Positions 1-64,000 of a stretch of 64,000 bases of DNA are shown piece after piece. How positions within the stretch are numbered: position 1 is the stretch's first letter; the number at the start of each line of letters is the position of its first letter. The stretch is from contig NZ_JALQCS010000001.1 in NCBI RefSeq assembly GCF_023277115.1, forward strand, positions 434,001 to 498,000. The letters run 5' to 3'. Source of the DNA: Acidithiobacillus acidisediminis. Lineage in GTDB: Bacteria; Pseudomonadota; Gammaproteobacteria; Acidithiobacillales; Acidithiobacillaceae. The notes beneath the pieces were generated by a model. That model was not told where the DNA came from, ran no database searches, and was given only the letters and a program-made list of their open reading frames with translations. The position numbers and the translations under genes are program-made.

Positions 1-479
1 AGCAACTGGGCAGCCCGGAAAGTATTTATAACGACCCAGCCAACCGCTTTGTCGCCGGCTTCATGGGCTCACCCTCGATGAACTTTCTGCCGGTGACAGC
101 GCGGGAAGAAGAATCCGGGTTATGCCTACGGATTGCCGGCACGGAAGGGGACGGAAATCGTCTCCCGCTGCCCGCTCGCATGCAGGCGGCGCTGCGCTCC
201 CAGTTGGGACGTCGTATTACCCTCGGGATTCGTCCAGAACAGATCACCGACCCTGGGAGCGCGCGGGAAGGAGAGGCCTTGCATACCCTGGAGCTCAACG
301 CCGAACTCCTCGAGCCTACTGGACCGGATACCTTGGTCTTCACGCGCCTGGACGGTCATGCGCTGGTCGCCCGCGTCCATCCCAGTGCCCGGGTAGCGCT
401 GGGTGCGCCCTGCACGCTGTCCTTTCACATGGAACGCGCGGTCTTTTTCGATCCCGACAACGGCGCGCGTCTGGCGTAG
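1..479 (+). CDS. Sugar-type ABC transporter ATP-binding protein, C-terminal part (5' end outside window)
   Basis: The reading frame is open from base 3 to a TAG at 477-479. It begins with residues typical of the end of MalK/UgpC-type ATPases: a Q-L-G-S-P-E-S-I-Y segment followed by DPANRFVAGFMGSPSMNFL. The rest (about 135 residues) fits the C-terminal TOBE/OB regulatory region, including GIRPEQI. Such ATPases sit on the inner face of the membrane and drive import of sugars or glycerol-3-phosphate. Walker motifs lie outside the window, so substrate cannot be judged. A sugar-porter gene follows 23 bp downstream on the same strand, which suggests a carbohydrate transport cluster. Confidence 0.88.
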   Translation, partial: QLGSPESIYNDPANRFVAGFMGSPSMNFLPVTAREEESGLCLRIAGTEGDGNRLPLPARMQAALRSQLGRRITLGIRPEQITDPGSAREGEALHTLELNAELLEPTGPDTLVFTRLDGHALVARVHPSARVALGAPCTLSFHMERAVFFDPDNGARLA

Positions 480-502
480 AGCAGCAACAACCGAGTCCTG
501 CC

Positions 503-1867
503 ATGCGGCGTGCGGGAACCCCCTTTCTGCTCATCTCCGGGATCGCCGGACTGGGCGGGCTGCTGTTTGGCTATGGTACAGCGATCATTGCCGGAGCGTT
601 GTTCTTTTTGCAGCAATGCTTCGCGCTTGACCACAGTCTTACCGGGCTTTTAGTCGCTACAACCTTGGCTGGGGCGGCCCTGGGAGCCGGTGTTGCCGGT
701 CCGTTGGCCGATGCCCTGGGGCGAAGGCGGGTCATTGCGTCCGCCGCCGTGCTCTTTGCCGCGGGCTCCCTCCTGGCCGCCAGTGCCGATCTGCGTCTTT
801 CCCTCTTTTTCGGCCGCGCCTTGGTGGGATTGGCGATCGGCTTGAGTTCTACCGTCACGCCACTCTATCTATCGGAAATTACGGCTGCCGAACAGCGGGG
901 CGCCATTGTCACCCTCAATCAACTCCTGATTACCGTGGGAATTCTAGTCGCCTATCTGGTCAACCTAGCCTTCGTCGGCACCCCACTCGGTTGGCGCTGG
1001 ATGTTTGGTCTGGGTGCCCTGCCTGCCCTGGTCTTGCTCGCAGGCCTCGGCATTCTGCCCGAGAGCCCGCGCTGGCTCTTGCGCCAGGGCCGAATGGAGG
1101 CCGCTGCCGCGGCACTGGAGCGCCTGCGCCAAGATCCGCAAGCGCGCGCGGAGGAGTGGGCGCAACTGCAGGCAGCGGGCGATTCCCAGCGGGGGGGCTG
1201 GCGCGAGCTATTTCGTAGCCGCCTGCGTAAGCCGCTCCTCATTGCCCTCGCCCTGGCTCTGTTCCAACAGATCACGGGTATCAACGTCGTGCTGTATTAC
1301 GCACCGATCATCTTTCACGCCGCAGGCTTCGCCTCCACCCAAGGCGAAGTACTGGCCACCGTGGGCATCGGAAGTATCAATGTGCTCGCCACCCTGATTG
1401 CCGTCCGCCGCCTTGACCGGTGGGGCCGGCGTCCGCTGCTGCTAGGGAGTTTTGCCGGAATGCTACTGAGCCTGCTGATTCTGGCCACGGGGCTCCGTCT
1501 AGCCCTACAAGGTCCGTGGCTCTATCTGATCGTTGCCGCCATTGCCGCCTTCGTCATCTCTTTTGCCATGGGCATTGGCCCGATCTTCTGGCTCCTCATT
1601 GCCGAAATCTTCCCCAACGTCCTACGCGGCCGTGCAATGGCCCTCGCCACCGTGCTCAACTGGCTCAGCAACATGCTGGTCACCGGCGTCTTTCTCGACC
1701 TGGCAGCCCGCCTAGGTGCCGGTGGAACTTTTTATCTCTATGCCTTCGCCAGCTTTCTGGCTTTGCTCTTTACCTGGCGCTGGGTACCAGAAACCAAGGG
1801 TCTGCGTTTGGAAGACATCGAACAGCGCCTGATGGCGTCGGGCAAGGCTCCACCCCCGCAACACTAG
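503..1867 (+). CDS. MFS sugar porter (sugar:H+ symporter family)
   Basis: The 454-residue product has twelve predicted hydrophobic segments. Family signatures are visible: GGLLFGYGTAIIAGAL in TM1, DALGRRR in the first loop, an E-S-P-R-W-L motif before the central loop, QQITGINVVLYYAP in TM7, and a terminal VPETKG motif. These define the sugar porter family of the major facilitator superfamily, which imports hexoses or pentoses with protons. The frame is open further upstream, but ATG at 503 is chosen because the protein then begins just before TM1 and does not overlap the ABC ATPase gene. Its stop overlaps the stop of the convergent MFS gene by CTAG. The substrate is not determinable from sequence. 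Confidence 0.9.
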   Translation: MRRAGTPFLLISGIAGLGGLLFGYGTAIIAGALFFLQQCFALDHSLTGLLVATTLAGAALGAGVAGPLADALGRRRVIASAAVLFAAGSLLAASADLRLSLFFGRALVGLAIGLSSTVTPLYLSEITAAEQRGAIVTLNQLLITVGILVAYLVNLAFVGTPLGWRWMFGLGALPALVLLAGLGILPESPRWLLRQGRMEAAAAALERLRQDPQARAEEWAQLQAAGDSQRGGWRELFRSRLRKPLLIALALALFQQITGINVVLYYAPIIFHAAGFASTQGEVLATVGIGSINVLATLIAVRRLDRWGRRPLLLGSFAGMLLSLLILATGLRLALQGPWLYLIVAAIAAFVISFAMGIGPIFWLLIAEIFPNVLRGRAMALATVLNWLSNMLVTGVFLDLAARLGAGGTFYLYAFASFLALLFTWRWVPETKGLRLEDIEQRLMASGKAPPPQH

Positions 1868-3204
1868 CCTTGCTCCAGCTCTTCCAGACTTTTCTGCCGA
1901 GATTCCAGGCCATAGCGCCAGGTCACGAAGACTGCAAGGAGGGAGATGGCAGCCATGACGACCAATAAACGGGGAATGCCCCAACTTTTTTCGACGATCG
2001 GAAACAGCATTGCCGAGAGCAGGGCACCGGCGCGGGAGAGCCCCGTGGCCAAGCCCGCCGCACTGGCACGTAACTCCGTCGGAAAGATTTCCACCGCTAG
2101 TGCAAAAACCGTTACCCCGGGGCCGATACCCACGCCAAAGGCATAGACGGCCGAGGCGCCATATACGCCGGGCAGGTAATGCACTGTGGATGCGAGGGCA
2201 AATCCCAGCAGACCCGCTGCCATCATGGTAAAACCGGCCATTTGCAGCGGGATTCGCCCCCAGCGGTCGATGCGCTGGAGGATATAGGCAATGCCCAGAG
2301 CCGAGACACAGAGAATCGCCGCATTGATCGCGGCGGCTGCGGCGTTACTGGGGGCGAAACCATTGGTACGCAGGACCAAGGGGAAATACAGCCCAATTCC
2401 CAGCCCAACCACATCCAGACAAAACCACGGAAAGACACTTAGAAAAAGACGCCGCAGCCAAGAGATTTGCAGCAGCACCCGCCAGGATTGTCTGGGTGCC
2501 GCAAACTGCTGCAACGCCGATTCCCGCTCGCCAGCGCTCGCGTCTGGCAGCAATTGCGCAAGCGCCGCGCGGGCAGACGGGATATCGCCGTGACGTACCA
2601 ACCAACGGGGCGACTCGGGCAAGCCGGCACGCAACCACAGTAGGGCCAAGGCGGGGATGACGGCGCTACCCAGCATCCAGCGCCAGGAGTCGAGACCGGT
2701 GAAGAGCAAGGACCAGCCGACCACCGTAGAAAGAAGGGCTCCTGCATACCAGGCCAAGTTCACCCGTGCGAAGCGGTTCCCCCGTTGGGAGGCGGGGCTG
2801 TATTCCGCCACAATCGTCGCCACGAGGGGATAATCGAGGCCAATCGCCAAGCCGGTAATGAGGCGTCCGGCAAAGAGCAGCAGCAGGTTGGGGCTAAACG
2901 CACTGAGCAAGGCACCCACAATGTACAGGAGCATGTTGGGGATCAGCAGGCGCCGCCGCCCGAAACGATCCGTGAATACCCCACCGAAAAGCCCGCCCAG
3001 CAGCGAACCGATCAGCGCCATCCCCATGAGTAAGCCAATTTCGGCAGCATCAAGATGCCAGGCATGGTGCAGAGGAAGGAGGACGACAGCCATGATGCTC
3101 AAATCGTAGCCATCCAGGAGCATGCCGAGCATGGCAGCAGCCAGCGCCAGACGAACGCCGTTCCGCGGCTGGGCAACTGCGCCTCGTGGCCAGGGCGTGG
3201 GCAT
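1864..3204 (-). CDS. MFS transporter (metabolite/sugar-porter-like)
   Basis: The 446-residue protein has about twelve membrane segments and the MFS loop motifs D-R-F-G-R-R-R-L after TM2 and GLPESPRWLVRHG after TM6. The N-terminal DGYDLSIMAVVL pattern resembles the aromatic acid/sugar subgroups of the superfamily. It is convergent with the sugar porter gene, sharing a CTAG stop overlap, and precedes the kdpDE block on the same strand with a 134-bp gap, so it may or may not be cotranscribed with it. The transported substrate is unknown. Confidence 0.85.
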   Translation of the reverse strand: MPTPWPRGAVAQPRNGVRLALAAAMLGMLLDGYDLSIMAVVLLPLHHAWHLDAAEIGLLMGMALIGSLLGGLFGGVFTDRFGRRRLLIPNMLLYIVGALLSAFSPNLLLLFAGRLITGLAIGLDYPLVATIVAEYSPASQRGNRFARVNLAWYAGALLSTVVGWSLLFTGLDSWRWMLGSAVIPALALLWLRAGLPESPRWLVRHGDIPSARAALAQLLPDASAGERESALQQFAAPRQSWRVLLQISWLRRLFLSVFPWFCLDVVGLGIGLYFPLVLRTNGFAPSNAAAAAINAAILCVSALGIAYILQRIDRWGRIPLQMAGFTMMAAGLLGFALASTVHYLPGVYGASAVYAFGVGIGPGVTVFALAVEIFPTELRASAAGLATGLSRAGALLSAMLFPIVEKSWGIPRLLVVMAAISLLAVFVTWRYGLESRQKSLEELEQG

Positions 3205-3338
3205 TTATGGCTCTTGTGACGGACTCAGGCGCATGGCCCCTGTTGTACCACAAAGGCGTGCGGGATGCTGCCCAGACTGCATCTTGATGGGCGCTGAGCG
3301 ATCCGACGAAATCCAATAACAGGGGCGGCGTTGGGACA

Positions 3339-4067
3339 TCAAAGTGCGGTTTCCTGGTGCTCAGGAAGCAGCAATCGGTAGCCAATGCCCAATTCGGTGA
3401 TCAAATAACGTGGCTGATTGGGATCCTCCTCTATTTTTTCCCGCAGTCTCTGGATGTAAATACGCAAATAATGGGTTTGACCCAGATGCTTCGGCCCCCA
3501 GACCCCCATCAGCAGCTTTTGATAGGGGATGACCTGACCTGCATGCTGCAGAAACAGACGCATCATCAGAAACTCTTTCATCGTCAAAGCAACCTTACGC
3601 CCATCGTCCAGCACCAGGAGGCGGACATCCTCTTCCAGAGTCCAGGAATCCGACGGCAATAGTCCTCCCGGATTTTGCCACAGGCGGCGCAGGTGGGCGT
3701 CGAGGCGCGCAAGGAGTTCACCAATGGTGAAGGGTTTGGTCATATAGTCATCAGCGCCCTGCTGCAGGGCACGGACCTTGTCCTCCTCCCGATGTCGCGC
3801 AGAGAGCACCACAATCAGGCCCTGAGGTTGTATGCTGCGTAACCAGGAAAGGATGTCGAGGCCGTCACCATCAGGAAGCCCCAGGTCCAGCAAGGTCACA
3901 AGCCACGGGCTAAGGCCAGTCTCCTGCCGCTGCCTTGCGAGTTCCTGCACCTGCGCAAGACTACCCGCATGCTCCATGCGGTACCGATGGTCCGATTTTA
4001 AGGCGGTCCGTAGAAAGGTGACGATGGACGGGTCATCTTCCACCAACAGTAGATCCTGCAGGGCCAT
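3339..4067 (-). CDS. kdpE: KdpE, OmpR-type response regulator of potassium uptake
   Basis: The 242-residue protein has an N-terminal receiver domain (acidic pair in VEDDPS near residues 9-14, phospho-acceptor Asp about residue 61 in LLDLGLPDG, and the KPF lysine) and a C-terminal winged-helix DNA-binding domain. It is the partner of the KdpD kinase and activates kdpFABC under low K+ or osmotic stress. ATG at 4067 is preferred to an upstream in-frame codon because a strong GAGGAGAA ribosome site precedes it. The gene overlaps the end of kdpD by 35 bp, which implies coupled translation. Its likely targets are the 11-bp repeat arrays at 6861-6904 and 13659-13702. Confidence 0.95.
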   Translation of the reverse strand: MALQDLLLVEDDPSIVTFLRTALKSDHRYRMEHAGSLAQVQELARQRQETGLSPWLVTLLDLGLPDGDGLDILSWLRSIQPQGLIVVLSARHREEDKVRALQQGADDYMTKPFTIGELLARLDAHLRRLWQNPGGLLPSDSWTLEEDVRLLVLDDGRKVALTMKEFLMMRLFLQHAGQVIPYQKLLMGVWGPKHLGQTHYLRIYIQRLREKIEEDPNQPRYLITELGIGYRLLLPEHQETAL

Positions 4068-6801
4068 GTTCGTTCTCCTCTTCTGGTGGAGGGGGTGGCG
4101 TATCCAGCGGCAGGGTGAAGCAGAATCGCGCACCTGGGTTCATGTTTTGATTGCTGGCATGAATCTGCCCACCATGCATCTCGACAATGCTTTTGGCAAT
4201 GGTCAAGCCGAGCCCACTACCCCCCTCGCCAAATCTCGGCTTCACCTGACTAAAGCGCGCAAAAATTTGTTCTTCCTTGCCTGGGGGGATCCCCAAGCCT
4301 TGATCGATGACGCAAACACGCGCGATTTCTGCGTCCATCCACGCCTGTATGATGATCGGTGTGTGCGCAGGACTATAACGACAGGCGTTATCGAGCAGAT
4401 TGCTGAGGACCTGTGCGATCAGCCCGGGATCGACATGGAGCAGGGGCAGCCCAGACGCTATCTGGTACTGAAAGTCGCGCGCACGGCAGGATGGTGCCAG
4501 TTGGCGCTGTGCCATGCCAATAATTTCGGCTAGTGGAACCCATTCGCGGCGCAGATCCGTGCCCTGGGAAAGCAGACTGGCGACCCGCAGGATGCGCTCC
4601 ATCGTATCCGCCATCCGCTGCGCATCGTTGCGCAGGTTGCGAATCAAGACCTGCTGATCCTCGAGACTGATGTCTTCGCGAAAATCTTCCAGGGTGCTGA
4701 GGGTCCCCAACACAGCGGTCAACGGGGTGCGTAAATCGTGAGAAATTGCGCTGAGCAGGGTGTTTTGCATCTGCTCCATGCGCAATTGCAGCTTCGCCTC
4801 CGTACGTAACGTGAGTACCGCGGCTGCCTCCATGGCGGCAGCAATCAGACGAGCAATGGTTTCCAAATAACGCAGCCACTCCCCCGGTATCCGCTGTATC
4901 TCGAGATCACCGATCTCCATTACCCCAAGTACCTGGTCGCCATTGCATAAAGGGAGTAGCAATGCCGGGAGGGAAGACAAGGTGTCGGTGCCCATTCCCG
5001 CAGGACGCTGATTCTGGAATACCCACACCGCCCCCGATCGGCTTCGCGCCGGATCTCCCTCTTCGCTAGTGTCTACCGGGTGCCGATGGAGAGGAAGTTT
5101 TCCGTCGGGTTCCGGTAACCAAAAGCGGATATGGAAGCCCAGACTGCGGTGGATTTGGCTGATCGCTTCACTAAGTACCGCGTTTACATCTTGCTGGGCA
5201 CTGAGTTCCTGCACCAGGTTATACAGGTTGCGGGCGCGTCGCTCCCGCATTCGTGCCATCAACGCTTGATCGCGGGAGCGGGCCACCAACTGGCTGATCA
5301 GGATCGCCACGGTCAGATTGGCCAAAAACAGGAGCAGGGATTCCATGGTGTCTGGCAGATTTTTGCCTTGCCCAAAGAGAAAGAATGCCGCCTGTGCACT
5401 CACGATCACGACAATGGCCGGCCAACGTCCGTAGCGTAGGGCAGCGATGACCGACCCCATGAGCGCCAGCAGAAAAAAGGCTGCAGTTCCCAGCCAGGGG
5501 CTGAAGAGCATCCCCAATGCCGTGAGCACTACTCCTCCTGCCGCACTGATCAACAGCGGGCGGCTCGCACGCAGGCGCAATTCCCGTCGTGGAACCGCCT
5601 TGAGGTAGGCCGGATTGGCGCTGGTGTGATTCTCTGGCGAATGCAGCGGACAAATGACGATGTCGATGGCTGGGGAGTGGCGCAACAGTTGCCGCAGAGG
5701 GCTACGGAGCTGCTGCCAGAAATGACGCAAGCCGCTCCAGCTGCCCACCACGATTCGCGTCACTTGGCGCGTGCTGGCATAGGCCAGAATCTCCGTAGCC
5801 ACATTCGTCCCGGTAATACGAACCGTTTCCGCGCCCATGCGCTCGGCCAGATGAAAATGGCTCCATAGCCATGCCTGGTACTGCGGGCGTTGCCAGAGTC
5901 CTCTGGGGGTATCCACATGCACCACCAGCCATGGGCAATGCAGGGCTTGGGACAATCGGTAACCGGCGCGGATCAGTTGTTCACTCTCCGCATCGGCGCC
6001 AATGGCTACGAGCACCGTTTCTCGTAGACGCCCACCGTCGCGCGTATCCTCGGGATGCGTGGTGCGAAAGATTTGCAGCTCACTATCCATCCGATCAGCC
6101 GCGACCCGCATGGCCAATTGGCGCAAGGCCATGAGATTACTCTTGCGAAAGAAGTGCTGCATGGCGCGCGCGCCCCGCGCACCCAGATAGACCTTGTTTT
6201 CTCGCAGGCGTTGGAGAAGATCCTCCTCACTGATATCGATGAGGGTAATTTCCTCCGCATCGGTCACGACCCGATCCGGGACCGTCTCGCGCACCCGCAC
6301 CCCGGTGATCGCAAAGACCACATCGTTCACGCTCTCCAGGTGCTGCACATTGATCGTCGTGGCGACATCGATACCCGCAGAGAGCAGCTCTTCCAGGTCT
6401 TGCCAACGTTTGCTGTGGCGCGCACCGCGGGCATTGCTATGGGCCAGCTCATCCAGCAACAGGAGCTTGGGTCGACGGGCAAGGGCGGCATCCAGATCAA
6501 ATTCGCGCAGCGTCTGGGAGCCGTCGACGGGCATCAGGGGAAGATGGGGAAGTGCAGAAGCCAGGGCCTCCGTATCGCTGCGTTGATGGGTTTCCACCAC
6601 ACCCACCACAACCTCTCGCCCTTTGCTCTGCTCATCAATCCCAAAGCGCAACATGGCATAGGTTTTGCCCACCCCGGGAGCCGCACCAAAGAAGACCTTG
6701 AGTCGCCCACGCTTCTGTCGTTCGGCGGACTTTTCAATGGCTTCCAGGAGCGCTTGCGGGTCGGGTCGTTCGGGATCGGCAGGATTTCCAGCCACGGACA
6801 T
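4033..6801 (-). CDS. kdpD: KdpD, membrane sensor histidine kinase for K+/osmotic stress
   Basis: The 922-residue product has the full KdpD layout. A cytoplasmic N-terminal KdpD domain carries the Walker A GAAPGVGKTYAM (about residues 39-50). A universal-stress-protein-like domain follows, then four membrane helices, a GAF-like region, a HisKA domain with the phospho-accepting His in SAISHDLRTPL (about residue 688), and a HATPase domain with N, G1 and G2 boxes (NLLDNACRYS, DQGLGIPPG, GGSGLGLTIAKS). It controls the divergent kdp operon through KdpE. Length is close to that of E. coli KdpD. The start at 6801 lies 59 bp from the 11-bp repeat array, so autoregulation is plausible. Confidence 0.96.
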   Translation of the reverse strand: MSVAGNPADPERPDPQALLEAIEKSAERQKRGRLKVFFGAAPGVGKTYAMLRFGIDEQSKGREVVVGVVETHQRSDTEALASALPHLPLMPVDGSQTLREFDLDAALARRPKLLLLDELAHSNARGARHSKRWQDLEELLSAGIDVATTINVQHLESVNDVVFAITGVRVRETVPDRVVTDAEEITLIDISEEDLLQRLRENKVYLGARGARAMQHFFRKSNLMALRQLAMRVAADRMDSELQIFRTTHPEDTRDGGRLRETVLVAIGADAESEQLIRAGYRLSQALHCPWLVVHVDTPRGLWQRPQYQAWLWSHFHLAERMGAETVRITGTNVATEILAYASTRQVTRIVVGSWSGLRHFWQQLRSPLRQLLRHSPAIDIVICPLHSPENHTSANPAYLKAVPRRELRLRASRPLLISAAGGVVLTALGMLFSPWLGTAAFFLLALMGSVIAALRYGRWPAIVVIVSAQAAFFLFGQGKNLPDTMESLLLFLANLTVAILISQLVARSRDQALMARMRERRARNLYNLVQELSAQQDVNAVLSEAISQIHRSLGFHIRFWLPEPDGKLPLHRHPVDTSEEGDPARSRSGAVWVFQNQRPAGMGTDTLSSLPALLLPLCNGDQVLGVMEIGDLEIQRIPGEWLRYLETIARLIAAAMEAAAVLTLRTEAKLQLRMEQMQNTLLSAISHDLRTPLTAVLGTLSTLEDFREDISLEDQQVLIRNLRNDAQRMADTMERILRVASLLSQGTDLRREWVPLAEIIGMAQRQLAPSCRARDFQYQIASGLPLLHVDPGLIAQVLSNLLDNACRYSPAHTPIIIQAWMDAEIARVCVIDQGLGIPPGKEEQIFARFSQVKPRFGEGGSGLGLTIAKSIVEMHGGQIHASNQNMNPGARFCFTLPLDTPPPPPEEENEHGPAGSTVGGR

Positions 6802-6860
6802 CGCTCAGCAAAAAGTAGAAAACTTATCTTAAGTCGAAAACAAAGGAAGTCAATCCGCAT

Positions 6861-6904
6861 TATTTTTTACGGCTTTTTTATGCATTTTTTATGGGTTTTT
6901 TATA
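6861..6904 (+). promoter_or_regulatory. Four tandem 11-bp units, probable KdpE binding array upstream of the kdp operon
   Basis: Four contiguous 11-bp units can be read: TATTTTTTACG, GCTTTTTTATG, CATTTTTTATG and GGTTTTTTATA. The 11-bp period is one helical turn. The known E. coli KdpE site upstream of kdpFABC has TTTATA and TTTACA half-sites also spaced 11 bp apart, so two KdpE dimers could bind here. The array lies between divergent kdpD and the kdp structural operon, 59 bp before the first small reading frame. No convincing -10 box could be chosen. Confidence 0.75.
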
Positions 6905-6963
6905 GACGGCTGATTTTGACCGCTGATACGCTGATTTTTGTTTACGAAGGAAGAGGTGCCGAT

Positions 6964-7056
6964 ATGTTTGTTCTCTATCTTCTCTTGCTTTTGCTGCCCT
7001 TTGGCCTGGCCGCTGGGTTTGTCCTCCTACTCGATAAAATGAGGGCTTGGTCATGA
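6964..7056 (+). CDS. 30-aa single-helix membrane peptide leading the kdp operon
   Basis: An ATG at 6964 follows a GAAGGAAGAGG ribosome-binding stretch and encodes 30 residues. The first two thirds are almost entirely hydrophobic (a run such as LYLLLLLLPFGLAAGF), and the end is basic and aromatic (DKMRAWS). Its TGA overlaps the kdpF ATG as ATGA, so translation is probably coupled. It is as short as KdpF, but differs from it in sequence, and a separate KdpF follows. A role as an additional small subunit or stabiliser of the Kdp complex is inference; no homologue is recognised. Confidence 0.6.
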   Translation: MFVLYLLLLLLPFGLAAGFVLLLDKMRAWS

Positions 7057-7145
7057 GCGTGCTCGTGTGGGTCGGTTTGGGGCTGGCAGTGTTCCTGCTG
7101 GTGTATTTGGCGGTATTTCTGATCTATCCGGAGCGCTTCCTATGA
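7053..7145 (+). CDS. kdpF: KdpF, small stabilising subunit of the K+-transporting ATPase
   Basis: This 30-residue reading frame has one hydrophobic helix (VWVGLGLAVFLLVYLAVFLI) followed by a short polar tail YPERFL. KdpF of other bacteria is about 29 residues with the same design and immediately precedes kdpA. KdpF sits in the membrane against KdpA and stabilises the complex. It overlaps the preceding small gene and kdpA by ATGA on both sides, so a continuous coupled translation chain is seen. Confidence 0.85.
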   Translation: MSVLVWVGLGLAVFLLVYLAVFLIYPERFL

Positions 7146-8896
7146 CCAACGCGATCCTTCTCACCCTGGCAGTATTTGTCGTTACCCTGGGCTTGGCCTG
7201 GCCCATCGGCGCCTATATGGCGCGGGTCTATGGGGGCGAGTCCTTTTGGGCCAGCCACTTTCTGGGCGGCCTCGAACGGGGCATCTACTGGGCGGCCGGG
7301 GTGTCGCCCAAACAGGATATGAGCTGGAAGCGCTATGCGCTGCTCTGGCTGCTCTTCAACCTCGTGGGCGGACTGTTTCTGTATTTCCTACTGTATTTCC
7401 AGAACTTTTTTCCCCTCAATCCACAAGGCTTTCCCAGCCCCGGCGCCGGCCTCAGCTTCAATACCGCGGCGTCCTTCATCACCAATACCAACTGGCAGGC
7501 ATACTCGGGGGAAACGACCATGAGTTACCTCAGCCAAGTGCTGGGCATAGGGATTCAATACTTCTTCTCGGCGGCCTCTGGCATGGTGTTGGCGGTGGCC
7601 TTGACGCGCGGCTTCTCCCGCACCGAAAGCCACGGAATCGGTAATCTCTGGGTCGACCTGACCCGCTCGGTGCTCTATATCCTGCTCCCGCTGGCCATTC
7701 TTCTGGGCCTGTTTCTGGTGAGTCAGGGGGCGATCCAGAACTTTTCCGCCTACCTGCAGGTGCATCTCATCGATCCCTTTGTCCAGGGCGGTAAATTGAT
7801 TACCCAGCAGACCCTGGCCATGGGTCCAGCGGGGTCCCAGACCGCCATCGAGATGCTGGGCAACAACGGTGGCGGCTTTTTCAATGCCAATTGTGGCCAG
7901 CCGTTCCAGAGCCCCACGGGGATGACCAACTTTGTGCTCAACGTCGCGGAATTGCTGTTGCCCTTCTCCCTCCTATTTTACTTTGGTCGCGCCATTGCCA
8001 GCCGCAAGCTGGGCTGGGCCCTGGTGGCGGTGGCGCTCTTGCTGCTGGTACCGCTGGCTGTATTCAGCGAGCAACAGGACCTAGCCGGCAACCCGGTCTT
8101 TACCCAGTTGGGGGTGACGCAGGCGCATACGGCCGCCCTCGCTGGCGGCGGCAATATGGAGGGGGTCGAAGATCGGTTTGGTGTTGCCGGCAGCGCGCTC
8201 TTTGGGGCTTCCACCACGGGGACATCCACCGGCGCCTCCAGTTCTTCCTACGACTCCTTCATGCCGTTGTCTGGTGGCGTCAACCTCTTCCTCATGCAGT
8301 TAGGTGAAGTGGCGCCGGGTGGTGTCGGTTCCGGGGTGGCGTCTTTGGTGGGATTTTTCATCATCGCCGTCTTCATTGGTAGTTTGATGGTGGGCCGAAC
8401 GCCGGAGTTTCTGGGCAAAAAGCTGGAAGCCTATGAGATGAAAATGGCGGCCTTGGCAATCTTGATCATGCCAATTCTGATTCTCGTCGGTACGGCGCTC
8501 GCCGTCTCCCTGCCGGGTGGTCGGGACGCCATTCTCAATCCGGGCCCCCATGGCTTCTCCGAAATCCTCTATGCCTTGACCAGTCCGGCCAACAATAACG
8601 GCAGTTCGTTCGGGGGCCTCAATGCCGATACGGTGTTCTACAACATCTTGACCGGCATCGTGGTCCTGATGAATCGGTATTTGACCTACTTTCCCCTCTT
8701 GGCGATTGCCGGGTCCTTGGCGGCGAAGCGGCGGATGGCAGCGGGTGTGGGCACCTTGAACCCGACCACCCCGCTTTTTGTGGTCTTCTCGACCGGGGTG
8801 ATCTTGCTGGTAGGGGCGCTGAACTTCATCCCTGCCCTCGCCCTGGGACCGGTGGCCGAGGCCTTGTCCTTGCCCGCCCTGCATTTCCATCCTTGA
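7142..8896 (+). CDS. kdpA: KdpA, potassium-translocating subunit of the Kdp ATPase
   Basis: The 584-residue membrane protein has ten or more hydrophobic helices and the repeated selectivity-filter elements of the KdpA/Trk-like fold, visible as NTNWQAYSGE, GNNGGGFFNAN, GEVAPGGVGSG and SPANNNGSSFGG. It binds and conducts K+ with high affinity, powered by KdpB. ATG at 7142 is chosen because it gives the expected N-terminus and overlaps kdpF by ATGA. Length matches the family. Confidence 0.97.
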   Translation: MTNAILLTLAVFVVTLGLAWPIGAYMARVYGGESFWASHFLGGLERGIYWAAGVSPKQDMSWKRYALLWLLFNLVGGLFLYFLLYFQNFFPLNPQGFPSPGAGLSFNTAASFITNTNWQAYSGETTMSYLSQVLGIGIQYFFSAASGMVLAVALTRGFSRTESHGIGNLWVDLTRSVLYILLPLAILLGLFLVSQGAIQNFSAYLQVHLIDPFVQGGKLITQQTLAMGPAGSQTAIEMLGNNGGGFFNANCGQPFQSPTGMTNFVLNVAELLLPFSLLFYFGRAIASRKLGWALVAVALLLLVPLAVFSEQQDLAGNPVFTQLGVTQAHTAALAGGGNMEGVEDRFGVAGSALFGASTTGTSTGASSSSYDSFMPLSGGVNLFLMQLGEVAPGGVGSGVASLVGFFIIAVFIGSLMVGRTPEFLGKKLEAYEMKMAALAILIMPILILVGTALAVSLPGGRDAILNPGPHGFSEILYALTSPANNNGSSFGGLNADTVFYNILTGIVVLMNRYLTYFPLLAIAGSLAAKRRMAAGVGTLNPTTPLFVVFSTGVILLVGALNFIPALALGPVAEALSLPALHFHP

Positions 8897-8905
8897 GGAA
8901 TCGTC

Positions 8906-10975
8906 ATGACACAGCACACGTCGAAATCGGAATCTGTGGATCAGGGCTACTGGGCTGCCATTTTCCGGGAAGCGGTCAAAGAGAGCTTTCGCAAGCTCAA
9001 GCCTCAGGCGCAGTGGCGCAACCCGGTCATGTTCGTGGTCTATGTTGGCGCCATTCTGGTGACCTTGATGGGATTGGAAGGGCTCGGAGCGAAGCACGCC
9101 GATGCCGGGTTTGACTTGATCGTCGCTCTTTGGCTCTGGCTGACCCTGCTCTTTGCCAACTTTTCCGAGGCCCTGGCCGAGGGCCAGGGCAAGGCCCAGG
9201 CCAGCAGCCTGCGTTCAGCGAAGCGGGAGGTCGTTGCCTATAAGATCGAGCGCGCCGACCCCAAGGCCAGCGTCGTGGAGGTGGCCGGACATGAGCTGCA
9301 GCGCGATGATCTAGTGCTGGTCCAGGCCAATGAAGTCATCCCGGCGGATGGTGAAGTGGTCCAGGGCGTTGCCTCCGTCGATGAAAGCGCCATCACCGGC
9401 GAGAGTGCGGCGGTGATTCGCGAGCAAGGGGGAGACCGCAGTGCCGTGACAGGAGGTACTACGGTCCTCTCCGACTGGCTGATCATCCGCATCACCAGCC
9501 GCCCCGGCGACACCTTCCTCGACCGGATGATCGCCTTGGTGGAGGGCGCTGCCCGGCGCAAGACCCCCAACGAGATCGCCCTGGCGGTGCTCTTGGTGGT
9601 GCTGACCCTGGTGTTTCTGGTGGTCACCGTGACCCTCTATCCCTTCTCCTTTTATAGCGTCCATTTTGCTGCCCACAGCGGCCGGGTAGTCTCGCCGACG
9701 GTCTTGGTCGCCCTTCTGGTATGCCTCATCCCCACCACCATCGGGGCGTTGCTGCCCGCTATCGGTATTGCCGGCATCATGCGCCTGCTCAAGGCCAAGG
9801 TGGTGGCCAAATCCGGGCGCGCCATCGAGGCCGCCGGGGACGCCGACGTGCTGTTCCTCGACAAGACCGGCACCATCACCTACGGCAACCGGCAGGCGGC
9901 AGAGCTCCTTCCTGCCCCCGGGGTCGATCTGGCAGAGCTCGGTGCTGCGGCACGGCATGCGTCCTTGAGTGATGACACCCCCGAGGGGAAGAGCATCGTC
10001 CAACTGGTGGATCGCCTCTCCTTGCCCCTACCAGCGATGTCGGAGGAGGGCACCTGGATTCCCTTCAGTGCCGAGACGCGCATGAGTGGCGTGGATAGTA
10101 GCGGTCAACAATTCCGTAAGGGCGCACCTGACGCCATCCGTCGTTGGGTCGAACAGGCCGGCGGCAAGTGGCCCCGGGCGGTGGACGAGGATATCGAAAA
10201 GATCGCCCAAACGGGGGCTACACCCTTGGTGGTGGCAGTGAATCAGCAGGTCTTGGGGAGCATCAGTCTCAAGGACATCGTCAAACCCGGCATCCGGGAA
10301 CGCTTTGCAGAACTGCGCCAGATTGGTATTCGGACGGTGATGATTACCGGAGACAATCCCATCACCGCCGGCGCCATAGCCGCAGAGGCCGGCGTCGATG
10401 ACTATCTGGCCGAAGCCAAGCCCCAGGACAAACTGGATCGGATCCGTGAGTACCACGATAAGGGCCATCTCGTTGCCATGACCGGCGATGGGACCAATGA
10501 CGCCCCCGCCCTGGCCCAGGCCGACGTGGCGGTGTGTATGGCCAGTGGCACCCAGGCGGCACGGGAGGCGGCGAACATCGTCGATTTGGAGTCAGACCCC
10601 ACCAAGCTGCTGGAAATCGTGCGCTTGGGCAAGCAACTGCTGGTCACGCGCGGGGCACTGACCACCTTCAGTATCGCCAACGACGTGGCCAAGTATTTTG
10701 CCATCATCCCAGCCGCCTTCGTGAGCACCTACCCGCAATTGGGGGCCTTGAACGTGATGGGCCTGAATAGCCCCAAGGACGCCATCCTCTCGGCGGTGAT
10801 TTTCAATGCCGTGGTGATCCCGTTCTTGATCCCACTGGCCCTGAAGGGAGTGAAATACCGCGCCATCAGTGCCGATCAGCTGCTCCTGCGCAATGTACTG
10901 ATTTATGGGCTCGGTGGCCTGATCGCGCCGTTTATCGGCATCAAGCTCATTGACCTGTTGTTGACTGTCCTGTGA
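8906..10975 (+). CDS. kdpB: KdpB, P-type ATPase catalytic subunit of K+ uptake
   Basis: The 689-residue protein carries the P-type ATPase core: the actuator TGES motif ([12 protein letters not shown]), the phosphorylation motif DKTGTIT with Asp at about residue 319, the nucleotide-binding KGAPDAI segment, and the hinge [16 protein letters not shown]. It hydrolyses ATP to drive K+ through KdpA. A GAGGAA ribosome site lies just upstream of its ATG, and it is nine bases after kdpA. Size and motifs agree with orthologues. Confidence 0.97.
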
Positions 10976-10983
10976 GGTACACC

Positions 10984-11577
10984 ATGTGGCAATCCCTGCG
11001 GCAAACCGTAATGACCTTCCTCCTCCTCGGCCTCTGTGTGGGCGTCGCTTATCCCACCCTGATGACCGCATTGTCCCAGCTGCTGTTCCCGCAGCAGGCC
11101 AACGGCTCGCTGATTCGGGAGCACGGCAAGGTGGTAGGCTCGGCGCTCATCGGCCAGTATTTCACCAGCCCCCAATACTTCTGGGGGCGACCATCGGCTA
11201 CCGACCCCGTCCCCTATGATGCCGCGAATTCCGGGGCGTCCAATTTGGGTCCGAGCAACCCCGTACTCTTCCGCCATATCGCCCAGCGCGTTGCCTATCT
11301 GCGCAAGATGGACCCGGCCGAAGGCCAGCGGCCGGTACCCGTGGATCTGGTGACCTCGTCCTTCAGTGGACTGGACCCGGACATCAGCATTGCCGCTGCC
11401 CAATATCAAGTCGCACGCGTCGCCGCAGCTGGCCATCTGCCAATAAAAGAGGTGGCGGATCTCGTGCACCAGTATACGCACTGGCCACTGCTGCCCTTCA
11501 TCGGCGAGCCAGTGGTGCGGGTCTTGCCCTTGAATCTGGCACTACAGCGGGCTTATCAGCAGCGTCATGGGAAATGA
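10984..11577 (+). CDS. kdpC: KdpC, periplasmic-facing subunit of the Kdp ATPase
   Basis: The 197-residue product has one N-terminal membrane helix (TFLLLGLCVGVAYPTLMTAL), followed by KdpC-conserved stretches: SALIGQYF, YFWGRPSAT, SGASNLGPSNP, and the C-terminal SGLDPDISIAAA and RVLPLNLAL. KdpC assists ATP binding and complex assembly. The ATG at 10984 is preferred to an upstream GTG that overlaps the kdpB stop, because a GAGGT site precedes it. Its stop overlaps the next small gene by ATGA. Confidence 0.96.
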   Translation: MWQSLRQTVMTFLLLGLCVGVAYPTLMTALSQLLFPQQANGSLIREHGKVVGSALIGQYFTSPQYFWGRPSATDPVPYDAANSGASNLGPSNPVLFRHIAQRVAYLRKMDPAEGQRPVPVDLVTSSFSGLDPDISIAAAQYQVARVAAAGHLPIKEVADLVHQYTHWPLLPFIGEPVVRVLPLNLALQRAYQQRHGK

Positions 11578-11660
11578 TACTTGAAGTTCTACATTTCCTG
11601 ACCTGGGGCGGGATCGTACTTGCTCTAGTCATAATCTTGGTCGGCATCTTTTTGATGTAG
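11574..11660 (+). CDS. 28-aa membrane peptide at the end of the kdp operon
   Basis: An ATG overlapping the kdpC stop (ATGA) opens a 28-codon frame ending in TAG at 11658-11660. The peptide has a short amphipathic start (MILEVLHFLTW) and a hydrophobic helix (IVLALVIILVGIFLM). It resembles KdpF only in size and hydrophobicity. The stop/start overlap, identical to the kdpF-kdpA junction, is the main evidence that it is translated. Function is unknown. Confidence 0.55.
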   Translation: MILEVLHFLTWGGIVLALVIILVGIFLM

Positions 11661-11678
11661 CAGGGACAACGCCTGGGT

Positions 11679-11697
11679 AGAGGCCATCATTGCCTCT
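11679..11697 (+). terminator. Short hairpin between the kdp operon and the porin gene
   Basis: AGAGGC and GCCTCT form a 6-bp stem with a 7-base loop. No T-run follows, so it may only attenuate transcription or protect the mRNA end. Confidence 0.25.
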
Positions 11698-11756
11698 TCC
11701 CAGCCACGAGCCGCATATCTGCTAACGGAACTACTACCTTACACTAGGGTGAAATA

Positions 11757-12923
11757 ATGAAACAGAGAACAAGCATCTGGATTTTTACCACCGCAATGGC
11801 CAGTGTGCTGGGCATACCCGTGGCACAGGCATCCTTGAATTTGCCCAATCCGATCAACGTGGATGCCGGACCTTTGGGCAAAATCGGCGTGCAGGGCGTA
11901 GCCAGCGCCATGGGATTTTGGCAGGACAATCCCCAAGGCACGCCTGGCACTCTCGGGGCAAAGTATGCTGGAGCAACCATTACCAATGGCATGGTAATTG
12001 TGCAAAAGAGTAGTGGTCTGGTGCAGTTTTACGCGCAGGCGGGAGCCTATGGTTTTCCGACCCTGGCGGCCTCGCTGGCAGGCGCCAACCCCACTTCCGC
12101 GATCAACGATTTTGGCGCATTGCCCGTTGCTTACCTGAAAATTGCGCCAAGCTCCAATTATTCCGTAGAGATCGGCAAGCTCCCGACCTTAATTGGTGCG
12201 GAGGGCGGCTTTACCTACCAGAACATTAATGTCGAGCGTGGCTTGCTCTGGGATATGGAGCCCATCGTCAGCCGAGGCATTCAATTTAACGCGAGCGCAG
12301 GGCCCGTGAGTGCTTCGCTCTCCTTGAATGATGGCTATTACTCTAATCGTTATAATGTACTAAGCGGCATCGTGACGTACGCCATCAATGGCGCCAATAC
12401 GGTCAGCTTCTATGCCGATGGCCCCCTTGGTAAGGTACGGACTTCAGCTAATAATGCCGCCTACTCGGCCATTGGTACCGTCAGCCAGATCTACGGCTTG
12501 GAATATGAATACAGCTCTGGTCCTTGGATGATTGAGCCCTATTTCCAGTATATGCATACGCCTAAAAGTGTGCAAGCCGGAGTTCCCCATTCGTTTGACA
12601 ACTATGGCGGATCAATTCTGCTAAATTACAGCTACAACAGTGACTGGTCTATGGGCGCCAGGGTCGAATATCTAGAAGTTGGTGGACCACTGGGATACGG
12701 ACTTAATCTGCACTCCGTCGCTTCGACACTCACAGATTTACCCGCAGATTCCCACGCCTGGTCGCTAACTATAACACCAACTTACCAGGCCGGGGACTTT
12801 TTCGCGCGCGCAGAACTGTCTTATGTAACGGCTTCCACGCCAACGGGTACGGGGTTTGCCGGACGAAGTGGTCTGGCAAAAAATCAGGTGCGCGGCATAG
12901 TGGAAACTGGACTTCTGTTTTAA
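11757..12923 (+). CDS. OmpL-like beta-barrel porin (BBP2 type)
   Basis: The 388-residue protein begins with a signal peptide ending near AQA-S and then shows alternating strand-like segments rich in Gly, Tyr, Ser and Asn, ending in a terminal Phe, as expected of an outer-membrane barrel. Segments such as EIGKLPTLIGAEGGFTYQN and NVERGLLWDMEPIVSRG are typical of the putative beta-barrel porin-2 (OmpL-like) family. A ribosome site AGGGTGAAATA precedes the ATG. It lies 96 bp after the last small kdp gene on the same strand, so it could give K+ or solutes access to the periplasm for Kdp; that link is inference. Confidence 0.75.
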   Translation: MKQRTSIWIFTTAMASVLGIPVAQASLNLPNPINVDAGPLGKIGVQGVASAMGFWQDNPQGTPGTLGAKYAGATITNGMVIVQKSSGLVQFYAQAGAYGFPTLAASLAGANPTSAINDFGALPVAYLKIAPSSNYSVEIGKLPTLIGAEGGFTYQNINVERGLLWDMEPIVSRGIQFNASAGPVSASLSLNDGYYSNRYNVLSGIVTYAINGANTVSFYADGPLGKVRTSANNAAYSAIGTVSQIYGLEYEYSSGPWMIEPYFQYMHTPKSVQAGVPHSFDNYGGSILLNYSYNSDWSMGARVEYLEVGGPLGYGLNLHSVASTLTDLPADSHAWSLTITPTYQAGDFFARAELSYVTASTPTGTGFAGRSGLAKNQVRGIVETGLLF

Positions 12924-13285
12924 CCCACCGTTGCGCGCCAGAAAGCAAGATGTCGATCCTTACAGTGAGAGTGCAGCCCGGCTTCCTTGAAGAAACCTTG
13001 GCAGCACTCTCCCCAGTTCCATTTGCCTCCTGGTGGATGACTGAAGTGCGCGTTCTCGATCAGTGCAAAGCCCGTTGGGTACTCCTGCATAGTGCCATAA
13101 TTGAGGTTACAGAGGCGTTCGAGCTGCAGTTGGAAATCGTTCTTGAGGCGCAGTTTCTCCTTGAAACGCTTTCCATTCTGACCAGTCTGAGTGGTGTCCA
13201 CGAGATGTACGTTATTGAAGCCGGCATCGCTCGACAAACCCTTCCTGGAGAGATGGCCGAAGAAATAGCGGCCATAAAAATATGC
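12920..13285 (-). pseudogene. Unidentified open frame, probable gene remnant
   Basis: A 122-codon open frame on the minus strand has no ATG; only a TTG at 13237 could start it. Its composition (many aromatic residues, His and Cys, e.g. KWNWGECCQGFF and HCKDRHLAFW) looks like real protein rather than shadow, but I do not recognise a family. The opposite strand also carries an open frame starting at ATG 12950 (122 aa, low-complexity Leu/Glu/Val) that overlaps the following permease fragment. Only one can be real. The stretch sits between a complete porin gene and a truncated permease, so decay is likely. Confidence 0.3.
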
Positions 13286-13310
13286 TCACCGATTCCTGTG
13301 GGAACGGCCT

Positions 13311-13574
13311 ATGAATAGAACCACACGTTTCCGTCGGGGGTTGTCCCAACTCGACCTGATCGTAATCGGGATTGGCGGGGCAATGGGCACGGGGGTACTG
13401 TTTGGTACTGCTGGCATGGCAGCTCTGGCGGGGCCAGGTGTCGTGTTGGCATGGGTACTGGGCGCCGTGATGGGCTTGAATGCGTTATACCCGCACTTGG
13501 TGACACCGACCGGTACGCCGACCTTACAGGCCGATTTTGTTCGCTATTCTGGAGCACGGTCATCGCTGCTCTAG
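13311..13574 (+). pseudogene. N-terminal fragment of an APC-type amino acid permease
   Basis: The 87-residue frame begins with a basic N-terminus and GLSQLDLIVIGIGGAMGTGV, followed by GPGVVLAWVLGAVMG. These match TM1-TM2 of amino acid/polyamine (APC) permeases, which are normally 430-500 residues long. The frame stops after an RYSGA segment that corresponds to the loop after TM2, and nothing recognisable of the permease follows. It is therefore truncated and probably nonfunctional. The KdpE-like array begins 85 bp downstream. Confidence 0.6.
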
Positions 13575-13658
13575 CCTTCGTTTTGGAGCGTTCACTCACG
13601 CCAGTAGCTCAGCGAGCAGGAGCGGTTCGTATTGCCCTCAGACTGATCCGTACAGATG

Positions 13659-13702
13659 CATTATTTATGCATTTTTTACGCATTATTTATGGGTTTTTTA
13701 TG
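13659..13702 (+). promoter_or_regulatory. Second four-unit 11-bp KdpE-like array, upstream of the glutamate 5-kinase
   Basis: Four contiguous units are CATTATTTATG, CATTTTTTACG, CATTATTTATG and GGTTTTTTATG. They have the same period, orientation and unit number as the array before the kdp operon, and the last 21 bases differ from the corresponding kdp stretch by one base. The array ends 66 bp before the preferred start of the kinase gene (59 bp in the kdp case). I infer that KdpE also controls the downstream genes. Confidence 0.7.
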
Positions 13703-13768
13703 GAAAGTCGATCTCCACGGAGCTAGCCTGATCTTGGTAGGATGAGGAACCCATGGAGACTAATCTCG

Positions 13769-14722
13769 ATGATGTATAACATCAATGCAGAAAATCAGTA
13801 TGGCTGGCGTGAAATTCGCAAAGAATGCCAACGTCGTGCAAAGCGCTGGGTAGTCAAGGTTGGAACCAGTTCTTTGGTGCAGGTAGATGGCGCGCTCGAT
13901 CAAAAGAAGATTGCCACTCTCTTGCAACAAATTTTGGCTATGAAGCAAGGGGGGCTGGAGGTCGTTATGGTCCTCTCCGGCGCGGTCGGCGTCGGCGCAT
14001 CCCGGCTGGAACGGCCCGTTGGCAAGCTCTCCGAGCGGCAACGCCGAGTAGCGGCAAGCGTAGGGCAGAGCTGCATCATTCAGGCCCTATTACAGGCCTT
14101 GAGCCGATTTTCGCAGCTGGGTGATGGGAAAGAGCTGGAGCTGAGTCAGATTTTATTGTCCCGCGATGACTTTTCCCATCGGAAACGGTACCGCAATGCG
14201 AAAATGTTGCTCCGGGACCTGCTACGCGAAGACACCATACCGGTCGTCAACGAAAATGATGTCATTGGCAGTCGCCTGCACAACCTAGGGAATAATGATC
14301 GGGTTGCGGCGCTGATTGCGTCCATGATCGACGCACAACTCTTGGTGTTGCTGACCGATCAGATAGGCCTGTACACCGGCAACCCCCATCAGGATGCGCA
14401 GGCACAACTGATCACCGAGGGGATCGCCGAAGACCCTCAATTGCTCAAAATGGCGACCGGCTCTGGGAAGTTTGGAACTGGCGGCATGTTGACGAAACTG
14501 CTCGCCGCCCGTATGGCTGCACAATGCGGAACAGACACCATCATTGCGTCGAGTGCGGAGCGAAACATTCTGTTGCGGATCGCTGAGGGCGAGCCAGTCG
14601 GTACTTTCCTGTATCAAAAGAAACGGCTGGTAAAGACCCGCTTGGACGAGCGGCTGGATCACCTCGCACAGCGGATGTTTGGCTATCCAAATGCTGCGCA
14701 AATCGCTATCGGCGCTGTGTAG
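13769..14722 (+). CDS. proB: Glutamate 5-kinase lacking the PUA domain
   Basis: The 317-residue protein has the amino-acid kinase fold of ProB: RWVVKVGTSSL near the N-terminus, LSGAVGVGASRL, VAASVGQSCIIQ, PVVNENDVIG, GNNDRVAALIA, LLTDQIGLYTGNP and KFGTGGMLTKL. The reaction is ATP-dependent phosphorylation of glutamate, the first step to proline. E. coli ProB has 367 residues with a C-terminal PUA domain; here the sequence ends soon after the kinase motif VGTFLYQ, with a short basic tail. ATG 13769 is preferred for its GGAG site; an in-frame ATG at 13742 is the alternative. No proA is nearby. Proline as an osmoprotectant would fit control by the upstream KdpE-like array. Confidence 0.85.
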   Translation: MMYNINAENQYGWREIRKECQRRAKRWVVKVGTSSLVQVDGALDQKKIATLLQQILAMKQGGLEVVMVLSGAVGVGASRLERPVGKLSERQRRVAASVGQSCIIQALLQALSRFSQLGDGKELELSQILLSRDDFSHRKRYRNAKMLLRDLLREDTIPVVNENDVIGSRLHNLGNNDRVAALIASMIDAQLLVLLTDQIGLYTGNPHQDAQAQLITEGIAEDPQLLKMATGSGKFGTGGMLTKLLAARMAAQCGTDTIIASSAERNILLRIAEGEPVGTFLYQKKRLVKTRLDERLDHLAQRMFGYPNAAQIAIGAV

Positions 14723-14768
14723 CCATCGATTGCCCATATTTTCCAGAATGCTCAAGAAGAGGAGTGTT

Positions 14769-14972
14769 ATGATGGACTTGCGCGCGATCTTGCAAAAAGT
14801 GGAAACCGACGGATATCTATGGGCTGTCAGCCATCCTCACGCAACAGCGGGGCAACTTGAGGAGGCATGTTACCAGAAATATTCGGACTGGGAAGCGGAT
14901 GTATTTCTATATGCCTTTGAGAAGGGGTGGGCGAGAGCCAAACGGCTATCAAAGCGTCTATTTCCTGACTGA
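14769..14972 (+). CDS. 67-aa protein, paralogue of the next gene, function unknown
   Basis: An AAGAGGAG ribosome site precedes ATG 14769. The product is a short soluble-looking protein with a core G-Y-L-W-A-x-x-H-P-x-A-T, then a conserved Tyr and an L-Y-A-F-x-x-G segment, and a basic tail. It aligns without gaps over 46 positions with the next gene product (12 identities, all at these motif positions), so the two are paralogues. It lies 46 bp after the glutamate kinase and may be in the same KdpE-like regulated unit. I do not recognise the family. Confidence 0.65.
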   Translation: MMDLRAILQKVETDGYLWAVSHPHATAGQLEEACYQKYSDWEADVFLYAFEKGWARAKRLSKRLFPD

Positions 14973-15035
14973 TAGAGGCACTGGATAATTCCCCAGTGGT
15001 ACTGATGTTACTCAAGTTCGTAATGGAGCTTAACC

Positions 15036-15230
15036 ATGAGAGACTTTCCAACAGAAGTTAAAGAGGCGGAGCGCACAGGGTTCGCTTGGGCGGAAAAGCA
15101 TCCGAATGCCAGCTCAGACGAAGCGAATCAGGCCGCTGGCGCATTATATCCGACAGACAAGGATGGGGCGTTATATGTTGCCTTCATCAACGGATATTTT
15201 TCCCAGAGAGATGCGTCTCGATTAGGATAG
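15036..15230 (+). CDS. 64-aa protein, paralogue of the preceding gene, function unknown
   Basis: An AATGGAGC site precedes the ATG. The product has T-G-F-A-W-A-E-K-H-P-N-A-S-S, a later Tyr, and L-Y-V-A-F-I-N-G-Y, which line up with the motifs of the 67-residue neighbour. It has no signal peptide, membrane helix or Cys. The duplication with sequence divergence but conserved spacing argues that both genes are or were under selection. Confidence 0.65.
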   Translation: MRDFPTEVKEAERTGFAWAEKHPNASSDEANQAAGALYPTDKDGALYVAFINGYFSQRDASRLG

Positions 15231-15849
15231 CGCGGATTGTATGGTAGGGCTAATGAGAGAAGCGCGTTTTTGACTCATTTTATGGAGGACACAGCAACAA
15301 TTTTTAGCAGGAATAGTTGCTGGATGTGGATAGCCCTTTACTCGGACTCCTCTCTGAAGGGGTAATGGCCCAAAGGAGGTCAATGAATTTGAATCCGTGG
15401 CGTTCGAAGCTATGGCCCAAGGCCTCTGCACTACCAGCAACAATTCCTGTCTCTGTGCTTTCCTACTTGCGTTGATCAGCAGACAGGCTGGCAAGGGCAC
15501 GCCAATGCCATGCACTTGCCGCCCAACTGATTTTTGGTCCTGAGGCCGGATGCTGAACGTTCCACAATGTCTGAAACTCGGTTAGCGCGGCAGAGCGACG
15601 CCTGGCATCTACGCTTTCCCTATGTGTATGAGCGTAAGGATGTTGAGGAGGGGCGGATCAACTGCTAGAAACAGCGTTTGATCTGATCGTCGCTCCCCAG
15701 AGCTTGTGGGCCCTGGCGCCCGCCGAGGCGCTGACCCCCTTATGTCGCGATGTTGCCGAGATAAGTGAGCCGGAGAGTCGCGAACAGGCTTGGGCTCCGT
15801 CGCCTTGGAATCACGCTCTCCCTTCAGGCTCATCCTTCATTGGAAGAGG
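15231..15849 (+). other. About 620 bases with no supported gene
   Basis: I see no reading frame with a convincing start, ribosome site and protein-like composition on either strand here. The right end probably includes the distal non-coding tail of the adjacent IS5-type remnant. Confidence 0.4.
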
Positions 15850-16229
15850 CTCACTCCTGACCATCGCTCTGGGCGAAGTAAGCCTGCCGAGAAGGCCAAA
15901 CGGCGCATGTTGTACACGATCACCATCATGCCCATGGCAAAGGAAGCCCGGGCCTAACCGATGATACGAATCTGCTTGCCACCCCACTAGGTGATCGCAG
16001 CAAAGACGTGCTCAAACCGCGCTCGCACCTTGGCAATGCGCCGATTACGTCGTTCCTTGCAGGCAGAAATGGGTTTTTCCTCTTTAGCATAGCGCTGAAT
16101 GTGGATGCGACAACCTTGCGCTTGTAACCGCTCTTCCCATTCTGCGCAAACATAGCCCTTATCGGCATAGATCTCAGCCCTGTGGTTCCATTCGTCGAGG
16201 GCGGCCTCCAGGTGCTTGGAGTTGAGCAA
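15850..16229 (-). pseudogene. IS5-family transposase remnant (C-terminal part)
   Basis: Reading leftward from 16229 the frame gives a transposase C-terminus: Y-A-D-K-G-Y with a catalytic Asp, then RRNRRIAKVRARFEHVFAAI containing the last catalytic Glu. Past a TGA-type break at about 15987, the same frame continues IRIIG, stop, ARASFAMGMMVIVYNMRRLA, which is the usual end of IS5-family transposases. The N-terminal half is missing and at least two in-frame stops are present, so it is inactive. Confidence 0.75.
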
Positions 16230-16529
16230 ACGAAGTCTCCATGGGGCATATCATGCCTGATCAGTCCGATCGCGATACCTCTTTTTGTGTTGCGTTTTTT
16301 GATACGCGCTCACGATATTTTTGCACTTTACCAATGCGCTTCATATCACGATCATAGCCATGTGGCGATTTTTGAGAGATATCGTCTGAACATATGGAGT
16401 CAAAGGCATGACCACAACCGGTTAGCGCCGGGCGTCTTCGAAGCCGACGAAACGAAAAGATGGCCTAGCTTGGATTGGCCTTCAAAACTGATCTCGAATT
16501 TATGTAAAACATTTGGGAGATAATAACTT
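16230..16529 (+). other. AT-richer intergenic stretch before the secreted phosphorylase-like gene
   Basis: This roughly 300-base stretch marks a shift to lower GC than the flanking genome. No gene or clear promoter could be defined. It begins at the broken edge of the IS5 remnant. Confidence 0.3.
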
Positions 16530-17540
16530 ATGAACTTTGCACGATATATAATCTATTTTTTATCGGCTTTTTGTTTTCTATGGCCTTCCGTTGACAATGC
16601 GCAGGCCAATCAGAAGCCCTCGGATCTGGGCGGTAATGGGTATTTAGGCCTATTAATTCCCGTGGGCCCTGCTCATTATGGCGTCATCCTTAAAAAGTTT
16701 AAAAAGATTAAATCCGTTCACATAGGTCAGTTTGATTATCAAATTGGAAGTATTTATAAGATTCCTGTAGTTATCTGCATCCAGCCGTTTGGCGGAGAGT
16801 TTACGCGCGCGCTTACTGCGCAGGTTATGGTCGATCACTTTAATATAAAAGCCCTACTTTATCCTGGGACATCTGGCGCCCACCTTCCGCCAGGACAGAT
16901 GCGTGTAGGAGATATTGTAATAGGAACAAAACAAGTAAACTTTGGAAATTTTTACATGTCGCCGACAGGTAGCCTCGTCCCAGATGAGTTTTCTGGAAAG
17001 TCCAGTCTTCAGGATTATCAATATTTTTTCCTAAACAAAAAGCTGGAAGAATATACCGCTTGTGCGGCACAATACGTTGCTGACAGAGAAAAGTTACCAT
17101 CGTGGATTAACGGCGAATTCAAAATACAAAAGCCAGAAATATATTATTATGGAATACAGGGAACGTCTTCAATGTGGCTTGCCGATAAATCTTTTATCAA
17201 GAAAACAGACGACGTTTTTCATGAGGTAGACGAAGATGGGGATTGGTTTTCAGCTACGGTTGCAAAATTGGCACAAATTCCTTTTATCGAGGTGAGCACT
17301 ATATCCGACAGCGTATTTGAATTTAGCGGAAACGGCGTTCCTCCTCAAGGTTCGCATCGGAAGACTGCGTCGCAAATAACACAGAATATAAGCGACAAGA
17401 TAATGCTAAGAGTAATTAAGATCTATGGCACAAATCTACTTAAAAAGAAATATATTTATCCGTCTGGCGATCCGTATCCGAATTATTTTTACCAGACCCC
17501 GAAGGATTCTCGTGGGTTGGTTGAAAGTTGTAAGAAATAG
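16530..17540 (+). CDS. Secreted nucleoside-phosphorylase/nucleosidase-like protein
   Basis: The 336-residue product starts with a signal peptide (hydrophobic YIIYFLSAFCFLW, cleavage near AQA-N). The core resembles the PNP_UDP_1 fold: IGSIYKIPVVICIQPFGG, an AQVMVDHFNIKALLYPGTSG strand-loop, GDIVIGTKQVNFG, and late FIEVSTISDSV, in which the Asp of ISD matches the catalytic Asp of nucleosidases. The usual E-M-E-x-A motif is replaced by DEDGDWFSATVAK. These enzymes cleave the glycosidic bond of nucleosides. Low GC and AT-rich codons suggest acquisition. A TonB-dependent receptor follows on the same strand, so coupling to uptake of a nucleoside-like compound is conceivable. Confidence 0.6.
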   Translation: MNFARYIIYFLSAFCFLWPSVDNAQANQKPSDLGGNGYLGLLIPVGPAHYGVILKKFKKIKSVHIGQFDYQIGSIYKIPVVICIQPFGGEFTRALTAQVMVDHFNIKALLYPGTSGAHLPPGQMRVGDIVIGTKQVNFGNFYMSPTGSLVPDEFSGKSSLQDYQYFFLNKKLEEYTACAAQYVADREKLPSWINGEFKIQKPEIYYYGIQGTSSMWLADKSFIKKTDDVFHEVDEDGDWFSATVAKLAQIPFIEVSTISDSVFEFSGNGVPPQGSHRKTASQITQNISDKIMLRVIKIYGTNLLKKKYIYPSGDPYPNYFYQTPKDSRGLVESCKK

Positions 17541-17744
17541 TAACGAGTATTCTTTTAGATGACGTAGTACGCACCAAAGTAATCATTTTATAAACTGCGC
17601 GCACTATTTTTGTGCGGTAAGTCAGGCTAGGCGATGTAATCAATTTTATGATGCCTAATTAAAACATGACATTTTATTTGTTGTGTAAACGGCACAGTTT
17701 AACCTTTGTACCATAGCACCATCAACTATAGAGGAGAAATTTAG

Positions 17745-20108
17745 ATGAACACCAAACAAGGTAATAAAACCTCCGCCGCCCGACGGTTGCAAGCCGCGGT
17801 CTCAAAAATGGCACCAGCGATACTTTATGCGGCAGTAGTAGCAGCGATCAGTGTATCAGCTAGTAAATTCGCTTATGCCGGCGAGACCGGCGTTGTCGCC
17901 TCTCCCGAAGGTCAAAATCCTTCTAGTGAGGTGACAGAGATCGGCTCCGTGAAAAAAGTCGCCCCTCCGGAAAAAGCGGTGACCTCCGTCAGTAAGAAGA
18001 CCGTGACCCATGCATCGCCGGCCCAGAATTTTCAGTCTGTACTGAAGCATGTTCCAGGGATGAACGTAATCTCCCAAGGCCCTGGTAATCTGTCTTCGGT
18101 GAATAACGAATTTACCTACCAGGGATTTACAAGCAGCCAGATGGCATCTAACTTTGATGGCGTACCCATTATCAATACCTTTCGCGGTGGCGCCGGCGGA
18201 GCAGCTGATGATCATGCCTACACGCCACTTACGATAGGTCAGTTTTCGACGGTGAAGGTATTTAGCGGTGCTAATCAACCCTCGCAAAATGGTATAGACT
18301 CGCTTGGCGGCACGATTTCTTACGAGCCCGCATTACCCACATCAAAGTATTATCTGGATGTCAATGCCTCTGGCGGAAAATATGGGTATCGGGGCGGCAA
18401 CTACACGACGGGTATTGCGGTGAATAGCGGGGCATTGCCAGGAACTGATACCGAAATGTTATTCAAATACTCCTATACTCATGCCCCCAGTTTCATGAAC
18501 AACATCTTCGCCAAAATAAATTCTTATTATGTTGCGCTGCTCCAACCGTATAATAACGGCTTGTCACAATTGAAACTAATCGCCGTTTATAACAACGAGT
18601 CAGCGCGTCAGCCATCTTTGGTGCCGCTGGCTCTGATTGCCCAGAACGGTCGCTCCTACCAGCCACCGCTGGATGTGGCGTCCACTAGCACGAATACCCA
18701 TGCGTTGAATGTGATCTTATCGTGGAAAAGCATGTTAAACGATTATATGCTCGCCAAGACGAAGGTCTTTATTCAGCAACAAGCAGCGAATAGTACCTCT
18801 CTAACGAATTCTTCCTATTATAATCCAAGATATTATGGCTACGCGACTTATGAAGGATACCCGGTGGGGACGAATCTTGAGCCCTGGGCGGCGTTTCCCT
18901 CCGCAAACAATAGCTATGATCCGGTAGCGTTGTTTGGATCGGGGGTAGCCGGAACGCAGTTCCTCAATTATATCGATAACATTCAAAGTGTAGGCTTTTT
19001 GCCATCGATGACGTTCTTTGCACCGCACAACACCATTGAGCTTGGAGCAATGGTTGATTACAGTCAGGATCATAGTGCCGAGTATTGGTACGGCAGTAGC
19101 CCGGTTCCGAATATCGACGGATATAATAACGCCTGGAATGAGCATGATGCGCGTAATTATAATTATATCTATCTTCAGGATAATATTAATCTGCTGAACG
19201 GTAGCCTCCATATATACCCTGGCGTAAAATATAACATCGTATCTACTGCTTGTAATGAAGTGCCTGGTTATTATTACAAATACGGCGGCCATGTCAATAA
19301 TACTTACTACTTCTGGGAGCCATCGCTGGGCTTCTCCTATACACCGATTCATAACGTGAATCTGTATTTTAGCGTGGGTAAGACAAACAAGGTGCCTAAC
19401 ATTAGCGCCTTTTATTCTGTTGTGGGCGCATCCCCCACGCCGGCGCCCATCACTGTTCAGCCGGAGAGTGATATAAGCTTCGATGCGGGTGTGCGATACA
19501 GGAGCAATGTAGTATCTGGTAATTTGTCCGTATTCAGGCGTAACTTCAGCAATATCTTTAGCCAGTATTATGATCCATCCACAGGCCAAACCTATGAGTA
19601 CAATAATGGCAACGCCCTGTATCAGGGGGTTACCCTTGGTTTAGATGTACCCATTAATAACCATGTGTCATTTTTCGGGTCATACAACTACACCAGCGCT
19701 AAATACAGTAGTCTATCCACTGGTGTGAACGGCACAGCCTATCCGGGAGAATACCGGCCTTACGTCCCGATGTACTCGGCAACGACTGGTCTACGCTACG
19801 AGCACGGCGGCCTATACGCGGCGCTGACCGGCCATTTTGTTGGACGTCAATATATGGCGACCAATAAGGGCGAAACGATTGGTAGGACTTTACCGGCATA
19901 TGACACGCTCGATTTTACAACATCCTATGAGATGCCGATCAAATCGACCTATGTGAAGTCGGTTAAGTTCAGTCTTTACGCCGATAATATTCTTGACAAT
20001 AACTATCTGGTCTACGCAGAACAGGTTCTGAAACCGTTCACGTACTACCAGGGGCAGGTAGGCGCACCGGTGTTTGTTGGGAGCAATGTGAGCTTTCGCT
20101 TCCAATGA
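17745..20108 (+). CDS. TonB-dependent outer-membrane receptor, AT-rich
   Basis: The 787-residue protein has a long N-terminal signal region (cleavage near AYA-G), a plug-like domain (QNFQSVLKHVPGMNVISQGPG, GFTSSQMASNFDGVPI, FSTVKVFSGANQPSQNGIDSLGG), then about 580 residues of Tyr/Asn/Ser-rich beta strands ending in SFRFQ. Such receptors import ferric chelates, cobalamin or other scarce compounds using TonB energy. A strong GAGGAGAAA site precedes the ATG. Base composition is distinctly lower in GC than the 53.5-55.9 kb receptor, suggesting transfer. The ligand cannot be read from sequence. Confidence 0.9.
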   Translation: MNTKQGNKTSAARRLQAAVSKMAPAILYAAVVAAISVSASKFAYAGETGVVASPEGQNPSSEVTEIGSVKKVAPPEKAVTSVSKKTVTHASPAQNFQSVLKHVPGMNVISQGPGNLSSVNNEFTYQGFTSSQMASNFDGVPIINTFRGGAGGAADDHAYTPLTIGQFSTVKVFSGANQPSQNGIDSLGGTISYEPALPTSKYYLDVNASGGKYGYRGGNYTTGIAVNSGALPGTDTEMLFKYSYTHAPSFMNNIFAKINSYYVALLQPYNNGLSQLKLIAVYNNESARQPSLVPLALIAQNGRSYQPPLDVASTSTNTHALNVILSWKSMLNDYMLAKTKVFIQQQAANSTSLTNSSYYNPRYYGYATYEGYPVGTNLEPWAAFPSANNSYDPVALFGSGVAGTQFLNYIDNIQSVGFLPSMTFFAPHNTIELGAMVDYSQDHSAEYWYGSSPVPNIDGYNNAWNEHDARNYNYIYLQDNINLLNGSLHIYPGVKYNIVSTACNEVPGYYYKYGGHVNNTYYFWEPSLGFSYTPIHNVNLYFSVGKTNKVPNISAFYSVVGASPTPAPITVQPESDISFDAGVRYRSNVVSGNLSVFRRNFSNIFSQYYDPSTGQTYEYNNGNALYQGVTLGLDVPINNHVSFFGSYNYTSAKYSSLSTGVNGTAYPGEYRPYVPMYSATTGLRYEHGGLYAALTGHFVGRQYMATNKGETIGRTLPAYDTLDFTTSYEMPIKSTYVKSVKFSLYADNILDNNYLVYAEQVLKPFTYYQGQVGAPVFVGSNVSFRFQ

Positions 20109-20146
20109 GCGCTGAACGTTTGATGGCCTAAAAGCCTGGTTCTGCA

Positions 20147-20183
20147 GGCGCCACGCATACCCTTTTGAAGCACGTGTGGCGCC
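20147..20183 (+). terminator. Inverted repeat after the TonB receptor gene
   Basis: GGCGCCAC at 20147-20154 pairs perfectly with GTGGCGCC at 20176-20183 around a 21-base loop, 38 bases past the stop. No T-run follows, so terminator function is uncertain. Confidence 0.3.
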
Positions 20184-20358
20184 CGCATTCGTTCAAGTCT
20201 GGACAAAAATATGGGATTAGTCGAGGTTAGCGCGTGCTGCTGATTGACTGGGTGACTTGATATCTCGATATTGCGGCAAGGTGTGTTGGTACGCGTTGAA
20301 AATTACCCAGGTGATTAACATCTTTCGTTTCGGCTTTCGGGATGGAGAAATCAGGGTG

Positions 20359-20563
20359 ATGACCACCATGAACATGCTGGGTGGAGTAAGGCGCTTGTAT
20401 TGCCAGGGCGGGTTATCCCCGTCGGAGATCGAGCGGCGCACGGGACTGACGCGCAAGGCGCTCCGCAAATGGCTCAATACGGAGGAGCGGACGGAGCCGG
20501 AGTGCCGCTGGCGGTCGGTCGGCGGCAAGATCGCACCGTATGCCGAGCGACTGGCGGACTTTA
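20359..20563 (+). pseudogene. istA: IstA N-terminal fragment (IS21 transposase)
   Basis: Reading from ATG 20359, the frame gives a helix-turn-helix typical of IstA: GGVRRLYCQGGLSPSEIERR followed by TGLTRKALRKWL. It continues about 65 residues and then runs into istB-derived sequence in a different frame. The catalytic DDE domain is absent. Confidence 0.75.
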
Positions 20564-20826
20564 CTGTTCCATCTGCTGTCGGAGCTATACAAACACACCA
20601 GTGTGATTATCACGACAAATCTGACCTTCGGCGAGTAGACCAGCGTGTTCGGTGCGGCACAGATGACTACGGCTCTGCTGGATAGATTGACGCATCCCTG
20701 CCACATCGTCGAAACCTGCCACGAGTCGTATCGGTTCCGACACGCAGTGCAACAGCCAAGGCGCGGATCAAGGTTCGAGAGCAAAGCAAGCGGGGGAAAA
20801 TCATCACGGTGGAGGAATCGTTCTGA
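20564..20826 (+). pseudogene. istB: IstB C-terminal fragment with nonsense and frameshift mutations
   Basis: From about 20564 the frame reads LFHLLSELYKHTSVIITTNL and then FGE-stop, where a TAG at 20636-20638 replaces the usual Trp codon of the FGEW motif. It continues as VFGAAQMTTALLDRLTHPCH and ESYRFRH, after which the IstB tail SATAKARIKVREQSKRG appears in another frame and ends at TGA 20824-20826. Confidence 0.75.
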
Positions 20827-20988
20827 CGAAACCGACTGGGAAGGGGGCTCTCTGCAACAGCCCTCCCGGCACATCCAGGAAGCAGAAACTGGCAAAACTG
20901 AGCTACACTCATTCGTGGCCGCCACGCAAAATGGCGCCTAATGTGCCTGGGTAAAATTCAACGCGCAGGACTGGGTAATTTTAAACGC

Positions 20989-21142
20989 GCGCCAAAACTT
21001 GGGCTCCGTCGCCGTGGCGATCGCACTGACCTTTGGCCTGGGCGGCAGGGACGCCGCCAGCGTAATTGCGCAACATTGGGCCCCAGGCTATCTGGAAACG
21101 CGCAAAAGGGATGATGCGTCTGTCCCTAAAGAACAGAAATAA
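20989..21142 (+). pseudogene. C-terminal fragment of a TM-helix/mechanosensitive-like membrane protein
   Basis: Directly after the IS21 right repeat, an open frame reads NLGSVAVAIALTFGLGGRDA and continues to TAA at 21140-21142. The ALTFGLGGRDAA segment is a hallmark of conserved TM-helix repeat proteins related to small mechanosensitive channels. The upstream part of the gene is missing and is replaced by the IS remnant, so the gene was truncated by the insertion or a later deletion. Confidence 0.55.
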
Positions 21143-21193
21143 AATATCTGCGCCGATAGCGATGGAAACCTTAGTCGTTCGCTCTGGGTTCAC

Positions 21194-24100
21194 TCATCGA
21201 GATCTTGGATTCGGGATCTCCAAGGAAACCTGCTGCAGGATCCGATCCAGCCACTGGGCAGAGAGACGTTCGAGCAGTCGGTTCTGGCTCTGGCGGGCAA
21301 CGAGGTTGTCGAGATCGACCCAGGCGAGGGGTTGGTCCTGACCAGCACAGGTGAAGACCGCCCGTGTGCGCTTGCCCGTCTCTGGATCCACCTGCCACTG
21401 CAGACATTGTGCGCAAACGCCTTTGAGCATGCACTGCATGGGGCTACCAACCGTGGCGACCGCCTCCAGATGTTGCGGGAAGAGGCGGGCGAAATCGCCC
21501 TGCAGTGCCGTCTGAAAGCCCTTGAGCAAGCCGGTGGAGCCCATGACCATGAGTCGATCGACCTGCTGCAGGGAGATACCACCCTCAGTGCCCTGCCCCG
21601 CAAGCCGACCGGCGCCATACTCGCGCAGGAGCTGCACCATGTCGGCAGCCTCGACACTGAGGTCTTGCGGACGCCGGGCCTGGATCAGCGGACCGCGGGC
21701 AGTACACCATAGGATCTGGTCCGCCGCGGCTTCCAGTTCCTCCTGATGATCCAGCTCGCTGGCCTGAGCAAAAGCGGCAACGTAGAGCACCCGGTTACCG
21801 GCGGCGCGCAGTGCCGGACCGATGTCGAGCATCACCGCGGCACCCCAGCGCCCGGCAACGACCGCGATGGTCTTGCCTTGGGGAATATCCGTCGGCGCCC
21901 CCGTCGGCCCCATCAACAGAACCGCATCGCCCTCCTGTAGGCGCCCGGCAATGCGCGGGGCCGTGCCCCACTGCAAGACCATCAAGCGAATCAGGTCTCC
22001 CTCTACCCCAGCGCCGCTCACGGTGAGGACTGGGATCTGCAGGCGGGTGCCCTCGACCACGGGGCTGCCGGTCTCGAAACTCTGCAGGCGGAAGAATTGT
22101 CCCGGCTGGAAATTTTTCGCCGCCGCCGGGGCCTCTACCCAGAGCTCACAGACCGCCGGGTTGCTGCGATCGATGCGGCGGATGCGCGCGCCGAGCTGCG
22201 CCGCCAGACGTCCCTGAAAAGCGGCAAGATTGCGGGTCGCTGCAGGTGGCAGAATCTCCATCGCTGCCAGCACATCGGGATAGCTGCGCTTGGCCGAGGC
22301 AATGGCCTTCACCACACTACCGTGATACACCGGATGGGTGTCGCCAATAAAACTGACGCGGTGACCCGCTCCGTCCTGATAGGAAGTGAATGGCCCGGGT
22401 TCCGGCGATTTACAGTGTTCTGCCACCTGCACGCTCTGTACACTGCGATCATGGTGCGCCAGATGGGGCTGAAAATGATCCCCATCCAGTTGCAAGGTGC
22501 CCGGATACTCCCGCTCATAAATGGTGTTCGGCACCGTGCCGGCAGCGACGAAGACCCCGCGGGCCGGCAGCCGCAACTCTTCGCTCGTCGCCACCCAGCG
22601 CCCCTCTTCTTCTCGCAACTTGCGGAACACCATCGCCTCGACGTGGCCATAGCCATCCAGATCGGCACGCAGGGGATCGACCCCTTCCTGATAGAAGAGC
22701 CCCTCTTCCATCGCCTTGATGAGTTCTTCATGGTTACGGGTGTACGCAGGGGATTGCCGCATGCCCTTGCGATAGGCGAGGGTGACCCCACCCCAGGCGT
22801 GCAGTAGCGGAATGAAATTCGGCTTGTCACCGGCGGCAGCAGCACGCTCGCGCTCGGCACGGACAGCGCGACCATGCTCGAGGAACTCCTCAAGAATACC
22901 GAGGTCCTCTGCCGACAGGCCGGCACGCAGCTTTTCCTCACCGACTTCCGGCAAGAGGGTCTCATAGCGCGCCAGAACCTTCTCCACCTGCCGAATATAG
23001 TAGGCCTGCACTTCCGTCGCGGTATCCACCGCCGTCAGACCGCCGCCAATGACCACCGCCGGCAGGCGCACCTGCAGGTTGGCGAGACTGCTCTGCTTGC
23101 CGGCGCCGGTGAGCTGCAGGGCCATGAGGAAATCACTGGCCTGCCGCATACCACGGGCAAGACTGCCAGGCAGGGACAGGACGCGCGGTAGGCCGGCACC
23201 CGTGGCCAGACAGACATGATCAAAGCCGAGCTCCCAGGCATCCTCGAGACGCAGGGTACCGCCCAAGCGCACGCCGCCAAAGATCTGGAAACCGGGGCGA
23301 CGCAGCAGGCTGAGATAGATCAGTTTCAGGAAATTCTTGTCCCAGCGCACGGTGATGCCGTACTCGGCGACGCCGCCAAAGCCGAGCAGGATGCGCTCAT
23401 CGAGATCTTCCTGCAGCGAGGACCAGTCGCGCACCGGGGCATCCCGCAGGGATGCTGGTAGCGGCTCGATCTTCAGGCCATCAACGCCGACCACGCTGCA
23501 ACCGGCCTGAAGGAGATGGTGCGCCATGGTGAAACCCGCCGGTCCCATACCAGCGACCAGGACCTTGCGACCGTTGTCTGCGGCGGCACAATACTGCTCC
23601 TGCCGCAGGGGATTCCAGCGCGTCAGCAGGTCATAAATCTCCACCCCATAGGGTAATTCCAGCACGTCCGTCAGAATCCGTGTCTCGACCTGAGGGATAT
23701 TCACCGGATCCTGCTTCTGATAGACACAGCCCTTCATACAGTCGTTGCAGATGCGGTGCCCGGTGGCCGGGACCATGGGATTGTCGACCATGATCATGGC
23801 GAGAGCAGCGATGCTGAAACCATCGCGCCGCAGGATCTGCATTTCCGAGATCTTTTCTTCCAGCGGGCAACCGGTCAGGGTGACACCCAAGGGATCGACC
23901 TTGAAGCCGAGCTCCGGCACGCCCTTTTTCTCCGGAAAGCCGCGCGAGCAGAAATCACCGTCGTGGTCGTGGCAGTAGAGACAGTAGTGGACCTCGCTTT
24001 GCACGCTGCGCAAATCCATGCGTTGGTCGGTGAGATGGAAGGCATCGCGACGACGCCAATGGGCCGGATCGGCTGCCAAGGGGTGGTCGGGACGAAATTC

Positions 24101-24706
24101 TGCCCGCTGCAGGGGAACCAGGGCCTCATGGTCCATGCGCTCAGGCAAGCGGAAACTCGACCACTCCCGCACCGCCATCCGCGCAGCCGGGTCGCTCAGG
24201 GCCAGGGCGCACCACTGGGTCAGGCGCTGGACCTTGGCGGCGTTTTTGGCCTCGTCTTCCAACCAGCCCACGCCCAGACGGGCGATCGACCATTCCCGAT
24301 CGTCGGCAGGTAAGGCGGCCGCATGGATTTCCTGATCCAGCCAACCCTGCAGATCGGCAAAGCTCTCGGCAAATTCACCGCGAAACCGCCGGCCGCGGCG
24401 CAGGACATAGAGCTTCTTGAACTCCATGACCACGTCTTGCGCACGGATGCTGTCCTGCAGTTTCCGGTTCTCCGCCTCGATGGCAAAGAATTCCGCCAGA
24501 AACTGCTCGACATGCGGGGCGAGGCGAAGCAGGAGTTCACTGCGTTCTTGCCCATCCTGGGCTGCCTGACCGGAACGATGATCAAGCAAAAGTTGTGCGA
24601 GATCTGCATCGCGTGCACGCAACGCATCCAGAAAAACCGCGTCCAGACGTTCCGTCATTCCCGCCTGTACATATTCGGAAAAAGCAAAATCACTCAGCTT
24701 CAGCAC
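21194..24706 (-). CDS. Large fused FAD/iron-sulfur oxidoreductase (GltD-like plus ferredoxin-reductase-like with 2Fe-2S)
   Basis: The 1170-residue protein combines modules usually separate. About the first 250 residues are helical and unassigned. Next comes an iron-sulfur region with HYCLYCHDHDGDFC, TGCPLEEKISEMQ and ICNDCMKGCVYQKQ, like the Fer4 domain before GltD. Then follows an FAD-binding fold (VLVAGMGPAGFTMAHHLL), an NAD(P)-binding part (VVIGGGLTAVDTATE), and a C-terminal ferredoxin-reductase unit (GQFFRLQ, LMGPTG) with a PyrK-like cluster (QCMLKGVCAQC then FTC). It probably moves electrons between NAD(P)H and another carrier; the partner is unknown. The start is GTG 24706, after an AGGGAG site. 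It lies downstream of gyrB on the same strand. Confidence 0.8.
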   Translation of the reverse strand: MLKLSDFAFSEYVQAGMTERLDAVFLDALRARDADLAQLLLDHRSGQAAQDGQERSELLLRLAPHVEQFLAEFFAIEAENRKLQDSIRAQDVVMEFKKLYVLRRGRRFRGEFAESFADLQGWLDQEIHAAALPADDREWSIARLGVGWLEDEAKNAAKVQRLTQWCALALSDPAARMAVREWSSFRLPERMDHEALVPLQRAEFRPDHPLAADPAHWRRRDAFHLTDQRMDLRSVQSEVHYCLYCHDHDGDFCSRGFPEKKGVPELGFKVDPLGVTLTGCPLEEKISEMQILRRDGFSIAALAMIMVDNPMVPATGHRICNDCMKGCVYQKQDPVNIPQVETRILTDVLELPYGVEIYDLLTRWNPLRQEQYCAAADNGRKVLVAGMGPAGFTMAHHLLQAGCSVVGVDGLKIEPLPASLRDAPVRDWSSLQEDLDERILLGFGGVAEYGITVRWDKNFLKLIYLSLLRRPGFQIFGGVRLGGTLRLEDAWELGFDHVCLATGAGLPRVLSLPGSLARGMRQASDFLMALQLTGAGKQSSLANLQVRLPAVVIGGGLTAVDTATEVQAYYIRQVEKVLARYETLLPEVGEEKLRAGLSAEDLGILEEFLEHGRAVRAERERAAAAGDKPNFIPLLHAWGGVTLAYRKGMRQSPAYTRNHEELIKAMEEGLFYQEGVDPLRADLDGYGHVEAMVFRKLREEEGRWVATSEELRLPARGVFVAAGTVPNTIYEREYPGTLQLDGDHFQPHLAHHDRSVQSVQVAEHCKSPEPGPFTSYQDGAGHRVSFIGDTHPVYHGSVVKAIASAKRSYPDVLAAMEILPPAATRNLAAFQGRLAAQLGARIRRIDRSNPAVCELWVEAPAAAKNFQPGQFFRLQSFETGSPVVEGTRLQIPVLTVSGAGVEGDLIRLMVLQWGTAPRIAGRLQEGDAVLLMGPTGAPTDIPQGKTIAVVAGRWGAAVMLDIGPALRAAGNRVLYVAAFAQASELDHQEELEAAADQILWCTARGPLIQARRPQDLSVEAADMVQLLREYGAGRLAGQGTEGGISLQQVDRLMVMGSTGLLKGFQTALQGDFARLFPQHLEAVATVGSPMQCMLKGVCAQCLQWQVDPETGKRTRAVFTCAGQDQPLAWVDLDNLVARQSQNRLLERLSAQWLDRILQQVSLEIPNPRSR

Positions 24707-24726
24707 CGTATACTCCCTGCATACCC

Positions 24727-24744
24727 GGCCGGCAGAAGCCGGCC
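24727..24744 (-). terminator. Hairpin between gyrB and the oxidoreductase gene
   Basis: GGCCGGC and GCCGGCC form a perfect 7-bp stem with an AGAA loop in the 57-bp gap. There is no T-run in the leftward direction, so it may only reduce read-through. Confidence 0.35.
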
Positions 24745-24763
24745 ATTTTGCGCCCCAGCGGTC

Positions 24764-28205
<3,442 letters not shown>

Positions 28206-28206
<1 letters not shown>

Positions 28207-29303
28207 CACAAACGGATGGGCATCACAACATAGAGGGGGTTATCACTCTCCTGGCCACGCAGGAGGGCGCTGCTACCACTATCGCGCACCTGGATCAGCA
28301 GTTGTTCGCACTGGAAGATTTGTTGCGCGTCGAGCAGATAGCGGGTATTGAACGCAATTTCCGTGGGTTCTCCTTGCAGTACGGCAGGCACGCGGATCTC
28401 GCCTTCCTCCTGTTCTTCGTTGCGACTCTGCAAAACCAGTTCTTCTGCCTGAAACTGCAAGGTGCAGGCGGGATTCTTGTCACTGGCGATGACGTCGATC
28501 TGCTGTAGGGCTGTTTTCAGAGTCTGACGATCGATTACACATTGGGTGGGCTGAGCTAGGGGAATGACGCGGCGATAGTCCGGGTAATTGGCATCCACAA
28601 AACGGCTGGCAAATTCCTGCTGTCCCTGCTGCATGCGACAACCCTGTTCGTCAAAGCTCCACGCCACATCGCCCGCATTGAGGATACGCTGCAGTTCCAA
28701 CACCGCCTTGCGCGGCAGGATGCCCTGAAAGGGTTCTGCCTCGGGCGCATGAGCAAAGGGAATTTCCATCCGCGCCAGACGATGTCCGTCGGTGGCAATG
28801 AGGCGCATCTTCTGCTCTTGAATTTCCACGAACACGCCATTGAGAAAATAGCGGGTGTCGTTATGGGCCATAGCGCTGGCGGCTACACTGAGTCCGCGCT
28901 GAAGATCTTCGCCATCACAGTTGCCGGATAGGCGCGCAGTCCGTTCCGCCATGATGGGAAAATCCTGGGCCGATAAGGTGGGAAGGGTGAAGCGTGCTGA
29001 TCCTGCGCGTAGGGTGAGACGTTCACCATTTTTCTGCATGAGAATTTCTGTGCCGTCGGGCAAGGTGCGACAGATGTCGTAGAACTTGCGTGCGGGGATG
29101 GCGGTCTGCCCCGGTTCTTCCACGTGGAGTTCCAGTTCCGCCATCAGTTGGATTTCGGAATCGGTAGCCAGCAGCTGTATCCCCTTCTCGCTGCTGCGCA
29201 GCAAAAGGTGCGAGAGAATGGCTTGTACCGGCCGACGATCGGCAATGTTCGCCATGGCAGCGAGAACGGGAAGGATCTCATCTTTTTGCACGCGAAGTTT
29301 CAT
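28206..29303 (-). CDS. dnaN: DnaN, DNA polymerase III beta clamp
   Basis: The 365-residue product begins MKLRVQKDEILPVLAAM and has three clamp-domain repeats, ending with MPIRL, typical of bacterial sliding clamps. ATG 29303 is selected over an upstream in-frame codon because GGGAGAG precedes it at proper spacing and the size then matches the family. It follows dnaA after a 241-bp gap that carries DnaA boxes. Confidence 0.97.
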
Positions 29304-29324
29304 AGGCTTCTCTCCCAAAAGAAG

Positions 29325-29529
29325 AATAAATATCTTTTCTTTGTTTTATTATGATTATTAAGGGCCGATCTGCCTGTGGAAAAGCACCACAAGCCGTTGA
29401 TCGAAAGAGTTCTCGCTAAGCGGTGATCGGTCCTGGATTCCTGTGGATAAGTCGGTATACTTGGGGACGATTTGGACCGCGGATTCCATCCCCAGCTCAG
29501 TACCCGAGTTGTTCCGGGGCTTATCCACA
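29325..29529. other. dnaA-dnaN intergenic region with three DnaA boxes and an AT-rich element (origin candidate 1)
   Basis: TGTGGAAAA at 29375-29383, TGTGGATAA at 29442-29450 (perfect consensus on the minus strand) and TTATCCACA at 29521-29529 (perfect on the plus strand) lie here. An AT-rich run at 29325-29365 could serve as an unwinding element. Pseudomonas and Bacillus place an origin in this interval. It may also act as a DnaA-dependent control site for dnaN. Confidence 0.5.
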
Positions 29530-29544
29530 GCTTTTTCGGCTCGC

Positions 29545-30885
29545 TCATCCGCCCAGTACCCGCAAGATATTGGTGTAGTCCTCGGCCACCTGAGAGTCGC
29601 TCTGGCGCAGCTTTTCGATCTGGCGACAGGCATGCAGGACTGTGGTGTGGTCACGCCCCCCAAAGGCCTCACCGATTTCTGGCAGGCTGTGCGAGGTCAG
29701 CTCCTTGGTGAGTGCCATAGCGATCTGCCGCGGCCGGGCAATGTTCCGGCTCCGGCGTTTGGACTGCATTTCCGAGCTGCGAATGTGAAAATATTCGGCC
29801 ACCACCTTTTGGATATTCTCCAGGCTGATCATGCGCTTTTGCACGTCGATCAGATCCCGCAGGGCCGCCTTCGCTGTCTCGACATTGTAGGGCTTACGGG
29901 TGAAGTTGACGTGGGCGATGACGCGGCGTAATGCGCCCTCCAGTTCACGCACGTGGGAGCGGATCTTCTCGGCAATGAAAAAGGCGACCTCGTGGGGTAG
30001 TTCCACCCCCGCCTCTTCGGCCTTGCACAGGACAATCGCCATGCGGGTTTCCAGATCGTGGGGTTCGATGGCTACGGTCAGGCCCCAGCCAAAGCGCGAC
30101 TGCAGGCGTTCTTCCAACCCTTCCACTTCCTTGGGGTAGCGATCGCAAGTAATGATGATCTGGCGGCCGCCATCGAACAGGGCATTGAAGGTGTGGAAAA
30201 ATTCTTCCTGGGTTCGATCCTTGTTGGCGAAGAACTGGATGTCATCGATGAGGAGCACGTCCAGTTTGCGATAGCGCTGTTTGAACTCGGCGGTGCTGTT
30301 GTGCTGCAGGGCACGCACCATATCCATGATGAAGCCCTCGGAGCTGATATAGAGGATCTTGGCTTGTGGATTTTCCCGGAGAATCTCGTTGCCTACCGCA
30401 TGCATGAGGTGGGTCTTGCCCAATCCTACGCCGCCATAAATATACAAAGGGTTGTAGGATTTTCCTGGATGCTGGGCGACCTGGCGCGCCGCGGCTACCG
30501 CCAGTTGGTTCGATTTGCCTTCGACATACGCCTGAAAGGTGAAGCCGTTATTGAGGTGATGACCGTTCAGTCGGCGCTCGGGCGCCGGGGGGGCTACTCT
30601 CTCCTCCACGGCAGCGACTGCTTTCGTCTCCAGCAACGCGATGCGCAAGTGGAGTCCTGGGAGCAGATCATGCAGTTCCTTTTCCAGCATTTCCCGGTAA
30701 TGATGTTGCACGCGGTCACGGACGAAGGTGTTGGGGGCGAGGAGCAGCAGTTCCTCGGCGTGCAACTCGGCGTGCAGGGGACGCAGCCAGGTGTTGAACT
30801 GCTGTGCCGACACCAATAATTCCATGCGGACGCTGAGAGCGCTCCATAACGCTGCTCCGTCCTGGCTTGCCGTTTCGTTACTCAT
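29545..30885 (-). CDS. dnaA: DnaA, chromosomal replication initiator
   Basis: The 446-residue protein has the N-terminal interaction domain, a Pro/Ala-rich linker (about residues 85-110), the AAA+ core with GGVGLGKTHLMHAVGNE and LLIDDIQFF, and the C-terminal helix-turn-helix signature GRDHTTVLHAC. It binds DnaA boxes to open the origin. Boxes flank this gene at 29375-29529 and 31836-32017. The start agrees with family length. Confidence 0.98.
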   Translation of the reverse strand: MSNETASQDGAALWSALSVRMELLVSAQQFNTWLRPLHAELHAEELLLLAPNTFVRDRVQHHYREMLEKELHDLLPGLHLRIALLETKAVAAVEERVAPPAPERRLNGHHLNNGFTFQAYVEGKSNQLAVAAARQVAQHPGKSYNPLYIYGGVGLGKTHLMHAVGNEILRENPQAKILYISSEGFIMDMVRALQHNSTAEFKQRYRKLDVLLIDDIQFFANKDRTQEEFFHTFNALFDGGRQIIITCDRYPKEVEGLEERLQSRFGWGLTVAIEPHDLETRMAIVLCKAEEAGVELPHEVAFFIAEKIRSHVRELEGALRRVIAHVNFTRKPYNVETAKAALRDLIDVQKRMISLENIQKVVAEYFHIRSSEMQSKRRSRNIARPRQIAMALTKELTSHSLPEIGEAFGGRDHTTVLHACRQIEKLRQSDSQVAEDYTNILRVLGG

Positions 30886-31040
30886 GGGGTCCTTGTCATG
30901 GATACTGCTGTCTTTCCCGGCGGCGTGCAGCGCCGAGCGCTACATTAACCATCAACATCGTACCTGAAGGCGGGAGTATACGACATGGCCCTTTTCGCCG
31001 CCAGCGAAGGCTTTCGGGTGTGCAGTTAGGAGATTGTTTC

Positions 31041-31835
31041 ATGGACATTTTTTCTTCTTCCAGAGCGGCTGGTGCCATCGTCATCACGGGTGCCGGTAGC
31101 GGCATCGGCGCGGCCCTGGCGCGCTGCTATGCGCGACCGGGCCAGAGCCTTTTGCTTTTGGGCCGGCGGCGCGATCCCCTGGAACGGCTGGCGGCAGAGT
31201 TACGGCAGCTGGGCGCCGACGTGGAGCTGGCGCCAGTGGATGTCCGCGCCGCGGATGCCCTGCAGCACATCGCCGCAGATTTCGCCCGACGGCGGGGGGG
31301 TGTTTCCCTCCTCATTGCCAATGCGGGCATCAGCATCGGTAGCTCCTGCAGCGAGCCCACCGATTGCGCCGTCTTTGCCGAGATCATCGATACCAATCTC
31401 CTGGGAATGCACTATACGGTGGCCGCATTCTTGCCCCACATGGTGGCGGGCGGCCGGATTGTGGGCATAGGCAGTGTAGCGGGCTTTCGCGGCTTGCCCG
31501 GTGCGGCGGCCTACGCAGCGTCCAAGGCTGGCGTAGCGGTGTATCTGGAGAGCTTGCGCTTGGAACTGCGTCCGCGTCGTATCGGGGTGACTTGCATTGC
31601 ACCGGGCTTCATCGCCACACCGATGACGGCGGACAATCCCTATCCCATGCCTTGGTTGATGCCCGTGGAGCGGGCGGCGCGACAAATGCAGCGGGCCATC
31701 GAGCGGGGCCGACGCCTTTTTGTCTTGCCCTGGCAGATGCTGCTGCTCAGCTTGCTCTTGCGCGTCGTGCCAGCGGGCATCTATGCGCGGTTTTGGCCGC
31801 AAGATCTGGCCAGCAAAGCGCGCCGGACCGATTAG
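31041..31835 (+). CDS. Short-chain dehydrogenase/reductase
   Basis: The 264-residue protein has the SDR cofactor motif TGAGSGIG, the NAGIS segment, a catalytic Ser in GSVAGFRG, and YAASK (catalytic Tyr and Lys). The C-terminus adds a hydrophobic segment, common in membrane-associated SDRs. It uses NAD(P)H on an unknown substrate. ATG 31041 follows a TTAGGAGA site; the frame is open further upstream but lacks a better start. It is transcribed away from dnaA. Confidence 0.88.
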   Translation: MDIFSSSRAAGAIVITGAGSGIGAALARCYARPGQSLLLLGRRRDPLERLAAELRQLGADVELAPVDVRAADALQHIAADFARRRGGVSLLIANAGISIGSSCSEPTDCAVFAEIIDTNLLGMHYTVAAFLPHMVAGGRIVGIGSVAGFRGLPGAAAYAASKAGVAVYLESLRLELRPRRIGVTCIAPGFIATPMTADNPYPMPWLMPVERAARQMQRAIERGRRLFVLPWQMLLLSLLLRVVPAGIYARFWPQDLASKARRTD

Positions 31836-32017
31836 TTTTCCACAACGCACTCATAATCGAGTTGCAAGACATTTCTCCACAGATTCTTACGATAAATTCT
31901 GTAACTCAACGGTTTTTATGAATTTAATTATGAATATTTTCTATCAAATCAGCCCATCGCCAAAGAATCGTCATTGACAGGCTCCCTATACCGATTCTAT
32001 CCACAAAGTTATCCACA
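31836..32017. other. Cluster of DnaA boxes with AT-rich stretch (origin candidate 2)
   Basis: Four boxes in the same orientation are seen: TTTTCCACA (31836-31844), TTCTCCACA (31873-31881), CTATCCACA (31997-32005) and a perfect TTATCCACA (32009-32017). Between them, 31905-31950 is strongly AT-rich, suited to unwinding. The stretch is gene-free, and genes to the left are mainly leftward while those to the right begin rightward soon after, which fits an origin at or near this place. Confidence 0.6.
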
Positions 32018-32018
32018 G

Positions 32019-32042
32019 AAAAACGCCCCCGTTTGGGGGCGT
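32019..32042 (-). terminator. Rho-independent terminator of the cytochrome-like membrane protein gene
   Basis: ACGCCCCC (32023-32030) and GGGGGCGT (32035-32042) form a perfect 8-bp stem with a GTTT loop. Read leftward, it is followed by a run of T, as expected for intrinsic termination 21 bases after the stop codon at 32064. Confidence 0.8.
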
Positions 32043-32063
32043 AGGAGTCGGCAGAACCTTTTC

Positions 32064-32795
32064 TCAAGCCGCCAGGCGCGGTTTCAGGAACCAGAGCTGA
32101 ATCAGGCTGAGGAACATCTCCAGCAGCGCGATGGGACAGGACAGGGCACCACCAATCAGGACCAACCAGACAAAGGCGGGATTCTGGTGGGTAAGGAACC
32201 AGCCCGCAAAATCCACGGTCATGGCGATGAAGGGCAGGATGATCAAGACGTATTTCGGTGCTGTCGGGAAACGCGCCTTGCTGAAGATCCAGCCGGCGAT
32301 CCAGAAGATCACACCAAGCATGGTGAGATGGATCATGCCATTGAGGAGCATGGTGTTGATGCTCATCCCGGTGTCGACCTGGGCCACCTTCTTCACATCG
32401 TCGTAGTTGGCGAGAGGCGGGTTATGCAGCACCTTGCTCATGGCAACGCTATGACACTTCAGGCAGTTCCCGGCAATCAAGGGTTTGATACTGCTTTCAT
32501 ATTCTGCCTTGCTCTCGCCATTGGCAATCCAGTGATTCACTGCCTCGGTCATCTTTGGCTTTTCACTGGCCGGCATCCCGGCAAAGCCCATCATGCGCGG
32601 CAATACCGCCTGGATGGTCGATGAACTGCGATTCCCGTAATAATGTTGGGCCACGGCCTGTACGGTGAGTCCGTGCTGGCCACCCACGGTGACGTAGACA
32701 TAGGCCTCCGCCACCAACAGTCCCAAACCGACCAGAAAAATGAAGCCGGTGTGGACCAATTTTTCTGCTATACTCAGCTCCGGCAATTGCCGCAT
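32064..32795 (-). CDS. Membrane protein with one c-type haem motif (CLKCH)
   Basis: The 243-residue protein has one N-terminal helix (TGFIFLVGLGLLVAEAYVYV), a soluble segment of about 100 residues containing NCLKCHS, and three more C-terminal helices. A CxxCH motif in a segment probably outside the inner membrane suggests a single covalently bound haem c. Two conserved-looking Met residues follow (VAMSK, DTGMS) and might act as axial ligands. The gene is monocistronic, with its own terminator, divergent from thiD. It could be an electron-transfer component, but I do not recognise a characterised family. Confidence 0.6.
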   Translation of the reverse strand: MRQLPELSIAEKLVHTGFIFLVGLGLLVAEAYVYVTVGGQHGLTVQAVAQHYYGNRSSSTIQAVLPRMMGFAGMPASEKPKMTEAVNHWIANGESKAEYESSIKPLIAGNCLKCHSVAMSKVLHNPPLANYDDVKKVAQVDTGMSINTMLLNGMIHLTMLGVIFWIAGWIFSKARFPTAPKYVLIILPFIAMTVDFAGWFLTHQNPAFVWLVLIGGALSCPIALLEMFLSLIQLWFLKPRLAA

Positions 32796-32856
32796 AGTGA
32801 AAACCTCCCTTTTTGCTTTTCACCGTTTAGGGCAAGCAATTATCCTGCCGAGATCC

Positions 32857-33642
32857 ATGTCCAAGCCAGCACCATCCTCTCGTCCCGTCGTTCTCAGCAT
32901 TGCCGGCGCCGATCCCAGCTCTGGAGCGGGTCTGCAGGCCGATCTCCTGACTGGGGCAGCGCTGGGCGTGCATGTCTGCACGGCCCTGACGGCCTGGACG
33001 ATACAGGATTCCCACGGCGTGCAGCGGGTGCAGGCGCTCGATGCGGCGGATACCCGCGCGCAGATCGACGCGCTGCTGGCAGATTTTCCTGTTGCGGCGA
33101 TCAAGATCGGGCTGATCGGCTCGCTGACGATGGCGCAGATGCTCGCGGAGCTTCTTGCCACACGGCGTGACCTGCCGGTAGTGCTCGACCCGATCTGGCG
33201 GGCGGGGGGTGGACAAGAGCTGGCGGCGGCGGCCCTCTACGATTTTCTGCGCGATGTACTATTGCCCTTGGCACGGATTGCGACGCCCAACCTCCCCGAG
33301 GCCCTGCAATTGAGCGGAGCGGACTCGATGGATGCAGCGGCGCGTGACTGGCCCAGTGAATGGCTGTTGATCAGCGATGGGCACGGGAGCACGGGAGAGC
33401 TCGATAATCGTCTCTATCAGCGCGGCAAGCTATTTGCCCGCTATCCGCAGAAGCGCCTACCCGGCGAGTTTCATGGTACCGGTTGTACCCTGTCTACCGC
33501 CATTGCTGCCAGCCTCGCGCAAGGTAAATCGATGCCGGCGGCCGTGGGCACCGCCCTCGCCTTTACCCATGCGGCGGTGGAACGGGCCTACCGATTGGGT
33601 AGTGGTCAGAGTTTTCTGGAGCGCGGGGCGTTTCACCCATGA
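32857..33642 (+). CDS. thiD: ThiD, hydroxymethylpyrimidine/phosphomethylpyrimidine kinase
   Basis: The 261-residue protein has SIAGADPSSGAGLQADL at the start, WTIQDSHGV, KIGLIGS, VLDPIWRAGGG and the C-terminal GTGCTLSTAIAASLAQG with the ribokinase-like catalytic Asp position. It phosphorylates HMP and HMP-P for thiamine synthesis. ATG 32857 gives the normal N-terminus. It overlaps thiE by ATGA. No TPP riboswitch fits in the 61-bp upstream gap. Confidence 0.94.
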   Translation: MSKPAPSSRPVVLSIAGADPSSGAGLQADLLTGAALGVHVCTALTAWTIQDSHGVQRVQALDAADTRAQIDALLADFPVAAIKIGLIGSLTMAQMLAELLATRRDLPVVLDPIWRAGGGQELAAAALYDFLRDVLLPLARIATPNLPEALQLSGADSMDAAARDWPSEWLLISDGHGSTGELDNRLYQRGKLFARYPQKRLPGEFHGTGCTLSTAIAASLAQGKSMPAAVGTALAFTHAAVERAYRLGSGQSFLERGAFHP

Positions 33643-34289
33643 TGCGCGCGCGCGAACGCATCACCGGCCTTTATGGCATCACCGATACGCAGCTTTTGCC
33701 CGGCAACCGGCTGCTCGAGCAGGTGGACATCGCCCTGGGCGCCGGCTTGCGCCTACTGCAATATCGGGATAAGAGTCAGGAAGCGGAACGCCGGGAGCGG
33801 GAGGCGGCAGCCTTGTTGGAACTGTGCCAGGCACAGGATGCCTTGCTGGTGATCAATGATGATCCCGTGCTCGCCCGCGCAGTGGGGGCGCCGGCGATCC
33901 ACGTAGGAGAGGAGGACCCGGACATCGCGGAAATCCGCGCGTTTCTGGGGCCAGAGATCCTGATAGGGGTGTCCTGTTACAACGATCTTCGGCGGGCCCA
34001 GAACCTTGCCGCTGCCGGTGCCGATTACCTGGCCTTTGGCGCCATGTACGCTTCAGCGACCAAGCCGTCGGCCCGATCAGCGCCCCTCTCGCTCTTTGCG
34101 GCGGCGCGTCCCTTGGGTTTGCCACTGGTAGCCATTGGCGGGATCGGGCAGGATAATGTGCAGGAGGTGGTCGCGGCAGGGGCCGACGCCGTAGCCGTGA
34201 TTTCCGCCCTGTTTGGGGCGCCAGATGTCGCTGCCGCTACTCGCGCCCTGCGGGCGCCCTTTCTACGGCAAACACAGGAGAAGCCATGA
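33639..34289 (+). CDS. thiE: ThiE, thiamine-phosphate synthase
   Basis: The 216-residue TIM-barrel protein has [45 protein letters not shown] and PLVAIGGIG, the usual ThiE landmarks. It joins HMP-PP and thiazole phosphate. Stop/start overlaps with thiD and hemL (ATGA on both sides) show a tight operon. Confidence 0.95.
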
Positions 34290-35563
34290 CCAGCAGTGCC
34301 GAACTCTTTGCCGCCTCTCAGTGCCGGATTCCGGGCGGCGTGAACTCGCCGGTGCGCGCCTTTCGCGGCGTCGGCGGTGATCCACTGTTCATTGCCCGCG
34401 CCGAGGGGCCCTACCTCTGGGATGTCGAAGGTCGCCGCTATATCGATTACGTGGGTTCCTGGGGCCCCATGATTCATGGTCATGCCCATCCCGAGATCCT
34501 TGCTGCCGTGGCCGCGGAGATGCAGAAGGGTCTGAGTTTTGGTGCACCCACCGCGATCGAATTGGAGCTTGCGGAAGCGGTCTGTGCCCTGATGCCCCAT
34601 ATCGAGATGCTGCGCATGACCTGCAGTGGCACCGAAGCGGTGATGACCGCCATTCGTCTTGCCCGCGGCTACACCGGGCGCGAGTACATCATCAAATTCG
34701 AAGGCAATTATCATGGTCACAGCGATAGCCTGCTGGTCAAAGCCGGATCCGGGGCCCTGACCCTGGGCCAGCCCTCCAGCGCCGGGGTACCGGTAGAGCT
34801 GAGTCGCGAGACCCTGGTTTTACCGTACAACGATCTCGAGGCGGTGGCGGTAGTGATGGCAGAACAAGGCCAGCAGATTGCCGCCATCATCGTCGAGCCC
34901 ATTGCCGGAAACATGGGCTGTGTGCCGCCCGAGCCCGGTTTTCTCGCGGGACTGCGGGCGCTTTGTGATCAGCACGGTAGTTTGCTGATTCTGGATGAGG
35001 TCATGACCGGCTTTCGCGTCGCGCCGGGGGGTGCGCAGGGGCTGTATGACATTCGCCCGGACCTCAGCACCCTGGGCAAGATCATTGGCGGTGGTCTACC
35101 CGTGGGGGCCGTGGGCGGTAGCCGGGAGATCATGGAGTATCTGGCGCCCAATGGACCGGTTTATCAGGCGGGTACTTTGGCGGGGAACCCCCTGGCCATG
35201 GCCGCCGGTCTGCGTACCTTGCAGCTCTTGCAAGAGCCAGGGTTCCACCAACGCCTTGGGCAGCAGACGGAAAAACTCTGTGCTGGCCTGGCCCGGGTTG
35301 CGCAAGAGGCCGCTGTGCCGTTGTTCATTACCCAGGTGCCGGGGATGTTTGGTCTGTTCTTTACGGCGCAAACCGTTCGTAGCTTTGCGGACGTCATGGC
35401 CGCCGACAAGGAGCGTTATGCGCGTTTCTTTCATCTTCTCCTCGCCGAGGGGGTTTACCTCGCCCCCAGCGCCTATGAGGCGGGCTTTGTTTCCGCCGCC
35501 CACGATGATGCCATTATCGATGCCACGATCAGTGCCGCGCACAAGGCACTACAGCAACTCTGA
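34286..35563 (+). CDS. hemL: HemL, glutamate-1-semialdehyde 2,1-aminomutase
   Basis: The 425-residue PLP enzyme starts with [19 protein letters not shown] and carries [47 protein letters not shown] and the PLP-lysine segment [16 protein letters not shown]. It makes 5-aminolevulinate for haem and related tetrapyrroles. It is the last gene of the thiD-thiE-hemL overlap chain, with the HIT gene ten bases downstream. Confidence 0.97.
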
Positions 35564-35572
35564 GGAGCTTCC

Positions 35573-35968
35573 ATGACGACGCTATTCACCAAGATCATTC
35601 GCGGCGAGATCCCTGCCGAAAAAATCCTTGAAGATGAGCAGTACTTGGCCTTTCTCGACATTCGTCCGATTCGCCCCGGACACACCTTGGTCATCCCGAA
35701 AGTCGAGCACGACTACATCTTCACCCTCGATGACCCCACCCTGGCAGGACTGTTGCCCTTTGCCAAGCGGGTGGTTCCAGCCTTGGAAAAGGTCACCGGC
35801 TGTCTGCGGGTGGGGGTCATGGTCGCTGGTCTGGAGGTGCCGCACACCCATGTGCATCTGGTCCCGATGACCGCCATCAGCGACCTGAACTTTGCCCTGG
35901 CGCGCGATAGTAGTGCGGCAGAGCGGGCCGCCATCGCAGGCGAGATCCGCACCGCCCTGGCGGGCTGA
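35573..35968 (+). CDS. HIT-family nucleotide hydrolase (HinT-like)
   Basis: The 131-residue protein has TLFTKIIRGEIPAEKI at the N-terminus and the histidine triad HTHVHLVP near residue 88. HinT-type enzymes hydrolyse nucleoside phosphoramidates. It follows hemL after ten bases with a GAGGAG site and ends one base before the ComEA-like gene, so it is probably in the same transcript. Confidence 0.9.
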   Translation: MTTLFTKIIRGEIPAEKILEDEQYLAFLDIRPIRPGHTLVIPKVEHDYIFTLDDPTLAGLLPFAKRVVPALEKVTGCLRVGVMVAGLEVPHTHVHLVPMTAISDLNFALARDSSAAERAAIAGEIRTALAG

Positions 35969-35969
35969 G

Positions 35970-36236
35970 ATGGCTTGGCTGTTGGCCTTGCTCCTGCTGC
36001 TTGCCGCGCCGCCTAGCTGGGCGCGGGAGCATCGGGATTGTCCGGCGCAGGTCGACATCAATCATGCCGATGCCCCTACCCTGCGTTGTCTGCGTGGAGT
36101 GGGGGAAAAACGCGCGGCGGCCGTGATCGCCTATCGTGACGCCCATGGGCCATTTACCGGCCCCATGGGAGTGGCAGCGGTGCTCGGGGAAAAACTCGCC
36201 CTGCACCTGCGCTCCCGTTTGCAGATTGGCCATTAA
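35970..36236 (+). CDS. Short ComEA-like helix-hairpin-helix protein, exported
   Basis: The 88-residue product has a signal peptide (MAWLLALLLLLAAPPSWA) and then one helix-hairpin-helix pair: VDINHADAPTLRCLRGVGEK and AAAVIAYRDAHGPFTG. This is the short form of ComEA, a periplasmic DNA-binding protein of natural transformation. ATG 35970 is chosen because it gives a proper signal peptide; the frame is open upstream inside the HIT gene. Its stop overlaps the convergent rng stop. Confidence 0.85.
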   Translation: MAWLLALLLLLAAPPSWAREHRDCPAQVDINHADAPTLRCLRGVGEKRAAAVIAYRDAHGPFTGPMGVAAVLGEKLALHLRSRLQIGH

Positions 36237-37738
36237 AGAAAAACGATGTCGTACTGCTCCTGGGTGTAGGTGCTCTCGGCCTGGACCTTGATCGGCCGGC
36301 CAATGAACTCTTCCAACGCCGCAAGACTGGTGCTTTCTTCGTCCAGGAGCTTATCTACTACCTGCGGTGAGGCCAGGACGATGAAGCGCTCTGCTGGGTA
36401 GGCGCGCGTTTCTCGAACAATCTCCCGTAGGATCTCATAACACAGGGTCTCGGCGGTTTTCAGAAAACCCCGCCCTTGGCAGTACGGACAGGGTTCGCAG
36501 AGGATCTGGCGCAGGCTCTCTCGGGTGCGCTTGCGCGTCATTTCCACCAGCCCCAGGGCGGAGATCTGGGTGATGCTGCAGCGGGTGCGGTCGCTTTGCA
36601 GTGCCTTTTCCAGCGTGCGGTGCACGCGCCGTTTGTGCTCCTCGTTCTCCATATCGATGAAATCGATGATCACCATGCCACCAATGTTGCGCAGACGCAG
36701 TTGCCGTGCAATGGCGGCGGCGGCCTCGAGATTGGTCTTGAGGATGGTCTCTTCCTGGTTGCGGCGACCGACAAAGGCGCCGGTATTGACGTCAACCGTG
36801 GTCAGGGCCTCGGTCTGATCAATGATCAGGTACGCACCCGACTTGAGAGTGACGCGGCTTTGCAACGCATGTTCTATCTCGTCCTCGACATTGTAGAGGT
36901 CGAAGATTGGACGTTCACCGGCATAGTGTTCGATCCGCTCGGTGACCTCGGGCACCACTTCCCGGCAGAATTGTCGAGCGGCTTCGAAGGCCTCGCGGCT
37001 ATCGATCCGAACCCGCTGGATATCATCGGACATCACGTCGCGCATCACGCGTAGGGCAAGGTTGAGATCTTCGTGGATGATTTGCGGGGCACGGCTTTGT
37101 CCAAGCTCTTCCTGCACGTTTTGCCAGAGGCGTTGCAGGAATTTCAGATCGCTACGGAAATCGTCGGCATCGACACCTTCGGCCAGGGTTCGGATGATGA
37201 AGCCACCGCTCTCTTCTTCGGGCAGGAGAGACTTCAGCAGATCCTTCAGGCGACTGCGTTCCTCGGGGGAGTCGATGCGACTGGAGACGCCAATCCGTGG
37301 CGAGAAGGGCATGTAGACCAGGTAGCGCCCGGGTAAGGTGACGCGGGTCGAGAGGCGCGCGCCCTTGCTGCCCAGGGGATCCTTGATGACCTGTACGAGG
37401 ATTTCCTGCCCTTCGTGCAGCAGTGTCGAGACGCTGCGCAGATCGTGCAGGCTGATCGTGCGGCTCTCGATGTCGGTTTCCCCTTCCTGCAGCAGTTCCT
37501 CTTCATTTTCCGCCCCCTGGATATCTGCCGCATGCAAAAAAGCGGTGCGCTCCAGGCCCACATCGATGAACGCCGCCTGCATGCCGGGCAGCACCCGCCG
37601 CACGATGCCCTTGTAGATGTTGCCAACAAGCCCCCGATGACCGCTGCGCTCAACCTGCAGTTCCTGGAGTACCCCATTGTCCACCAAGGCGACGCGAATT
37701 TCCTGCGGGGTAACATTGATCAGCAATTCTTCACTCAT
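36233..37738 (-). CDS. rng: Ribonuclease G
   Basis: The 501-residue protein has the S1 RNA-binding region (GNIYKGIVRRVLPGMQAAFIDVG), the catalytic DNase I-like segment with TEALTTVDVNTGAFVG and VIIDFIDM, and the zinc-link CEPCPYCQGRG. RNase G trims the 16S rRNA 5' end and decays some mRNAs. It lacks the long C-terminal scaffold of RNase E. ATG 37738 overlaps the end of maf, and a GTG at 37744 is possible. Confidence 0.96.
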   Translation of the reverse strand: MSEELLINVTPQEIRVALVDNGVLQELQVERSGHRGLVGNIYKGIVRRVLPGMQAAFIDVGLERTAFLHAADIQGAENEEELLQEGETDIESRTISLHDLRSVSTLLHEGQEILVQVIKDPLGSKGARLSTRVTLPGRYLVYMPFSPRIGVSSRIDSPEERSRLKDLLKSLLPEEESGGFIIRTLAEGVDADDFRSDLKFLQRLWQNVQEELGQSRAPQIIHEDLNLALRVMRDVMSDDIQRVRIDSREAFEAARQFCREVVPEVTERIEHYAGERPIFDLYNVEDEIEHALQSRVTLKSGAYLIIDQTEALTTVDVNTGAFVGRRNQEETILKTNLEAAAAIARQLRLRNIGGMVIIDFIDMENEEHKRRVHRTLEKALQSDRTRCSITQISALGLVEMTRKRTRESLRQILCEPCPYCQGRGFLKTAETLCYEILREIVRETRAYPAERFIVLASPQVVDKLLDEESTSLAALEEFIGRPIKVQAESTYTQEQYDIVFL

Positions 37739-38321
37739 AAGCACTCGCCAATTGGGGCGGGGGAAGGCCGAGGCGGGTAAGCAGGGCCGAGGTCTCGGCC
37801 AACGGCAAACCCATCACCGCCGAGTAGGAACCCCGCAGGCCGCGGACGAAGACGGCGCCAAGCCCCTGAATGGCATAAGCCCCGGCCTTGTCCAGGGGCT
37901 CACCGCTGGCCCAATAGGCGCGCGCTTCGGCAGTGGACAGGGGACGCAGGAAGACGGCATTGCGCGACAGGATTTGTTGTACCTGGACGCCATCTACAAC
38001 GGCAACGGCGGTAAGGACTTGGTGCCAACGGCCAGCCAAGGCATGGTAGGTGGCCTCGGCCCCCGCGCAATCCGCCGGCTTGCCGAAGACCTGATCGTCC
38101 AGGCAGACCACGGTATCGGCGCCGAGCACGAGGGCGTTTTCGGCCGCTCGTGTGGCGGCCAGTGCCTTCTCCCGGGCCAGGCGCCGGACCAGTTGTACTG
38201 GCGATTCCCCCGCCTGTCGCCCTTCATCAATGGCCGTAGGCCGCAGTTCCGGGCGGTATCCCAGCCGCGCAAGAAGTTCTTGTCGGCGCGGAGAGGCCGA
38301 CGCCAGTACCAGCTTGGGCAT
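37731..38321 (-). CDS. maf: Maf-type nucleoside triphosphate pyrophosphatase
   Basis: The 196-residue protein has ASASPRRQELLARLGY at the start, a core LGADTVVCLDDQVFGKP and the late DKAGAYAIQGLGAVFV and GSYSAVMGLPLAET motifs. Maf proteins hydrolyse noncanonical or pyrimidine NTPs and were linked to septum formation. It lies just before rng, with overlap of a few bases, a common pairing. Confidence 0.96.
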   Translation of the reverse strand: MPKLVLASASPRRQELLARLGYRPELRPTAIDEGRQAGESPVQLVRRLAREKALAATRAAENALVLGADTVVCLDDQVFGKPADCAGAEATYHALAGRWHQVLTAVAVVDGVQVQQILSRNAVFLRPLSTAEARAYWASGEPLDKAGAYAIQGLGAVFVRGLRGSYSAVMGLPLAETSALLTRLGLPPPQLASAYE

Positions 38322-38325
38322 GGTG

Positions 38326-39219
38326 TTACGAGCCGTTGGCCAAGAGGATCTGGGCCATGCCGCTGGCGACCCCGGAGCCGGAAGCCAAGGCCAGGCGCGA
38401 GTCCGGAACGCCAGCTTGGCGGAGACTTTGCAGAATGGCTTCGGCCCGTTGGGTGGCCAGATTGAGCCCTCCCGGTTGCGCCGAAACCCGCACCAGAATT
38501 TGCGTTGCGGAAATCCCCTTTAGCGTACCGGCAACCGCGCGCAGACGCTGGCGACCATTGGCGGACAGCGTCTGATCGCTGGTGAACAGGGCCGACACCG
38601 GCATGTTGAGCTCCGTGCCATACTGCCCCTGGCGCAAGGAACCATAAGCCGCCAATGCTTGAGTGGGGGTAGAGGGGACCGCAGTGGGTGCCGCGCTACT
38701 CGGGGGGATACTGGGCGTGCTGGTGCTTGGCGCGGTGCTGGGTTGCATCGCTGCCAGGCTCTGCTCTTCCTGTTGCAGGGTTTGCTTTTGCTCTTGAATT
38801 TCCTGCGCCAGGCGAGAGCTGCGCGCGTTTTGCATGGTATGGCTCGCCAATTGCTGCTGTAGGCGCGCGTACTCCGCCTGGAGGGCCTGATATCGCTGAT
38901 TCAATGCTGTGAGTTCATGAGTCAGGCGTTCCTTTTCCTGCCCGCCCGTTTGCCCGCTCTGAGCCTGTCGCAGGCCCTGCAGGCGCGCTGCGAGAATCGC
39001 CTTGTCGACCGCAAAGAGGGGCGGATTGACCTGATCCGCGGTCATTTGCTGCAGATCCCGTTGCAGGCTGGCGGACTGTTGGGGACTTAGGCGGTGCGTC
39101 TTTTGCAGGTTCTGCACTTGCGCATAGGCCTGTTGCAAGGCTGTTGTCGTGGCTACGTCGGCCCAGGCCAACGCGGGCAGGAGGAGAAGGGGCGCGGCGA
39201 GCAGGCTGCGGCGGATCAT
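38326..39219 (-). CDS. Exported coiled-coil protein with OmpA-like C-terminal region
   Basis: The 297-residue product has a signal peptide (LLAAPLLLLPALAWA), then about 130 residues of Gln/Leu/Ala-rich coiled coil, a Pro/Ser/Thr linker (about residues 158-187) and a C-terminal domain. That domain begins NMPVSALFTSDQTLSANG and continues RLRAVAGTLKG and ATQRAEAILQSLRQAGV, which resembles an OmpA-type peptidoglycan-binding fold. It is translated from an ATGA overlap with the preceding lipoprotein gene, so the two likely act together in the cell envelope. Confidence 0.7.
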   Translation of the reverse strand: MIRRSLLAAPLLLLPALAWADVATTTALQQAYAQVQNLQKTHRLSPQQSASLQRDLQQMTADQVNPPLFAVDKAILAARLQGLRQAQSGQTGGQEKERLTHELTALNQRYQALQAEYARLQQQLASHTMQNARSSRLAQEIQEQKQTLQQEEQSLAAMQPSTAPSTSTPSIPPSSAAPTAVPSTPTQALAAYGSLRQGQYGTELNMPVSALFTSDQTLSANGRQRLRAVAGTLKGISATQILVRVSAQPGGLNLATQRAEAILQSLRQAGVPDSRLALASGSGVASGMAQILLANGS

Positions 39220-39650
39220 TGCTTCATCTCCTGTAGTTGCGCGCGGGTGGCGGCAATCTTTTCCTGCAGACGGGCAATGCGGCCCTGCAGATCCCGAATC
39301 TGCCCTTTCAGCTGCTGGTTTTGCTCCGTTGCGGGATTTTGGTCCAGGTGTTGCTGGATATTGTCGAGACGAATTCGGGCCAGATCCGTTTGCCGCTCGG
39401 CATAGAGATAATCGCCGCGATTCTGCGCGCTCTGCGCCGCCGCCAGGGCCTGCCGTGCCGGCTCCAGCTGTTTATTAGAGACCTGTGGTGAAAGAGAGAA
39501 GATGTGAATCCGCGCCGCCTGTACCGCAATCGCATTACTACTGCTTTGCTGTGGGGTCGGGGTGACCATCTGGGCGCAGGCACTGAGCCCCAGGCTAAGA
39601 CTGATGAGTAGCCCCAACCGCGCTGCCACACGTTGATACGATTTCACCAT
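39216..39650 (-). CDS. Outer-membrane lipoprotein of the DUF4398 kind
   Basis: The 144-residue protein has a lipobox LGLSACA after a hydrophobic signal, then a helical region (ARQALAAAQSAQNRGDYLYA) and a coiled-coil end. ATG 39650 is selected because a GAGAGGAGAG site lies just upstream and the lipobox is then correctly placed; the frame is open further into rlmH. DUF4398 lipoproteins commonly precede an OmpA-like partner, as here. Confidence 0.75.
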   Translation of the reverse strand: MVKSYQRVAARLGLLISLSLGLSACAQMVTPTPQQSSSNAIAVQAARIHIFSLSPQVSNKQLEPARQALAAAQSAQNRGDYLYAERQTDLARIRLDNIQQHLDQNPATEQNQQLKGQIRDLQGRIARLQEKIAATRAQLQEMKQ

Positions 39651-40126
39651 CCACTCTCCTCTCCGCCACGGTGATAGGGTAATCCAGCGCGGATACTCCA
39701 AGCGCGATACAACTGTTCCGCCAAGACCACGCGCACCACGGGATGGGCCAGGGTCAGGGCCGATAACGACCAGCGCCAATGCGGCCGCAGGCTCGGATCA
39801 ATCCCGTCTGGACCCCCGATCCACAGGGTTACGTCCTGGTGATCGTTGATCCAAGTATCCATTTTCTGCGCCAGTTCGGCGCTGTGCAAGCTCCGGCCCT
39901 GCACCTCCAAGGCCACGATTTCACTATCTTTGAGGCTGCTGGCCAGCAGTCGTTCGCCTTCTTCCCGGCGCCAGCGCGCAGGGTCCTGCTGACGTCCGCG
40001 CTTGGCCAGCGGCAGACTTCGCCATTCGAGCTGTAGCGGTGCCGGAATCCGCCGGCGATACTCTTCCACGGCACTGTCCACCCATTCCGGCATCCGGGTG
40101 CCCAGGGCGAGCACCAGCAGGCGCAT
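39644..40126 (-). CDS. rlmH: RlmH, 23S rRNA pseudouridine-1915 methyltransferase
   Basis: The 160-residue SPOUT enzyme has LLVLALGTRMPEWVDSAVEEY, the SAM-binding WIGGPDGID and a C-terminal LAHPVVRVVLAEQLYRAWSI followed by PYHR. The residues match RlmH throughout. It lies just after rsfS in the nadD-rsfS-rlmH order seen in many bacteria. Confidence 0.96.
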   Translation of the reverse strand: MRLLVLALGTRMPEWVDSAVEEYRRRIPAPLQLEWRSLPLAKRGRQQDPARWRREEGERLLASSLKDSEIVALEVQGRSLHSAELAQKMDTWINDHQDVTLWIGGPDGIDPSLRPHWRWSLSALTLAHPVVRVVLAEQLYRAWSIRAGLPYHRGGEESGW

Positions 40127-40128
40127 CC

Positions 40129-40482
40129 CTAGCCCTCGTTGTGGCGAACCTTGGGCAGTTCGCCCCAGAGCCGTTCGATCTGGTAGAAATCGCGCGTTTC
40201 GGGACGCATCAGGTGTACCACCACATCGCCCAGATCCACCAGCACCCAGTCGGTTCCCGACGCCCCTTCCTTGCCCAACGGGCGGACCCCTGCCGCACGG
40301 GCCTTCTCGATGACCGCATCGGCGAGCGCACGCAGTTGCCGATCAGAATTGCCCGAGGCAATGATCAAATAGTCGGTAATGTCGGTCTGTTGCCGAACGT
40401 CGATGCTTTGGATGTCGATGGCCTTGTGTTCATCAAGGGCGGCGATACTCAGATCGCGCAGGCTTTCTGGTGTGTTGGGCAA
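40129..40482 (-). CDS. rsfS: RsfS, ribosomal silencing factor
   Basis: The 117-residue protein has the family core KAIDIQSIDVRQQTDITDYL, IIASGNSDRQLRALAD, EGASGTDWVLVDLGDVVVH and FYQIERLWG. RsfS binds L14 and blocks subunit joining when nutrients are low. The start is TTG. It stands between nadD and rlmH. Confidence 0.95.
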   Translation of the reverse strand: MPNTPESLRDLSIAALDEHKAIDIQSIDVRQQTDITDYLIIASGNSDRQLRALADAVIEKARAAGVRPLGKEGASGTDWVLVDLGDVVVHLMRPETRDFYQIERLWGELPKVRHNEG

Positions 40483-40500
40483 GATTTTCGGTCCTCCAGT

Positions 40501-41145
40501 TCAGGGTTCGTGGTAGAGCTGATGTTGCTGAATATAGTCTAGGACGGCATTGGGCAACAGAAAGCGCGCGCTGCGGCCCGCGGCAAGCAGGCTACGAATA
40601 TGGCTGGCAGAGATCTCCAGCGCGGTAACGGTGTGAAAGGCAATTCTTCCGGCGGCCAGGCCCTTCAGTTGTCCGAGTTCTTCGACGCGGCGTTGGTACA
40701 AGACCTGGCGCAAGGCTTCCGGGAGTTCTGCCATGGGCCAGCCGGGGCGGCCAATCACCACCAGGTGGGTGAGTTTCAGGATCTGTTCCCATTCGCGCCA
40801 GGTATCGAAGCGTAAAAAGGCATCCATACCGATCACCATGGCCAGGAACCCTTCGGGATCCCGTCGGCGCAGCTCGCGCACGGTGTCGATGGTGTAGGAG
40901 GGGCCGCTCTTTTCCACTTCGAAGGGAAGCACCTGCAGCCCTGGTGCTTGGGCTGCGGCGACCCGGGTCATGGCCAGACGGTGCTGAGCTGGCGCCCAGG
41001 GGCTGCCGCGATGCGGCGGATCACCCGCCGGAATCAGGGTCGCCTGCTCCATGCCCAAGGCCTCGCGCACCTCTTCCAAGGCACGTAGATGGCCATAGTG
41101 GATAGGATCGAAGGTGCCGCCCAGAAACAGACCCGTTTTCTGCAT
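40501..41145 (-). CDS. nadD: NadD, nicotinate-nucleotide adenylyltransferase
   Basis: The 214-residue protein has [40 protein letters not shown] and the C-terminal [21 protein letters not shown] segment with the ISxT/SxIR motif. It makes deamido-NAD from nicotinate mononucleotide. ATG 41145 matches the family N-terminus; longer in-frame starts are rejected. Confidence 0.96.
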
Positions 41146-41258
41146 GCTTGCAGTGTAGAGGATGCTGTGGGCAGGAGAAAAGGGGAGGCGTCTTTCCAAA
41201 CGCCACAGTTGTCGCGCGGACTGCCTGATACGGCAGCTTCGTCAGTCAAGCGTCCAGT

Positions 41259-41393
41259 CTACTGTGGCAGATATCGGTCGAAGTCGAGCGCGCCATGAAA
41301 CACGCCGAGAATTTCGATCATGTCCGCATCGGCGCGATGCAGGTAGGCAATGCGGCAAGGTTGTACTACCTGCAAGCCGGGATTGCGACCCAT
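41259..41393 (-). pseudogene. C-terminal remnant of a RelE/ParE-family toxin
   Basis: The 44 codons before the stop at 41259-41261 read GLQVVQPCRIAYLHR and then DMIEILGVFHGALDFDRYL. This is the end of ParE/RelE-type toxins, whose core has a Tyr-rich strand and an I-L-x-V-x-H motif. The N-terminal half and any antitoxin gene are missing; the break coincides with IS3-type sequence at about 41400. Confidence 0.6.
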
Positions 41394-41400
41394 TGAGGTA

Positions 41401-41540
41401 TCCTGGCAATAGTGGACAGGCCAGTTTCAAGCGGCCGCCCGTGTGAAAGACTGTGCGAACACAGTGGGGGCCAGATAGCCAATCCGTGAATGCCGGCGTT
41501 GGCGGTGAAGCATTTCATTTTTCAGGCTGCCCCAGAAGCT
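41401..41540 (-). mobile_element. IS3-family terminal fragment with the end of orfB
   Basis: From 41540 leftward the frame reads SFWGSLKNEMLHRQRRHSRI then GYLAP and ends at TGA 41427-41429. This is the C-terminus of an IS3-type transposase with an internal deletion between SLKNEM and RRHSRIGY. The adjacent TGTCCACTATTGCCAGG stretch looks like its terminal repeat. The element cuts into the toxin remnant. Confidence 0.65.
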
Positions 41541-41638
41541 TGATCTACCCTGGTTCCCGGGTACACCTCATTTGTGAGCCAGGCTGAACCGACATCTGTA
41601 GAAGGTCCCGCCTGGATGGAAAAGCTGATCAGATAAAA
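41541..41638 (+). other. Short gene-free stretch before the Fur-controlled promoter
   Basis: No reading frame or structured element was supported here; it separates the IS3 fragment from the porin promoter. Confidence 0.3.
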
Positions 41639-41684
41639 GCTAATGAGAATCGTTATTGACTGGAAAAGGACGATCCGTCATAGT
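41639..41684 (+). promoter_or_regulatory. Fur box overlapping a sigma-70 promoter of the OprB-type porin gene
   Basis: GCTAATGAGAATCGTTATT (41639-41657) matches 15 of 19 positions of the classical Fur box. It runs into TTGACT (41656-41661), and CATAGT (41679-41684) lies 17 bp further as a -10 box with four consensus bases. The porin ATG is 29 bp past the -10 box. Iron-dependent repression of the porin gene is the natural inference. Confidence 0.7.
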
Positions 41685-41713
41685 CGCAGCGTCTGATCTG
41701 AATAGAGCGTTTC

Positions 41714-42952
41714 ATGAAGACCCGTATTCTCCCGTTTCTGACTTTCTTCCTCAGCAGCCCCAGCTTCGCTGCGGCTTTGCCCGGACCAGAGGCGGATTCC
41801 CCCGTTCTGGACCAGAATGGCCTCTCGCCGCGCTATCTCACCGATTACCAGCACATCGGTCAGGGCATCTCTTGGTCAGCCCATGCCGATACAGAACTCT
41901 TTGCCAATCTTGCCGGCGGGATTCGGACCGGCGCGGCCAATACCACAGCCGGCCAGATCGGTCTGCAGTGGGATTCGGGCAAGGCGGGTTTTTGGCGCGG
42001 CGGCCAGTTTACGAGCTCGGCTTTTGGCATTTATAGCTCTGCGGAGGACACGGCGTACAGCGGGGATCTACAAACAGCCAGCAACATCTACGCGCCTTCC
42101 GCTGTCCGCCTCTACGAACTCAATTACCGCCAGCAGTGGGCGAAGGGGTTGGCCACGCGCATCGGCTACACCGACTTCAATCTCTATTTCGACGTTGCCA
42201 GCAACGCCCTGCAATTACTCAACGGCTCTTTTGGTTTGGATGCCAGTTTGGCCGGTAACGTGCCAGCGCTTCCCACCTATCCCTACTCCGGCTTGGGCTT
42301 CATCGTTCATGGCTACGGCCAGTACTGGAGCAGTAAGGCGGGCATTTTTCGGGGAGATGCGGTGTACCAATTTCGGGGCGTCTTTGACCGAGGCAATTTC
42401 GCCATTTGGGAGGGCGCCCTGCATTGGGGGCAGGAGGACGACGAAGCCCGCGATGATGACACCGACGAATATGGGCAGTATGTGTTTAAGCTAGGCGCGT
42501 GGTACTACCGTCAGCCGCGTACCCCCGCCTTTGATTTGAGCCACTCGACCCATGGCATCTATGGCATTGTAGAAGCCCACTGGCAGCTTGCTGGTGCGGA
42601 GTTGGCACCCTTCCTGCAGTGGGGCAAAGCCTTTGGTACAGAAAACCTGGTTCCCTGGTACCTTGGGGTGGGGGCACGGCTCAGTCATTTTCTGCCGGGA
42701 CGTCCCGATGATGCCTTGTCCCTGGGCATGGCCCGGGCAGCATTGCGCAGCGGGGTGGTGGCCGCGGGTTTTGAGGATGAAGCACAAATTCCGGCCGTCT
42801 ATCCGGCGGAGACCAGCTATGAGCTGACGTACGTCGCCAAAGTCAACGAGTGGCTGAGTGTACAGCCTGATCTTCAGAACATCACGCACCCCAGTGGTGT
42901 TTATCGGAATGCCACCGTCGCTTTGCTGCGCCTGCACTTGGAGTTTTTCTAG
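41714..42952 (+). CDS. OprB-type outer-membrane porin, probably Fur-regulated
   Basis: The 412-residue protein has a signal peptide ending near SFA-A and a barrel with OprB-family landmarks: RIGYTDFNLYFDVA, GIYGIVEAHWQL, and a late ETSYELTYVAKVNEWLSVQ followed by PDLQNITHPSG, ending in Phe. OprB porins are named for carbohydrate passage, but Fur control and the following metal-binding gene suggest a metal or chelate role. A promoter with a Fur box lies directly upstream. Confidence 0.8.
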   Translation: MKTRILPFLTFFLSSPSFAAALPGPEADSPVLDQNGLSPRYLTDYQHIGQGISWSAHADTELFANLAGGIRTGAANTTAGQIGLQWDSGKAGFWRGGQFTSSAFGIYSSAEDTAYSGDLQTASNIYAPSAVRLYELNYRQQWAKGLATRIGYTDFNLYFDVASNALQLLNGSFGLDASLAGNVPALPTYPYSGLGFIVHGYGQYWSSKAGIFRGDAVYQFRGVFDRGNFAIWEGALHWGQEDDEARDDDTDEYGQYVFKLGAWYYRQPRTPAFDLSHSTHGIYGIVEAHWQLAGAELAPFLQWGKAFGTENLVPWYLGVGARLSHFLPGRPDDALSLGMARAALRSGVVAAGFEDEAQIPAVYPAETSYELTYVAKVNEWLSVQPDLQNITHPSGVYRNATVALLRLHLEFF

Positions 42953-42989
42953 GATGCCCTTGCGTGGCAGAGAGGCGCACTCCCTTTGC

Positions 42990-43035
42990 TTGACAGCCAG
43001 GGCCGCCCTTCTGACAATAGTGCAACCAAGTTGCA
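42990..43035 (+). promoter_or_regulatory. Promoter with a perfect 15-bp palindrome, upstream of the metal-binding protein gene
   Basis: TTGACA (42990-42995) and GACAAT (43013-43018) are separated by 17 bp. Two bases later comes TGCAACCAAGTTGCA (43021-43035), a perfect 6-3-6 inverted repeat at the expected transcription start. This is a classic position for a repressor. It recalls manganese- or zinc-responsive operators of the Fur superfamily, but the regulator is not identified. Confidence 0.6.
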
Positions 43036-43053
43036 TTTATGGAGAATGCCGCA

Positions 43054-43959
43054 ATGTCCGTTTTTCTTCGTCATTTCCTCAGTGTCGGCCTGGCCTGCTC
43101 CGCTTTGCTTGCGATCGGGGCCCATGCCGCGACCACCGTCCGTGCCGTCGGCGTGGAAAATGAATATGCCAATGTCATCAGCCAGATTGGTGGCCCTTAC
43201 GTGCAGGTACGCGCCATCGAAAGCAATCCCAATACCGACCCGCATACCTTCGAGGCCAGCCCGGCCATCGCCCGCGAAGTGGCGGCGGCGCAATTGGTGG
43301 TGCGCAACGGTTTGGGCTACGACACCTGGGCCAAGAAGATTCTGGCCGCCAATCCGAATGCGGCGCGCCAGGTCATTGTGGTGCAAGATCTGCTTGGTTT
43401 GCCCTCCAGCACACCCAACCCGCACCTCTGGTATAAGCCAGAGACTATGCCCAAGGTTGCGGCCGCAGTGGCGGAGGCATTAGGTGCCATGATGCCGGAG
43501 CATCGTGCCTATTTTGCCGCCCAGGTGAAGACCTTTGATGCCTCCTTACAGCCCTGGCTGCAGGGTTTGTCAGCGTTCCGCAAGGAATATCCCCATACCC
43601 GCGTGGCGGTGACCGAACCCGTTGCCGACTATATGTTGGAGGCGGCTGGCTGTGCGATCAAAACGCCCTGGAGTCTTCAGGCCGCGATCATGAATGGTAC
43701 CGATCCAGCGCCTCAGGATGTGAGTATTCAGAATGCCTTGTTGGCCCAGCGCCAAGTCAAGGTCTTTATATATAATCAGCAGGTTACCGACAGTTTGACG
43801 CAATCCTTTCTGGCCACAGCGAAAGAGGCAAAGGTTCCGGTGGTTGGCGTCTATGAAACCATGCCCACGGGTTATGACTATCAACGCTGGATGATGGCAG
43901 AGCTCAATGCCCTGCGTGTAGCCGTAAGCAAGGGACTGTCGACCACCGTCCTGCATTGA
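43054..43959 (+). CDS. Zinc/manganese-type ABC substrate-binding protein (ZnuA/TroA family), orphan
   Basis: The 301-residue product has a signal peptide (LSVGLACSALLAIGAHA-A) and cluster A-I motifs: VVRNGLGYDTWAKKIL, a first His in PNTDPHTFEAS, a second in NPHLWYKPETM, and late VYETMPTGYDYQRWM. The metal ligands expected are His, His and acidic residues near the end. ATG 43054 is preferred, with a GGAG site nine bases upstream. No membrane permease or ATPase lies nearby, so it may serve a remote ABC importer or act as a periplasmic metal carrier. Confidence 0.82.
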   Translation: MSVFLRHFLSVGLACSALLAIGAHAATTVRAVGVENEYANVISQIGGPYVQVRAIESNPNTDPHTFEASPAIAREVAAAQLVVRNGLGYDTWAKKILAANPNAARQVIVVQDLLGLPSSTPNPHLWYKPETMPKVAAAVAEALGAMMPEHRAYFAAQVKTFDASLQPWLQGLSAFRKEYPHTRVAVTEPVADYMLEAAGCAIKTPWSLQAAIMNGTDPAPQDVSIQNALLAQRQVKVFIYNQQVTDSLTQSFLATAKEAKVPVVGVYETMPTGYDYQRWMMAELNALRVAVSKGLSTTVLH

Positions 43960-44032
43960 TAGCGCTTTGGTGCCTTGCCAGGGGCGCCGCCAGTCACTAG
44001 GCTCCACAATTTGATTCTGTGGGGCCTTTGGT

Positions 44033-44857
44033 ATGTCCACTTTGCCACCTGACTGGTTTCCTTCTTGGTCTGCGGTGATCCACGATCACCTGTGGGCCTG
44101 GGCTAATCATCTCCTGGCTGCGGTTCTGATCCTCGTGCTCGGCATCTGGTTGGCGCGCCGGCTGGGGCGTCTGACTGCCCGTACCTTGGAGCGAGTGCAT
44201 CACGACCTCACCATCGCGCGCTTCCTCGAATCCCTGATCAAGATCGCCTTATATATTGTCGTCGCCATTGCGGTCTTGGGACAGCTGGGGGTGCAGACGA
44301 CCTCTTTGTTGGCCATGCTCGGCGCCGCAGGTTTGGCCATTGGTTTGGCCTTACAGAAGTCGCTGGCCGATTTTGCAGCGGGGGTTCTGCTCTTGATTCT
44401 GCGCCCCTATCGTGTGGGCGACTTTATCGACGTGGCGGGGGTGAGCGGAACCGTGGAGCGCATCCATCTATTCCAGAGCGTTATCAACAGTCCCGACAAC
44501 CGTCAGCTCTATGTGCCCAACAGCAAGGTCCTCGGGGATGTGCTGAGTAATAGTTCGGTCCATGATCATAGACGCATTGATCTGGTCCTTACCCTCGCTT
44601 TGTCGGCAGACCTGCAGCAGACCAAGCAAGTGCTGGCGGAGCTCGTGGCCGCTGACGACCGGGTTCTGCAGGAACCGGCGCCAGCGATCGGCGTGCAGGA
44701 TCTGACCGAGCTCGGGGTGCAAGTCTATCTCCGTCCTTGGGTGCAGAGCGGCGATTACGCCAATACCCGCAGTGATCTCCTCGAGGCGATCAAGTTGCGC
44801 TTTGATGCCGAGGGCATACCCCTTGCCCAGCGTTTGCCCAGCGCCCTGACGATATGA
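44033..44857 (+). CDS. MscS-type small mechanosensitive channel
   Basis: The 274-residue protein has three N-terminal helices, the TM3 pore sequence MLGAAGLAIGLALQKSLADF, and the beta domain with RPYRVGDFIDVAGVSGTVE and VPNSKVLGDVLSN. It opens under membrane tension to release solutes on osmotic downshift. Its stop overlaps the acyltransferase start by ATGA. Confidence 0.92.
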   Translation: MSTLPPDWFPSWSAVIHDHLWAWANHLLAAVLILVLGIWLARRLGRLTARTLERVHHDLTIARFLESLIKIALYIVVAIAVLGQLGVQTTSLLAMLGAAGLAIGLALQKSLADFAAGVLLLILRPYRVGDFIDVAGVSGTVERIHLFQSVINSPDNRQLYVPNSKVLGDVLSNSSVHDHRRIDLVLTLALSADLQQTKQVLAELVAADDRVLQEPAPAIGVQDLTELGVQVYLRPWVQSGDYANTRSDLLEAIKLRFDAEGIPLAQRLPSALTI

Positions 44858-45753
44858 GTGCTGCGCGTCTGGATTCCGCGCTGGCAACGGTGATTGCTGC
44901 GCTGTTGCGGTTGCTGGCCCACGCACCACGCTCCGTGCGCGTTTGGGCCGGCAATCGTCTGGGAAATCTGGCGCGCCTGCTGGTGCCCCGTGGGCGCAGG
45001 GTGGCGCGTACCAATATTGGGCTGGCCTTTCCCGAACTCAGCCCAAAACAACGCAGGGCACTCCTCTACCGACACTTTCGCCAGCTCGGCCAGGCCTTTG
45101 TCGAGTTGGGACCTCTCTGGTTTTGGCCCCTGCCACAGAGCCTCGACCTGATCCGCTCCGTGCGCGGCGGGGACGCCGTGGATACCGCTTTGCAGCAAGG
45201 AAAAGGCGTGATTCTCTTCACCGCGCACTTGGGGGCGTGGGAGGCGGCGGTGCAATACATCGGCCAACGTTGGCCAGTGACGGTGCTCTACATGCCCACC
45301 CGCAACCCGGCCATCAACGCGCAGATGGTGGCCGGGCGGGGACGCAGTGGCGCGCGTTTGCTGACCAAGGAAGGTGGCATTCGCGGCCTGTTGCAGACTC
45401 TGCAGCGGGGGGAGGTGGTCGGCGTGCTGCCGGATCAGAATGTTGATCCTCGCGAGGGGGTTTTCGCTCCGTTCTTCGGCCGACCCGCCTGTACGACTCC
45501 ACTCCTGGCACGGCTGGCACAGCGGCGCGGCAGCCCGGTCTTTGGCCTGTTTGCCTATCGTTTACCCGCCGGGCGGGGCTTTGAGATCGAGATCATTCCT
45601 TTGCCAGAGAGCTTTCCCTGCGGCGACGATGCGCTCGATGCGGCGACCATGAACGCCGCATTGGAGAGCGCCATCCGCCAAGCGCCCGAGCAGTACTGGT
45701 GGGTCCATCGACGGTACAAGGATCCCGCTCCAGGCTGGGATTACCCCTATTGA
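44854..45753 (+). CDS. Lipid A biosynthesis acyltransferase (LpxL/LpxM family)
   Basis: The 299-residue protein has an N-terminal hydrophobic segment, the acyltransferase HxxxxE motif in FTAHLGAWEAA, MPTRNPAIN, VGVLPDQNVDPREGVFAPFF and a final YWWVHRRYK. It adds secondary acyl chains to lipid A at the inner membrane. The short coupling to mscS suggests one transcript. Confidence 0.9.
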   Translation: MSAARLDSALATVIAALLRLLAHAPRSVRVWAGNRLGNLARLLVPRGRRVARTNIGLAFPELSPKQRRALLYRHFRQLGQAFVELGPLWFWPLPQSLDLIRSVRGGDAVDTALQQGKGVILFTAHLGAWEAAVQYIGQRWPVTVLYMPTRNPAINAQMVAGRGRSGARLLTKEGGIRGLLQTLQRGEVVGVLPDQNVDPREGVFAPFFGRPACTTPLLARLAQRRGSPVFGLFAYRLPAGRGFEIEIIPLPESFPCGDDALDAATMNAALESAIRQAPEQYWWVHRRYKDPAPGWDYPY

Positions 45754-45833
45754 CGAGCTCTTGAAAATCTGCAGACCGGTCCCCAATTCTGGGACAGGTC
45801 AGCGAGGGCCAATTTGTCAAGAGGAGATTAATC

Positions 45834-46280
45834 ATGAGTCAGGAAAAGGCTGTCAGTCATCAATCCGTGCGCGTTACCGATCCGGTGGAGCAAATTTTTG
45901 ATGCCGTATTGCCGGGGTTCTTCCGCCCCGTGCAGGGTGGCGGTGCGTCGCCGCGGCCCAGTGTTGCCCACATCGACGTCATCGACCGGGACAATGAAAT
46001 TGTGGTCAAGGCGGAAGTGGCAGGGGTCGACAAGGATAAGCTGGATATTCAGGTGCATGGCAACCAGGTGTACATCAGTGGTGCCAAGGAAGAGGACAGC
46101 AGCAAGGAAGAGGGCAAGTATATCTATCGTGAGCGGCGCTACGGCGAGTTCGCTCGTACCATCCAACTGCCGGTGGATGTCGATGCCAGTCAGAGCAAGG
46201 CGGCGTACAAAGATGGGGTATTGGAATTGACGCTACCCAAGGCCGAATCGGCCAAGCGCCGTAAGATCACCGTCGAATAA
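45834..46280 (+). CDS. Hsp20-family small heat shock protein
   Basis: The 148-residue protein has an alpha-crystallin domain (ENEIVVKAEVAGVDKDKLDI-type segment, here DRDNEIVVKAEVAGVDKDKL), RERRYGEFARTIQLPVDVD and YKDGVLELTLPK. It is an ATP-independent holdase. A GAGGAG site precedes the ATG, and a terminator hairpin lies just after its stop. Confidence 0.94.
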   Translation: MSQEKAVSHQSVRVTDPVEQIFDAVLPGFFRPVQGGGASPRPSVAHIDVIDRDNEIVVKAEVAGVDKDKLDIQVHGNQVYISGAKEEDSSKEEGKYIYRERRYGEFARTIQLPVDVDASQSKAAYKDGVLELTLPKAESAKRRKITVE

Positions 46281-46297
46281 GACGCGTCGTAATGAGC

Positions 46298-46317
46298 AAG
46301 GGGGCATCTGCCCCCTT
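46298..46317 (+). terminator. Hairpin between convergent hsp20 and soxZ genes
   Basis: AAGGGGGCA and TGCCCCCTT form a 9-bp stem with a two-base apex, followed by ATTCAATC. It lies 18 bases after the hsp20 stop and directly before the soxZ stop, so it may serve both directions. Confidence 0.5.
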
Positions 46318-46319
46318 AT

Positions 46320-46667
46320 TCAATCGTCGACCCGTAGGCTCTTTTCGCCGGAGCTCGTTTGGCCGCGATTATTGCGCCAACGTACCTTGATCAGACCACT
46401 CTTCTCTGCACGCAGAGGCACTGCCAGTTGGGGATTGGGGCTGATCATGCTGGACCAGTCAAAATGACAGAAGGTCTTGCCATCAAAATCCACTGCGACC
46501 TCTTCAATGAAGATTTTCTCACTCTCGGCAGATTGGTTTTGGCTGGGATGCAAGATCAAGGCACGAATCTCGATGACTTCGCCCTTCTTCGCCCGCGCAG
46601 GCAAATCGATCAACACCTCGCCAAAACGCCGCGTCAGTTGGCTGCCCATATTCGCCAGGACACTCAC
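46320..46667 (-). CDS. soxZ: SoxZ-like sulfur carrier subunit
   Basis: The 115-residue protein has the SoxZ beta-sandwich pattern: KKGEVIEIRALILHPS, IFIEEVAVDFDGKTFCHFDW, SPNPQLAVPLRAEKSG and a late IKVRWRNNRGQ. SoxZ pairs with SoxY to carry sulfur intermediates in thiosulfate oxidation. It overlaps soxY by ATGA. The sequence is more divergent than typical SoxZ, and no other sox gene is nearby. Confidence 0.72.
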   Translation of the reverse strand: MSVLANMGSQLTRRFGEVLIDLPARAKKGEVIEIRALILHPSQNQSAESEKIFIEEVAVDFDGKTFCHFDWSSMISPNPQLAVPLRAEKSGLIKVRWRNNRGQTSSGEKSLRVDD

Positions 46668-47158
46668 TTTGCTTCTCCTTTCTTCAGCAGGCGCACCGAT
46701 TCTGCCTTGGCTGCGAAGATATCGCCGCGATTGCTTTGGGCAATGACCCGCACGGAACTATCCTGCAGGACCTTGATGCGTTGATAGCAGGCGGCCCTAC
46801 CGTTGGCCGGGCTGCAGTGGAAGATGCTGACCAGGGGGGTCGGGTTCCGATCGACTAGTACAACAATGCGCGCAATATAATCGTCATCGGTCATGGGGTG
46901 ATCCACCAGCACCGAGATCGGTACGGTGAGGGCATCGTCGACCTCGGTGGGAACGCGTACATGAATGCGATCCGATTCCGTCAGCTCGCGCATCTGAAAG
47001 AGATCCTGCAAGACCTGGTCGACGCTGGTCGCGGCGAAGGGCTGTGCTGGCCAGTCCAGCGCATTGGCAGCGAGGGCAATGCGCGTACCGATGATCGACG
47101 CCCCCAGAGCGAGGCTGCTGCCCATCGCGCTCAAGCGCAGGAAATCTCTTTTGTGCAT
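46664..47158 (-). CDS. soxY: SoxY-like protein lacking the C-terminal GGCGG arm
   Basis: The 164-residue product has a twin-Arg-like signal (KRDFLRLSAMGSSLALGA, with Lys in the first position), followed by a SoxY fold with SDRIHVRVPTEVDDALTVPI and DDYIARIVVLVDRNP. Normal SoxY ends with a GGCGG swinging arm whose Cys carries the sulfur chain. Here the C-terminus is SVRLLKKGEAK without Cys. Two internal Cys (HCSP and AACYQ) might or might not substitute. It either has another role or uses another carrier site. Confidence 0.7.
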   Translation of the reverse strand: MHKRDFLRLSAMGSSLALGASIIGTRIALAANALDWPAQPFAATSVDQVLQDLFQMRELTESDRIHVRVPTEVDDALTVPISVLVDHPMTDDDYIARIVVLVDRNPTPLVSIFHCSPANGRAACYQRIKVLQDSSVRVIAQSNRGDIFAAKAESVRLLKKGEAK

Positions 47159-47226
47159 GTTTGTTCTCCGGCGATTGCTATCGCTCTACAGAATAGTCGA
47201 GAAGGGCAACGCTGACAAAAGCGGGA

Positions 47227-48591
47227 CTATTTGCCAATGCAGAAGCGGGAGAAAATTTCGCCCAAAATATCTTCCACGTCGACCACCCCAGTGACGAGGC
47301 CCAAGGCCGCGGCGGCCTCGCGCAGCTCTTGCGCGAGGAGTTCCTCGCCGCCCTCCTGGCGCACGTGGTGCAGGGCCTCCTGCAGATGGCGTTCAGCCTC
47401 TTCCAGGGCGAGGACATGGCGCTGCCGAGCCGACCAGCCGCTATCATCGCTGCCCAGCAGCCGTTGCTGCAGATGACTACGCAAGTTTGAGAGTCCGATG
47501 CCTTGGGCCGCGGATAGACACAAGCTGGGCAGACCGAGCTCGGGGGGGGCGAAATCCGGGACGAGATCGATCTTGTTCCACACCAAGGTGCAACGCTCGC
47601 GGTCGAGCTCTGCCAGCAGAGCCTGATCTTCTGCTTGCCAGCCCTGACTGGCATCGAGGAGCAGAAGCAGCTCCTCCGCGCTCTCCAGTAGGGCTCGACT
47701 GCGCCGCATGCCCTCCTGCTCGATCGGGTCGTTGCTGTCGCGCAGGCCAGCGGTGTCGAGCAGTTCCAGCGGCAGGCCCGCCAGTTCGAGTTCTTCGCGC
47801 AGGATATCGCGGGTGGTGCCCGGGATCGGGGTGACGATGGCGCTGTCCCGCCCGGCGAGGGCATTGAGCAGACTCGACTTACCAACGTTGGGGCGGCCAA
47901 TAAGGAGAATCCGTGCACCACGGGCCAGACGTGCGCCGGCACGACTCTGGGCGAGGGTCGCGCTGAGATCCTCCTGTAGATGTTGCAGCTGCGCTGTCAG
48001 CGCTTCCCAATGCGCTTCGCCCAAGTCCTCTTCGCTGAAGTCGAGACCAGCCTCGGCAAGGGCAAGCGCCTGGAGAATGCCGATGCGCAGGGCATCGATA
48101 GCGGCGGAAAACTGCCCTTCCAGGCTGGCCAGGGCGGCGCGCGCCTGCGCCTGACTGCGGGCGTGGATCAGGTCCGCCACGGCTTCCGCCTGGGCGAGGT
48201 CCAGCCGGCCGTGAAGAAAGGCCCGCTCGCTGAACTCGCCGGCACGGGCAGGTCGTGCCCCCAGGCGCACCGCATGTTCGAGCAGTAAACCCAGGACGAG
48301 TGGGCTGCCGTGCCCTTGAAGTTCCACCACGTCCTCGCCGGTGTAGCTGTGCGGCGCCGGAAAATAGAGGGCTATGCCGTGGTCTATTTTTTCTGCTGGC
48401 GCCTGAAAGAACTGGCGCAAATAGGCGTGGCGTGGGCGCCATTGCTGCCCTGCTGGCAAGGCACAGAGGGCGTTGGCGATGGGCAAGGCGTCGGGTCCGG
48501 AAAGACGCAGAATGCCAATGCCGCCTGCGCCGGGGGGCGTGGCGATGGCGACGATGCTGTCGCCGAGCTGGTAGCGCCCATGGCGCGCCAC
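47227..48591 (-). CDS. mnmE: MnmE, tRNA uridine-34 modification GTPase
   Basis: The 454-residue protein has the N-terminal folate-binding domain (DSIVAIATPPGAGGIGILRL), a G domain with GRPNVGKSSLLNAL, DTAGLRD and WNKIDL, and the C-terminal FCIGK with the catalytic Cys. With MnmG it modifies wobble uridines. The start is GTG, two bases past the yidC stop, so it belongs to the rpmH operon. Confidence 0.97.
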   Translation of the reverse strand: MARHGRYQLGDSIVAIATPPGAGGIGILRLSGPDALPIANALCALPAGQQWRPRHAYLRQFFQAPAEKIDHGIALYFPAPHSYTGEDVVELQGHGSPLVLGLLLEHAVRLGARPARAGEFSERAFLHGRLDLAQAEAVADLIHARSQAQARAALASLEGQFSAAIDALRIGILQALALAEAGLDFSEEDLGEAHWEALTAQLQHLQEDLSATLAQSRAGARLARGARILLIGRPNVGKSSLLNALAGRDSAIVTPIPGTTRDILREELELAGLPLELLDTAGLRDSNDPIEQEGMRRSRALLESAEELLLLLDASQGWQAEDQALLAELDRERCTLVWNKIDLVPDFAPPELGLPSLCLSAAQGIGLSNLRSHLQQRLLGSDDSGWSARQRHVLALEEAERHLQEALHHVRQEGGEELLAQELREAAAALGLVTGVVDVEDILGEIFSRFCIGK

Positions 48592-48592
48592 C

Positions 48593-50197
48593 CTAGCGCT
48601 CTTTCATCACGTGGCGGGTAATCAGGTATTGCTGGCCAATGGAGACGACGTTATTGGTCAGCCAGTACAGCACCAGGCCCGCCGGGAAGAAGGAGAAAAA
48701 GATGGCAAATGCCACGGGCAGGATCGACATGATCTTTTTCTGCACTGGATCCATGGGCGCGGGATTCAGGCGTTGCTGAATCAACATGCTGATGCCCATG
48801 AGCAGCGGCAAGATATAGTAGGGATCGGGCACCGCTAGGTCATGAATCCAGAGGATGAATGGCGCCTGTCGCAGTGAGACGCTCTCCACTAGCACCCAAT
48901 AGAGGGCGATGAAGACGGGCATCTGGATGACGATGGGCAGGCAGCCGGCCATGGGGTTGACCTTTTCCGTGCGATACAGCTCCATCATCTTGGCGCCCAT
49001 CTTCTGCCGATCGTCGCCACATTCCTTCTTGATCTGTTCCAGTTTTGGCTGCAGCTTGCGCATATTGGCCATGGAACGATAGCTGATGGCAGAGGGGTAG
49101 AAGAAGATGATCTTGACCGCGACCACCAGCAGGATGATGGCGAGGCCCCAGTTATCAGCCCAGGAATGGAACCAGTTCAGGACCCCGTGCATGGGTTCGG
49201 CAACAATGGAGAACCAGCCGTAGTCGACGGTTTGCTCCAGACCGCGCCCAAGAGACGCGAGTTCGTTCTGCTGCTTGGGCCCCAGGAACAGCTGCTGGCG
49301 CAGGGTGTAGCTCTGTCCGGGCTGCAGTGTGGGCAAGGGCTGCTGCACCCCAGCGACATAGTTGCTGCCCGCGGGACGCGCATAGAGCTGCACCGTTGCA
49401 TGGGGCTCGGGAAGCACCGCCTGCAGGAAGTAGTGGTCGGTCATGCCGGCCCAACCAGGACCGCCGTGCTCTTCCGGATGATCGCGGATATCGGAGAAGC
49501 CCTTTTCGCTCAATTCCCCGCTGTGCATCAGCAAGGTGCCGGTGAAGATCGACATGAACCAGTGGCTTTGGGTGCGATCATTGCGCAGAATCTGATCGAA
49601 ATAGCTGCCTTTCCAGGGCGCCTTGCCAGTATTGGTAACCCGGATATCTTCCTTGACCAGATACGTATGCGGCTCGAAGGAAAAGGTTTTCTCGATCTTC
49701 AGGGGCCCGGCCTGGCCGCTCAGGGTAATTGGCCCACCGTCGCTAACGCTGGTCGGCGCCGTGAAGTCGGTGCGTAGGGTCTGGCCACTGGCGTCGATGA
49801 AGCCGCTCTGTTGCGCCGTCAGCCGTGCCGCACTGCTATCGAGAATGGGGTAGGGAGCTTTGTTGTCTACGGCAACCGGATACTTGCGCAGCCCGAGATT
49901 TTGGATGTCCCCGCCCTGTAAATAGATCTTGCCAGTATAGAGCGCCGTCTGAAACGCAACGCTGGGCCCTTCCCCTACCGCTGTACTCGTTGCCACCGGA
50001 ACGGCACTGGGGGCAACTGGTGAGCTGCTCACGCTGCTCGAATGGGTACTCGCCACAGCCGGCTGGGTAGGCACCGATTGCGTTACCGCCGTTGGCGTTT
50101 TTTTGGGTGCCGGCTTCGGATGTGGTGCCAGCCACTCGAAAAGGATCAGGACGACGACTGAGAGGACAACAGCAATGATGGTACGTTGGTTATCCAT
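48593..50197 (-). CDS. yidC: YidC, membrane protein insertase
   Basis: The 534-residue protein has an N-terminal anchor (RTIIAVVLSVVVLILFEWL), a Pro/Ser/Thr-rich linker, the large periplasmic beta domain, and five conserved C-terminal helices, including NWGLAIILLVVAVKIIFFYP, NPMAGCLPIVIQMPVFIALY and LPVAFAIFFSFFPAGLVLYW. It inserts and folds inner-membrane proteins, alone or with Sec. Confidence 0.97.
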   Translation of the reverse strand: MDNQRTIIAVVLSVVVLILFEWLAPHPKPAPKKTPTAVTQSVPTQPAVASTHSSSVSSSPVAPSAVPVATSTAVGEGPSVAFQTALYTGKIYLQGGDIQNLGLRKYPVAVDNKAPYPILDSSAARLTAQQSGFIDASGQTLRTDFTAPTSVSDGGPITLSGQAGPLKIEKTFSFEPHTYLVKEDIRVTNTGKAPWKGSYFDQILRNDRTQSHWFMSIFTGTLLMHSGELSEKGFSDIRDHPEEHGGPGWAGMTDHYFLQAVLPEPHATVQLYARPAGSNYVAGVQQPLPTLQPGQSYTLRQQLFLGPKQQNELASLGRGLEQTVDYGWFSIVAEPMHGVLNWFHSWADNWGLAIILLVVAVKIIFFYPSAISYRSMANMRKLQPKLEQIKKECGDDRQKMGAKMMELYRTEKVNPMAGCLPIVIQMPVFIALYWVLVESVSLRQAPFILWIHDLAVPDPYYILPLLMGISMLIQQRLNPAPMDPVQKKIMSILPVAFAIFFSFFPAGLVLYWLTNNVVSIGQQYLITRHVMKER

Positions 50198-50211
50198 GGG
50201 GCTCCGTAGAC

Positions 50212-50430
50212 TCAGGGGACGGGGTCGTACCCCCCCGGGTGAAAAGGATGGCAGCGGGCAATGCGTTTGATCCCCATCCAGGCACCGCGCAGCACCCCAT
50301 AGCGTTCAATGGCCTCACAGGTGTAATGCGAGCAGGTTGGATGGTAGCGGCAATTCTGCCCGAGAAAGGGACTCAAGACGAGCTGGTAGCCGTGAACCAG
50401 AAGGATGACCGTCCGTCGCAGCACGCGCAT
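50212..50430 (-). CDS. yidD: YidD, membrane protein insertion efficiency factor
   Basis: The 72-residue protein has the family core [38 protein letters not shown] and [17 protein letters not shown]. It is a small amphipathic membrane-associated protein that helps YidC-dependent insertion. It overlaps the rnpA end and precedes yidC. Confidence 0.95.
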
Positions 50431-50759
50431 CAGCGCAGCACGCTGTTCAGGCGCCGGCAGAGCGAGGCGTAGTCAGCGTCCCGCGCCGCTGGTCTGGCGA
50501 CGATCATCAGATCGTGCGGCAGAGCCCGCCCGGCACTCAAGCGAAAGGCCTCGCGCAAGCGCCGCTTGAGTCGGTTTCGGTACACCGCTTTACCGACCTT
50601 GCGGCTGACGGCAAGCCCGAGACGGGCGTGGCCCAGCTCGTTGTCCAGGCTATACAACACCAGCTCGGGAAAACTGCGTTTCTTGCCCTCGCGCAAGGCC
50701 CGCCGAATTTCGGCTTTGTTGCGCAGGCGATCGTTACGAGTAAAAGACTGACCGCTCAT
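50430..50759 (-). CDS. rnpA: RnpA, protein component of ribonuclease P
   Basis: The 109-residue basic protein has [20 protein letters not shown] and the signature [20 protein letters not shown] followed by REAFR. It helps the RNase P RNA to mature tRNA 5' ends. It lies three bases after rpmH. Confidence 0.95.
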
Positions 50760-50762
50760 GCC

Positions 50763-50897
50763 TCAGGGGCAGAGCTTGTACCGGCCCTTCGCGCGCCGCC
50801 GCTTGAGCACCAGGCGGCCAGACTTGGTCGCCATGCGGGCGCGAAAACCGTGGGTGCGCTTGCGATGCACGACGCTAGGCTGAAAAGTGCGCTTCAT
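50763..50897 (-). CDS. rpmH: Ribosomal protein L34
   Basis: The 44-residue protein begins [20 protein letters not shown] and ends in [14 protein letters not shown]. It is highly basic and matches L34. It opens the rpmH-rnpA-yidD-yidC-mnmE operon, with a promoter 34 bp upstream. A dnaA gene usually lies next to rpmH in many proteobacteria, but here it is about 20 kb away. Confidence 0.96.
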
Positions 50898-50930
50898 GAT
50901 GATCTACCCCAAAATTTCGTAAGGGCACAG

Positions 50931-50959
50931 AAGATAAGGAGAAGGCCTTATAAAGTCAA
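50931..50959 (-). promoter_or_regulatory. Sigma-70 promoter of the rpmH operon
   Basis: Read leftward, TTGACT (50954-50959) and TATCTT (50931-50936) are 17 bp apart. The ATG of rpmH lies 33 bp past the -10 box. Confidence 0.6.
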
Positions 50960-50999
50960 GGCGCATTCCATCTTCCAACTGCTGCTGACCGGCCCGATG

Positions 51000-51377
51000 T
51001 CAGGGCGAATGATGCCAACGCTCGATGGCCAGGAGCAGCTCTTCGTCGAAGCGCTCCGGCGCTGCGCGACGAATCCAGTCTTTTGCCTGCTGTATGCGTT
51101 TGGCTAGGGTGAAGGTGGTATAGAGTTGCTGAAAGAGCGGATCTTCGGCCAGATAACAATGAATCTGCTCCTCCTGCCGGCGGAGCTTCCAGAGTTTGCT
51201 CGTGCCCTCTGTCCGGCAGTAGAGCGTCTTGCCATCCACCTGCACCACTTCGGCGGCTTCGATGGCCTCCACTGTGTCGCTGTAGGGCTGGTGGCGGAGA
51301 CGAAAGAAACGATCTCCCGGTTCCGCATTCCGCATGTCCAGGAAACGATATTGTGCATCGCCACAAGTCTTCAGCAT
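51000..51377 (-). CDS. Uncharacterised 125-aa soluble protein
   Basis: The product has no signal peptide or membrane helix. The first half looks like a small beta domain (DAQYRFLDMRNAEPGDRFFR, EVVQVDGKTLYCRTEGTSKL), and the second half is helical with a basic-acidic pattern (LAKRIQQAKDWIRRAAPERF). It follows the small membrane protein gene by three bases, which suggests cotranscription. I do not recognise a family; the protein-like composition and spacing support it as real. Confidence 0.6.
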   Translation of the reverse strand: MLKTCGDAQYRFLDMRNAEPGDRFFRLRHQPYSDTVEAIEAAEVVQVDGKTLYCRTEGTSKLWKLRRQEEQIHCYLAEDPLFQQLYTTFTLAKRIQQAKDWIRRAAPERFDEELLLAIERWHHSP

Positions 51378-51380
51378 GAT

Positions 51381-51518
51381 CTACCCGAGCACCGTGGGGC
51401 TGGCAAAGAGCCACCAGAGTACGACCAAAGTTGCCGCGCTGGCCAGCGTGATTGCGCCACTGATCAACAGGAGCTTGAGCAAGGCTCGCGCCTCGGCATA
51501 GGAAGATTCGTTCGCCAT
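51381..51518 (-). CDS. Small 45-aa single-helix membrane protein
   Basis: ATG 51518 gives a protein with a polar N-terminus (MANESSYAEARA) and one long hydrophobic helix (LLLISGAITLASAATLVVLW). An in-frame start 57 bp upstream exists but adds a basic, non-protein-like tail. The function is unknown. It lies three bases before the 125-residue protein. Confidence 0.5.
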   Translation of the reverse strand: MANESSYAEARALLKLLLISGAITLASAATLVVLWWLFASPTVLG

Positions 51519-51603
51519 CGTTCTAGTTGGAGTGCGTTTTCGTCCTAGAGTTTCCGGGAGTTGCCGTTTTGGCACCGCTACATGGGTATAGAACGATTTC
51601 GTC

Positions 51604-53229
51604 TTAGCGCCCCTTTCCCGCCTTCTTCTGGACGACTTTGCTGTTCTGCTGGGCGCGCAGGTAGTCTTCGTAGCTCCCCTTGAAATCCTCTATCCCCTGC
51701 GCCGTAAATTCAATGATCCGGGTGGCGAGGGAAGAGACGAATTCACGATCGTGGCTGACAAACAGGAGAGTGCCGTCAAATTTTTCCAAAGCCGTGTTCA
51801 ACGACTCGATGGATTCCATGTCCAAGTGGTTGGTCGGCTCGTCGAGGATCAGGACATTAGGCCGTTGCAGCGTCAGTTTGCCAAATAGCATGCGCCCCTT
51901 TTCTCCACCGGAGAGCACCTGTACGGGGCGCCCCACCTGATCCTGCCCAAAAAGGAGCCGCCCCAATATCCCGCGCACTGTTTGATCGTCGTCCTTTTCG
52001 CCACGCCATTGGCTCATCCAGTCAAAAAGGCTGAGATCTTGTGCAAATTCGGCTGCATAATCTTGCGGGAAATAGCCGATCTGGGCGTTTTCCGCCCATT
52101 TGATGACCCCCGCATCCAGCGCGATTTCGCCAAGCAGGCAGCGCAAGAGAGTGGTTTTCCCTAAGCCGTTCGCGCCAATGATGGCCACCCGCTCCCCAGC
52201 TTCGATGTGCAGGCGGAGCTTGTGAAAGAGCTGCAATTCGCCGAAGGACTTGCCGAGATCCTTGCCATCCAGGGCGTGACGATACAGTCTGCGCTCTTGC
52301 TGAAAAACCAGATAGGGGTTCTGACGGCTGGATGGCTTCACCTCTTCCAACTGGATCTTTTCCAGTTGTCGGGCGCGTGAGGTCGCCTGCTTGGCTTTGG
52401 AGGCATTGGCCGAAAAGCGGCTGACAAAACCTTGCAACTCCGCCATCTTTTCCCGCTTTTTATCATTCTCTGCCAATAATTGCTCGCGCACCAGTGTCGA
52501 TGCACGCATGTATTCATCATAATTGCCGGGATAGATGCGCAGCTCGCCATAATCCAGATCGGCCATATGTGTGCAGACGCTATTGAGAAAGTGACGATCA
52601 TGAGAAATGATGATGATGGTGCTGTTGATCGTGCCTAGCAGTTCTTCCAACCACTGAATGGTATGGATATCGAGGTTGTTGGTCGGCTCGTCGAGGAGCA
52701 GGATATCCGGGTCGGCAAACAGGGCTTGCGCCAGGAGCACGCGCAATTTCCAGCCCGGGGCGACAGCAGACATCAAGCCCCCATGTTGCTCCAGAGGGAT
52801 ACCGACACCGGTCAGCAATTCTCCAGCTCGCGCCTCAGCGGAGTAGCCGTCGAGCTCAGCATACTCCCCTTCGATCTGGGCGATAGCCATGCCTTCTTCG
52901 GTACTCAATTCACTCAGGGCATAGAGACGATCGCGCTCCTGCTTGATCCGCCAGAATTCCGCATGTCCCATCATGACCGTGTCCAGCACGGTGTATTCCT
53001 CGAAGGCAAACTGATCCTGACGCAGCTTGCCCAGCCGCTCGCCACTGCTGAGACTGACGTTGCCCGAGCTGGGCTCGAGGTCGCCGCCGAGAATCTTCAT
53101 TAAAGTGGTCTTGCCGCTGCCATTGGCGCCGATCAGGCCGTAGCGATTCCCCTCCCCAAATTCGACGGTCACGTTCTCGAACAGGGGCTTGGCACCAAAT
53201 TGCATGGTCAGTTGATGGGTACTCAGCAC
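51604..53229 (-). CDS. ybiT: ABC-F ATPase of the YbiT type
   Basis: The 541-residue protein has two ABC domains (Walker [10 protein letters not shown] and GANGLGKTT), [20 protein letters not shown] and [20 protein letters not shown], and the intervening linker typical of ABC-F translation factors; it lacks membrane segments. The sequence follows E. coli YbiT closely ([18 protein letters not shown]). A GTG at 53229 with GGAG is the preferred start. These proteins bind the ribosomal E site. Confidence 0.93.
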
Positions 53230-53417
53230 GGCAAACTCCGAAGCGATCAGGGAAGACGACGGCGGCGATGATAGCACCGAATGCGGTTCATGGAGGGAAC
53301 GGCTACCGGATGATTGTATGGTACCTACGGGCGGTAGTTTGTGGTTCTAGATTCGCATGAGGTAGCTGACGCGTTCCAGCACCGCCATGATGATGTGGAT
53401 TCTGTTCAGTAGGCCAA
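53230..53417 (-). other. Short intergenic stretch without recognised features
   Basis: No open frame with a convincing start or structured RNA was found between ybiT and the terminator of the TonB receptor gene. Confidence 0.3.
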
Positions 53418-53444
53418 CAAAAAACCCGGACCGCAGTCCGGGTT
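53418..53444 (-). terminator. Rho-independent terminator of the TonB receptor gene
   Basis: AACCCGGAC and GTCCGGGTT form a perfect 9-bp stem with a CGCA loop, and read leftward it runs into a T-tract. It lies 35 bases after the receptor stop. Confidence 0.85.
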
Positions 53445-53478
53445 CAAGCATGTTCTTCAAATAACAGGCGCGTCGGTC

Positions 53479-55908
53479 TTAGGAGAAGCGCCCGGACAGG
53501 CCAACCTCAATGAACCTCGGCATCCCAGGGTAGGCTTCGGCATAAGGTGCGCCGACTCCAGCAAAAGCATACTCCTTGTAGGCCTGGTAGTAGTGGAGGT
53601 AGTAGCGATTATCCAACAGGTTGTCCACGTTCAGGCTGACAGTAAGGGATGACAGACCATCCTCGTGCACTGGGACCTTATAGCTTGCCTGCAAATTGGT
53701 CAGGAAGTAGGGATCCAGGCGAACTCCAGGGTTCGGCGTTGTCGCGTCCTGCAGTAAGGGGTTGGCCTCGGTGGGCGGCAAGTCATAGGTGGTGACCTGC
53801 GGACCGGTGTAGCTTTCACTGAGTGAGGCCCGGAAGTTGTGGTGATGGTAGGTCAAGCGTGCGCCCGCCAACCAATTGGGTATGGATGCCAAAGGGTCCC
53901 CGGCGAACACGTAGCCATACTGGCCCTCGAAGGGGGTTACGTTAGCCGAGAAGCTGTTCATGTAGTTGGCACTGGTGTAGGACAAGTGGCCAGACACCGT
54001 CCAGGTCGGATCAATCTCATACTTACCGGAGAATTCCAAGCCCTTCATCTGTTCTTCACCAACGTTGGCATATTCCGCCAACCCGGTCAGGTAATTAATG
54101 TAGAAAGAAAACATGCCATGCATGTTTTGCCAGTAGCCGTCAAAATTCAGGTAGAGATGTTTCCCGACATAGCGGATGCCGGCCTCATAAGCGTTGACGG
54201 TTTCTGGTCCCGGGGCGAGGGTCGTACTGCCCGAGGGGCCGAGAATGTAATCCGCTATGGGTGCGAAGCGAGCGCCTTTGCCGTAACTGGCGTACGCTAT
54301 CAGATCATCCGGCAGATCGTAGGACAAGCCCAGATACGGCAGGATTTCCTTATCATAGTTGGACAGCGTGTAGGCATTGGGTGGCGAGCCATACAGGTTG
54401 GCGGCTACATAGTTGCTGCTGCTGACGCCAGTAATGGTCACCCCTGGTTCTATATGCAGGTGGTTGTCGATCAGGTTGATTTTGTCCGACACATAACCGC
54501 TATAAACCGTACGCTGTGCCTTGTCCGCGGGGTCACCGTAAGAGTTATAGCCGTAGACTTCAGGCATATTCAAACTGCCATAAAAGTAGGAACCACCGCC
54601 TGGTCCTGCGGTCTCCTGAGCGATCAAGCCACCAATGGTAATATCATTGTGTGGCAGAAAGATGTTGATCTTCGGCGCAATGCCAATGGTGTGGGACCCG
54701 CCTTTGTTGATCTGTGCTGCCTCACCCGCATGATAACTACCAAAAACTGCGACAGGATCATAGGTATGTGGGATGACACCGGGACCCCCAGCGGTGGGCG
54801 CCAATGGGCCATAGCCGGAATAGGGGTTATTAAAATTCACCTGATATGGATAGCTCGGTAATATATAGCTGGGCTGCAAATACCCTGCCAGGTAGGAATG
54901 CTTCTGAATGTAGAAGGCCTTGGCGCCAATGACAAGATGACTGTTGATATAGGTTGAGTCACCCAAGATGGCGGTTAAGTACTGATTTTTTTGCAGCGTG
55001 CTGGCCTCGGAGAGGGGGTAATTGTAGAAAATCCCGTACTTATCCAGCTCAGCAACGGCATTGGGGGCACTGATCAAGTAACCTCGGGCGCGGTTATAAA
55101 TGACAGTTGCCGTTACTTTGGACAGGCCATAATCATAGGGCTTCACAGCGCTAAAGAGAAAGTCGGTGTAGCGAGCCGGAGTATTTTGGATGTAACCATC
55201 CGTCTGGGTTTGGCTCAGGCGCGCATAGATCTTCAAGCCGCCGGTTCCGGGGATATTGCCACTGTTGACATCGGCTCCGTAGGTATCGGTGGAGAAAGAG
55301 CCGATCTTGGAGAACAGATTGGCATAGAATTTGGAGGTGGGGGTAATCGTCGTGTAGTCGACGGTGCCACCCACCGTAGCAAAACCGCCGCGGTCTGGTG
55401 GTGCCACGCCAGGATAGACGTGAATGCCCTCAATCTGTCCGGTGCTCACCAAGGTCCCCACGTTATAATTCAAGAAGGCACCTTGCCCACCAGAGAGCAG
55501 GCTGGTCATGGGAATGCCATCCAGGGTCTGCGCCAACTGACTCATACGTACACCGCGTACGGTCAGAACAGGCGTTCCCGGGCCAATGTTCTGCTGGTAC
55601 TCATTGACCGACGGCGTCTGCTTTAAGAGGCTATAGACGCTCTCCGCACCGCTGGAGTGCTTGATTACGTCCGGACCAATGACCGACATGGCCGAAGCGA
55701 TATTTTTCTCTCCGATCAGAAGCTTCTGATACTTCTTTTTGATCTCTTTCAGTTTGACTACCTTCCCCGAGTCTTGACTGGTATCTGTTGTGGCATGGGC
55801 GGCGAGAGGGGCGATCATGACAGCAAAAGCGGCCAAGACGGCGGCGTTGACTGCGCGCCGGGTAGCGTTTGAGACGCGGTGAGGGGGTGTTCGTAGAGGT
55901 TGTTGCAT
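53479..55908 (-). CDS. TonB-dependent outer-membrane receptor
   Basis: The 809-residue protein has a signal peptide (AAFAVMIAPLAAHA-T), a plug-like domain (ESVYSLLKQTPSVNEYQQN, VLTVRGVRMSQLAQTLDGIP, GIHVYPGVAPPDRGGFATVG) and a long Tyr-rich barrel ending LSGRFS. It shares this design with the 17.7-20.1 kb receptor but has a GC-rich composition. TonB, ExbB and ExbD are encoded upstream, so their energy supply is local. The ligand is unknown; no riboswitch or Fur box was seen in the 246-bp upstream gap. Confidence 0.9.
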   Translation of the reverse strand: MQQPLRTPPHRVSNATRRAVNAAVLAAFAVMIAPLAAHATTDTSQDSGKVVKLKEIKKKYQKLLIGEKNIASAMSVIGPDVIKHSSGAESVYSLLKQTPSVNEYQQNIGPGTPVLTVRGVRMSQLAQTLDGIPMTSLLSGGQGAFLNYNVGTLVSTGQIEGIHVYPGVAPPDRGGFATVGGTVDYTTITPTSKFYANLFSKIGSFSTDTYGADVNSGNIPGTGGLKIYARLSQTQTDGYIQNTPARYTDFLFSAVKPYDYGLSKVTATVIYNRARGYLISAPNAVAELDKYGIFYNYPLSEASTLQKNQYLTAILGDSTYINSHLVIGAKAFYIQKHSYLAGYLQPSYILPSYPYQVNFNNPYSGYGPLAPTAGGPGVIPHTYDPVAVFGSYHAGEAAQINKGGSHTIGIAPKINIFLPHNDITIGGLIAQETAGPGGGSYFYGSLNMPEVYGYNSYGDPADKAQRTVYSGYVSDKINLIDNHLHIEPGVTITGVSSSNYVAANLYGSPPNAYTLSNYDKEILPYLGLSYDLPDDLIAYASYGKGARFAPIADYILGPSGSTTLAPGPETVNAYEAGIRYVGKHLYLNFDGYWQNMHGMFSFYINYLTGLAEYANVGEEQMKGLEFSGKYEIDPTWTVSGHLSYTSANYMNSFSANVTPFEGQYGYVFAGDPLASIPNWLAGARLTYHHHNFRASLSESYTGPQVTTYDLPPTEANPLLQDATTPNPGVRLDPYFLTNLQASYKVPVHEDGLSSLTVSLNVDNLLDNRYYLHYYQAYKEYAFAGVGAPYAEAYPGMPRFIEVGLSGRFS

Positions 55909-56154
55909 AGCTGCCTCCTATTGGGCGCCAGTGGGTATGTTGTAACAGCACGGCGGTCAAGGAGCACAAATCGTGCCCGGCATTATGGGCCGGTCGGTGG
56001 TTTATTTGCACGGGAAGAGTGCGCCTGTCGCACCATTAGAGTACAACAGGGTGTCAGAATTGTGCAACAAATTGTGTAGGGTGCAGATGGCCTAGTGGAA
56101 GCAACTTAACTAGCCTAGCCGAACGCCGTGTTGTTTGGCAGGGATTTCTTGGTA
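55909..56154 (-). other. Upstream region of the TonB receptor gene
   Basis: The gap is long enough for its own promoter, but no clear -35/-10 pair, Fur box or riboswitch could be read. TTGTGCAACAA near 56060-56070 is a short palindrome of unknown meaning. Confidence 0.3.
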
Positions 56155-56634
56155 TCACACGGGTTTCTGCCAGAATTCTGCCGTATCTTGATCCCCTTGC
56201 AGTTGGTACGGGCCGAAGCCAAAGCTTCTATAGAGACTCATTGCTTGGCTGTTTCTGGTCAGCACTTCCAGGGTCAATTTGCAACACCCTAGGCCGATGG
56301 CCAGCCGTTCAGTGGCCGATAACAGGCCCTTGGCGATGCCCTGACGCCGGTAGCTGGGATCGACGTACAGGTCATGGATGTTCAAGACGGGCCGATTTTG
56401 GAAGGTCGAGAAGCTTTCGATGGTGATACACAGTCCTGCGGCCTCGGTATCCAGGCTGGCCAGCAGGATCCGTATCCAGGGGCGACTATAGACGCTCTCC
56501 AGCAGCGCGTGTCCGTCCGGCAGGGCGGCGCCAGGGCCCATGGCCATCTCATCGCGGCCGTAACGCGCAAATAGATTCAAAAAGCGTTCAGCGATCTGCG
56601 GCTCTTCTCGAGTCAGGGTATGTATTTTCAGCAT
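56155..56634 (-). CDS. GNAT-family N-acetyltransferase
   Basis: The 159-residue protein has the acetyl-CoA-binding pattern VDPSYRRQGIAKGLLSATER and a late LEVLTRNSQAMSLYRSFGF, typical of GNAT enzymes. The acceptor is unknown. It follows astA after 42 bp and precedes the TonB receptor gene, so it may act on an amino-acid or metabolite of that cluster. Confidence 0.85.
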   Translation of the reverse strand: MLKIHTLTREEPQIAERFLNLFARYGRDEMAMGPGAALPDGHALLESVYSRPWIRILLASLDTEAAGLCITIESFSTFQNRPVLNIHDLYVDPSYRRQGIAKGLLSATERLAIGLGCCKLTLEVLTRNSQAMSLYRSFGFGPYQLQGDQDTAEFWQKPV

Positions 56635-56676
56635 GGGATCTTCCTTGGTTGTTCGCTTGACGTCAGGTTGCAGGCG

Positions 56677-57648
56677 CTAGGAGCTGGGTGTGGCGATGAC
56701 CTGTGCATCACTCCCTAAGGCTAAGTACTCTGTAACCTCGGGTGAGCACAACAGGTTTTGTCCTTGCGCCTCGCCTTGGCAGAGGCACGCACGAAAATGC
56801 TCGCCTCTGCCATGGGCAATCAGAAATCGGGGGGCAGCGTCGTTCTGTAGCTTATTATACAGGGTGTAGGGCTTGGCTTCGCGCACCGCCTTGAGGGCTG
56901 GCAATTTGCCGATCAGGCTAGGCCCCCCGTCAAGCACATCTACATGGGTGCTGCGCACAAAGCCTTCCTCAAGGAGTAGATGCATTGCCCCACGGGCATC
57001 TGCTGCGGCATTGCCTAGCTGGGAGATGAGTTCGGGATCCAGCGCTTGCCGGGGGATATCTGCCAGGGGCAGGTAGTGGTGAATGAAATGCGCCTCGTCT
57101 TCGCCCCGGATTTGATCCATTTGGCAGAAGTCGTGGGGATAAAAGTGGGCGCTGACCTTGGTCCAGAACGCTGGCTGGTCTCCACCGTGGCGGGTGGGTC
57201 CGCGCAGGTCGGCGTAAAGGATTTGCATTTCTGGCCAATGCAGGGCCAAGTACAGGAGTCGAGCGCGGGACAACAAGGGTGCAAGACCCCGGCGGCGCCA
57301 TTCTGGATGCAGGAATAGGGAGCCTAGACGGATCTCTCCGAGTGGCTGGCGGTCCAGGCGCAAGGTACCGTCCGGTTGCTGGAGATAATGGGCGCTGGCT
57401 GTGAGCGTCCGCTGAAAGCCACTGATTCCGATCAGGCGGTCGTCAGCATCATCGAATAGACCTAGTAAGACCCGCTGGCCCATGGCAATTTGCTGGGGCG
57501 TTCCGACAGTGTGGTGCAAGGTACCTTCAAGTTTTTTTGCCAAGTGTGCTGGTGATTTGGGCAGACTGGTAAACCCCGGGGGAAAATGTTCTGCCAACCA
57601 GATCAATTGGCCCAGGTCTGACGGAGAAATGGGACGTAGGTAGGGCAA
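56677..57648 (-). CDS. astA: Arginine N-succinyltransferase (AstA family)
   Basis: The 323-residue protein has AstA motifs: YLRPISPSDLGQLIWLAEH, GFTSLP, EIRLGSLFLHPEWRRRG, ADLRGPTRHGGDQPAFW and GAMHLLLEEGF with VDVLDGGPSL. It succinylates arginine (or ornithine) to open the ammonia-producing AST pathway. It lies ten bases after astB in the same operon. The astC, astD and astE genes are absent from this window. Confidence 0.88.
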   Translation of the reverse strand: MPYLRPISPSDLGQLIWLAEHFPPGFTSLPKSPAHLAKKLEGTLHHTVGTPQQIAMGQRVLLGLFDDADDRLIGISGFQRTLTASAHYLQQPDGTLRLDRQPLGEIRLGSLFLHPEWRRRGLAPLLSRARLLYLALHWPEMQILYADLRGPTRHGGDQPAFWTKVSAHFYPHDFCQMDQIRGEDEAHFIHHYLPLADIPRQALDPELISQLGNAAADARGAMHLLLEEGFVRSTHVDVLDGGPSLIGKLPALKAVREAKPYTLYNKLQNDAAPRFLIAHGRGEHFRACLCQGEAQGQNLLCSPEVTEYLALGSDAQVIATPSS

Positions 57649-57658
57649 GACAGGACTC

Positions 57659-59008
57659 CTAGGTGCGCTGGAAGTCGTATAAGCAGGGCAGCTGAAGGAT
57701 CTGTGTCAGTTCATCCAAAGCCGTACAGATTTCGGTATACAGTGCCGGATCTGCCAAGTCCGCAGCGTCCAATTGCTCTCGATAATGGCGTTCGATCCAG
57801 TTGCGCAGGGCTTGGTGGAGCGCGGGGGTAAAAAGGATGCCTTGGTGGGTGGTCGCCAATTCCTCGGCGCTCAGGGGAACCCTGAGACGTAGGCAGGCCG
57901 GTCCGCCGCCATTGCGCATGGACTGGTGGAGGTCTACAGGGATGATCTGGTCAATGGGGATTGTGGGATCGTCCTGCAGCTCTTGCACATAGGCCCGAGT
58001 GAGTGGCTCTTCGACACAGTCGCTCGGGACGATCATCTTCAGGGCCGCATCTGCGGCTGGCGCAATCAGCTGACTGTTGAATAGATAGCTCTGGATGGCC
58101 GTGTCCAAGGGTAAGCGGGTACTGCTGACCGAAACCACACAAAGGGGAGACCCTTGCCCCTCGAATCGCTCCTTGATGCGCTCCCATACTTCAGGTGCCT
58201 CGATAAAGGCCTGCTGGTGATGCAGGCAAAAGTGCCCTTCGCTGGTGGCCACTACGTCATTGTGGAAGGCCCCTGCGGCGATCGCCTCGGGTCGCTGTTG
58301 CAGGAATATGGTGTGCTCTGGATCTAAGCCGTGTTGGCGAGCAATGGCTTGGCTTGCCTTCAGCGACTGGCGTGCTGGAAAACCACCGTGATGGGCAGAG
58401 CCCGCAGCGTCGCCATAGACAAATATCGAAAAGCCCGGCAGTCCGTGCATGCCCTGTAATGAGCAATGGTTGGCCGCCCCTTCATCGGCGTACTCGGGGG
58501 TGGCGGGAAGGGCAGGGTGATGAATGAAATGGGAGCTCGGAAAAATGCGCTGCAGCACGCGGCTGGTGAAGGGGGTCTCCAGGGCACGGTGAAAGTGAGT
58601 GCTGAGGTTGGCCGGGGTAATATGTACACGACCGTCCTGGCACAGGGCCGAGGAAGAGACGGTAGCGGCGTTGGCCGTCCACATGGCGGAGGCTGAGCTG
58701 ACCTGGCGCAAGAGCTGCGGCGCGGTGCGCGCGCACGCAGCCAACACATGCTCAGGTGTGCCGGAAAATCCCAGTTGGCGGAGGACGTCCAGGCGAGGCG
58801 TTTGATGGGGCGGCAACACCCCTTGCAGGCCTCCCAGATCATGGACCAGTGCCATTTTTTCGAGGCCCTGCAGTGCGGCCGCCCGAGGATTCGAGCGTCG
58901 CCCACCATGCCGGGTACTGGCTAGGTTGCCCTGGCTGAGCCCCGCATAGTGGTGACTGAGACCAACGATGCCATCCAGATTCAGGATGCGGCAAGCGACA
59001 TGAGGCAC
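57659..59008 (-). CDS. astB: N-succinylarginine dihydrolase (AstB)
   Basis: The 449-residue protein keeps the catalytic residues of AstB: Glu in DEGAANH, His in FHNDVVATS and Cys in RNGGGPACLRLRV. The N-terminus LDGIVGLSHHYAGLSQGN and ANAATVSSSA also match. It removes two ammonia and CO2 from succinylarginine. The start is GTG. It lies 14 bp after exbD. Confidence 0.93.
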   Translation of the reverse strand: MPHVACRILNLDGIVGLSHHYAGLSQGNLASTRHGGRRSNPRAAALQGLEKMALVHDLGGLQGVLPPHQTPRLDVLRQLGFSGTPEHVLAACARTAPQLLRQVSSASAMWTANAATVSSSALCQDGRVHITPANLSTHFHRALETPFTSRVLQRIFPSSHFIHHPALPATPEYADEGAANHCSLQGMHGLPGFSIFVYGDAAGSAHHGGFPARQSLKASQAIARQHGLDPEHTIFLQQRPEAIAAGAFHNDVVATSEGHFCLHHQQAFIEAPEVWERIKERFEGQGSPLCVVSVSSTRLPLDTAIQSYLFNSQLIAPAADAALKMIVPSDCVEEPLTRAYVQELQDDPTIPIDQIIPVDLHQSMRNGGGPACLRLRVPLSAEELATTHQGILFTPALHQALRNWIERHYREQLDAADLADPALYTEICTALDELTQILQLPCLYDFQRT

Positions 59009-59022
59009 AGGGATGGCGGCCT

Positions 59023-59421
59023 TCAGCTTGTCTTGGTAGCGATACCTATTTGCGTCACACCCGCTTTCTGGCAGGTGTCCATCACATGCACAAACTTTTG
59101 GAAGGGTACGCCCTTGTCGGCGGCGATGGTCACCTGGGTATGGCCCACGTCGCCATCCGCCGCGAGAAAGGATTCCAACTGAGCGGGTGACATTTCCTTA
59201 CCCTTTACCGTCACGTTACCGTCTTTCTGGATGTTGATGACGAAGTGTGGATGGGGCAGGGTTTTTGCCGTGCTCGAGGTAGGCAGATGCAGCTTGAGGC
59301 CCTTATCGGTGATCATTTGCAACGTGATCATGATAAAGAACACTAACAGAAACAGCATCACGTCGATCATGGGGATTATTTCGACGCGGCCTTTTTTGCG
59401 TGGTCTGCGGTGCGGCAGCAT
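59023..59421 (-). CDS. exbD: ExbD-type energy transducer subunit
   Basis: The 132-residue protein has one N-terminal helix with the essential Asp in IPMIDVMLFLLVFFIM, then a periplasmic domain (DKGLKLHLPTSSTAKT, VTIAADKGVPFQKFVHVMDT). Together with ExbB it uses the proton gradient to energise TonB. It follows exbB by 28 bp. Confidence 0.93.
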   Translation of the reverse strand: MLPHRRPRKKGRVEIIPMIDVMLFLLVFFIMITLQMITDKGLKLHLPTSSTAKTLPHPHFVINIQKDGNVTVKGKEMSPAQLESFLAADGDVGHTQVTIAADKGVPFQKFVHVMDTCQKAGVTQIGIATKTS

Positions 59422-59449
59422 AGTCGTCTCCTAGCGGAATACGGAATGT

Positions 59450-60097
59450 TCAGCTCTTGTTGGGGGCGCTATCCAAACGGTTAATGAGCAGGATCTTGAT
59501 CGATTCCAACTGCTGTATCGTCTTGTCGATGGCGTTGTTGAAGGCGTTGAAGGTAATCAGGCCAACCATGGCGATGAACAGACCAGATGCGGTGGCGATC
59601 AGGGCATCGGCGACGCCACCCGTGACCTGGGTGGGGGCATGGCCCGGTGCCGCCAGAATCGAGAAGGCGTGGAACATGCCCAGGATGGTTCCAAACAATC
59701 CCAGGAGCGGGGCCAGGGTTACCGTGGTATCCAAGATCCACAACCGTTTATCCAAGAACGGCGTAGTCATGAAGATGGCTTCGTCGAGTCGGTTGTCAAA
59801 AGCCTCTCCCCGGGCGCTACCATAATGGTGCACCAGATCCATGTGTCGGTATGCCGCAGCGATGATTTGCTCCTCCGGCTGACCCTGCGCCTCCTTCATG
59901 AGGTCTTCGAGGGTGTTGCTGTCCAGCTTGGCGATTTGCGAAAGCTTGAGGATGATGCTGCGCCCCTTGCGCAGTGCCGAGCGCATGAACCACGCACGAT
60001 CAAAGATGACCGCAAGCTCGACGAGGAAGAGGATGGCCAGCAAATACAACACACCATCGGAGTAGTTGGCTAGGTGCACAATATACTGAAAGGACAT
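59450..60097 (-). CDS. exbB: ExbB-type energy transducer subunit (MotA/TolQ/ExbB family)
   Basis: The 215-residue protein has three membrane segments and the family core LDTTVTLAPLLGLFGTILGM and ALIATASGLFIAMVGLITFN. It forms the proton channel with ExbD. It follows tonB by 38 bp. Confidence 0.93.
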   Translation of the reverse strand: MSFQYIVHLANYSDGVLYLLAILFLVELAVIFDRAWFMRSALRKGRSIILKLSQIAKLDSNTLEDLMKEAQGQPEEQIIAAAYRHMDLVHHYGSARGEAFDNRLDEAIFMTTPFLDKRLWILDTTVTLAPLLGLFGTILGMFHAFSILAAPGHAPTQVTGGVADALIATASGLFIAMVGLITFNAFNNAIDKTIQQLESIKILLINRLDSAPNKS

Positions 60098-60135
60098 GAA
60101 GAAAGACTCCTCTGGTTAATGGGTATTATGCAGAA

Positions 60136-60852
60136 TCAGGAGATGTCGATAGGGACGGTAAAAGTCAGAGTATGGGGAGGCATGTGGCTCGTGAAAGCCG
60201 GAAAGGTGCTGTTCTCCACGGCTCGGAGTGCTGCCTTGCGGATCAGCGGGTTACCCGATCCCCCCACGATATGGACGTTCTCTGCCTTGCCTCCCTGGGG
60301 GGACAACTGGAAACTCACCATCACCCTACCGGTGTAGTGCATCCGCTTGATCAAGCCACCAATATGCACGTTCTGCTTGACGAGGCTGCGTGCACTGCTG
60401 CCGTACGCCCTCACCCCGCTGTAAGCGGGCGCTGGCGAGGGAGGTACCTTGACCGGCGGCGGTGTCACTGGCGGGGGCGGTGTCGGTGCGGGAGGCGTTG
60501 GCTTTTGCAAGACCGGCTTGGGCGGTGCGGGGGGCACCGGTGGCCTTACTGGCAACGGCGCGGGTCGGTGTACGACCGGAACCGGCGGCGTAGGCTTGGG
60601 AGGCGTAGGCTTGGGTTTCACAACCGGCTTGGGCGGCGGAGGCGGTGGTAGGTGCACCATCTGCACACTGATCACCTTGGGCTTGGGCGTTGGCGTTACG
60701 TGATGCTCCGAGAAGAACACCAGGCCCGCGACCAAGGCTATCTCTACCCCCAGGGCAGCGATGAGCGCGAAGCGAAAGGATCGATTGTTGTTTGCCTGCT
60801 GTGTCCATTGCAAGGCGGTCTCCGTGTTCTCCGGAGATGCGTCATTACCCAC
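60136..60852 (-). CDS. tonB: TonB
   Basis: The 238-residue protein has an N-terminal anchor (FALIAALGVEIALVAGLVFF), a long Pro-rich spacer (about residues 65-145) with many Pro-Lys and Pro-Val pairs, and a C-terminal TonB domain (YTGRVMVSFQLSPQGGKAEN, HIVGGSGNPLIRKAALRAVE, PIDIS). It transmits energy to outer-membrane receptors such as those at 17.7 and 53.5 kb. It leads the tonB-exbB-exbD-astB-astA group. Confidence 0.93.
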   Translation of the reverse strand: MGNDASPENTETALQWTQQANNNRSFRFALIAALGVEIALVAGLVFFSEHHVTPTPKPKVISVQMVHLPPPPPPKPVVKPKPTPPKPTPPVPVVHRPAPLPVRPPVPPAPPKPVLQKPTPPAPTPPPPVTPPPVKVPPSPAPAYSGVRAYGSSARSLVKQNVHIGGLIKRMHYTGRVMVSFQLSPQGGKAENVHIVGGSGNPLIRKAALRAVENSTFPAFTSHMPPHTLTFTVPIDIS

Positions 60853-60930
60853 TAAGCACCTCTATCAAATAGTTTTTTGTAGCTCGCCTGTCACTGTACA
60901 AGACGACTTCAGCGTTCCGCAGGCGGGATT

Positions 60931-61194
60931 CTATGTGCATTCTAACACACATTCCAAGCGCAGGAGTAAGCGCCGAATGATTTCTTGACGGCGCGGCTCC
61001 CCGGTAAATCGAATGTTGAGGCGCAGGCAGGGGACACCGTTTACTGCGGCAGGGGCTTCTTGAATATCGATACCGGTCATGGAAATCCCCCGATTGGAGA
61101 ATATCGATGAGACCAGGAACAGGGTGCCAGGCTGGTCTTTGACCAAAAGCGCAATCGTGTGGCTGTCGGGGACGCCCTCTTTCATTTCTGCCAT
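60931..61194 (-). CDS. Small ACT-domain protein
   Basis: The 87-residue protein has a single ACT-type fold (DSHTIALLVKDQPGTLFLVS, FSNRGISMTGIDIQ, LRLNIRFTGEPRRQEIIRRL). ACT domains bind amino acids or other small effectors and regulate partner enzymes. It overlaps the dehydrogenase gene by 13 bp, so it may regulate that enzyme or be a leftover regulatory subunit. Confidence 0.75.
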   Translation of the reverse strand: MAEMKEGVPDSHTIALLVKDQPGTLFLVSSIFSNRGISMTGIDIQEAPAAVNGVPCLRLNIRFTGEPRRQEIIRRLLLRLECVLECT

Positions 61195-62249
61195 TGACGT
61201 AATTTCTCATTGACCGTGTTAGCCGATTGCTGGAGCAGGACATGCTCACCGGAGGTGAGACCGATCTCGTGGACGGTCTCCCAGCCCTTGGTATTGATAA
61301 GGACCGGCGCCCCAATAGGGCCGTGGAAGCCTGGGAGCTCGCCGTCCAGCTGAACTTGGGTAGCGACAACGGTGTCCTTTCCGCTGGCGATGGACTTGAT
61401 CAGGTCGATGGTGGCGTTGGCTGTGGCAATGTCGGTCTTGCTTCCTGAGTACAGGGTCAGAAAGGGGCCAATCACCACCCGCAGGTCTGGTGGCAGGGTA
61501 TGAAATTGCTCAAAAGCCGCGGCCAAGTCGCCGCGCGCCGCGCTCTCGAGTACCGCCCGCCGAGCCCAACGTACGGCTTCGGGGAAGTCCACACTGCGGT
61601 CGCTACTGCGCAGGTGTTGTATGGCCCGGGCCGTTTCCGAGCCAGAAAAGCCCTGGATGGCAACGCTGCTCCACAAAGGCACCAAATGATCCCCATGCTC
61701 GCCCAGTACCATGGCACGAACCGCACCGCGTGGCACATTCAGGGAGCGGGCAATTTCTCGGCGAAAGCGCAGACTATCCTGATAGGCGCCCATGCCCATC
61801 ACGCGGTGGCGATCATAACGTTGCGCAAAAATCGCGACCATGAGTTCAACCGGGTTGCTGACAACGATCACCACCTCGTGACCATGTCCATAACGGGCCA
61901 GTGCCTCGGCGTAGGGGAGGGCAATGCCGAGATTGTGACGGGCCAGCTCGTCGCGACTGGGCGGCGGGCTGCCGGGGGTGCTATTCGGGGCGATGGTGGA
62001 GCCGGCGGCCATGACGATGATGTCGGCGACCACTTCTTCGGGCGTCAGGGCGATATCGATAATGGGACAGTGTTCGTCGAAGGCGTCCCGGAGGTCTTGG
62101 CGGAAGCCGTAGAGTGCCTTGCCACTACTACCTTGCTGGTGTCCCACCAGTTGCAGGCGATCGGTGGGCAGGAGCAGGCGTTCCAGGAGGATCCGTGCGG
62201 CCAGGTGTTTACCTGTGCTGCCGTTGGCACCGATGATGGAAATGTCCAC
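61182..62249 (-). CDS. Malate/lactate dehydrogenase family protein
   Basis: The 355-residue protein has an N-terminal cofactor motif IIGANGSTGKH, SRDELARHNLGI with the expected Arg, VVSNPVELMV, and the catalytic His in GEHGDHLVPLWS, typical of malate/lactate dehydrogenases. It probably interconverts malate and oxaloacetate with NAD(H). It lies between marC and the ACT gene. Substrate choice between malate and lactate was not resolved. Confidence 0.85.
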   Translation of the reverse strand: MDISIIGANGSTGKHLAARILLERLLLPTDRLQLVGHQQGSSGKALYGFRQDLRDAFDEHCPIIDIALTPEEVVADIIVMAAGSTIAPNSTPGSPPPSRDELARHNLGIALPYAEALARYGHGHEVVIVVSNPVELMVAIFAQRYDRHRVMGMGAYQDSLRFRREIARSLNVPRGAVRAMVLGEHGDHLVPLWSSVAIQGFSGSETARAIQHLRSSDRSVDFPEAVRWARRAVLESAARGDLAAAFEQFHTLPPDLRVVIGPFLTLYSGSKTDIATANATIDLIKSIASGKDTVVATQVQLDGELPGFHGPIGAPVLINTKGWETVHEIGLTSGEHVLLQQSANTVNEKLRQWQK

Positions 62250-62270
62250 GGTCTCAGCCCTTGATCTGGC

Positions 62271-62900
62271 TCATGCCAAACCCGGTAATAAGGTCAACAG
62301 ACCCTGACAAATAAAACGGATGGCGATGGCACCCAGAATCAGACCCGCAAGTTTGGTGATGATTTCGATGCCCAGACTCCCCAGAAAGGCCGAAATTCGA
62401 TGCGACTGTCGCATGGCCCAATAGGCCAGCAGGGTGGCCAAGAGGATGTCGACGATGATCAGGAGGTAACCCCCCAGGCTGTCGGCGTTGTGACCGTAGA
62501 TAATGACGGTGCTGATGGCACCCGGTCCTGCCAGCAAGGGAATGCCCAACGGCGTCACAGTACTGCTGCGTTGAGGGTTTTTCCCTTCGGCGGATGGTAG
62601 GAGGTTATCGGTGACCAGCATTTGTATAGACATGAGCAGCAGCAGGAGCCCGCCGCTGACCTTGAACTCAGCGATACCAATAAAGAAATACTGGAGTATT
62701 CTGGCGCCAAACAGGGTACTGGCGATCAGTACCCCGGAAACCGCTATGGCGATTTGGCGGGCGGTGCGTTCTTGCTGTGCGATGCTTTTATCGCTGTTCA
62801 GGGCGATAAATAGCGGTACGATGCCAACGGGATCCATCAGCACGACCAAGGTGATGAAAGCCTGGACGCTGATAGCCAGTTCAGTGGATGAAAAGTTCAT
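62271..62900 (-). CDS. MarC-family membrane protein
   Basis: The 209-residue protein has six membrane segments, with FITLVVLMDPVGIVPLFIAL and TPLGIPLLAGPGAISTVII, the MarC/NAAT signatures. Some relatives transport amino acids; the role is uncertain. ATG 62900 gives the usual start, though the frame is open to 63080. It precedes the dehydrogenase gene. Confidence 0.85.
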   Translation of the reverse strand: MNFSSTELAISVQAFITLVVLMDPVGIVPLFIALNSDKSIAQQERTARQIAIAVSGVLIASTLFGARILQYFFIGIAEFKVSGGLLLLLMSIQMLVTDNLLPSAEGKNPQRSSTVTPLGIPLLAGPGAISTVIIYGHNADSLGGYLLIIVDILLATLLAYWAMRQSHRISAFLGSLGIEIITKLAGLILGAIAIRFICQGLLTLLPGLA

Positions 62901-63472
62901 GGAGTGGACGCCCCCAAGAGATGTTGCGCCACCGAGGTGATCCCAATAGCGACAGCGGATGGCAGTTGGTGGCGCATCCTCGACACTCGCGCGGCAAATG
63001 TCAAACTCCAGCCATGGGAGCTGCCCCCTGATGTCTTGAGACGGCAGTCCGTTAGCAGTGTGTGGTGGGGCGTGCATCATGTATCGGGATCAAGCAGGTA
63101 TCGTGCCGCTGTTAGAATGGCCAAGAGGAGAACTAGCCTAGAGTCCTCGGTATGCTGGCTCTTTGACAGGGTATCCTTGGTGCGCGCGGTTTGGTGCCTG
63201 CCCCATGAAAGTGCATAATGCCACGCCATGGTGCAGTAGCGGACGGTTTGCTGCAGGCAGGGTGCGCCGGAACGCCAGTCGTCTCGTGTAGAGTTCCCGG
63301 GCTCAGCAGGCGACCCTTTCCTGATCTGGCACGGGTTATGCTCCAGGACCGCCAACTTGGCCTGAGTTGGCCTTTTCGGGCGCTGCCCTGGTGACTCTTC
63401 CGTTTTTTGTGCGTTGCTGCGGAGTTGTCCTGTTGTGAGGGGTACTCTGCGCATGTTTTGGAGTAGTATCCG
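62901..63472. other. Intergenic region of about 570 bases between divergent genes
   Basis: Nothing protein-like with a credible start was found on either strand. It presumably holds the divergent promoters of marC and the solute-binding protein gene, but I could not assign -10 and -35 boxes. Confidence 0.35.
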
Positions 63473-64000
63473 TTGAAAAATTTTTGCCGCGTGATGGGAA
63501 TGGCTTTGAGTATGCCATTGGGGTTCCTGGGTGTTGCCACAGCTTCTGCGACGCCGATCCCCCATGGAGGGACTATTTACACGGTGCCGGGTGTCGGTAT
63601 AGCCCCGCCCGCGGCGGTAAACGGCTTCAATCCTCTACTCACCTCGTCGGCCTATGATAGTCAAGTGGAAGGTAATCTTTATGCGGGGTTACTGTGGATC
63701 AACCGGCGCTTTGCCATCAATTTCAACGAAAGCATTGCCAAGCAGATCATTGTGGGCCCGCATCACCGCAGCTTTACGGTCTTGTTGCACCATTTCTGGC
63801 GTTGGTCCGACGGCCAGCCGGTAACCACTGCGGATATCGCCTATACCTACCATATGATATTGAAGTTAGGACCTTTATACCCTGGCTATGATACCGGTGG
63901 AATCCCCAAGGAAATTAAGTCATTTCAAGTATTGAGTCCCTATGCATTTCGGATCGTGACTACTCGGCCGGTCAATCCGCAGTGGTTTGAGCTCAGTGGT
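63473..64000 (+). CDS. Peptide-type ABC solute-binding protein, N-terminal part (3' end outside window)
   Basis: The frame is open to the window end (176 codons). It starts at TTG 63473 after a GGAG site, with a signal peptide (GMALSMPLGFLGVATASA), then segments of the SBP_bac_5 (DppA/OppA) family: NGFNPLLTSSAYDSQ, an NLYAGLLWINRRF turn and a late FRWSDGQPVTTADIAYTYHM-like stretch, here WRWSDGQPVTTADIAYTYHM. Such proteins bind oligopeptides or metal chelates in the periplasm. An internal ATG at 63494 is the alternative start. Confidence 0.85.
   Translation, partial: MKNFCRVMGMALSMPLGFLGVATASATPIPHGGTIYTVPGVGIAPPAAVNGFNPLLTSSAYDSQVEGNLYAGLLWINRRFAINFNESIAKQIIVGPHHRSFTVLLHHFWRWSDGQPVTTADIAYTYHMILKLGPLYPGYDTGGIPKEIKSFQVLSPYAFRIVTTRPVNPQWFELSG

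Follow-up and report, generated by a model that had tools for sequence, protein, structure and literature searches.

Paired KdpE-type arrays may couple potassium uptake to a divergent glutamate 5-kinase in Acidithiobacillaceae

Main finding

The 64,000-nucleotide stretch of Acidithiobacillus acidisediminis DNA analyzed here, which is called the window throughout, carries two arrays of four KdpE-type half-sites, one 5' of kdpFABC and one 5' of proB2, a paralogue of the glutamate 5-kinase gene proB. Comparison with relatives suggests that KdpDE induces K+ uptake together with a glutamate kinase that is desensitized to proline and would convert K+-glutamate to proline, a reading to which we assign a probability of about two in three. 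The features on which it is based are as follows.

3339 to 4067, minus strand: kdpE, response regulator; best PDB matches E. coli KdpE 4kny/4kfc (E 8.6e-47)
4033 to 6801, minus strand: kdpD, sensor kinase; best NCBIfam model KdpD PRK10490 (E 6.6e-219), at 729 bits below the curated cut-off of 1123
6866 to 6904, plus strand: array 1, four KdpE-type half-sites with an 11-bp period, between the divergent kdpD and kdpF, 5' of kdpF
6927 to 6932, plus strand: -10-like hexamer TACGCT at an offset of 28 nt, counted from the first base of the last half-site, as also in G004, G005, and G007
6964 to 7056, plus strand: kdpF, 30 aa; open reading frame assigned by position and length
7067 to 8896, plus strand: kdpA (TIGR00680)
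8906 to 10975, plus strand: kdpB (TIGR01497)
10972 to 11577, plus strand: kdpC (TIGR00681 and PRK00315)
11757 to 12923, plus strand: BBP2-family outer-membrane porin (PF07642, E 7.7e-59); homologues beside kdp/proB2 in relatives
13664 to 13702, plus strand: array 2, four KdpE-type half-sites with an 11-bp period, 5' of proB2; conserved at the loci of relatives
13724 to 13729, plus strand: -10-like hexamer TAGCCT at an offset of 27 nt, counted likewise, as also at proB2 of G007
13769 to 14722, plus strand: proB2, PUA-less glutamate 5-kinase paralogue with D148N and E143L (E. coli numbering) and the catalytic residues kept
14769 to 14972, plus strand: sm1, 67 aa, predicted three-helix protein
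15036 to 15230, plus strand: sm2, 64 aa, paralogue of sm1 (23% identity, 15 shared positions)

Two arrays with the same architecture

The half-sites of array 1 start at 6866 (TTTACG), 6877 (TTTATG), 6888 (TTTATG), and 6899 (TTTATA), those of array 2 at 13664 (TTTATG), 13675 (TTTACG), 13686 (TTTATG), and 13697 (TTTATG), all with N5 spacers. Both arrays are in coding-strand orientation, each pointing at the next gene, and they are 84% identical over 45 nt. An earlier sequence-only reading had placed the second array at 13659 to 13702, which is correct within a few bases, and its statement that unit, number (four), period (11 bp), and orientation equal those of the kdp array is confirmed by the half-sites. 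It had also described the distances to the next gene as nearly the same, which holds since the array ends about 60 nt before the start codon of kdpF (ATG at 6964) and about 67 nt before that of proB2 (ATG at 13769, preceded by GGAG).

The possibility of a chance repeat was dropped after comparison with random windows and a genome-wide scan. Four-half-site arrays occur twice in the 64-kb window, even three half-sites occurred in 0 of 200 random windows generated with a first-order Markov model, and exact half-site triplets are confined to arrays 1 and 2 in the whole genome (2.8 Mb); the array observation is thereby confirmed. An Rfam search of 6700 to 16600 gave no match.

The gene order of the window is kdpFABC, porin, orf122, permease fragment, array, proB2, and two small proteins. 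The 122-aa orf122 (12950 to 13318), located between the porin gene and the permease fragment, has no Pfam match and no homologue at the kdp loci of the relatives examined. The amino-acid permease fragment (13311 to 13574; PF00324, E 0.006) just 5' of array 2 is probably a remnant.

Conservation in relatives

A search of 40 relatives that allowed at most one mismatch revealed arrays at kdp in most kdp-positive genomes and none in seven kdp-less genomes; kdp-less G001 has two one-mismatch matches, away from kdp. Nearly all arrays detected at this threshold are located at kdp, proB2, the porin gene, or an amino-acid permease-proB operon. An array lies 5' of proB2 or of a porin-small protein-proB2 run in G000, G007, G008, G010, G013, G014, G018, G019 (two copies), G022, G024, and G040, and a second 5' array is present at every intact proB2 locus whose upstream DNA was covered by the scan, whereas none was found upstream in G043, where proB2 is a fragment, or in G009, which has no proB2. 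The sequence-only reading had named beforehand a lack of conservation near proB orthologues as evidence that would speak against it; the array is conserved in relatives, and the only proB2 locus of the scan at which it was not found is the fragment of G043.

The neighborhood is conserved together with the array, and both the small-protein family and the porin are part of it. G007, G008, G018, and other genomes of genus g2 have the order kdpED, array, kdpFABC, small protein, array, proB2, and BBP2 porin, while G010 and G013 have kdpABC, array, porin, small protein, proB2, and a second kdpA. Within a genus, kdp and proB2 arrays are identical at 29.7 of 38 positions, compared with 21.7 of 38 for arrays of other genera, as expected for a shared regulator; g2 arrays are weaker in their first two half-sites. 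Among 11 genomes of other families, exact four-half-site arrays were often simple tandem repeats, and kdp transporter genes were present at none of the loci examined.

Some clusters have been duplicated or extended. In G013, the kdpABC-array-porin-small protein-proB2 block is duplicated on a separate 172-kb contig (L043, G013:C2), apparently a plasmid, and is followed there by a second kdpA and a kdpE. G019 (L047:4773-11731) has an extra kdpA just 5' of a second kdpABC, with its own array before each kdpA. In g2 genomes, the small protein and proB2 are separated by a small conserved membrane-like open reading frame (ORF) that has no Pfam match (L057:13982-14227).

Regulator and promoter geometry

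The KdpE site of E. coli is TTTATA-N5-TTTACA, in which TTTA is essential, and residues R193, R200, and T215 of KdpE are important for DNA binding (PMC3264566). The half-sites of both arrays match this site, and each array contains at least two 6-bp half-sites with TTTA that are directly repeated every 11 bp, the arrangement required of a KdpE operator. All three residues are kept in 16 of the 17 KdpE proteins compared, that of the window included, the remaining one being truncated, and among solved chains the E. coli KdpE structures give the best alignment with the KdpE of the window. The recognition helix has the sequence LRIYIQRLRE in the window but VRLYIKRLRE in g2, and the sixth half-site base changes in step with it, being mostly G in genus g1 and A in g2; this co-change between genera is suggestive.

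A consensus sigma-70 scan remained at chance and thus lends no support, and a fixed-spacing test was used instead. The offset between the first base of the last half-site and a -10-like hexamer is 28 nt at kdp and 27 nt at proB2 for the six g1 arrays and 19 nt for the 14 g2 arrays (e.g., TACAAT, TAACCT, and TAGGCT), and the spacing scores of both genera were equalled by 0 of 1000 shuffled sets; the five arrays of g4 showed no significant common -10 position. The array is located 5' of its putative target promoter at constrained spacing in g1 and g2, and the geometry common to kdp and proB2 arrays within each of these genera is as expected if one activator serves both.

Many OmpR-family regulators bind 11-bp direct repeats, and the array could therefore be the target of a different OmpR/PhoB-family regulator that recognizes 11-bp TTTA repeats. 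We consider this improbable, since the arrays track the kdp cluster, being absent from the seven kdp-less genomes and adjoining kdpDE in the others, and since their sequence matches the characterized KdpE half-site and the same array precedes kdpFABC itself. It is even less credible that array 2 is a passive duplicate of the kdp promoter that stems from a rearranged mobile kdp cluster and has no regulatory role. Rearrangement and duplication of the clusters are indeed frequent (G013 and G019 have copies), mobile elements around kdp have been noted (PMC8886135), the permease fragment directly precedes array 2 in the window, and in G020 the array persists although proB2 is gone, so that persistence alone is no proof of a role. 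Against a passive copy, three genera have kept the array with intact half-sites and period while the surrounding DNA changed, and the -10 spacing is constant in two of these three. Control of the array by KdpE is strongly supported by the comparison and is, in our view, very probable. The earlier proposal of a KdpE regulon reaching beyond kdpFABC gains support, as a predicted control, from the half-site match, the KdpE contact residues, and the conservation of the array.

ProB2, a divergent glutamate 5-kinase paralogue

The sequence-only reading had recognized a proB-like gene and two small proteins 3' of the array, and it was right on both: proB2 is a homologue of glutamate 5-kinase (TIGR01027, 233.8 bits, above the cut-off of 186) and is followed by the ORFs at 14769 to 14972 and 15036 to 15230. 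The genome of the window encodes three ProB proteins, of which, according to Pfam, the obgE-linked and the mscS/putA-flanked ones consist of AA_kinase and PUA domains and ProB2 of AA_kinase only; as PUA is common in bacteria but not universal, its absence is not decisive for membership among glutamate 5-kinases. The second full-length PUA-bearing ProB (L002:1216-2370) is encoded between an MscS-type gene and a putA-like gene, and the three ProB proteins may divide labor.

ProB2 proteins score 415 to 521 bits compared with at most 370 bits for all other full-length ProB, which is a clean separation, and they form one side of a branch with a support of 96/94, a monophyly that could be inflated because several ProB2 branches are long (end branch of the window protein, 2.42). 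Judged by these comparisons, ProB2 is a distinct lineage with D148N and no PUA, unlike ordinary proB. Among 29 Acidithiobacillaceae genomes, proB2 is present in 13 of the 21 with kdp (the fragment of G043 counted) and in 0 of the 8 without (Fisher p 0.003, which overstates independence because the genomes are related). In the eight kdp-positive genomes that lack it, several contigs end just after kdpC or within the cluster. proB2 and kdp are linked on one contig in most of the 13 genomes, and the link runs via the small protein or a second contig in G040 and for one contig of G042. In a class-wide sample of 369 genomes, matches to proB2 at E<=1e-108 were restricted to family members. A scan of genome contigs with the proB2 alignment was dominated by housekeeping ProB among the matches listed, and a kdp-linked proB2 might still occur outside the family; 78 outside ProB among these listed matches served for the residue comparison.

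Asparagine occupies position 148 in 13/13 ProB2 but in none of the 39 other ProB of the family and none of the 78 outside ProB among the matches listed, all 117 of which have D or E (39 family plus 78 outside, among the matches listed). D148, which is conserved in other ProB and lies outside the TIGR01027 profile definition, is thus missing from ProB2. E143 is kept in 77/78 outside ProB among the matches listed and replaced in 11/13 ProB2, the exception being the G008/G018 pair; the position is L, S, G, N, D, or E in ProB2 and L in the window. The ProB2 of g2 in addition have N at position 107, a change that alone says little because N107 occurs naturally in 5/78 outside ProB among the matches listed. 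The catalytic and substrate residues K10, S50, N134, D137, N149, D150, T169, D170, and K217 are intact in 13/13 ProB2.

In E. coli, D107N or E143A causes a loss of allosteric regulation, D148/N149 has been reported as a proline-binding motif, and D148 to D150 have a predicted part in glutamate binding as well (PMC5418603). The Bacillus osmostress kinase ProJ is naturally altered at the E143 position (PMC13198045). Loss of PUA from E. coli ProB abolishes proline-induced aggregation and leaves inhibition in place (PMC6099280); desensitization of ProB2, if real, should therefore come from the changes in the kinase domain.

Outside the ProB2 lineage, the mscS-linked ProB have A (in the protein of L002) or P (elsewhere) at the proline-feedback position 143 across the family. 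Both g4 genomes have a third exact array (G013 L042:6933-6970, minus strand; G010 L054:7483-7520, plus strand) 5' of an amino-acid permease gene (PF13520), which is followed by an mscS-type proB with P at 143. The pairing of a further array with a proB that lost E143 strengthens the reading that leads from K+ to proline.

The function that we favor for ProB2, with some reserve, is that of a glutamate kinase released from feedback, which would supply proline under K+ or turgor stress. Even if the array is a KdpE operator, ProB2 might have no part in proline osmoprotection, D148N having created a new substrate specificity or a kinase-like protein that senses glutamate or regulates. Since a part in the binding of both glutamate and proline is ascribed to D148 (PMC5418603), D148N could weaken ProB2 or change its substrate. 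ProB2 evolves fast, as the end branch of 2.42 of the window protein illustrates, neither proA nor proC was recognized in the cluster, and the genome-wide scan of the window's genome found neither of these two genes, which would complete the pathway, next to an array. We nevertheless regard this alternative as unlikely, given that 13/13 ProB2 retain every other catalytic and substrate residue tested, that 4/4 ProB2 scanned are above the TIGR01027 cut-off, and that E143 and, in g2, D107 are altered at the feedback positions of known desensitized enzymes.

Small proteins

The sm1/sm2 family was found in 14 of the 29 family genomes, mostly inside the kdp neighborhood, and a profile search of a 398-genome phylum sample gave a match only in the genome of the window. 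The AlphaFold model of sm1 has three confident helices (pLDDT 92); searches with sm1 gave no PDB match, no NCBIfam match, and no convincing Pfam match. It is a guess that the small proteins assist ProB2 or Kdp as a cofactor or regulate them.

Proposed mechanism and significance

In the mechanism that we propose, the array would be a combined KdpE operator and promoter. KdpD would signal low K+ or turgor stress and give rise to phosphorylated KdpE, which is expected to occupy the four tandem half-sites as two dimers and to activate a promoter with its -10 at constant spacing downstream. The first array copy would drive kdpFABC, the second proB2 together with a species-dependent set of small protein(s) and BBP2 porin. 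ProB2 would most likely be an active glutamate 5-kinase on which proline no longer exerts feedback inhibition. A cell with too little K+ or turgor would then combine K+ scavenging with a diversion of glutamate, which is the counter-ion of K+, into proline, an osmolyte independent of K+. The arrangement suggests that one K+ sensor controls both K+ uptake and a back-up osmoprotectant. With the odds evenly balanced, we extend this to the view that KdpDE of Acidithiobacillaceae is a switch between two osmolyte strategies, its paired operators inducing K+ scavenging along with a dedicated proline-insensitive ProB2, a lineage-restricted small protein, and a porin.

Explanations of how emergency K+ uptake in bacteria gives way to organic osmolytes usually invoke indirect effects. 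If the proposed mechanism is true, a K+ sensor would directly control the committed step of proline synthesis, which would make the link genetic and testable and define a K+-sensor-controlled, feedback-released branch of the pathway. ProB2 offers a set of natural glutamate 5-kinase variants for studying proline feedback, and the finding points to salt-tolerance genes in biomining bacteria.

Comparison with known systems

The kdp clusters of Acidithiobacillia, their duplicates, and a plasmid copy have been described (PMC8886135), and the kdpDE/kdpFABC clusters, duplicates, and plasmid copy seen here are the same; neither proline nor glutamate 5-kinase is mentioned in the main text of that study. 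In the open-licence literature, we found no description of a KdpE-proline regulon or of a link to a glutamate 5-kinase in Acidithiobacillus, nor of the arrays, proB2, and the small proteins.

The arrays resemble the KdpE operator of E. coli kdpFABC in their TTTAYR half-sites, the 11-bp direct repeat, the location 5' of kdpF, and the kept KdpE contact residues, but they consist of four half-sites instead of two, and a second copy precedes a metabolic gene. The nearest likeness of ProB2 is Bacillus ProJ (proHJ, proHJA), a stress-linked second glutamate 5-kinase beside a housekeeping ProB whose feedback residue equivalent to E143 is changed as well. ProJ has R at this position, whereas ProB2 has L, S, G, N, D, or a retained E; ProB2 furthermore adds D148N, lacks PUA, is predicted to be under KdpE control, and is linked to the kdp neighborhood, while the ProJ operon contains proH/proA. 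With the feedback-resistant ProB mutants of E. coli (D107N and E143A), the family shares N107 in the ProB2 of g2 and A or P at 143 in the mscS-linked ProB, the difference being that the E. coli proteins are laboratory mutants and those of the Acidithiobacillaceae natural paralogues.
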